Part shown: one piece after another, positions 1 to 24,710 of the stretch
Layout: each line of letters starts with the position of its first letter
Numbering within the stretch: position 1 is the first letter of the stretch
IMG/VR virus record: IMGVR_UViG_3300045993_000038
Span: 1-24,710 of that record
Direction: 5' to 3' (one strand)
Source of the DNA: a virus
DNA length: 24,710 bases
The notes under the pieces: generated by a model
The model's database searches: none
Told to the model about the DNA's origin: nothing
The model's input: only the letters and a program-made list of their open reading frames with translations
Program-made: the position numbers and the translations under genes

Positions 1-3000
1 ACGGGGGCCGAGGCTGCTGTCAATGCCATGACATGGGGCTCCGAGCAGATGGACCATGTCGGTGCATGGATGATGTCCGTCGTACCCGGTGGTATCGATA
101 CCCTTGGATGGGACGAAACCTACAAGGTGTCCTACGGTCAGGCCGCTGCCGCATCCAATGCCCAGTTGGTCGCCAACTATGGCTTCCTTGGTGGGGCCAT
201 TGGCATGCTCATCAACCCCATCGGTGCGGGTGGTTCGTTCGCTACGCTGAATGATCCGTCGAACCCGATGAACAAGCAGAACTTCAACATCCTTGACGAC
301 AAGCAGCACAAGGCTGCCTTCGAGGACAGCGTCTACGGCAAGATTGCCTCGGGTATACCCGATGCATTGTGGGACGTGTTCGCTGATCCCACCATCGTGG
401 GTGGCAAGTTGACCTCTGTCGTGCGTACGGGTACGAGACTGGGGCAGTTCGGCGGCCTGTCTGATCAGGCTTTGCGCACAGTGACTCAGGTTCGCTCGTG
501 GTCTGACCGCATCGATAAGGGTGTGCAGTACGCAGCCACGGGTGGCAAGGAAGGCAAGTGGACTCCTGAGATTGAGCACGTGCAGGATCTCATCTCGAAG
601 CGCGCCGACCAGTTGGACAACAACCCTCTGGTGCGTAGTTCCCCCAACAAGCCGCTACTTCTGCGCCTCGCGGCACAGGTTGACCCCGAGGATCTGGCTA
701 CAGGTGCGGCTCTTGCCAAGGCTGGGGCCGGTGATGCCGCAGGATGGGCATCCCTACGTGCACGCAGTGTCTCCCTGTACGACCAGATGTCTAACGGCAT
801 GGGTGTCGATCCTCTGGAGAAACTGCCCGGTGTGGCTGGGATGTCAGCCGATCAGGTGCAGTACGGCACGCGTCTGGTTGATGACGCCCTTGCCCTGCTG
901 GATCGCGTGTGGGCAGAGCAGGGACGTACAGCCATTGGCCCCACTAACAGGGCCATTGGCTCTGCTGACAACGCTGCCACTGATGTAGCCCGCAACGTGG
1001 GCGATGCAGTGGAGACTGTGGGCAAGAAGGGCGTGGATGTCCCGGCTGCTGCAGCAGATGCAGCCCCCGAGACCATGGCCGCTGGCCAGTTGATCACCCG
1101 TGGTGGCAACCGTGTGTCTGCCTCCATGGCTCATGCAGCCAACGCATACCGCAAGGGTGCGGCTGATGTGCAGTTCGGTGCCATCCATCAGGGTCCGATC
1201 ATCACCCACGAAGGTCCGGTGTTCGCGAAGTCCCAGTGGGTTGCTACCACGCTGGAGCACTCGGCAGGATCACGTCCCATCCGCGTCCTGCGCTGGTTCG
1301 GGCAGGGCACACCGTCCGGTGTCGTCCACCTGAAGGGTGGCGATGGCGACACATCTCTGGATGAGATCAAGGCATTCCTTGGCAAGTCCAAGATCCAGTC
1401 TGATCAGCGCGTAGCGATGTATGCCGCCTACGTTCAGGCACCCACTCCCACCGCCCGTAAGGCTGTGGTTGAGTCGATGGAAGAGGCTGAGGCTGTCGCC
1501 ATTGCGCACGATCACGGCATCAGCGTAGACACGGCGAAGTTCCTGTACGACACGTACACCAAGAGCCGTGGTCGTCACCTCGCCACCATGCGTGCGGGCA
1601 AGAACGGCTTCGCTGTTGACGACTCGAACTCTCTGGTCACGACTCCGGGGCTGTACACAGAACTTGATGAAGCCTTCCCGATGATGGATCAGTCGGTCTT
1701 CGACAAGGTCACCCATCAGAATGCCGGGTGGATGCAGGGCATTGAGGATGTCACCCTGTTCGCCGACACGGTGAACACGTGGTGGAAACTGTCGGTCCTG
1801 CTTCGCCTCGGCTACACCGAGCGTAACGTGACCGAAGGCTTCCTTCGTTCGTTGGCAACCATGGGTACAGTGGCTGCTAACCCTTCAGCCATGCTTCGCC
1901 TTCCCGCGAACATGGTCTACTGGGGTGGTTCCCGTCGCCTGCGTGGCAGCCTTCGTCATCAGGAGAAGGCACTCATCCATGCATACGACAACGTCACTCT
2001 GGCACGGGATGAACTGCGTAAGGCAGTAGATGACCTGTCCAAGGGGAAGTACACAGCGGGTACATGGTCTGGGTCCGAGCGGTACGTCCAGTTGCAGAGT
2101 GAGATCGAACGCCTCACGGCTGAGATCGATGACACTGTAACGAAACTGCGTGCCAAGGATGCCAAGCGTGTGCGTGGTGGTCACCAGACCAACACGATGG
2201 ACGATGGCGCTGAGATGCAGGGTGCGTTCCAAGGACCCGAGGGCGACATTGCTGCCCTTCTGTCATCGGCTGACCGTACGGCACGGACGACGTTCGATAA
2301 CTCGTTCGAGGCACGCAAGGCAGCGCAGGATCAGGGCAATCTCTACCGTGCCATGGACCCGAAGACGATGAAGCCGGGTGAGGCACAGCAGTACTGGGAT
2401 GAGTACACGATCAGACTCAATGGTGTCTGGCGGCATGACTCAATCATCCAGTCATGGCTGGCTCAGGAGGGCACGGACGCTGGCGTGATCGTGGAGAACA
2501 CGAAGCGTTGGCTCATGTCCCCGGCGGGCGGGCACTACCGTCAGTCAATGACCACGCGTGGTGGCCATGTCCTTGACATCAAGGGCAGGGCGAGCGAGGC
2601 AGGGATTGAGAAGTACCTGAGCGAACTCTGGCATCAGTTCGAGAAGGAACTGCCCGAGGAGACAGGCCTTCGTGCCAAGTTGGCCAGTGGATCGGTCACT
2701 CCTGCTGAGGTTGCGGCTGCCTATGGCATCAAGCGCACTCCCCCGGCCATCCCTGTTCGCGATGTGACAGACATCATCCCGAACCTAGCCACCCGTGCGC
2801 ATGACGGCGTTCGCGGTGTCGCTAACAAGATCATGGTGGGCATCGGATCCTTCCCGGAGACTGCCCTTGTGCGTCACCCGTTCTACAACGGGGTGTACAC
2901 GCAGCGCCAGAAGGAGTTGTACAACCTTGCCAAGGCGCAGGGTCAGGACATCTCATCGGGCACGGTGAAGGCACGCATCAACAAGGCGGCTCATCAGGAT

Positions 3001-4626
3001 GCGCTTCGTGCGACGAAGTCCACGATGTACACCATTGAGCGCCTGTCCAATGCAGCGCAACTGCTGCGCTGGGTTGCCCCGTTCTTCCCTGCCTTCGAGA
3101 ATGCCATCCGTACATGGGGTCGCATCGTGTACCAGAACCCTGCGGTTCTGGGCTACGGCAACCTGCTGTGGAACGTACCGAACAGTCTTGGCTGGGTGTA
3201 CGACAAGGACGGCAACAAGGTTGAGACCTCGAACATGTTCAAGGATGACGGCCACAAGGTCATCATGCCGCAGAAGTACCAAGAGTGGCTGATCAATCAT
3301 CTGCCCGATACCCCGTTCCTGAACCCCGGCGACCTGACGAACTTCAGGCAGGCGGGATACAACGTCATCCTTCCGGGTGCCGAGTGGTGGTGGCCGGGTG
3401 TGGGTCCGATGGCCCAGACGGCAACGGTTCTCGTGCTTCGCCATCGCCCCGAACTGGCTGACATCATCAGGGCGAACACATCCCCGGAGATGTTCAACAA
3501 CATCGTGCCCGGTGGGGATCCGAACGTGGACATCCCCGACCTGTGGACGCCGACGATCATCAAGCGCGTTGAGGGCGTGGTGTTCAAGAACACGTCAGAG
3601 GATGGGGCGTACCTGACCCTGACCAACACCATGGTTGAGGACGCGTACATCGATGCGCAGATCTCGGGCAAGACGCTGACTGACGCTGATATGAAGAAGA
3701 TCAACGACAGGGTCAACAAGTTCTGGGACTGGAGCATCGGGCAGGCAGCCGTAGGGTTCACTGCCTCGGTCGGATACCAGTCCAAGTACGCGCCACAGCG
3801 TGCGTACTGGCAGACGCTGCTGGATGACGAGTCCCTGTCGTATGACCAGAAGACGAAGGCGTTCCTTGACAAGTTCGACACGAAGTTCATCGACAGCAGC
3901 GCGTACCTCGCGGTAACCCGCTCCGGTTCGATGAATGAGTACGGACTGCAGCCGAACCAGTCCACGTGGAAGAAGATCAACGGCAACCCTGACCTCGTTG
4001 AGAGGCTGGCGAACATCGACCCCGAACTGGTGGGCATGTTCGGCAACATGGGTTCGTTCGATGACCCCTTCTCCTACAGCGTGTACGGCGAACTGCGTCG
4101 TCTGCATGTGGGCAACGACAACAACACGGCACGTCACACGATGACGCCTCAGCAGTTGAACCGCAACAACCAGATCGCTGATGGCTGGAACGAATGGAAT
4201 CAGGTTCAGCAGTTGGTCACCTCTGAGGTGGAGAAGGCTGGCTTCAAGTCTGTCAACGCCCCGGGTGCCGAGCAGTTCAAGGCTGTACTGGATGACACGA
4301 AGAAGACTCTCTCTGGCAAGTACCCCGCATGGGGCGAGGAGAAGGTTGCCTACCTGAACATGACACCGACCTTCATTCTCGGTGCTCGCCTGCTCACCCA
4401 GAACGCTGGGCTGGTGGGAGAGGACACGACGATCTCTGCTCTCCGTGAGTACTTGGGTGTTCGGGACATGGTGTCGCATGAGCGTGCAGCCACGAACGAC
4501 AACGATCTCAAGGGCACACTGAACAACATCGCGTGGGAAGCAGCCGCGAAACTTCGCAACAGTGACATCGGGTTCGCGGATTTCTATGACCGCTATCTCG
4601 CAGACGATGACTTCAGGGAGATCTGA
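1..4626 (+). CDS. Large internal virion (ejection-type) protein, 5' partial
   Basis: The frame is open from base 1. The first ATG (base 28) has no Shine-Dalgarno sequence and is preceded by nine sense codons, so the gene probably starts upstream. Numbering from that ATG, 1,532 residues are visible. The N-terminal part is Gly/Ala-rich with a hydrophobic stretch near residues 50-65. A Trp/Leu-rich segment with WWKLSVLLRLGY lies at 585-596. A coiled-coil-like, Glu/Lys-rich section spans about 640-715. An aromatic segment with WVAPFFPAFENAI lies near 1015. Size, lack of enzyme motifs, and position before a virion peptidoglycan hydrolase fit the giant internal/ejection proteins of short-tailed phages that enter the host with the DNA. 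This is inference from architecture, not a recognised family match. A fused head protein or polyvalent protein is the alternative. Its stop overlaps the next start (TGATG). Confidence 0.6.
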   Translation, partial: TGAEAAVNAMTWGSEQMDHVGAWMMSVVPGGIDTLGWDETYKVSYGQAAAASNAQLVANYGFLGGAIGMLINPIGAGGSFATLNDPSNPMNKQNFNILDDKQHKAAFEDSVYGKIASGIPDALWDVFADPTIVGGKLTSVVRTGTRLGQFGGLSDQALRTVTQVRSWSDRIDKGVQYAATGGKEGKWTPEIEHVQDLISKRADQLDNNPLVRSSPNKPLLLRLAAQVDPEDLATGAALAKAGAGDAAGWASLRARSVSLYDQMSNGMGVDPLEKLPGVAGMSADQVQYGTRLVDDALALLDRVWAEQGRTAIGPTNRAIGSADNAATDVARNVGDAVETVGKKGVDVPAAAADAAPETMAAGQLITRGGNRVSASMAHAANAYRKGAADVQFGAIHQGPIITHEGPVFAKSQWVATTLEHSAGSRPIRVLRWFGQGTPSGVVHLKGGDGDTSLDEIKAFLGKSKIQSDQRVAMYAAYVQAPTPTARKAVVESMEEAEAVAIAHDHGISVDTAKFLYDTYTKSRGRHLATMRAGKNGFAVDDSNSLVTTPGLYTELDEAFPMMDQSVFDKVTHQNAGWMQGIEDVTLFADTVNTWWKLSVLLRLGYTERNVTEGFLRSLATMGTVAANPSAMLRLPANMVYWGGSRRLRGSLRHQEKALIHAYDNVTLARDELRKAVDDLSKGKYTAGTWSGSERYVQLQSEIERLTAEIDDTVTKLRAKDAKRVRGGHQTNTMDDGAEMQGAFQGPEGDIAALLSSADRTARTTFDNSFEARKAAQDQGNLYRAMDPKTMKPGEAQQYWDEYTIRLNGVWRHDSIIQSWLAQEGTDAGVIVENTKRWLMSPAGGHYRQSMTTRGGHVLDIKGRASEAGIEKYLSELWHQFEKELPEETGLRAKLASGSVTPAEVAAAYGIKRTPPAIPVRDVTDIIPNLATRAHDGVRGVANKIMVGIGSFPETALVRHPFYNGVYTQRQKELYNLAKAQGQDISSGTVKARINKAAHQDALRATKSTMYTIERLSNAAQLLRWVAPFFPAFENAIRTWGRIVYQNPAVLGYGNLLWNVPNSLGWVYDKDGNKVETSNMFKDDGHKVIMPQKYQEWLINHLPDTPFLNPGDLTNFRQAGYNVILPGAEWWWPGVGPMAQTATVLVLRHRPELADIIRANTSPEMFNNIVPGGDPNVDIPDLWTPTIIKRVEGVVFKNTSEDGAYLTLTNTMVEDAYIDAQISGKTLTDADMKKINDRVNKFWDWSIGQAAVGFTASVGYQSKYAPQRAYWQTLLDDESLSYDQKTKAFLDKFDTKFIDSSAYLAVTRSGSMNEYGLQPNQSTWKKINGNPDLVERLANIDPELVGMFGNMGSFDDPFSYSVYGELRRLHVGNDNNTARHTMTPQQLNRNNQIADGWNEWNQVQQLVTSEVEKAGFKSVNAPGAEQFKAVLDDTKKTLSGKYPAWGEEKVAYLNMTPTFILGARLLTQNAGLVGEDTTISALREYLGVRDMVSHERAATNDNDLKGTLNNIAWEAAAKLRNSDIGFADFYDRYLADDDFREI

Positions 4627-5471
4627 TGGGTGCGCTTGAGGATGCCAAGGCTGCAGTAAATGCGGCTCGTGCGAACGCGGGAAGCGCCACCACGGATCCT
4701 GCTACGGGCAAGGAGAAGCCACCGCCCATCTGGTTGAGCAGTTACGAACCGAATGGTGGATACGAGGCCATCGGTTCAGCCAGTGCATGGGCTAACCGTC
4801 AGCCGAGCAAGAACGTGGTTGAGCAGAAGGATGTGCTCAAGTACGTCTACGGCATGACGGGTAACCCTGCTGCATGGCAGGAGTACACGCAGGCGCTGTA
4901 CGAGAAGGGCGCACTGTACGACATGCAGTACGCACGCAATGTGGGGTCGGTCATCGATGCCACGAACATGGCGATGCAGATGTACACGAACTCTGGTGCG
5001 AAGCAGTCGTTCATTGAGTGGGTGCGTGATCCCAGCGCTGGCATGATCGGCGTGGACAAGAAGAAGGCAGATCCGGGACTCAACGGTAGCCTCGGTGGGA
5101 CCTCAACCAACACGACAACTCGGGTTGACCTGTCCAATCCTGATACCGCCAAGGGTCTGGTCAACACTGCACTCACCCAGCACCTTGGACGGGCGGCGAA
5201 TCCTCAGGAGGTCAGCGACTTCTACGCCGCACTGCAGGCTCACGAGAAGATGAATCCCCAGACGGGATCCAGCACGACAGAGACCAGCAACCAGCAGATG
5301 TCGGGCAAGCAGGTTGCCTCAGCCACCACCACGAACGACGTGACAGGTGGGGGCACTAATGCGCAGCAGTTCGCTGATGACTGGGCCAAGGCACAAGAGG
5401 GTTCCGCTGAGTACACGGCAGCAACCACCTACATGGACGCATTCCTTCAGGCGATTAAGGCTCCGGTGTAA
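4626..5471 (+). CDS. Putative virion protein (281 aa), unknown function
   Basis: The ATG overlaps the stop of the giant upstream gene by one base (TGATG), implying translational coupling. The protein is mostly helical with Ala/Asn/Gln-rich sequence. A low-complexity Thr/Ser/Asn stretch lies around residues 155-170 and a second one around 215-245. Between them is a helical segment containing LGRAANPQEVSDFYAALQ, a short pattern of a kind I associate with internal or tail-associated virion proteins. There is no signal peptide, transmembrane segment or catalytic motif. Its place between the giant protein and the cell-wall hydrolase suggests a partner in the ejection machinery, but the exact role is unknown. 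Confidence 0.6.
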   Translation: MGALEDAKAAVNAARANAGSATTDPATGKEKPPPIWLSSYEPNGGYEAIGSASAWANRQPSKNVVEQKDVLKYVYGMTGNPAAWQEYTQALYEKGALYDMQYARNVGSVIDATNMAMQMYTNSGAKQSFIEWVRDPSAGMIGVDKKKADPGLNGSLGGTSTNTTTRVDLSNPDTAKGLVNTALTQHLGRAANPQEVSDFYAALQAHEKMNPQTGSSTTETSNQQMSGKQVASATTTNDVTGGGTNAQQFADDWAKAQEGSAEYTAATTYMDAFLQAIKAPV

Positions 5472-5473
5472 CG

Positions 5474-6850
5474 ATGGCTGACACGCTAGATCAGAACTCC
5501 GCTGTCTCGTGGGCGGGGCAGTCCCTCTCGGGTAAGACCTACCCCGGACTGTGCGACCGCTATGTGGCTAACGCCTACGGTCAGGCGCACTCGGGATACG
5601 AGACTGCCCTGACCCACTGGGCACTGACCCCGCAGGAGTACCGGCATCCGGGTGACAACAAGCCACCCGTTGGTGCCCTTGTCTTCTGGAAGACGGGTGC
5701 TCCTGCTGGACACGTCGCCATCGTTACGTCGTACACGAAGGCTGGTCAGCCAGTCATCACCACGACCCACGTGAACAATGGTAGGCCCACCCAGATGCTG
5801 CTGTCGCAGGCGGGCATGAACTATCAGGGCTGGGCCACCCCGTACTTCCAAGGGCGTACCGCTCCCCTGAAGTCCGTGTCCAACACTGACTACACCACGG
5901 GTGCGCTGAACACGAACATCCAGACGGGCGACCAGACGGGCATCGACAACCGCCCGGATGCACCGCTTGCTCCCGATCCTCTGTCTCCTCAGGAGATGGC
6001 GTCACGGTACGGCATGGCATGGCGCATCCTCGGTGGCACGAAGGAACTGAAGGATCTCTTCATCCTCGCGTCCAAGGAGCAGTGGACCGCCGATCAGGTC
6101 AAGGTCAAGGTTCAGGATACGCAGTGGTTCGCCAAGAATGCTGAGTACGCACGCGAGGCGTGGGTGCAGCAGAAGACGGGTGGAGCCGACTGGACTGCAC
6201 GGCAGAAGACTGCCGCTCTTGCGGTGCAGGCTGAGGCCGACAAGATCGGCGCGGTCCTCACCCCTGAGGACAAGGCAGCCCTGACCACGAAGTTCATCTT
6301 CGATGGCTGGGACAAGCCGGGGCGTGGGATGCTCCTGACTCAGCACCTGACCGAGAACATCAACGGTTCAGCCGAAGATCTTAAGGGTCAGGCTGGTGTC
6401 GATGTCGCGCAGATCCGTGTGCTGTCTGACGACTACGGCGTGCAGATGACGGACAAGTGGTACGTGGACAAGGTGAAGCAGTTGGCCCTTGGCAAGATCA
6501 CGGAGACCGACATCAAGAACATGATCATCGCGAACGCGAAGTCCACGTGGTCGGGGATGGGAGACAAGATCAATGACACGGTCTCGGTCAAGGATCTGGC
6601 CTCGTCGTACATCCAGACCATGGCAAACGTCTGGGAGACAGACCCCGACCAGATTGATCTGAAGACCCCGGAGATCAAGAACGCCCTGACCTACATCGAT
6701 GCGGGTACAGGACAGCCACGGCAGAAAACTCTCTGGGAGTTCGAGCAGGGATTGCGTAAGGATCCCCGCTGGGACAAGACGCAGACGGGTCAGAAGGAAC
6801 TTGGTGATGCGAGCATGCAGATGCTCAAGGACTTCGGATTCTGGAAGTAG
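5474..6850 (+). CDS. Virion-associated peptidoglycan hydrolase, CHAP/NlpC-P60-like
   Basis: The first 120 residues resemble a CHAP or NlpC/P60 papain-like amidase/endopeptidase. The candidate nucleophile is Cys27 in GLCDRYVANAYG. GALVFWKT (about 67-74) precedes the candidate catalytic His80 in GHVAIVT, which is the usual Cys...His order. The remaining 340 residues are helical, charged and without recognised motifs, and probably tether the enzyme in the particle. Known enzymes of this class cut peptidoglycan cross-links; here it would open the wall locally during DNA entry. It is separate from the lysis cassette, which has its own M15 endolysin further downstream, and this supports a virion rather than a lysis role. 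It starts two bases after the previous stop; AAGG in the end of the upstream gene may serve as its Shine-Dalgarno. Confidence 0.7.
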   Translation: MADTLDQNSAVSWAGQSLSGKTYPGLCDRYVANAYGQAHSGYETALTHWALTPQEYRHPGDNKPPVGALVFWKTGAPAGHVAIVTSYTKAGQPVITTTHVNNGRPTQMLLSQAGMNYQGWATPYFQGRTAPLKSVSNTDYTTGALNTNIQTGDQTGIDNRPDAPLAPDPLSPQEMASRYGMAWRILGGTKELKDLFILASKEQWTADQVKVKVQDTQWFAKNAEYAREAWVQQKTGGADWTARQKTAALAVQAEADKIGAVLTPEDKAALTTKFIFDGWDKPGRGMLLTQHLTENINGSAEDLKGQAGVDVAQIRVLSDDYGVQMTDKWYVDKVKQLALGKITETDIKNMIIANAKSTWSGMGDKINDTVSVKDLASSYIQTMANVWETDPDQIDLKTPEIKNALTYIDAGTGQPRQKTLWEFEQGLRKDPRWDKTQTGQKELGDASMQMLKDFGFWK

Positions 6851-6855
6851 GAGCG

Positions 6856-7962
6856 ATGGCTTACAACCCACTGACTGGGTACTACGATCCGAACACGCCG
6901 AAGGCTGGGCCGAACACAGGGACATGGACTCCCGCTGGTGGCGGGCAGTACGTTGGTGGTACGGCGACGAACGTGCCGGGTGGCAATGCTCAGGTGACCC
7001 CTCGTCCGTACGCTGATCCTGTCGCTGCCGCTGCTCCTGCCCCCGTCGTCAACAACACCAACACCACGACGACGGTGACGGTCGATCCACTGGAGTGGCA
7101 GAAGACCAGCATGATCGCGCAGATGCGCGACTTCATGGGGTCCAATGGCATGGGTGCACTCGTGGGGGCGATGGAGAAGTACGTTCGCATGGGATACACG
7201 GGTGATGCCGTGTGGGTGATGACGAAGAACGATGCCGAGTACAGGGACGCCTACAACGCACGCTTCGCTGCGAATGCTGACCGGGCCAAGTCTGGTCTGG
7301 CTGAGTTGTCCCCGGCCACGTACATCGAAATGGAGCAGGGCTACAAGACGGCGATGATGAATCGTAACATGCCAGCAGGCCTGTTCGATCAGACCTCCGA
7401 CTTCACCACCCTGATCGCCAAGGATGTCAGCGTGCGCGAGGTAGGTGCTCGTCTGGATGACGCCCTGTCCTACATCAACTACGACGGTAACGCCTCGGTG
7501 AAGCAGCAACTCCGCGACATCTACGGGATGTCCGACGCCCAGATGGCGTCATACGTTCTGGATCCCACCCGGACGCTGGACTATCTGGACAAGGAAGTCA
7601 AGAAGAACATGAGCCGCGCAGAGGTGGGTGGCGCTGCCATCAACGCTGGCGTTGGGATCAGCGGTTCGATCCGCGATGAGGTAGCCAACCTCATGTCCTC
7701 CACCTACGCGAACACTGCGTACCAGCAGGCGACTCAGGGATTCAATGCTGTAGCCACGGACACCCCGCTCTATGAGCGGTTGGCGAAACTGTCCGACACC
7801 ACAGGTGATGCCAACGAACTCGTTCAGGAGCAGTTCGGCCTGACGGGTGCGGCTGACATCACGAACAAGAAGAAGGTTCTCGCTTCTCAGGAGCGGGCAA
7901 GGTTCGGCGGTTCGTCGGGTCTTGGCTCTACATCACTCAGTGCAGGCCGACGAGCGCAATAG
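6856..7962 (+). CDS. Putative virion protein (368 aa), unknown function
   Basis: The start follows the hydrolase stop by five bases, with AGGAG overlapping the stop and only a short spacing to ATG. The N-terminal 75 residues are a disordered Gly/Pro/Thr/Asn linker with a run of Asn and Thr. After this the protein is alpha-helical with Ala/Met-rich sequence and an Arg/Gly/Ser-rich tail. It has no transmembrane segment or catalytic motif. It is the last of four consecutive large genes that appear to encode an internal or ejection module. The layout of disordered head plus helical body fits an internal structural protein, but I do not recognise a family. Confidence 0.55.
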   Translation: MAYNPLTGYYDPNTPKAGPNTGTWTPAGGGQYVGGTATNVPGGNAQVTPRPYADPVAAAAPAPVVNNTNTTTTVTVDPLEWQKTSMIAQMRDFMGSNGMGALVGAMEKYVRMGYTGDAVWVMTKNDAEYRDAYNARFAANADRAKSGLAELSPATYIEMEQGYKTAMMNRNMPAGLFDQTSDFTTLIAKDVSVREVGARLDDALSYINYDGNASVKQQLRDIYGMSDAQMASYVLDPTRTLDYLDKEVKKNMSRAEVGGAAINAGVGISGSIRDEVANLMSSTYANTAYQQATQGFNAVATDTPLYERLAKLSDTTGDANELVQEQFGLTGAADITNKKKVLASQERARFGGSSGLGSTSLSAGRRAQ

Positions 7963-7971
7963 GAGACTGAT

Positions 7972-8316
7972 ATGTCAAGTGCAAGCAGGATGCGGCCATG
8001 GGAGGCCGACACCCGTTACCCTAATGGTCCTCGTCTGGCGTCCGATCTGAGCGAGCCAGCAGCCATGGGAACTATCGGTGTCCTCTCCCCCACCTCGGGG
8101 ACTACGGCTGGTGGGACCACGGTCACCATCGCCGGGACCAATTTCTACAAGATTGCAAAAGTTGAACTGGCTGGCAACGCATGTGTATATACGTGGGTGT
8201 CTGCCACTTCGCTGTCCATCGTGACGCCCGCCGGAACTGCGGGTGCCAAGTCTCTCGTGATTACTCAGACAGACGGCACCTCACAGACGAAGGCTTCTGC
8301 CTACACCTACGTGTAG
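7972..8316 (+). CDS. Small IPT/TIG Ig-like domain protein
   Basis: ATG at 7972 has AGGAGA just upstream. Residues from about 33 to the end form a single IPT/TIG Ig-like fold: LSPTSGTTAGGTTVTIAGTNF near the start (the Gly-Gly-T-V-T-I-G-T-N-F signature), then a VELAGNAC strand and a VTPAGTAG turn, ending in SAYTYV. The first 30 residues are a polar, possibly disordered leader. IPT/TIG domains commonly decorate phage capsids or tails and bind surface glycans. Here the domain is a stand-alone 114-residue protein at the junction of the virion and lysis genes, so a decoration or adhesion role is inferred. Confidence 0.75.
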   Translation: MSSASRMRPWEADTRYPNGPRLASDLSEPAAMGTIGVLSPTSGTTAGGTTVTIAGTNFYKIAKVELAGNACVYTWVSATSLSIVTPAGTAGAKSLVITQTDGTSQTKASAYTYV

Positions 8317-8318
8317 TC

Positions 8319-8630
8319 GTGACCGAAATACACGATTGGCTGGACATTCTTCTGGCGGTGGTCGCGGTACTGACCGTGTTCATCACTCTCTCCCGGTGGA
8401 CTTCCCATCGGCTGGAGAAGAAGATCATCGCCACGATTGTCCTGTCGACCAAGCAGATCAAGACGGACACCAATGGCGGCCAGTCGCTCAACGATGTCAA
8501 CAAGAAGGTTGACGCTCTTGCCTTTGAACTCGGGGAGAACGAGCACAGGCGAGACTTGCAGCATCAAGAGATCAGGTACGAGTTGGCGGCGATCAAGCGG
8601 ATCGCCTCCTACCCAGCAGAGGGCGAGTGA
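8319..8630 (+). CDS. Small one-TM membrane protein of the lysis cassette
   Basis: I chose the GTG at 8319, two bases after the preceding stop, because the in-frame upstream ATG (8181) would read far into the IPT gene. The resulting protein is 103 residues. Residues 7-25 (WLDILLAVVAVLTVFITLS) form one transmembrane helix. The rest is a basic and then acidic, coiled-coil-like cytoplasmic part containing NGGQSLNDVNKKVD. This layout resembles the small DUF2746-like membrane proteins placed next to holins in actinophages; the family match is from memory. It may act as a second holin or a holin regulator. No Shine-Dalgarno sequence is visible, so translation is probably coupled. The next ATG follows its TGA directly. 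Confidence 0.65.
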   Translation: MTEIHDWLDILLAVVAVLTVFITLSRWTSHRLEKKIIATIVLSTKQIKTDTNGGQSLNDVNKKVDALAFELGENEHRRDLQHQEIRYELAAIKRIASYPAEGE

Positions 8631-8861
8631 ATGTTCATGTGGACCGTTGAGTTCTGGAAGGCGACCGCCGAACTGGCGGTGAGGGGCGCGGCATCAGCCG
8701 CCATCCTCTCTATTGGCGCGGAGCAGATCAATGCTCTGACGACCAACTGGGTCACCGTCGGTGGCTTCGCTGCCGGAGGCGCTGCCCTGTCAGTCCTCTG
8801 GTCTCTCGGTTCATCCCCGTTCGGCAAGGTCGGGGCACCCACCATTCTGGAGGTCAAGTAA
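8631..8861 (+). CDS. Holin, r1t-like
   Basis: The protein has 76 residues and two hydrophobic segments, around residues 16-35 and 42-60. A short loop (INALTTNW) separates them, and it ends in a SSPFGKVGAPT tail. The FWKATAELAVRGAA start and the closing SSP-G-P pattern match the r1t-type phage holins common next to actinophage endolysins. It would form the membrane lesion that lets the M15 endolysin reach the wall. An ATG at 8637 is a possible alternative start; dual starts in holins can set lysis timing, but there is no direct evidence here. The stop overlaps the endolysin start (TAATG). Confidence 0.8.
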   Translation: MFMWTVEFWKATAELAVRGAASAAILSIGAEQINALTTNWVTVGGFAAGGAALSVLWSLGSSPFGKVGAPTILEVK

Positions 8862-9394
8862 TGGCTAAGACACTCTCGGGCCATCTGGCCATCACCCCTG
8901 TTCTTGCTCCGCTGTATCTGCGGTCTGCCAAGATCCCCGGACGCACGGTCAGCCTGCGTACCCGCAAGTGCTACCTGCCCCTGTTCCTGCGTCTGGGTGT
9001 CTACCTTGATCAGGTCAGCCAGTTGCACACCACGAACACGTGGTCGTACGCGTACCGTGCCCCCCGGATGGGATCAGGCATCAGTGACCATGCTGGCTAC
9101 GCCATCGACTGCTGGTCCAACAGCATCGGTGCGAACGCATGGCCGAGCCGGATGCCCGTGGTTGAGGCTCAGATCATCAGCCAGATCCTGAAGAAGTTCC
9201 GCACGAAGGATGGTCGCTACCTCTTCGGGTGGGGAGTCAGTGCTGACTCTCCGGGCGTTGACTACCCGATCACGTACCACGGCAAGACCAACGATCCGAT
9301 GCACTTCTTCATCGCACCGAACATCACGCCGAAGGATGCAAACGAGATCATCGCTCGCCTGAAGATTCAGGCCGACGGGACGATTGGAAAGTAA
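8861..9394 (+). CDS. Endolysin, M15-family peptidase
   Basis: The protein has 177 residues. The zinc-peptidase signature is clear: SDHAGYAIDCW carries His77 and Asp83 (S-x-H-x-x-G-x-A-x-D pattern), and DPMHFF carries His148. These are the three expected zinc ligands of M15 (VanY/L-alanyl-D-glutamate or D-Ala-D-Ala) peptidases. There is no signal peptide, so export through the upstream holin is expected. No separate cell-wall-binding domain is visible; the protein is about the size of the catalytic domain alone. GGAGG sits eight bases before the ATG, inside the holin gene, giving tight coupling. Together with the two upstream membrane proteins it makes a complete lysis cassette. Confidence 0.85.
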   Translation: MAKTLSGHLAITPVLAPLYLRSAKIPGRTVSLRTRKCYLPLFLRLGVYLDQVSQLHTTNTWSYAYRAPRMGSGISDHAGYAIDCWSNSIGANAWPSRMPVVEAQIISQILKKFRTKDGRYLFGWGVSADSPGVDYPITYHGKTNDPMHFFIAPNITPKDANEIIARLKIQADGTIGK

Positions 9395-9395
9395 C

Positions 9396-9533
9396 ATGGC
9401 AGATAACAAGCGCGTTGAGATCCCGAAGGAGTCCCTGCTCAACTGGGCATCGGGCAACTACAAGACCGAGGTTCCCGGCAAGTCTGGGAACAACATGCCG
9501 AAGCAGACCGCGCCCGGAATGGAATGCAAGTAA
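9396..9533 (+). CDS. Small hypothetical protein (45 aa)
   Basis: This ORF starts one base after the endolysin stop, with GGAAAG just upstream, and its stop overlaps the next start (TAATG). The 45-residue product is hydrophilic (MADNKRVEIPKESLLN at the start, a Lys/Gly-rich middle) and ends in MECK. I do not recognise it. The support is the tight head-to-tail packing with both neighbours and the G/C-rich third codon positions. Confidence 0.5.
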   Translation: MADNKRVEIPKESLLNWASGNYKTEVPGKSGNNMPKQTAPGMECK

Positions 9534-9667
9534 TGAAGTTCTTCGTCAGCATCATCGTCCCGGACAACAGGTTCACCACGTTCACCGAGGCGACCGACTA
9601 CGTGGACAGCATTCTTCAGCAGATTCCCACGGCCATCGTCGAAGTGACCAACGGCAAGCAGGAATAG
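9533..9667 (+). CDS. Small hypothetical protein (44 aa)
   Basis: The start overlaps the preceding TAA. The product begins MKFFVSIIVPDNRF and has an amphipathic helix in the middle (TEATDYVDSILQQ). The N-terminal hydrophobic strand is too short for a confident membrane segment. GGAATG upstream is a weak ribosome site, so coupled translation is likely. It is the last ORF before the tRNA and non-coding stretch. Function unknown. Confidence 0.45.
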   Translation: MKFFVSIIVPDNRFTTFTEATDYVDSILQQIPTAIVEVTNGKQE

Positions 9668-9674
9668 CACCACA

Positions 9675-9745
9675 GTAGGTGAAGTGTTACGGAAGCACTC
9701 CGGTCTCCAAAACCGGCAGCCAAGGTTCGACTCCTTGCACCCGCG
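9675..9745 (+). tRNA. tRNA-Trp candidate (anticodon CCA)
   Basis: A cloverleaf can be drawn by eye. Acceptor arms GTAGGTG and CACCCGC pair with one A-C mismatch and one G-U. The D-arm is GTG/CAC around a loop with GG. The anticodon arm CCGGT/ACCGG closes the seven-base loop CTCCAAA with anticodon CCA (9707-9709). The T-arm CAAGG/CCTTG closes TTCGACT. CCA is not encoded at the 3' end. Position 8 is A instead of the near-universal T, and the acceptor mismatch weakens it slightly. It lies inside the late operon, 7 bases after a small ORF, so it may be processed from the late mRNA. Confidence 0.75.
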
Positions 9746-9748
9746 CTC

Positions 9749-9775
9749 CAACACGGATCGACCGGCCCCGTGTTG
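9749..9775 (+). terminator. Hairpin directly after the tRNA
   Basis: CAACACGG (9749-9756) and CCGTGTTG (9768-9775) form a perfect 8-bp stem with an 11-base loop, starting four bases after the tRNA. No T-run follows, so a processing signal or weak terminator is more likely than a strong intrinsic terminator. A further IR (GCGCAT 9805-9810 / ATGCGC 9834-9839) lies before the scaffold gene. Confidence 0.4.
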
Positions 9776-9869
9776 TGTAACTGCCCGGTAGTCACGGCCT
9801 GACTGCGCATACCCCTGTGTGCAGCAGTGTGTGATGCGCCATCCGCAAATGGTTAACAAGGGAGAAGAA

Positions 9870-10301
9870 ATGTCCGACTACGAATACGACGACGAGAACA
9901 CTTCGGATCTTCCGAAGGAACTTCGTTCGATCATCAAGGCACTGAAGGCAGAGAACGCTGCTCTGACGACTGAGGTTGGTTCGCTTAGGGGCGAGACCCG
10001 TAAGCGCACACTCGCAGAGGAGATCGCAAAGCGCAATCTCAACCCGAAGATCGCGGGTCTCGTGCCCAAGGACCTTGGTGATGACGCACTTGATGAGTGG
10101 TTGACGGAGTACGGCGACGTATTCGGGGCGGGCGCTCCGGCTGTGAACCAGCCGGATCCCAACGCTGCACAAGCAGCGGAGGCTTCACGTCAGGCTACTG
10201 CATTCCAAGGCGCTCCTTCCGGTGACCCCGGTGATCTGCTCACGCGGATCAACGCGGCTGAGAACTGGGATGAGTTGCAGGCGGTGCTGAAGTCTGCGTA
10301 A
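9870..10301 (+). CDS. Capsid scaffolding protein
   Basis: I chose ATG at 9870, preceded by GGGAGAAGAA, over an upstream in-frame ATG at 9819 without a ribosome site. The product has 143 residues. The N-terminus is strongly acidic (Asp/Glu/Tyr-rich). It is followed by a coiled-coil-like helix (about 15-55, with LKAENAALTTEV) and an Ala/Gln-rich C-terminal half. Small size, acidity, predicted coiled coil and position directly before the major capsid gene are typical of phage scaffolding proteins that guide procapsid assembly. No protease motif is visible. The call is by composition and context. Confidence 0.7.
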   Translation: MSDYEYDDENTSDLPKELRSIIKALKAENAALTTEVGSLRGETRKRTLAEEIAKRNLNPKIAGLVPKDLGDDALDEWLTEYGDVFGAGAPAVNQPDPNAAQAAEASRQATAFQGAPSGDPGDLLTRINAAENWDELQAVLKSA

Positions 10302-10317
10302 CCCCTAAGGAGTTGAC

Positions 10318-11424
10318 ATGGCCAACGTTGGCCTTGCAGGGCAGAATGCCCTGAACGTGGTCGGTGGCCCCACCGTCACGGGTAGTACTGCAGGGACGGG
10401 TGCGGATGCTGCGCTTGCCGTAGGTGTTGGCGCTTCCCTGACCGACAAGGTTGACTCGGTTGTACGAGCGACCTTCGACAAGGCGATCCAGTGGAAGTTG
10501 CGCTGGGAGCCGATGTACCGCAACTTCGCGACTCGTCGCCCTGTTGACGTTGCATTCCCCGGTTCCAAGGTGACGATGTTCCGTGCAGGTTCGGCGCAGA
10601 TCGCTCTTGCTACCACCCCCCTGAACGAGTACGAAGACCCCGACGCCAAGGCGATCCCCGGTGCGCTGGAGTCTGTCGATCTCACGATGAACGAGTACGG
10701 TGACGCTTCTGTCACCACGCTGCGTCTGCGTGAGCGTGCGTGGACCCAGATCGATCCGCTTCAGGCTGAGTACGTGGCTCGTGGAATGCGCGACACCACG
10801 GACGCGATCTACCTGAACACGATCTACGGTTCCACTGGCGGCTTCGCCAACACTGGCTTCATGTCCTACAAGGGCGATGCTGCTGGTGCGATCTCTACCA
10901 CGGCAGTTGCTGCTGCGGGTGCTCAGTCGCTTCAGGCTGGTCACATCCGGCGCATCGTTGCGCTGTTCCGCAACAAGGGTCAGTCTCCCTTCGGTGATGG
11001 CTTCTACCTCGGGCTCATCACCCCGGACATCTCGGTTGCTCTTCGTGAGACCACCGACGTTGCCGGTTGGCGCTACCCGCACCTTGAGGACAACGCGAAC
11101 GGCAACATCTGGAACGGCACCGTCGGAATCTTCGAGGGTGTGCGGTTCATTGAGTCGCCGCAGTACCGTGGTCTGGACAAGGGTTCGACCGTCAACGTGT
11201 CGACCTCGCTGGTGCTGCAGAAGCCTGCTTCTGCTACCGCAGCCAACGTCCTGTTCCTTGCGAACGAGGGTCTGGTTGAGGGTGTCGTTCGTGAGCCCGG
11301 TGTCGTGACTACGCCCCAGAATGATAAGTTCGGGCGTCTTTTCGGAATCGGCTGGTACGGCTGGTTCGGTACGTCGATCTACGACGGTGAGTCGGGCGTT
11401 CTCTTCGATGTGAAGAACGGCTGA
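10318..11424 (+). CDS. Major capsid protein
   Basis: The protein has 368 residues with AAGGAG before the ATG. After a Gly/Ala-rich N-terminal arm of about 35 residues comes a long region with MNEYGDASVTTLRLRERA (around residues 122-139) followed by helix QAEYVARGMRDTTDAIYLNTI. This matches the pattern I know from N4-gp56-like, HK97-fold capsid proteins. The codon choice is strongly biased to C-ending codons, as expected for a highly expressed gene. It is flanked by the scaffold gene and, 11 bases after the stop, a strong hairpin. It would form the icosahedral shell. The subfamily assignment is less certain than the capsid call. Confidence 0.82.
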   Translation: MANVGLAGQNALNVVGGPTVTGSTAGTGADAALAVGVGASLTDKVDSVVRATFDKAIQWKLRWEPMYRNFATRRPVDVAFPGSKVTMFRAGSAQIALATTPLNEYEDPDAKAIPGALESVDLTMNEYGDASVTTLRLRERAWTQIDPLQAEYVARGMRDTTDAIYLNTIYGSTGGFANTGFMSYKGDAAGAISTTAVAAAGAQSLQAGHIRRIVALFRNKGQSPFGDGFYLGLITPDISVALRETTDVAGWRYPHLEDNANGNIWNGTVGIFEGVRFIESPQYRGLDKGSTVNVSTSLVLQKPASATAANVLFLANEGLVEGVVREPGVVTTPQNDKFGRLFGIGWYGWFGTSIYDGESGVLFDVKNG

Positions 11425-11435
11425 TCGTAACGTGA

Positions 11436-11475
11436 CAGGAGGAGGGGCGGCACTACTCCGCTGCCTCTCCTCCTG
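11436..11475 (+). terminator. Strong 16-bp hairpin after the capsid gene
   Basis: The arms 11436-11451 and 11460-11475 pair over 16 bp, with only two G-U wobbles, around an eight-base loop. No U-tract follows, so this is either a partial terminator/attenuator that lowers expression of downstream genes relative to capsid, or an mRNA-stabilising or processing element. The next gene starts 18 bases later. Confidence 0.6.
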
Positions 11476-11492
11476 CACAACGAAGGGACACC

Positions 11493-11855
11493 ATGCCTCG
11501 CTTCGCTCCTACCCGTCTGTCGGTTGAGAAGACGGGTCTGCCCTATGCCATGTACTTCGTGTCCCACCCCGTGCAGGACAAGCAGGGCGTCATCGTCAAG
11601 GCACTGGACGGAACGTTCTCTTGGCGCACACGCAACATCATGCTGGACGAGACCATCGATGGAACGGTCTACGAGATTGGTCGCGAGGGTTACTACCTGA
11701 CGCTGGCCGAGGCTCGTGAAGCCATCAACAACTCGGACGTGTACGGCATCTCCTACACCGATGACTACAACGACGAGTACCAAGACTTCTTCATCTGTAA
11801 CACGGCGACCAACACGCCTGACGTTACTACCGATACAGCGGAGGCCATCGCATGA
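11493..11855 (+). CDS. Hypothetical virion or head-completion protein (120 aa)
   Basis: ATG at 11493 follows GAAGGGA. The 120-residue protein is Tyr/Asp-rich with an acidic middle (YTDDYNDEYQDFF) and alternating strand-like segments. It has no recognised motif. As the first gene after the capsid gene it may be a head-completion or decoration protein. The stop overlaps the next start (ATGA). Confidence 0.5.
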   Translation: MPRFAPTRLSVEKTGLPYAMYFVSHPVQDKQGVIVKALDGTFSWRTRNIMLDETIDGTVYEIGREGYYLTLAEAREAINNSDVYGISYTDDYNDEYQDFFICNTATNTPDVTTDTAEAIA

Positions 11856-12322
11856 CGCGTGTTGCGGGGACGACGGGCCACCTTGCTGACCACAATCGGT
11901 GGGAGCAGTTCATCGCTGATGTGACAGCGGGAACGATTGCCATCGGCCAACTGGGACCTCAGGGTCCTGAGGCTGTGACGGCGATCCCGTTCAATCGTAC
12001 GGGTGACCTGACCGTGACGGCTGGAGCGCAGGGCTACCCGGTCGCCTTTGACTGCACGGTGCTGGCAGTGCGCGGCTACATCGCCGCTGCCCCCACAGGC
12101 GCAGACGCCATCTTCGACGTGAACCGCAACGGAACCACGATCTTCGGGACCCAAGCCTCAAGGCCACGTGCTGTCGCTGCGTCCAACACCATCGGCAATA
12201 CGACGGGCATGACTGTTACATCGCTGACTGCCGGGGATGTCCTGACGGTTGACATTGATCAGATCGGATCCACATTCGCGGGGTCAAACGTGACTCTCGT
12301 AATCAGCATAAGGAAGGCATAA
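11852..12322 (+). CDS. Beta-rich virion protein, paralogue of the 12869 gene
   Basis: The ATG overlaps the previous stop (ATGA). The 156-residue protein has a short helical N-terminus (HLADHNRWEQFIAD) and then a beta-sandwich-like C-terminal domain. That domain has DVNRNGTTIF followed by LTAGDVLTVDIDQIG and ends in VTLVISIRK. The same order of motifs occurs in the gene at 12869, so the two probably share one domain. Such modules are frequent in small virion accessory proteins. Capsid decoration or a fibre base is inferred. Confidence 0.55.
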   Translation: MTRVAGTTGHLADHNRWEQFIADVTAGTIAIGQLGPQGPEAVTAIPFNRTGDLTVTAGAQGYPVAFDCTVLAVRGYIAAAPTGADAIFDVNRNGTTIFGTQASRPRAVAASNTIGNTTGMTVTSLTAGDVLTVDIDQIGSTFAGSNVTLVISIRKA

Positions 12323-12323
12323 C

Positions 12324-12869
12324 ATGGCTGCGATTGTCGCGGGCGACATCCTCTTCAAGTACAGCGTCGTTGCCGCAGCGGGCAACACGACGGCCTCTTC
12401 TGCTGCTGCCGCTCTGGGTGACCAGATCAGCACGACAGCGTGGGCTGGTGGCTCGGCGAATGACCTGTTCGACAACATCAGCGGCGCAGAGAATGCGGCA
12501 TCGACAGTGGACTACAGGTGCATCTTCGTGCACAACTCCAACGCTGCGAACACGCTGGAGAACGCGGTCGTCTACCTGTCGGCTGAGACTGCCGGTGGTG
12601 CGAACATCACCCTCGCCATTGACGGCACGGCTGCTTCGGCGATTGCCTCCGCATCAGCACAGGCTGCGACCATCGCCAACGAGACCACGGCACCCACAGG
12701 TACGGGTGCGTTCTCTGCCCCGACCACTGCGGGTACGGGCCTGTCGCTGGGTAACATTCCTTCGGGCCAGTGCAAGGCCTTCTGGGTGAAGCGCACCGCC
12801 ACGAACTCTGCCGCCCTCTCCTCTGATGGCGTGACCATCGCAGTCACGGGTGACACCGGGTCCCTGTAA
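12324..12869 (+). CDS. Beta-rich virion surface protein (181 aa)
   Basis: ATG follows AAGGAAGGC. The protein is Ala/Thr/Ser/Gly-rich with few charges. It opens with IVAGDILFKYSVV. A central DLFDNISGAENAA is followed by VDYRCIFVHNSN. This order I associate with conserved phage structural proteins of unknown role. There is no signal peptide. The composition and position suggest a secreted-like, exposed beta protein on the particle. The stop overlaps the next start (TAATG). Confidence 0.55.
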   Translation: MAAIVAGDILFKYSVVAAAGNTTASSAAAALGDQISTTAWAGGSANDLFDNISGAENAASTVDYRCIFVHNSNAANTLENAVVYLSAETAGGANITLAIDGTAASAIASASAQAATIANETTAPTGTGAFSAPTTAGTGLSLGNIPSGQCKAFWVKRTATNSAALSSDGVTIAVTGDTGSL

Positions 12870-13351
12870 TGGCTGACACGAAGATCAGTGCACTCGCCTC
12901 TGCTTCAGCCCTAGCGGGCACGGAGGTGCTGCCTGTCGTGCAGTCGTCCACCTCAAAGAAGGTCACGGTGGATGCCCTACTGGGGCATCTGACCCAGACG
13001 ATGACGGTGGCTCTCAGTGATGAGACCACGGCGATCACGACGGGCACGGCGAAGGTGACGATGAGGATGCCCTATGCCTGCACCCTCACGTCCGTTCCCC
13101 GTGCGTCCGTGAACACGGTGTCCTCGTCTGGCCTGCCTACGGTGGACATCAACAAGAACGGAACGAGTGTCCTGCACGCGACGAACAAGTTGTCGATTGA
13201 CGCAAGCGAGAAGACCAGCGTGACAGCGACAACGGCTACGTCACTGGTGACGACGGCTATCGCTGACGATGACGAGATCACGTTCGATGTCGATGTTGCG
13301 GGCACCGGGGCCAAGGGCTTGAAGGTCACGCTCTACTACACGGTGCCGTAA
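12869..13351 (+). CDS. Beta-rich virion protein, paralogue of the 11852 gene
   Basis: The 160-residue product starts with MADTKISALASASALAGTEV, a short motif often found at the start of phage fibre or appendage proteins, and then VLPVVQSSTSKKVT. The C-terminal domain carries VDINKNGTSVL, IADDDEITFDVD and KGLKVTLYYTV, matching the motif order of the 11852 product. The TAATG overlap at its start and the TAATG at its end show tight packing. A fibre-base or decoration function is inferred. Confidence 0.6.
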   Translation: MADTKISALASASALAGTEVLPVVQSSTSKKVTVDALLGHLTQTMTVALSDETTAITTGTAKVTMRMPYACTLTSVPRASVNTVSSSGLPTVDINKNGTSVLHATNKLSIDASEKTSVTATTATSLVTTAIADDDEITFDVDVAGTGAKGLKVTLYYTVP

Positions 13352-13689
13352 TGGGTGTCCTGCTAAACCCGTTCATGGTGCAGTCGGGTGCCGCTGCGAC
13401 GGTGCCGGGTGCGCCTCCCGTGCCGTACCTGTTCTCGGAGTGGGAGGACGTGAGCAACTGGTGGGGCGTCATCGCTGGATGGGACCCGCCGGTGTCGGAT
13501 GGGGGTTCCGCTATCACGGGTTACGTCGTGCAACAGTCAGGATTCACTGAGTACACGACCACGGATGTCAACCGCTTCTCCAATGAAGTGATGCTGCATT
13601 GGCCCGAGCAGTCCATGACGATAAAGGTGGCCGCCGTCAACGCTATAGGCCAAGGGCCTTGGTCGCCCTTAGCCACCATCTACCCCTAG
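13351..13689 (+). CDS. Fibronectin type III domain protein
   Basis: The protein has 112 residues. From about residue 18 it reads as one FN3 domain: a PGAPPVPYL lead-in, a GWDPPVSDGGSAITGYVVQQ central strand pair (W-x-P-P-x-x-D-G-G-x-x-I-x-x-Y), and closing VAAVNAIGQGPWSP. FN3 modules are common, mobile additions to phage structural proteins. Here the module is an independent small gene. Presumed role: adhesion or decoration on the virion surface. Confidence 0.8.
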   Translation: MGVLLNPFMVQSGAAATVPGAPPVPYLFSEWEDVSNWWGVIAGWDPPVSDGGSAITGYVVQQSGFTEYTTTDVNRFSNEVMLHWPEQSMTIKVAAVNAIGQGPWSPLATIYP

Positions 13690-13699
13690 AGGAGCAAGG

Positions 13700-13936
13700 A
13701 TGATTCTTCACGATCCCGCTTGCGGCCATGCTTTGCATGGAGCGGCGTGTGGCCTTGAACTGACGGGTAGAACGACATGCGGCTCTTGCGCGAAGATCAT
13801 CGCTGAACGCTCTAGGGGCCGGGACGACATGCTCGCCCAGTTGGAAGCGACCGGAGACATGAAGGTTGTCCTCGCAGCGCAGAGCGCTGCCGCTGCCTGC
13901 ACCTACACCCTGCCTACCCCATTGGAGTTGATGTAA
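13700..13936 (+). CDS. Small Cys/His-rich protein (78 aa)
   Basis: GAGGAG lies just before the ATG. The N-terminal 30 residues have Cys8, His10, His13, Cys17, Cys27 and Cys30 (DPACGHALHGAACG and TTCGSC), a plausible small zinc-binding knuckle. The rest is a helix and an Ala-rich stretch. No family is recognised. A zinc-binding protein within a late operon might assist assembly or act as a regulator. The stop TAA is followed at once by the GTG of the next gene. Confidence 0.5.
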   Translation: MILHDPACGHALHGAACGLELTGRTTCGSCAKIIAERSRGRDDMLAQLEATGDMKVVLAAQSAAAACTYTLPTPLELM

Positions 13937-14764
13937 GTGGCGATCACTACAGGCGACGGCTACATCGCGTCAGCGAAGCAGATCATCCCCTACACCAAGA
14001 CGGCTGCCGTGACCACCATCGCGTTGAACCGTTTCTCCATCGCTCAGGCTGCCGGTAACCCCGGTGCCCTGACGCTGGCTGGTACGGGCGCACCGGGTGG
14101 TGCCCTGTTCACAGATGCGACCGCTGGCTTCCCCACGCTTGTCGCGTTCGGTGGCTCGGCTACCGGCTACCTGACTCGCGTCACGGCGGCGAACACGGTG
14201 ATCGGCAGGATCGAACTGTGGGACAAGATCTACGGCTACAACATTCCCACGGGTGCATCGGGCTTCGGCACGCTGGCAACTCTCACGCTGTCCAGTCAGC
14301 CGTCGATCCTTGGCCGCTGCCCTGACGGGGCTGGTCATGGCCTGCGGCTGTTCTTGGAGATCACGACCCAGATGTCGGCGTCGGCGACGACGGTCAACGT
14401 GACGTACACGAACAGCGCGGGCACGACAGGCAAGTCCACGGGCGCGACTGCTTCCCTGTCGGGCTTCACCGCTGGGCGTTGGGTGGAACTGCCGCTGGCT
14501 TCTGGTGACTCGGGAGTGCAGAAGATTGAGACTGTCGTGATCGGTGGTGCCACGAACGCTGCCGGTGTCGCCAACGTCATCATCGCCCGACCCTTGTGGT
14601 CTGGTTCGATCCGTGTCGCTAACGCTGCCGGTGTCATCACGGACGGTCTGGACAGGACGGGTATGCCCATCGTGTACGACACGAGCGCCATCGTCGCAAC
14701 GACAGTCGCTGACTCTACGTCATCTGGTGTACCGGATCTGAATATCGAAATCGCTAACGGCTAA
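13937..14764 (+). CDS. Beta-rich virion protein (275 aa)
   Basis: GTG start directly after the preceding TAA; TTGGAGTTG upstream gives the ribosome site. The protein is long in Gly/Ala/Thr with alternating strands and has very few charged residues. Features include RIELWDKIYGYNIPTGA (about 93-109) and a repeated strand-turn pattern afterwards. No enzyme motif is seen. It is probably a particle appendage or a minor capsid/tail protein. I do not recognise a named family. Confidence 0.5.
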   Translation: MAITTGDGYIASAKQIIPYTKTAAVTTIALNRFSIAQAAGNPGALTLAGTGAPGGALFTDATAGFPTLVAFGGSATGYLTRVTAANTVIGRIELWDKIYGYNIPTGASGFGTLATLTLSSQPSILGRCPDGAGHGLRLFLEITTQMSASATTVNVTYTNSAGTTGKSTGATASLSGFTAGRWVELPLASGDSGVQKIETVVIGGATNAAGVANVIIARPLWSGSIRVANAAGVITDGLDRTGMPIVYDTSAIVATTVADSTSSGVPDLNIEIANG

Positions 14765-14776
14765 GGAGGGTGGGTC

Positions 14777-16495
14777 GTGGCTACCGCCCCTCCTGAGTTC
14801 TTCTCCCCGTTCGACCTTGTTGCCCTAGTCGAACCGAACTCCACGGTTTACACGGGTTCTAACTCGGATCATGTGACGGATACGTGGACGTTCCCCGAGG
14901 CTCCGCATACGAAGTTCCCTGTCGTAGCAACTCGGGCGACTACGTGGTCGGTGACGAAGCCGACGAACCGGCGATGGAACTACATCCCTGACCCGAACGC
15001 TGGGAACCTCGGGGCATGGTTCGTCGGCGGGTTCGACAGCCAGTGGTCGGTGTCAGCAACTCAGGCATGGACGGGAAGCACGTCCCTGAGGTTCGCTGGG
15101 AACGGCACAAGTGGCTGCTACCTAACGTCGATAAACGTAGGTGAGACTGGCGGGTACGGCACGGCGAAGGCGGTAGCGGGAGAAATCTTCTCCATAAGTT
15201 TCCGCTTCTGGTCGGATGATACGGCGCAGACGCCGTACGTGAACTTCGACTGGCTGAACGCGCACGGCGGGCTCATCAGTACGAACGGTTCTAGCACCTT
15301 CACGGTGACGGCAAGCGCTTGGAACCAGTGCACCTTCACCTCGTCAGCCGCACCGGCTGGCACCGCGTTCGTCAAGGTAACGATAATCGGCTTTCCGACT
15401 GTCGCTAACACGAAGTTCTCGTACTTCGACGGGTTCGTGTTTGAGAAGGCCAGTTCCGCTGGTGCGTACTTCGACGGCACTTCTGCCGCATCCCGCTGGC
15501 TGGGTGATGTCAACGGTTCAACGTCGATGTTCGGAACGGTTGACGCTTCCCGTGCGACGACGTGGGATGTGGCATACACCGCGACGACGACGCCGGTCAC
15601 GGCGTCCCGTGCGACCTCGTGGTCTACCGATGTCGCCGTGTCGTCCACTCGGGCTACAACGTGGCAGGTTCGTTCCGTTGCCACGGGGACGAGGGCGACA
15701 ACGTGGGCGGTCAAGGCTGCTCTCGCTGCACCCGCTACCCGTGCCACGACATGGAACGCCCTCGCCTCTGTCACGGACGCACAGTCCACTACGTGGTCCG
15801 TACTGCAGTCTGCGACCAGTTCACGCTCCACTGTGTGGGACGCGAAGGCGGCAGTAAGCGCCGCTCGTGCGACCACATACGATGTGAAGGCCACGGTCAG
15901 TGGCTCCCGAGCCACCCTGTGGGACATCCTCTCGGCTGTCCGTGAGGGCTACCTGCTAGAGGATGACAGCGGCGACCTCCTGATGGAGGACGGCGCGGGG
16001 ATCTACATCCTTGACGGCGTGGTCAGTGTCACCGCGAGCAGGGCCACCTCGTGGCAGGTTCGGTCAGCCACGGCGTCCACCCGATCCACATCGTGGAACG
16101 TACTGACGCCTGCCTCTTCTTCCCGCCTCACCTCGTGGGACGTGAAGGGTGCGGTTGGTTCGACCCGTGCCACGTCATGGAATGTCCTGACGCCGGTCAC
16201 TCCGTCCACCCGAGCCACCACATGGTCAGCCAAGGCAGCGATTGCTGCGAGCAGGGCAACATCGTGGAGTGTCAAGGGGTCAGTCTCCGGTTCCCGCATG
16301 ACGTTGTGGGATACGAAGGGGCGGGTGTCCCCGAGCAGGGCAACGACATGGTCGGTGCTTGTTGCCGTAGCCACTCCCACGACACGGGCGACGACATGGA
16401 AGACGTTCCAGTCTGTCGGCTCCACGCGCTCTACGACGTGGAACGTATCCATACTTGAGCCAGTCATTGAGTCATGGGGTTTGATCAAACTGTGA
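14777..16495 (+). CDS. Tail-fibre-like protein with SRATTW repeats
   Basis: GTG start, with GGAGG in AAGGAGGGTGGG just upstream. The first 250 residues contain a beta-sandwich-like domain (about 75-245) with strands and a YFDG motif, resembling carbohydrate-binding-like modules of phage tail proteins. From residue 257 to about 560 the protein is made of 19 copies of a roughly 14-residue repeat, consensus S/T-R-A-T-T-W-x-V, in two blocks of 9 and 10. An unrelated insert (about 391-418) separates the blocks. A single TRATTW also occurs near residue 55. The insert resembles the LLEDGSG-type loops of phage tail proteins. A trimeric beta fibre or adhesin with Trp-lined repeats is inferred. Confidence 0.65.
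   Translation: MATAPPEFFSPFDLVALVEPNSTVYTGSNSDHVTDTWTFPEAPHTKFPVVATRATTWSVTKPTNRRWNYIPDPNAGNLGAWFVGGFDSQWSVSATQAWTGSTSLRFAGNGTSGCYLTSINVGETGGYGTAKAVAGEIFSISFRFWSDDTAQTPYVNFDWLNAHGGLISTNGSSTFTVTASAWNQCTFTSSAAPAGTAFVKVTIIGFPTVANTKFSYFDGFVFEKASSAGAYFDGTSAASRWLGDVNGSTSMFGTVDASRATTWDVAYTATTTPVTASRATSWSTDVAVSSTRATTWQVRSVATGTRATTWAVKAALAAPATRATTWNALASVTDAQSTTWSVLQSATSSRSTVWDAKAAVSAARATTYDVKATVSGSRATLWDILSAVREGYLLEDDSGDLLMEDGAGIYILDGVVSVTASRATSWQVRSATASTRSTSWNVLTPASSSRLTSWDVKGAVGSTRATSWNVLTPVTPSTRATTWSAKAAIAASRATSWSVKGSVSGSRMTLWDTKGRVSPSRATTWSVLVAVATPTTRATTWKTFQSVGSTRSTTWNVSILEPVIESWGLIKL
15545..16456 (+). repeat. 42-bp-class coding tandem repeat array
   Basis: Nineteen units encode S/T-R-A-T-T-W-x-V. 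Spacing between successive Arg codons is 14 residues for most units, with exceptions of 15, 16 and 19. Block 1 runs from 15545 to about 15948 and block 2 from 16034 to about 16456. The units differ at the DNA level through codon changes, so protein-level selection, not recent slippage, keeps them alike. Deviant units replace R by Q or W by Y. Confidence 0.85.
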
Positions 16496-16503
16496 GGATC
16501 GCA

Positions 16504-16764
16504 ATGAGCAACTGCAAGTCGAACTGCCCGACGCAGGATCACGCCTCCTACGGCGAGTGCCTACGGGACGGCATGCCATCGACACGTAACTCCACCCAGT
16601 CGGTTGATTCCCTGTACAAGCGGGAGTTGGTCAACTACACGGAGATCACGGAGTACAAGGCCGCGAGGGCGCAGGGGATCCAGCCGAAGGGTTCCAAACT
16701 GAAGGACATCCGCACGGCTGTGGCTGCCAGCAAGGCAACCGACACGGCCCTGACCCTCACCTAG
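16504..16764 (+). CDS. Small hypothetical protein with Cys motif (86 aa)
   Basis: I chose ATG at 16504, preceded by GAGGATC, over an upstream in-frame ATG at 16474 that would overlap the fibre gene. The N-terminus MSNCKSNCPTQDHASYGECL holds Cys4, Cys8 and Cys19, a pattern I recall from small actinophage proteins of unknown role. The C-terminal part is a polar helix rich in Ala, Lys and Thr. It could bind a metal or form disulfides. Confidence 0.6.
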   Translation: MSNCKSNCPTQDHASYGECLRDGMPSTRNSTQSVDSLYKRELVNYTEITEYKAARAQGIQPKGSKLKDIRTAVAASKATDTALTLT

Positions 16765-16771
16765 GAGAGAC

Positions 16772-17662
16772 ATGACGACGTTCGCCAACATCGTTGACGA
16801 GGTGCAGAGTTATCTCCGCTCCTTCGTCAGGGATCAGGAACTCAGCACCCATCTGACGGCTGACATCACCAACGTGTCCATCGTCATCCCTGTTGCCGAC
16901 ACGTCGGTCCTGTCCCGTGGACGCATACAGATCGATGACGAGATCATCTGGCTGGACAGCGCCGACCGTCAGGGTACAACCGCTACCGCTCCCCCGTACG
17001 GGCGCGGCATGGACAACAGTGCGGCTGCCGCCCACACGGCAGGGACCCGCATCGTGGTTCAGCCGCTGTACCCACGGGTCATGGTGAAGTCGCTGGTCAA
17101 TCAGGCGATCACCACGATTGGGGCGCAGTTGTACGGGGTGAAGGAAGTTCTCCTTGACCCGTCCACGTCGTTCATCTACGAGATCCCGGCTGAGGTGCAG
17201 GATGTGCTGTCGGTTCAGATGACCGACATCACGGCATCGGGTGACGTGTTCTACCTGCGTGACTGGCAGTTGGACAGGAACGCCCCGTCCACGACGAGCA
17301 CCACGGGCAAGTCCCTGTACATCTACGATGGTGCGTTCCGCTACCCGGAGCAGATCGTCGTGAAGTACTCAGTGGATCCGCTGCCTCTGGTTGAGAACAC
17401 GGACCTGTTCACCGCCTCGCTGCTGCCCGCAACGTCACTTGACTGTGTCATCCTTCTGGCTGCCTCCCGTCTGCTCGCCACGGCTGAGGCGTACAACCTT
17501 CAGACTCGTGCGGTTGAGGCGAACACGATGGACTCGAAGGTCCAGCCGGGTATCGGACTGTCGCAGTCGAAGTACCTCTACGGCTTGTACAGCCAGCGCA
17601 TTTCGGAGGAGCGACTTCGCCTCCTTCAGGGCACCGTCCAGCGTTCTCACTACCAGCGGTAA
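16772..17662 (+). CDS. Head-tail connector/adaptor-like protein (296 aa)
   Basis: GGAGAGAC precedes the ATG. The N-terminal helix (TTFANIVDEVQSYLRSF) is followed by a beta part with IQIDDEIIWLDS. Then comes a helical segment (VKSLVNQAITTIGAQLYG) of the kind seen in phage head-tail adaptor proteins. The C-terminal half has strands and a helix-rich end with YLYGLYSQRISEERLRLLQG. It has no signal peptide or enzyme motif. The fold order and position among tail genes suggest a ring protein joining portal and tail, but the family is not proven. Confidence 0.5.
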   Translation: MTTFANIVDEVQSYLRSFVRDQELSTHLTADITNVSIVIPVADTSVLSRGRIQIDDEIIWLDSADRQGTTATAPPYGRGMDNSAAAAHTAGTRIVVQPLYPRVMVKSLVNQAITTIGAQLYGVKEVLLDPSTSFIYEIPAEVQDVLSVQMTDITASGDVFYLRDWQLDRNAPSTTSTTGKSLYIYDGAFRYPEQIVVKYSVDPLPLVENTDLFTASLLPATSLDCVILLAASRLLATAEAYNLQTRAVEANTMDSKVQPGIGLSQSKYLYGLYSQRISEERLRLLQGTVQRSHYQR

Positions 17663-17671
17663 GGGATCACC

Positions 17672-18412
17672 ATGTCACTTCGTAACTTCAGCAATGTGGC
17701 GGTGGAGACCTCTCTTACTGCTGGCGTCAACTCCTCGGTCACCAGCCTCACGGTCGGCTCCGTGTCGGGTTGGGCCGCTGCCCCCTTCACCATCACGGTG
17801 GATCCTGACACGATCAACGAGGAGGGCATGCTGGTCACGAACGTGGCGGGCACGACCCTCACTGTGACGCGTGGCTACAACGGGACGACTGCCCTGTCCC
17901 ATACCTCGGGTGCTGCGGTGAAGCATGCGGCTCTAGCCATTGAGTTCACTGAGGCCAACGCTCACAACAATGCCTCCACCAACGTGCACGGTGTGACGGG
18001 CAGCGTGGTGGGTACGACCGACACGCAGACGTTCACGAACAAGACGATGAGCGGTGTGTCGAACACGTTCTCGAACATCCCGTACTCGGCCATCACGGGT
18101 GTCCCGGCTGCCGACATCGGGATCCTGAACAAGAGCGCTGCGTACACGGTGGCTGCGGCTGATGACACGAAGATGATCGTGATGAATGGCGCGTTCAATG
18201 TGACGCTGCCTTCGGACGCGGCTGACGCTGGTATCGGTATCGGCGCGTACTTCCAGTTGTGCCGGTACGGGGCGGGTGCTGTCTCATTCGTGGCGGGTGG
18301 CGGTGCGACTGTAGTGAGTACGCCTTCTCTGGCGCTTCGCGCCCAGTATTCGACGGCGACAGCGGTGAAGATCGCAGCGAACACCTATCTCGTTGCTGGA
18401 GACTTGACATGA
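17672..18412 (+). CDS. Fibre/appendage-like protein (246 aa)
   Basis: A modest ribosome site (AAGGGATCACC) precedes the ATG. The N-terminal third is beta-rich with TVDPDTINEEGMLVTNV. A GTTDTQTFTNKTMSG segment lies around residues 112-127; this G-T-x-D-x-Q-T-x-T-N-K-T pattern is common in phage tail-fibre and appendage proteins. The C-terminal part ends in a jelly-roll-like strand set with YTVAAADDTKMIVMNG and NTYLVAGDL, a layout frequent in fibre tips. It is probably a short tail spike or head fibre component. The stop overlaps the next start (ATGA). Confidence 0.6.
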   Translation: MSLRNFSNVAVETSLTAGVNSSVTSLTVGSVSGWAAAPFTITVDPDTINEEGMLVTNVAGTTLTVTRGYNGTTALSHTSGAAVKHAALAIEFTEANAHNNASTNVHGVTGSVVGTTDTQTFTNKTMSGVSNTFSNIPYSAITGVPAADIGILNKSAAYTVAAADDTKMIVMNGAFNVTLPSDAADAGIGIGAYFQLCRYGAGAVSFVAGGGATVVSTPSLALRAQYSTATAVKIAANTYLVAGDLT

Positions 18413-18888
18413 AAGGTGCTTTCGTTTCTGCTGGTAGCGGTCGCAGCATTGTCGCGGCGAAACCGACACTTTCATGGTATGCCTACGGGCAGTTCTCCAT
18501 CGACAACTACGACCCTAACGTGGAGTACACGCATACGGGAGCGACGAGGGCTAGCGGGATACTGACGATCACCGCTGGCACTGATTCGACTATCACGGTT
18601 ACGGCCAAGACGCCTAAGGGCATAACGAGTTCGGCGGCATCGACCGCGCAGCGGGCACACACGTACAACGACACTGGGCAGTACGAATACGATCAGGAGT
18701 CGGTGTCGGCTACGTTCGGTTCCCCCACTCCGGGCGTCTGGAACTGGACATGCTCGTCGGGATTCGGCTCCGGCGGTGGCGCATGGGGCGTGGGCATCTG
18801 CCGCAAGTACCCCGGATCCACATGGTCGACTAACCACGTATATCCGGGGATGGTCGATCACGGTTCTGAGTGGTCTGCCGTCACATGA
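18409..18888 (+). CDS. Hypothetical virion protein (159 aa)
   Basis: I chose ATG at 18409 because it overlaps the previous stop (ATGA) and has GGAG upstream; a longer frame upstream reads inside the fibre gene. The protein is beta-rich, with Gly/Ser/Thr/Trp and many aromatic residues, ending in WNWTCSSGFGSGGGAWGVG and a HGSEW segment. It may be a receptor-binding or capping protein for the fibre. The stop again overlaps the next start (ATGA). No named family recognised. Confidence 0.55.
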   Translation: MKGAFVSAGSGRSIVAAKPTLSWYAYGQFSIDNYDPNVEYTHTGATRASGILTITAGTDSTITVTAKTPKGITSSAASTAQRAHTYNDTGQYEYDQESVSATFGSPTPGVWNWTCSSGFGSGGGAWGVGICRKYPGSTWSTNHVYPGMVDHGSEWSAVT

Positions 18889-19103
18889 CCCGGACCGCCG
18901 AGGATCCGAATGACATCGACTCGGTTACCCCACCTGATGACGGTTCAGTGTTCCATGTCAGCCGGGAGAAGCGGGACAGGCGGCTGAACATCTGCAAGTC
19001 GTGTGACCGCCTGTTCCTTCCTACCCGTACGTGCCGCATGTGTGGATGCTTCATGTCGGCCAAGACGTGGCTTCACGTGTCGTGCCCTATTGGAAAGTGG
19101 TAG
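18885..19103 (+). CDS. Small zinc-ribbon protein (72 aa)
   Basis: The start overlaps the previous stop by four bases. Cys37/Cys40 (CKSC) and Cys50/Cys53 (CRMC, with Cys55 next) form a clear four-Cys zinc ribbon. The closing SCPIGKW (Cys67) is a signature I recall from small conserved phage proteins of unknown function found beside tail genes. It is likely a zinc-stabilised assembly or minor virion component. Confidence 0.7.
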   Translation: MTRTAEDPNDIDSVTPPDDGSVFHVSREKRDRRLNICKSCDRLFLPTRTCRMCGCFMSAKTWLHVSCPIGKW

Positions 19104-19106
19104 ATC

Positions 19107-21005
19107 ATGCGTAACGAGATCCATGAGATCCCTCATGCCCTGACGCTGAACACGACGGACACCCCGTACACGAATCCCAGTGGCATGAACGCCGACTACG
19201 ATCTCGGCGGCATCTACTTCCTTTCCGCTGCCTCGGATGAGATCCCCTACCAGCGTCAGTTGGCGAAGATCCGCAAGGACCAGTTCGACTCGTCGGCTAA
19301 CCCCGGAGACAACAGCCTGCAGGGCTGGTGGCTGCGTAGCCAGACCGACTGGTCGATGGGTGCGGGTCAGCCGTACATGGAGCCGATTGCCACAGAGAAT
19401 GTGGATCGATTCTACGCATCATCGGCGGGTGTCGACGTGTTCTCCGTACCGGGTGAGGCCACCCTGCTCCCAGCGATGGGCACCGCAGCGCAGACCATGA
19501 CGAACGCTAACCCCGGCTTCCTACTGAAGGTCCCGAACGGGTACATCTATGCCGCCGGTACTACCGTGACACGCTACGTGTCGGGTGTGTCGAACTCGGT
19601 GACAGCCGCAGGCACGGTCACGTCGATGATCATCGCAGGACCGAACCTTCTGGTCGCCTCCAATGGGAAGATCGAATGGGCACCCGTTGTCGGGACGTTC
19701 GCCCTGACCACGGGCTTCACGATGACAGCGATCATCCCCCGCATGTGGTGGGTGAAGGGTCGTACCCTGATCGCGTTGGGCAACAAGATCCACCAGAACT
19801 CAGGATCCACGATCACGGGCTCCACGGATCTGGTTGCGGCTACTCCCCTGTACACGCTGCAGGATTCCACCTCTGTGGTGGTGGGTGCAGCGACAACCCC
19901 GAAGTCCATCCTTCTGGCCATCAACACGACCAGCGGATCCAGCATCCAAGCCCTGACACTGGACACGGCGGGTGCCCTGCCGACAACGACGGCCCCCATC
20001 GTGGTGGCCGAGTTTCCCTCAGCCGAATCGCTGCTGGATCTTGCCTCATATCTGGGCACCTACGTGGGTATCGCCACCAGTTTCGGGGTGCGCATCGGAA
20101 CCATCGATGGCAATGGCAACCTGACCTACGGCCCTCTCCTCAACTCCCCCCTCCCGTCGAAGACACAGGACGTGTTCTCGGCGTTCGACCGCTTCCTTCA
20201 TTACGCCACGGCTAATGCGGGTGACAGCATCCCCGGCATCGTGCGGATCGATCTGTCGGAACTGCAGAAGGATGGCCGTGCACCGTGGGCCAACTGGCTG
20301 CGTACCTCCGCGAGTACCGCCGTGAACGGCTGCATCGTCACGGGCCTGCGCACGGCGCTGGTGTGGGCGCAGAACGGGTCGGCTCACAGCCTGTATGACG
20401 TGAAGGACGCGAACGGTCTGGCCGATGGATGGCTGGAGACCTCAGCCGTGCGGTTCGGCACGCTGGAGGCCAAGTCGTTCGACTCGGTGAGGCTGCTGAT
20501 GAACTCCCCGATGCAGGGATCCGTGTTCCTCTCGGTCATCAACAGTGAGGGCTCGGAGTCGGGCATCGGAACGATGACCAGTGCGATGGGTTACGAGGCA
20601 ACCTTCCGTACGGCCAACCGTAAGTCAATGACATCGATGAGCCTGAGGTTCGCGATGTCCCCTGAGTCTGGGACGCCGACACTGGGTCCGACGCTGCAGG
20701 CGTGGACGATGAAGGCCTACCCGTCCGTTGAGTCGCGGGGTGAGTCGGTGCTGCTGCCTCTACTGAACTTCGACTTCGAGAAGGATTCCCATGGTGTGCC
20801 GTGGGGCTACACGGGCAGGGCATGGGACAGGTGGCAGGCTCTACGTGATCGGTTGACCGATGGAACCAGTCTTGTCGTGAAGGAGTTCCAGTCGGGTGGT
20901 TCGTATGTGGCCATGCCTGAGGATGCATCGTTCACTCAGTCGGCTCCCCCGTCGTCGGCGTCGGGGTTCGGAGGGATCATCAGTGTGGTGTTGAAGACAA
21001 TCTAG
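19107..21005 (+). CDS. Large beta-rich tail protein (632 aa)
   Basis: The start is four bases after the previous stop, with GGAAAG upstream. The N-terminal 80 residues are polar with WWLRSQTDWSMGAGQPY around 72-88. After that the sequence is a long run of strands with repeated Gly/Thr/Ser turns (for example LPAMG, VVGAATTPKS, LDTAGALPTT), compatible with a propeller or large beta-solenoid. The C-terminal region has YTGRAWDRWQALRD and a Ser/Gly tail. It is the last gene of the late operon and is likely a tail-nozzle, hub or spike-like protein. No catalytic motif seen. Confidence 0.55.
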   Translation: MRNEIHEIPHALTLNTTDTPYTNPSGMNADYDLGGIYFLSAASDEIPYQRQLAKIRKDQFDSSANPGDNSLQGWWLRSQTDWSMGAGQPYMEPIATENVDRFYASSAGVDVFSVPGEATLLPAMGTAAQTMTNANPGFLLKVPNGYIYAAGTTVTRYVSGVSNSVTAAGTVTSMIIAGPNLLVASNGKIEWAPVVGTFALTTGFTMTAIIPRMWWVKGRTLIALGNKIHQNSGSTITGSTDLVAATPLYTLQDSTSVVVGAATTPKSILLAINTTSGSSIQALTLDTAGALPTTTAPIVVAEFPSAESLLDLASYLGTYVGIATSFGVRIGTIDGNGNLTYGPLLNSPLPSKTQDVFSAFDRFLHYATANAGDSIPGIVRIDLSELQKDGRAPWANWLRTSASTAVNGCIVTGLRTALVWAQNGSAHSLYDVKDANGLADGWLETSAVRFGTLEAKSFDSVRLLMNSPMQGSVFLSVINSEGSESGIGTMTSAMGYEATFRTANRKSMTSMSLRFAMSPESGTPTLGPTLQAWTMKAYPSVESRGESVLLPLLNFDFEKDSHGVPWGYTGRAWDRWQALRDRLTDGTSLVVKEFQSGGSYVAMPEDASFTQSAPPSSASGFGGIISVVLKTI

Positions 21006-21063
21006 GAGGTGGTCCTACTTCGTGGTTGGCGGGAAGCGTGCGCACGAAGTGCTGAACAGGTTC

Positions 21064-21095
21064 GGTGGGGTTCCTTCGGGAACCCCACCTTTCCT
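21064..21095 (+). terminator. Intrinsic terminator with UUCG loop
   Basis: GGTGGGGTTCC (21064-21074) and GGAACCCCACC (21079-21089) make a perfect 11-bp stem closed by a TTCG tetraloop, followed by TTTCCT. It lies 59 bases after the last late gene, ahead of the leftward integrase operon, so it should end late transcription. The T-run is short, but the stem is very stable. Confidence 0.8.
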
Positions 21096-21116
21096 GCGTT
21101 ATCGGACTAATCGGAT

Positions 21117-21157
21117 GTCTAACCTTTACTATGATATTCGTATATCAAAGGTTAGAC
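21117..21157 (-). terminator. Second hairpin at the end of the integrase operon
   Basis: GTCTAACCTTT (21117-21127) and AAAGGTTAGAC (21147-21157) are a perfect 11-bp inverted repeat. A five-base bulge precedes an inner GATAT/ATATC stem with a TCGT loop. The stem overlaps the stop codon (21145-21147) of the leftward zinc-binding gene. No T-run follows on the minus strand, so it could be a processing or 3'-protecting structure. Together with the terminator at 21064 it separates the convergent operons. Confidence 0.55.
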
Positions 21158-21369
21158 TTGTCGATCTCGGTGACCTTGAACCTGTGCTGCGGCTTGACCG
21201 TGGAACGCTCGGCCCTCCGGGCACTCTTGATCAGGGCGCTGAAGCCCTTCCCGTAGCAGCCCTGACAGATGTCCACCTCCCACGCCTTCCGGCTGAACAC
21301 GACGGTCATCACACTGACATCGGTGGTGCCCTTGCACAGATCGCAGAAGGTCACGGTTGAGGTGCCCAT
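21145..21369 (-). CDS. Small zinc-binding protein downstream of integrase (74 aa)
   Basis: I chose ATG at 21369, which overlaps the integrase stop (TGATG); a GTG three bases upstream is possible. Cys9/Cys12 (FCDLC) and Cys35/Cys38 (ICQGC) form a four-Cys zinc-binding pair around strands. A basic C-terminal part follows (SARRAERSTVKPQHRF). It is coupled to the integrase, so it might be a DNA-binding helper such as an excision factor or a regulator. No family recognised; the function is inferred from context only. Confidence 0.6.
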   Translation of the reverse strand: MGTSTVTFCDLCKGTTDVSVMTVVFSRKAWEVDICQGCYGKGFSALIKSARRAERSTVKPQHRFKVTEIDKSNL

Positions 21370-22376
21370 CACACTGCCTCCAGTCGTGTCACGCCCTTGG
21401 ACTTGACGAGATCCGGGAGCATGGACTTGCCTGCCAGCATCTCGTTCCTCTGCATCCGTTCGATCCCCACCTGAAGATAGACCTCTGTCACCTTGGTGTC
21501 CGAGTGACCGAGCATGCTACCGACGGTACGAAGGGCACCATCGTAACCAATCGACCGTAACTGGTCAAAGAGGGCACGAGCACCTGACCGTCTGAGGGTA
21601 TGACCACCTGTCTGCTTTGTCTCATATCCGAGTTTTGTCAGCGCACGCTGGGTCATCTCGTAGGGATGCCCGATCTTGGAGGTGGGACGGTAGGCCTGAG
21701 TGCCCCCAGACGGGGCTAGACGGCGTGTCTGAGGGTCGTACACCATCTCCTGTTGGGCTAGACTAGGGACCAGAAAGTAACCGCTCTGAAGGCCTCCTAC
21801 GGCCTTCCCGTAGTCTGCCATGTAGCGTAGCAGTTCCTCCTTCAACTCACTGCACATGGGCAGCATGTCAGGCTGGCTCGTCTTCCACCGGAAGATGCGG
21901 ATCAGGTTGCGGTCGAAGTCCACATCGTCCACCCGGAGGGTGACCAGTTCACTGGACCGGCAGAAGGTGTACAGGCCGAGGGCGAGGACCGCACGATCCC
22001 GTGGGTTGTTGGCCGCATCCAGAAGATCAGCGAACTCCTCCGGGGGGATGATCAACTTCTCCTTCACCGGGACCTTGTTGTTGTCCCAGTCGTCCAGCGG
22101 GTCGTAGTCCTTGGGCATGTAGCCCATGCGACGGCAGTACTGGACGAACTGCTTCAGGTTCCCGAGGTACAGGTTGCGGGTCGCGGGCTCCCACTTGTGC
22201 TGGGTGAACAACTTGTCGAAGTGCTGGGGTCGAAGGGAGGCGACCTGAATGTCACCCACCAGACGCCACAGATGCTTGATCGGCTGCATGTTGTTGTCTA
22301 CCGTATTCGCCGCCTTGCCCTTGGCGATCCGATGGGCGCGGTACTGGTCCATCGCGTCCTTGATGTCGATGTTCAT
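21369..22376 (-). CDS. int: Tyrosine integrase
   Basis: I chose the ATG at 22376, preceded by GGAGG, over an upstream ATG (22421) lacking a ribosome site. The product has 335 residues. The N-terminal ~90 residues are a SAM-like, core-binding domain. The catalytic domain carries Arg140 (FCRSSEL), Lys165 (RWKTS), His259 and Arg262 (HTLRRSG), His291 (LGHSDTK) and the nucleophile Tyr300 (VTEVYL). This is the full R-K-H-R-H-Y set of a tyrosine recombinase. It inserts and excises the phage genome through a DNA-3'-phosphotyrosine intermediate at attP/attB. It is separated from the HTH gene by a 258-bp control region with tRNA-like sequence. Presence of an intact integrase implies a temperate life style. 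Confidence 0.93.
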   Translation of the reverse strand: MNIDIKDAMDQYRAHRIAKGKAANTVDNNMQPIKHLWRLVGDIQVASLRPQHFDKLFTQHKWEPATRNLYLGNLKQFVQYCRRMGYMPKDYDPLDDWDNNKVPVKEKLIIPPEEFADLLDAANNPRDRAVLALGLYTFCRSSELVTLRVDDVDFDRNLIRIFRWKTSQPDMLPMCSELKEELLRYMADYGKAVGGLQSGYFLVPSLAQQEMVYDPQTRRLAPSGGTQAYRPTSKIGHPYEMTQRALTKLGYETKQTGGHTLRRSGARALFDQLRSIGYDGALRTVGSMLGHSDTKVTEVYLQVGIERMQRNEMLAGKSMLPDLVKSKGVTRLEAV

Positions 22377-22416
22377 GGCTGCCTCCGGGCGTCTATTGCT
22401 TGAATGTAACCGTGTC

Positions 22417-22425
22417 AGCATAGCA
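22417..22425 (-). promoter_or_regulatory. Extended -10 element of the integrase promoter
   Basis: On the minus strand TGC-TATGCT reads as an extended -10 (TGN followed by TATGCT). Transcription would start near base 22409, leaving about 33 bases before the integrase ATG. No -35 is visible, as expected for extended -10 promoters. Confidence 0.45.
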
Positions 22426-22439
22426 CGGGTAACTTGCCA

Positions 22440-22485
22440 CTGGTGTCCGACCAGCGATTAGGGGTTCAAATCCCCCCTCGGACAC
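22440..22485. other. tRNA-like sequence, candidate attP core
   Basis: GTGTCCGA (22443-22450) and TCGGACAC (22478-22485) are perfect complements. Between them is a T-arm-like element, AGGGG-TTCAAAT-CCCCC. The T-arm followed by an acceptor-like strand is the classic form of a phage attP that matches the 3' end of a host tRNA. It lies upstream of the leftward integrase, as is common. No CCA is encoded. D- and anticodon-arm counterparts are absent or degenerate, so this is not called as a tRNA. Confidence 0.5.
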
Positions 22486-22491
22486 GACAAG

Positions 22492-22517
22492 TTCCCCTCT
22501 CGCTGTGAGCAGGGGAA
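22492..22517. repeat. Inverted repeat next to candidate attP
   Basis: TTCCCCTCTC (22492-22501) pairs with GAGCAGGGGAA (22507-22517) with one bulged C around GCTGT. CAGGGGA recurs at 22551-22557. Such short repeats beside a core could be integrase arm sites or a stem-loop in a transcript. A second small stem, GTCAC-TAGAA-GTGAC, lies at 22534-22548. Confidence 0.4.
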
Positions 22518-22570
22518 ATCTCGAGCCTCCGTCGTCACTAGAAGTGACTTCAGGGGATACTGATTGTAGC

Positions 22571-22602
22571 CATATGACTGTTGACTTATCACTTGACATA
22601 TG
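22571..22602. promoter_or_regulatory. Operator-like inverted repeat upstream of HTH gene
   Basis: CATATGAC (22571-22578) and GACATATG (22595-22602) form a near-perfect inverted repeat over 32 bases. Two TTGAC boxes lie within it (22581 and 22593). The position overlaps the promoter of the HTH gene and faces the integrase promoter, so a repressor site is plausible but unproven. Confidence 0.35.
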
Positions 22603-22621
22603 CGTAACCTGTTCGTAATAG
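22593..22621 (+). promoter_or_regulatory. Candidate promoter of the HTH gene
   Basis: TTGACA (22593-22598), a 17-base spacer and TAATAG (22616-22621) give a good -35 and a modest -10. The start would be near 22628, leaving a very short leader that trims the AAGGAGA ribosome site. An alternative, TTGACT at 22581 with TAACCT at 22605, would leave the site intact. Confidence 0.4.
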
Positions 22622-22634
22622 GGAAGAAGGAGAC

Positions 22635-23093
22635 ATGCCTGCTAATAGGATCCTGCCAGACAAGATCACGCTACAGCACTGGATCGAAGACGAGGGGATG
22701 ACCCATCAGCAGATTGCTGATCGTATCTTCGAGACCACGGGCGAGAGAGTGGGTCGGTCAGCGGTATCCGTTGCAGCGCATAGGTACGGCATCACCAAGC
22801 CGGGGAACAGGTACAAGGACTACCTGCCATGGCGTGTGAGTACCTACCACATCCGGGCCTACCCGTTTAGGATGCTGCGTCTTATGGGACGCAGGGATAC
22901 CAAGGGACCCGAATCCTTAAACGAGCAGGAGACAGCGATGCTGGATGGATGGCTGGAGATGCTGGATCGGGAGAAGGCCGTGGTGGGATACGATCCCGAG
23001 GACGATCAGGGTGTCCACTACATCTCGGCCAAGTACAAGGACCATGATGGACTGGCCCCTATCAGGATCAAGAAGTTGCACCTGAAAACATGA
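22635..23093 (+). CDS. Helix-turn-helix DNA-binding protein (152 aa)
   Basis: ATG follows AAGGAGA. Residues about 12-50 form a homeodomain-like HTH with MTHQQIADRIFETTG as its first part and GRSAVSVAAHRYGI as the recognition helix. Downstream is an aromatic/basic block, YLPWRVSTYHIRAYPFRMLR, and then an acidic end with VGYDPEDDQGVHYI. This combination recurs in small actinophage DNA-binding proteins and I recognise it by pattern, not by a search. Divergent to the integrase, it is in the usual position of an immunity repressor or lysogeny regulator, but the actual target is unknown. The 3' end converges on the leftward zinc-finger gene. Confidence 0.7.
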   Translation: MPANRILPDKITLQHWIEDEGMTHQQIADRIFETTGERVGRSAVSVAAHRYGITKPGNRYKDYLPWRVSTYHIRAYPFRMLRLMGRRDTKGPESLNEQETAMLDGWLEMLDREKAVVGYDPEDDQGVHYISAKYKDHDGLAPIRIKKLHLKT

Positions 23094-23107
23094 TGATTAT
23101 CTGACAC

Positions 23108-23128
23108 ATGATGTTTTCAAAACATCAT
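23108..23128. promoter_or_regulatory. 21-bp palindrome after the HTH gene
   Basis: The arms 23108-23117 and 23119-23128 are perfect complements around a single central C, with AAAACAT as the repeated core. The same core occurs once more at 23085-23091, overlapping the end of the HTH gene. The palindrome is too tight for a normal RNA hairpin loop, so an operator for a dimeric protein is more likely. GGACAAG/CTTGTCC (23131-23137 / 23163-23169) flanks the convergent stop and may act as a weak terminator. Confidence 0.4.
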
Positions 23129-23150
23129 TCGGACAAGTTGATATGTTCAA

Positions 23151-23339
23151 TTAGTTTCTGATCTTGTCCAGTTCTGCCCGTCGTGAGATCCCATCCTGCC
23201 GCATGCGCTGAAGACGCAGCGCACAGGTGGCATGGATCCACGGGTAGGAACGACGGATCTTCACGATGGGATCACCAAGATCAATCTCTGAATCGCATGA
23301 AGGACAATGTCCAAACTTGTTGGCATTGATAACGATCAT
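23151..23339 (-). CDS. Small zinc-finger protein (62 aa)
   Basis: The product carries Cys12/Cys15 (CPSC) and His36/Cys39 (WIHATC), a C2HC zinc site similar in spacing to PARP-type fingers, with a Lys/Arg-rich C-terminal helix. The ATG at 23339 has GGGAG (23354-23350) upstream, but this site lies in the arm of a stable hairpin in the leader. The gene is convergent with the HTH gene. Function unknown; a nucleic-acid-binding role is inferred. Confidence 0.6.
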   Translation of the reverse strand: MIVINANKFGHCPSCDSEIDLGDPIVKIRRSYPWIHATCALRLQRMRQDGISRRAELDKIRN

Positions 23340-23346
23340 CTATCTC

Positions 23347-23587
23347 ACACTCCCTTGCGGGAGTGTTCGAGGACTGGATCCCCCTCTAGTCTCCCCAAAG
23401 GGAGACCCCTCCCATTGGCTGGGAGTTGAGGGGGAACCTGCCCTCAGACATCCCGCTTCTGCGGTCTGGTCCTGAGTCTTGGATTGCCCCACGGCTTTCA
23501 CCGCATCCCGAAGGTAACATGCCAGCGGCATGCCCGGTGTCTCACACGCCCGTGTCGTTCGGTCCGTCAGCATGGGACCTTCGTCCC
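23347..23587 (-). ncRNA. Dense structured RNA region, leader of the 62-aa gene or independent ncRNA
   Basis: No convincing coding gene occupies 23340-23643. Read on the minus strand, the following fold is visible. A 5-bp stem with GAAG loop lies at 23574-23587 and a 6-bp stem with a 3-base loop at 23518-23532. CGGT-GAAA-GCCG lies at 23492-23503. A CAGAC/GTCTG stem with an inner AGAA loop lies at 23445-23468. An 8-bp stem (23379-23386 with 23428-23435) closes a three-way junction of two hairpins (23389-23406 and 23409-23425) with two-base linkers. Last comes an 8-bp GCAA-loop hairpin (23347-23366) ending eight bases before the gene start. The loops are purine-rich, GNRA-like on the minus strand only, which favours this strand. 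The family is not recognised. Confidence 0.4.
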
Positions 23588-23607
23588 GGAGGACTGTCAC
23601 CCCTCCC

Positions 23608-23616
23608 TGCTATGGT
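23608..23616 (+). promoter_or_regulatory. Extended -10 promoter before the 93-aa gene
   Basis: TGC-TATGGT is an extended -10 with a predicted start near 23623, leaving about 20 bases including GGGGGT before ATG 23644. It closely resembles the integrase -10 and the one at 23927. Confidence 0.4.
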
Positions 23617-23643
23617 TAAGCCAACATAAACAGGGGGTAAAGC

Positions 23644-23925
23644 ATGGGACTGATCACCGTGGACAACCGAACGATCTCGGATGTCCTCGCTGGCTACGAT
23701 GTCACCGCGTCACAAACGCACATGATGACCGCTACCTGTCACGCTGACAGGAAGGGTAACCGGCTCGTCATCGGCAGCATCCACGACATCGATGACTCTG
23801 ACTGGCAGGCTGTCATGGACAGGTTCCCTGTCTCGCCAGACTACGAGTACGATTACGCCTTCCATGACGGAATCCATTGGCACACGATCTTCGATGACCC
23901 AGCGAGTAGGCCACCCGTACGCTGA
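23644..23925 (+). CDS. Hypothetical protein (93 aa)
   Basis: ATG is preceded by GGGGGT. The product is mixed alpha/beta with a His/Asp-rich centre (THMMTATCHAD, GSIHDIDDSDW) and ends in HDGIHWHTIFDDP. Clustered His residues could bind metal, but no family is recognised. It appears to be driven by its own promoter and opens the rightward gene set that includes the nuclease. Confidence 0.5.
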   Translation: MGLITVDNRTISDVLAGYDVTASQTHMMTATCHADRKGNRLVIGSIHDIDDSDWQAVMDRFPVSPDYEYDYAFHDGIHWHTIFDDPASRPPVR

Positions 23926-23926
23926 C

Positions 23927-23935
23927 TGGTATGTT
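23927..23935 (+). promoter_or_regulatory. Extended -10 promoter before the nuclease gene
   Basis: TGG-TATGTT is an extended -10 with a predicted start near 23942, only a few bases from ATG 23947. It would give an almost leaderless mRNA, consistent with the missing Shine-Dalgarno. Confidence 0.35.
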
Positions 23936-23946
23936 ACCTTGGATGC

Positions 23947-24165
23947 ATGACAACGCTAGAAGATGAACACCTGTATCTGCTGCCCGACTACATCTCCTTC
24001 TCCTCGTTCTCCACATGGGCCAAGTGCCAAGAGGAGTACCGCCTCACCCGCATCCTGAGGGTGGAGGAGGGACCAGCCATCTGGTTCGCGGGAGGATCCG
24101 CATTCCACTCAGGATGCGATGCCATCGACTACGCCCTTCTCGCTGATCAGGAGGTGCCGTTCTAG
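23947..24165 (+). CDS. RecB/Cas4-like nuclease, N-terminal part (split gene)
   Basis: The 72-residue product has ISFSSFSTWAKCQEEYRL (residues 16-33), the typical N-terminal segment of Cas4/RecB-type PD-(D/E)XK exonucleases. It also has FAGGSAFHSGCD with His54, the position of motif I. The frame ends at TAG (24163-24165). The remaining catalytic motifs are in the next frame, whose GTG overlaps this stop. AGGAGG near the end of this ORF could serve that GTG. Either two translationally coupled polypeptides form the nuclease, or a frameshift (real or sequencing) joins them. Confidence 0.65.
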   Translation: MTTLEDEHLYLLPDYISFSSFSTWAKCQEEYRLTRILRVEEGPAIWFAGGSAFHSGCDAIDYALLADQEVPF

Positions 24166-24710
24166 TGGCTCCCTACGTTCACCCGCTCAAGGCAGGCGAG
24201 ACTGAGTTCACCCGCTACATGGACTCCGCTCTAGCCGAGCACCCGGATAAGGTCTGGCGTACAGCAGGCAAGCCGACGAAGGCCCTGCCCAACGGCGAGG
24301 ACGAGCAGTTCATGCGGGACAGCGGTCCCGGCTGGCTGGCTGCCTACTACAAGTGGCGCATGGTCAACAGCCACTACGTCCCATGGGAGTTCGCCCCCGG
24401 CAAGCATGCCATTGAGATGGGCATCACCGTGGAGGTGGACGGATCCACCCTCAAGGGCTACATCGACCGGGTGTTCCGCAACATCAGGGACGAGAGCCTG
24501 CTCATCGTGGACCTCAAGTCAGGCAAGTCGAAGCAGACCAGCCCCCTGCAGTTGGGCTTCTACCGCCTCGGCATCTACCAGCAGTTCGGGGTGGACATCA
24601 AGTGGGGCTCGTTCTATGACGCACGCAATGCCACACTGGATGCCAAGTATGACCTTGACCAGTTCCCCCCGGACCTTGTCCGTCGCTGGATCCGCAACAT
24701 GCAGCGTTCC
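24165..24710 (+). CDS. RecB/Cas4-like nuclease, catalytic part, 3' partial
   Basis: GTG at 24165 overlaps the TAG of the preceding ORF, with AGGAGG about ten bases upstream. The 182 visible codons run to the right edge. Motifs in order are GYIDRVF (Asp101), LLIVDLKSGK (Asp116, Lys118) and QLGFYRLGIYQ (Gln129, Tyr133). This is the D...D-x-K...Q-x-x-x-Y set of RecB-family exonucleases. The N-terminal SSFSTW and His motif I are in the upstream ORF, so the nuclease is split. The likely role is DNA end processing in phage recombination or replication, as for phage Cas4-like proteins without CRISPR; no CRISPR array is seen. Confidence 0.8.
   Translation, partial: MAPYVHPLKAGETEFTRYMDSALAEHPDKVWRTAGKPTKALPNGEDEQFMRDSGPGWLAAYYKWRMVNSHYVPWEFAPGKHAIEMGITVEVDGSTLKGYIDRVFRNIRDESLLIVDLKSGKSKQTSPLQLGFYRLGIYQQFGVDIKWGSFYDARNATLDAKYDLDQFPPDLVRRWIRNMQRS

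Follow-up and report, generated by a model that had tools for sequence, protein, structure and literature searches.

Some viral fibers are built from short β-structured repeats whose number varies. The shaft of the adenovirus-type triple β-spiral consists of units of ∼15 residues whose turn contains a conserved Gly or Pro, and we know of no companion gene for this fold or for the β-bracelet of Orsay virus. The unit of the latter is described as 8 residues long, comprising a 5-residue strand and a 3-residue loop (PMC7565637). Here, we analyzed a viral sequence of 24,710 bases from IMG/VR (the window), which encodes a protein with an array of 14-residue aromatic units and, three genes away on the same strand, a second protein that we refer to as the companion. 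The array resembles both fiber folds as a short repeat of predicted β character with a variable unit number, but differs from the β-bracelet by the 8-residue unit of the latter (PMC7565637), and from the triple β-spiral by the lack of a conserved Gly or Pro, each of which was present at a frequency of at most ∼0.10 at all 14 positions of 341 related units.

Among phages, gp15 of KVP40-like phages (tail sheath stabilizer, phrog_227) likewise carries a 14-residue Trp array, with the companion gene directly 3′ of it; unlike in the window, its array is fused to a tail terminator, and its units lack R-x-T. In the PHROGs collection, profile positions ∼18 to 206 of phrog_6079 (“tail protein”) match several array classes (E values of 5e-7 for locus L016, 2.2e-12 for L242, and 4.8e-8 for KVP40-like gp15), whereas the match of the window array is weak (E value of 0.01, 15.5 bits), and the entry states no function and no link to a companion. 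The family of the companion itself, phrog_13135, is listed there with unknown function, and nothing we found describes it as a repeat partner. gp11 of Arthrobacter phage Idaho has a related β-sandwich domain, but no array. Searches of the open-licence PMC literature yielded no paper for phrog 13135, phrog 6079, or KVP40.0353, and nothing on the repeat or the pairing among the matches listed. Both families are already in PHROGs, without a function or a link.

RESULTS

The array protein contains 20 units with a period of mostly 14 residues

The array protein gene (14777 to 16495, plus strand) has a GTG start and encodes 572 amino acids (aa). Scanning for [RQ]-x-T-x-[WY] revealed 20 motifs in the protein: a lone N-terminal unit (TRATTW, with its Arg at aa 53, nucleotide 14933; 14930 to 14947), which precedes a β-sandwich-like domain, 9 units in block 1 (aa 258 to 388; 15548 to 15940), and 10 units in block 2 (aa 421 to 564; 16037 to 16468). 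Units of block 1 start at aa 259, 278, 292, 306, 322, 336, 350, 364, and 378, and the motifs of block 2 extend from aa 422 to 551. The blocks are divided by an insert with an LLEDG-type motif (REGYLLEDDSGDLLMEDGAGIYILDGVV; 15941 to 16024, plus strand), which is also found between the arrays of the related locus L001. Motifs of this type (YLLEDGSG..LLMEDGAGIYILD) recur at the N terminus of L016 and in another phage protein (L164, 348 to 704).

A first-pass annotation had described a tandem repeat of ∼14 residues in blocks of 9 and 10, which was borne out by the motif scan and by shuffling; its count of 19 is correct for the blocks, but missed the unit at aa 53. The length mode of 14 with occasional units of 15 to 19 residues was also recovered, as spacings deviating from 14 were 15, 16, 16, and 19. 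The same is true for the near-invariant Arg and Trp: among the 19 block units, position 1 was Arg in 18 (the other being Gln336) and the aromatic residue was Trp in 18 (the other being Tyr364), while position 3 was Thr in all 19. For comparison, at most 4 loose motifs occurred in any of 2,000 composition-keeping shuffles, and the 13 R-x-T-x-W pairs observed at a spacing of 14 to 19 contrasted with 0 in each of 5,000 shuffles. A repetitive-looking open reading frame on the minus strand (15118 to 15927) mirrors the array and was set aside.

TRF detected no 42-base tandem repeat in the window DNA. Identical residues in different units shared their codon in 205 of 730 comparisons (0.281, versus 0.332 expected from phage codon usage); thus, synonymous sites are saturated between the units of the window. 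The claim that DNA divergence under protein conservation shows selection is compatible with these saturated sites, which would fit old units maintained by constraint on the protein. An apparent codon anti-repetition in the window (0.027 of simulations were as low) vanished against within-array shuffles (z = 0.7). Units of five related arrays (L001, L009, L016, L018, and L019) shared codons far more often than expected from shuffling within the array (z = 5.7 to 9.2), a sign of recent unit duplication; the window array carries no such sign.

The repeat matches no named fold and is predicted to be all-β

The β-sandwich-like domain (∼aa 67 to 248; 14975 to 15520, plus strand) ends in AYFDGTSAASRWLGDVNGSTS. 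Alignment linked it to domains of L001, of L039, and of the minor tail protein of Arthrobacter phage Idaho, and hhalign against Idaho gp11 gave an E value of 1.5e-4 at a probability of 51. AlphaFold pLDDT values were 64 to 72 over ∼aa 141 to 200. No Pfam model, including CBM_4_9, matched the window domain (aa 67 to 248); its counterpart in L001 gave a sub-threshold match to CBM_4_9 (E value of 0.0016; 19.3 bits at a cutoff of 25.9). VIA-align yielded Z values of ≤6.0 over aa 91 to 220, inside the stated noise of the tool. A β-sandwich in this region is plausible, and we claim no family for it.

For the repeat itself, no Pfam model scored above its cutoff on the arrays of the window and seven relatives, no NCBIfam model did so on those of the window and five relatives, and PDB sequences contained no match. 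The first-pass annotation, which knew of no named fold for the repeat, therefore stands on this point. Single-chain AlphaFold2 models, built with 25 alignment rows for the repeat block and 7 rows for the full protein, were both all-β with a period of 14. The periodic strands sought by structure prediction were thus found, but at low confidence (mean pLDDT of 52.5 and 42.6, respectively), and the models disagreed, with two strands per unit versus one 11-residue strand plus a turn. Foldseek returned no match at an E value of ≤0.001 (best, 4gio at 7.4e-3; BFVD, 4.0e-2).

The array protein occupies the slot of a minor tail protein

The gene order of the window matches that of the Beephvirinae phages Treat and RosePharie of Streptomyces. 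Common to all three are the genes at 4626, 5474, and 6856, the capsid gene, and genes for homologues of phrog_10483 (Treat gp42; 16474 to 16764, the first gene 3′ of the array gene), phrog_7578 (16772 to 17662), phrog_12150 (a tail-fiber-like protein; 17672 to 18412), and phrog_11667 (Treat gp46; 19107 to 21005), the last four being on the plus strand of the window. Between the capsid and phrog_10483 genes, Treat and RosePharie encode a “minor tail protein” (in Treat, phrog_11699 with a match to phrog_6518, “tail fiber”), whose sequence is suggestive of a β-helix tailspike, and the window encodes the array protein. In four further loci (L012, L036, L039, and L040), the array gene is followed by phrog_10483, phrog_7578, phrog_12150, and phrog_11667 in this order. 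Because it lies in the minor tail protein slot, the array protein is very likely to be present on the virion, where it would be a host-facing appendage. The tail or fiber role assigned to it in the first-pass annotation is supported by this gene order and by array proteins that match phrog_6079.

On the plus strand between the companion and array genes are genes for a 160-aa protein with a homologue in L001 (12869 to 13351), an fn3-like protein (13351 to 13689; Pfam fn3 at 6.3e-5, just under the cutoff), and a 275-aa protein with homologues encoded beside the array genes of L018 and L040 (13937 to 14764). The sole tRNA gene in the window is a tRNA-Trp (CCA; 9675 to 9746), located where Treat and RosePharie keep ∼20 tRNAs; a link to the Trp-rich array protein (5.06% Trp) is speculative. 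An integrase gene (21369 to 22421, minus strand; phrog_1, E value of 1.3e-36) suggests a temperate phage; the stretch of Treat that was compared has no annotated integrase.

Related arrays vary in unit number and carrier

A whole-protein search with the array protein returned one relative, L001 (959 aa), with the same layout: unit(s), β-sandwich, units, LLEDG insert, units, and a C-terminal ESWGxIxx. By a three-copy DNA pattern search, 39 IMG/VR stretches were matched. The genuine RxTxW set comprises 22 loci besides the window (itself L002), including L001, with which L028 shares its contig, and the bacterial contig L156. The latter, from an Arthrobacter MAG, was alone counted as genuine in a scan of bacterial genome contigs: of at least 116 pattern matches, 62 had a frame with at least two R-x-T-x-W at a spacing of 13 to 17, and nearly all of these were simple DNA repeats. 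L065 (Gemmatimonadetes) was left outside the count.

In the 341 units of exactly 14 residues (23 sets), position 1 was Arg in 94% (locus weighted), position 7 Val or Thr, and position 11 Val or Ile. Conservation thus fell on the odd positions 1, 3, 5, 7, and 11, with 3 and 5 being invariant because the search pattern required them. Spacing between RxTxW motifs was 14 in 341 cases, longer in 89, and shorter in 2; this asymmetry rests on the RxTxW count, core-motif gap counts excluding short units by construction. Unit numbers ranged from 3 to 47. Related arrays have Tyr or Phe as the aromatic residue, so that Trp itself is not essential. Some array proteins contain embedded domains (Laminin_G_3 in L013 and L009, and the sub-threshold CBM_4_9 match in L001), and sugar binding, which the first-pass annotation had considered for Trp, would be more naturally placed in such lectin-like domains. 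Since a tail sheath gene lies near the array of L001 and a tape measure gene near that of L015, virion types differ among the carriers.

C-terminal to its RxTxW array, L001 has a second repeat (LSGQSSLTATATG type, ∼20 to 22 residues by eye; 8000 to 8799). Its array gene is followed directly 3′ by a glycosidase-like gene (8837 to 9703; Pfam Cellulase at 6.9e-5, slightly under the cutoff), and two nearby genes (1779 to 2354 and 4262 to 4924), with PKTGST / PKTGTT starts, may be sulfotransferase-like.

A companion protein co-occurs with the arrays

The companion (12324 to 12869, plus strand; 181 aa) matched the phrog_13135 profile over residues 3 to 179 (E value of 6.6e-25). Companion and period-14 aromatic array (14777 to 16495) are on the same strand of the window. 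phmmer detected it in 14 of the 22 other RxTxW loci, and a whole-record search added L156, L016, L024, L011, L023, and L039, resulting in 20 of 22; in the remaining two, L022 and L041, the contig breaks off where the array gene starts at its 5′ end. Of 18 pattern-matched loci without an RxTxW array, only one (L038) contained the companion, and this locus carries a phenylalanine array in another frame, with units like SGTFDVLGSVVQSF. Treat and RosePharie, which have the other minor tail protein in the slot, had no companion at an E value of 1e-3. phrog_13135 is common to the companions of KVP40, D479, EniLVp02, PT15-A5, L175, L181, and L001. The companion appears to be a constant partner of 14-residue aromatic arrays across quite different phages.

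Among 50,697 cultured phage records, 53 contained the companion (52 Vibrio phages and 1 Alteromonas phage), and gene arrangement was read in 6 of them (KVP40, D479, EniLVp02, PT15-A5, V05, and PVA8). In KVP40 (Straboviridae), the companion is KVP40.0353 (phrog_13135 E value of 3.5e-112), directly 3′ of gp15, which is extended at its C terminus by a 14-residue Trp array; PDB entries of gp15 match residues 1 to 206 only, and the array lies beyond them. D479 has the same arrangement of gp15 array and companion. In EniLVp02, gp15 has a tyrosine array and the companion adjoins, and in Alteromonas phage PT15-A5 (Schitoviridae) the start of the companion gene is overlapped by a gene of 160 aa, which has five tyrosine units, each exactly 14 residues long. 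In V05, the array is present and the main part of the companion is encoded ∼10 kb away. In MG592456.1 (∼237999 to 239205), gp15 array DNA is annotated as CRISPR spacers, apparently a tandem-repeat artifact.

A search with the KVP40 gp15 array returned 53 records (51 Vibrio phages and 2 Aeromonas phages). Sequence homology between RxTxW and KVP40 arrays was not established, as 23 of 500 column permutations scored as well and hhalign gave a probability of 1.6. Found by way of KVP40, Aeromonas phage BUCT552 (Casjensviridae; L165, 2206 to 6636) has a tail protein (phrog_1101) with C-terminal PYNLRSTVQAELLA-type units of 14 residues, in which tyrosine replaces Trp; a companion gene was not detected in this phage, and its array was treated as an analogue. 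A match in Salmonella phage Sasha was an irrelevant PVARAEP repeat.

Companion genes are accompanied by period-14 arrays of several types

In the converse direction, a companion profile built from 17 sequences retrieved 130 IMG/VR relatives irrespective of arrays. Eighty of these loci were analyzed, which overlap the RxTxW set by some contigs already found by the DNA pattern. Chains of at least five Trp at a spacing of 14 to 17 occurred on the same strand in 58 of the 80 loci, and on the opposite strand in 2, some of the flagged chains being due to chance (L209, L223, and L266) or mixed (L219 and L224). At an exact period, such chains were found in 44 loci for 14, in one each for 9 and 15, and in none for other periods from 7 to 25. 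With a core motif of [WYF]-x-[VITLAS]-x-x-x-[VILATS], chains of at least six at a spacing of 14 to 17 were present on the same strand in 47 of 80 loci, compared with none of the 80 on the opposite strand and 0 at five control periods.

Where at least 3 kb was available downstream, 45 of 61 companion loci had core-motif chains. Near-copy loci are kept in these raw counts; after clustering at 95% companion identity (69 clusters among the 80 loci), 44 of the 56 clusters with at least 3 kb downstream had them at a threshold of 5, and 43 of 56 at a threshold of 6. Of the 16 remaining loci, 10 have short or variant arrays (L202, L208, L210, L209, L243, L257, L258, L264, L268, and L269), and in 6 no array was seen despite full flanks (L204, L214, L222, L230, L231, and L250). 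The array types next to the companion include RxTxW, LDLRWSIRSKVADT, LDLRWSIR, WSVRSLLGDT, WNTRAAVGK (WNTRAAVG), SWKVLAPVSQ, tyrosine forms, and others; common to them is aromatic-x-V-x-x-x-V, or more fully aromatic-x-V-(R/K/L)-x-x-V.

On a companion tree of 82 rows (22 RxTxW, 37 other, and 23 unlabeled), the RxTxW label changed twice, compared with a mean of 17.9 changes after shuffling, and 0 of 500 shuffles were as low. Labels were set by eye, with that of L223 dropped, L209 set to the R class, and L266 kept as other. Finer array types also clustered by eye, and the KVP40 branch was very long. Such agreement would point to a traveling pair rather than to contact, and co-inheritance alone could yield it. 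The remote companion-like sequences LR756511 (E value of 0.03) and LR797314 (E value of 0.6) were without an array. Large phage proteins (phrog_6128, 1,200 aa; L276, 8001 to 11582) have a weakly companion-like N terminus and no array.

DISCUSSION

The reading that we prefer, held at slightly less than even confidence, is that the array protein would be an appendage on the virion surface, encoded where the receptor-binding tail protein is otherwise found, and would form a two-gene module with the companion, which would dock on its units. The 14-residue units would form an extended string of β character. Each unit would offer one docking site, made up of the core aromatic-x-V-x-x-x-V and class-specific flanks (here, R-x-T before Trp), and the loaded string would resemble a beaded whisker that also shows embedded sugar-binding-type domains to the host. 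As the array is carried by different proteins (gp15 in some phages, LamG- or CBM-like adhesins in others), the companion goes with the array rather than with its carrier, and therefore most likely acts on the former. We are highly confident that companion and array are functionally paired. Direct binding between them is probable, and a stoichiometry of one companion per unit is conceivable, if a supposition we would sooner doubt. In extended form, 14 residues span ∼4.7 nm, which would leave room for a sphere of 17.6 kDa (3.4 nm). Docking is favored because units are 14 residues or longer and hardly ever shorter, which would be expected if bound subunits had to stay a minimum distance apart. 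Against this reading stand the loci in which the companion has full flanks but no visible array (L204, L214, L222, L230, L231, and L250), the array-free remote sequences LR756511 and LR797314, the weak sequence link between RxTxW and KVP40 units, the tyrosine arrays of Aeromonas phages, for which no companion was detected, and the three genes that separate companion and array in the window.

Nearly as likely as this docking string, and likewise short of an even chance, is an array that folds by itself into a fiber shaft (a trimeric β-spiral, a β-prism, or a monomeric β-solenoid), in which unit number determines shaft length and the companion acts as adaptor, cap, or folding helper. Conservation at positions 1, 3, 5, 7, and 11 corresponds to an amphipathic strand pattern (positions 3 and 5 being fixed by the search), the AlphaFold models are all-β with a period of 14, and 3 to 47 units among loci would vary as shaft lengths do. 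However, the mean pLDDT was 52.5 and 42.6 in models that disagree on the strands per unit, no fold matched at an E value of ≤0.001, the Gly or Pro of the β-spiral is not conserved, and an adaptor seems needless in KVP40, where a neck protein itself carries the array.

Low pLDDT values would also agree with an array that is largely disordered and serves as a flexible link between sugar-binding domains, repetitive only by duplication and with an unrelated neighbor as the companion, as would the Ser-, Thr-, and Ala-rich composition of the arrays and the recent duplication suggested by codon sharing in L001, L009, L016, L018, and L019. We consider this improbable, since the aromatic residue, V7, and V11 are conserved across unrelated arrays, synonymous sites in the window are saturated, and the companion co-occurs. 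Co-occurrence could stem from co-inherited neighboring structural genes. That the pairing merely reflects the conserved structural gene neighborhood of one phage lineage gains from the four podovirus-like loci L012, L036, L039, and L040, which share much gene order with the window, and from the dominance of related phages in the RxTxW set. We give this explanation equally little credence, as the pair was found in Straboviridae and Schitoviridae phages, beside a tail sheath (L001) and a tape measure protein (L015), with unrelated carriers, and in 69 clusters at 95% companion identity among 80 loci.

Should docking hold, several phage families might share the string and its beads: a period-14 peptide hung on any virion protein, a companion of 160 to 185 aa bound once per unit, whisker length set by unit number, and a pair co-evolving in its class-specific flanks. 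In this full form, we regard the proposal as rather unlikely. The presence of the pair in Straboviridae, Schitoviridae, and window-like phages suggests that different phages have in common a means of building appendages that has yet to be named. For two unnamed families, phrog_13135 and that part of phrog_6079 which covers the arrays, it provides a testable shared role. It could also explain why gp15 of KVP40-like Vibrio phages is extended at its C terminus, and it points to an appendage part that is portable among podovirus-, siphovirus-, and myovirus-like phages. Were docking shown, the array would be a simple, length-tunable scaffold for virion display.

Follow-up and report, generated by a model that had tools for sequence, protein, structure and literature searches.

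The window analysed here is a whole IMG/VR record (IMGVR_UViG_3300045993_000038), a linear fragment of 24,710 nucleotides of actinobacteriophage DNA whose gene content includes virion genes, with a tRNA-Trp (CCA) at 9675–9746 inside the virion gene block, and a tyrosine integrase (Table 1). Two strong inverted repeats at 21057–21157 (z between about −6 and −7 on each strand), between the convergent tail and integrase operons, are probably terminators, though missed by a scan for U-runs. GGGGTTCAAATCCCCCCTCGGACAC (22461–22485), some 40 nt ahead of the start of the integrase gene, resembles the 3′ end of a tRNA gene, recurs with about 96% identity in L019, L023, L024 and L026, and is a candidate attP. 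The immunity repressor has distant similarity to repressors of Mycobacterium and Gordonia phages, and the small zinc-finger protein has homologues in Tsukamurella phages TIN2–TIN4 (E 3e-4), in L002 and in phrog_1581 (E 1e-5). Relatives were collected with a tail-protein profile, yielding 80 loci, and a repressor profile, yielding 46 loci (L numbers denote loci throughout); close relatives match the window in the order of their integrase, repressor and nuclease genes, and no DNA relative of the folded region described below was found among 50,697 phage records. The RecB-like nuclease of the window is split between overlapping ORFs in different frames (23947–24165 and 24165–24710), an arrangement also present in close relatives (for example, L026 6819–7013 and 7010–7708), with a single 244-aa ORF in L035; a conserved split and a programmed frameshift are both candidate explanations.

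Table 1. Genes and predicted elements of the integrase–repressor–early gene region, in window coordinates
Feature	Position	Strand	Remarks
Tyrosine integrase	21369–22421	−	
Immunity repressor	22635–23093	+	phrog_3929; convergent with the zinc-finger gene
Small zinc-finger gene	23151–23339	−	62-aa product with CPSC...HATC; ATG placed at +165 of the predicted RNA
H1, predicted hairpin ACACUCCC-GCAA-GGGAGUGU with the GGGAG ribosome site	23347–23366	−	pairing probability 0.89–1.0
P7, predicted closing stem that encloses the three-way junction, GAGGGCAGG/CCAGUCCUC	23369–23445	−	pairing probabilities 0.88–0.97
Predicted three-way junction	23379–23435	−	8-bp stem 23379–23386/23428–23435; hairpins 23409–23425 and 23388–23407
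P3, predicted hairpin CCGC-AGAA-GCGG	23453–23464	−	3′ arm also used by the alternative long closing stem
P2, predicted UGGG...CUCA (relatives UGGGG...CYUCA)	23473–23491	−	consensus fold and R3 alignment of the window
P1, predicted 5′-terminal hairpin GCGGU-GAAA-GCCGU	23491–23504	−	runs into the GUGGGGC box
TACCTT, −10-like box (TAnnnT)	23511–23516	−	exactly 6 nt upstream of the predicted RNA 5′ end
CCGTGTCG, candidate repressor operator	23550–23557	+	imperfect copy of CGGCGTGTCG; between two divergent promoters
First early gene of the divergent rightward operon, then nuclease	23644–23925	+	from position and relatives

The gap between the zinc-finger gene and the early operon had been read in the initial annotation as 300 bases of dense structure, and its excess of stability over shuffled sequence is real (23340–23640, z −4.6 on the minus strand and −3.95 on the plus strand), but sliding windows of 120 nt confine it to about 23301–23460, the strongest being 23341–23460 (z −6.7 minus, −4.8 plus), with 23460–23640 no more stable than shuffles. 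The z-score by itself is not special, since the terminators at 21061–21180 fold equally strongly (z −6.9). The 8-bp stem described as enclosing two hairpins was recovered with linkers of 1–2 nt and pairing probabilities of about 0.95–1.0 in context, and the judgement that such a three-way junction is unlikely by chance is borne out by its descriptor, which 4 of 3000 dinucleotide-shuffled copies of the region satisfy and which also fits one other place within the window. The minus-strand fold contains 43 pairs, including three G–U, against 36 pairs and no G–U on the plus strand, a mild argument for an RNA on the minus strand that lends moderate support to the original strand call. GGGAG does lie inside the last hairpin (H1, GCAA loop), where the probability that the ribosome site is unpaired is about 0. 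Two of the loops first quoted, GAAA (P1) and AGAA (P3), belong to the element described below, whereas the GAAG hairpin near 23574–23590 sits upstream of the predicted RNA start and probably lies outside that element. A coding explanation was rejected for the overlapping 86-aa minus-strand ORF, whose codon usage scores −0.44 per codon on a scale where phage genes mostly reach +0.2 to +0.6 and the off-frame background has a median of −0.65 (95%, −0.25), in agreement with the earlier view that the gap holds no convincing gene.

Hairpins of this stability could act solely as DNA or terminator-type features that shield the early operon from transcription of the repressor. Among the 33 relatives with sequence, about 20 contain a 120-nt gap window with z at or below about −4, mostly terminators or hairpin arrays, and the strong folding of the plus strand in the window would also suit such a role. 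Against this, no U-run follows the hairpins on either strand, the G–U pairs are confined to the minus fold, and the region appears homologous to the 5′ hairpin, −10 box and closing-stem order of a covarying element; insulation as the sole function is rated very unlikely. A terminator was itself rejected as an explanation, no GC-rich hairpin with a U-run having been found in 21000–24710.

The covarying element emerged from a scan of all loci for paired G- or C-runs, in which GGGGGGTAGGGGGG or close variants occurred once per locus, near the repressor and early genes: on the plus strand ahead of the early genes in L031, L032, L033, L035, L041, L049, L051, L064, L065, L069, L073 and L077, and on the minus strand between the repressor and the early operon in L097, L110, L112, L131 and L134. 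With L112 left out of the count, as its G-run is present but its 5′ part unconvincing, the tally is about 15 related phage contigs, each with a single structured element between the repressor and early genes. Alignment revealed a larger conserved order beginning at GCGGGAAACCGUGGGGC, 6–7 nt after TAnnnT, in which a 5′-terminal GNRA-type hairpin that ends in CGUGGGG is followed by a small hairpin, an arm rich in C, a further hairpin and a closing stem; a G6-7-UA-G6-7 run is usual between the C-rich arm/hairpin part and the closing stem, and its second G-run pairs with the C-rich arm in the consensus fold. TAnnnT lies 6–7 nt upstream of the 5′ hairpin in 11 relatives and is absent in L110, the pairs of P1 vary in L134 and L097, and the pattern G[CG]G..GNNA..C[CG]GTGGGG occurs in 1.48 Mb only in the elements and at two unrelated places.

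The arms of the closing stem diverge strongly in sequence between lineages with pairing kept within each, and own arms beat permuted arms with P 5e-5 when the window is excluded and < 1e-5 when it is included. The 3′ arm of P3 lies within the 5′ arm of P7 for 0.93 of bases, whereas 300 shuffled controls reached at most 0.80 and 300 controls with swapped arms at most 0.89, so that P3 and the closing stem are mutually exclusive. A covariance model built from 11 members with the window left out (R2) also detects L110 (E 4e-6) and L131 (E 0.0016), neither of which was in its training set. Because motif and boundaries were chosen after the fact, single tests look stronger than they are; the held-out matches to L110 and L131 and the arm permutation are least exposed to this, and they rest on few independent lineages, about nine. 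Covariation in homologues, to which the initial annotation had looked, is found in the closing-stem arms across divergent phages; the window copy itself obtains no significant score from models trained without it.

No match was obtained for the elements of nine relatives in Rfam 15, for the element in INPHARED by blastn, or for R2 in mycobacteriophage D29, phiHau3, Immanuel3 and Daudau and in 396 actinobacterial genomes, the last being a search without a positive control. As judged by sequence comparison, the element is a structured RNA absent from Rfam and present in uncultivated actinobacterial phages, beside genes for lysis/lysogeny control. Seven matches to its motif in bacterial genomes were judged to be chance occurrences in coding sequence, with the exception of L149, an Abditibacteriaceae MAG, where TATCAT followed by GCGTGGGGCGGGAACCTCAACGACGG (about 4891–4978) is apparently intergenic and has no G-run; this site resembles the 5′ part of the element and is a candidate for either chance or distant relationship.

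The window copy is probably a divergent member of this element. Its TACCTT-6-GCGG is an exact match to the −10/5′-hairpin arrangement of the relatives, with TAnnnT, a 6-nt spacer and a 5′-terminal hairpin with a GNRA-type loop ending in CGUGGGG (GCGGUGAAAGCCGUGGGGC begins at 23504; TACCTT-6-GCGGUGAAAGCCGUGGGGC spans 23516–23486 of the minus strand), and it is placed as in L097, L110, L131 and L134, in the repressor/early-operon gap and on the same strand. The closing stem of the window ranks its own 3′ arm first of 16 (−29.6 kcal/mol), and minus-strand 23365–23520 is the best match to the L097 element in the whole window on both strands, equalled in 1 of 1000 shuffles. With a further covariance model trained without the window (R3), the element comes second among the window's matches, aligned over its full length from precisely 23504 but scoring no more than 5.2 bits (E 2.4), and an unfiltered R2 search of the window did not report it. 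A model built from the window alone (R1) gave weak matches only (E 0.3 or worse), three of them at syntenic sites on the same strand, of which L134 was later confirmed by other means and L130 and L112 were not. The exact CTCCC/GGGAG junction pattern was found in no viral contig, and the window region had no Rfam 15 match at the gathering threshold, the best being a microRNA model on the plus strand with 25.5 bits against 95. In place of the relatives' C-arm/hairpin/G6-UA-G6 domain stands the three-way junction, with one hairpin more than in the relatives; G6-7-UA-G6-7 is missing from the window, which has no run of six G or C and only GGGAGGGG...UAGAGGGGG. With no perfect G-runs and no significant model score, membership is probable and not proven.

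What such an RNA might do in the window is suggested by its position and modelled folds. The reading we consider most likely, at about even chances, is a 5′ leader of a leftward transcript from about 23504 into the zinc-finger gene, controlling its own transcript by refolding. The 165-nt leader from 23504 has an MFE of −89.3 (z −5.9), with none of 500 shuffles as stable, and the −10 box, RNA start and distance to the ATG are as in relatives, which favours the original proposal of a leader or non-coding RNA ahead of this gene. In most leader-type relatives a gene starts 136–186 nt after the RNA start; the first gene encodes a small Cys-rich protein in L031, L064, L073 and L077 and a nuclease in L035 and L032. 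Against this reading, the zinc-finger gene adjoins the element in the window alone among some 35 repressor loci examined. The zinc-finger family was also considered as a carrier of the leader and rejected, being present at three loci only, with the homologues examined lying inside operons.

A transcript starting at about 23504 would run leftward and reach the zinc-finger ATG at +165. In the finished leader P3, the closing stem and H1 would form together, H1 hiding the ribosome site and thereby keeping the zinc-finger gene off by default. During synthesis, or if the RNA were held, the 3′ strand of P3 (GCGGGA) could instead pair with UCCCGC, the 5′ strand of H1, so that the closing stem would grow longer, H1 would open and the ribosome site would become accessible; refolding would be possible because one strand is common to mutually exclusive helices. 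Folds of the growing chain have the long closing stem at 150 nt, when the 3′ half of H1 is not yet made, and H1 at 160 nt. With final states of −101.8 versus −94.2 kcal/mol the open state would be rare without help, and these energies suggest a translational switch that is off by default. Translational riboswitch and RNA thermometer leaders likewise have helices that exclude one another and conceal the ribosome site in a hairpin; unlike translational riboswitches, the element matches no known aptamer in Rfam, and it precedes different genes or, where it faces the repressor, none. In L097, L110, L131 and L134 the gap is taken up by the element, which faces the 3′ end of the repressor with no gene after it, so that control of downstream translation cannot be the function shared by all members.

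A 10-bp motif, CGGCGTGTCG, recurs between the repressor and early genes of relatives and is probably the repressor operator; of 33 gaps, 15 contain its 9-mer CGGCGTGTC, where 0.05 would be expected. The candidate operator lies at about −52 from the predicted RNA start in the window, −57 in L097 and −59 in L110. Matches to the full 10-mer with one mismatch show no enrichment in the window and do not include the copy CCGTGTCG.

From a repressor-controlled divergent promoter, the element might be expressed as a stand-alone RNA acting in trans or as antisense, with the zinc-finger gene downstream by chance. Facing the 3′ end of the repressor gene, it could lower repressor expression, by analogy with lambda OOP, which lowers expression of cII. 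The elements of L097, L110, L131 and L134, which point at the repressor and precede no gene, and the possession of an own −10 box both speak for this possibility, as do the abundant non-coding RNAs reported for cluster A mycobacteriophages and for Rhodococcus phage WC1 (PMC10986025). Those strongly expressed RNAs of unknown function resemble the element as non-coding transcripts of actinophages but are located at the ends of genomes or in a gap at the centre (PMC10986025); no structure in common was found. In the window, as in L031-, L033-, L035- and L077-type phages, the distance from RNA start to gene is that of a leader, however. A purely stand-alone RNA is the main rival and is judged doubtful, some way short of an even chance.

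Action at the level of transcription has also been considered, either as an antiterminator similar to HK022 put or as a termination, R-loop or replication-primer element similar to mitochondrial CSB II, the termination or primer version acting through G6-UA-G6 at about +85 in the relatives. The element always lies at a predicted transcript 5′ end beside early genes, in either orientation, and put RNAs, which are likewise structured nascent RNAs downstream of early phage promoters, act alone (PMC9378689); put differs in its length of about 70 nt, its two stem-loops and its lambdoid phages (PMC9378689), compared with about 135–165 nt, several helices and an unrelated host group for the element. 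In mitochondria, a G-quadruplex that forms in nascent RNA past LSP brings about termination and may give rise to primers (PMC4357710), and relatives of the window similarly have a G-rich run transcribed soon after the start; yet perfect G-runs are missing from the window copy, and the second run is paired with the C-rich arm in the relatives. An effect on polymerase is rated improbable as the explanation for the window, though less so than mere insulation.

With no gene after the element in L097-type phages, the common function may be that of a stand-alone RNA, an effect on polymerase or priming. A wider and still tentative proposal, which we rate as rather unlikely, is a new class of phage RNA at transcript 5′ ends, independent of orientation and acting on polymerase or replication priming in place of one downstream gene; members would share two mutually exclusive helices and, for the most part, the G6-UA-G6 run. 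The covarying element, whose predicted start is fixed and which lies beside the repressor and early genes, offers a defined RNA for testing a role in the lysis/lysogeny decision, and it can be modelled and sought in other phages.

Other features of the repressor/early-gene region were observed in relatives. Arrays of several stable hairpins, some without U-runs, lie between the repressor and the early operon in L110 (4421–4680), L117 (4421–4720) and L130 (4415–4674). In L098–L104 a poly-G tract of 6–14 G is situated just past the start region of the first early gene, about 230–290 nt after the repressor stop (L101, 4453+242; L100, 2998+242), with lengths differing between close pairs (G8 in L100 versus G14 in L101, 96% identical; G6 in L103 versus G12 in L104, 91%), a candidate for either a phase-variable tract or an assembly effect.
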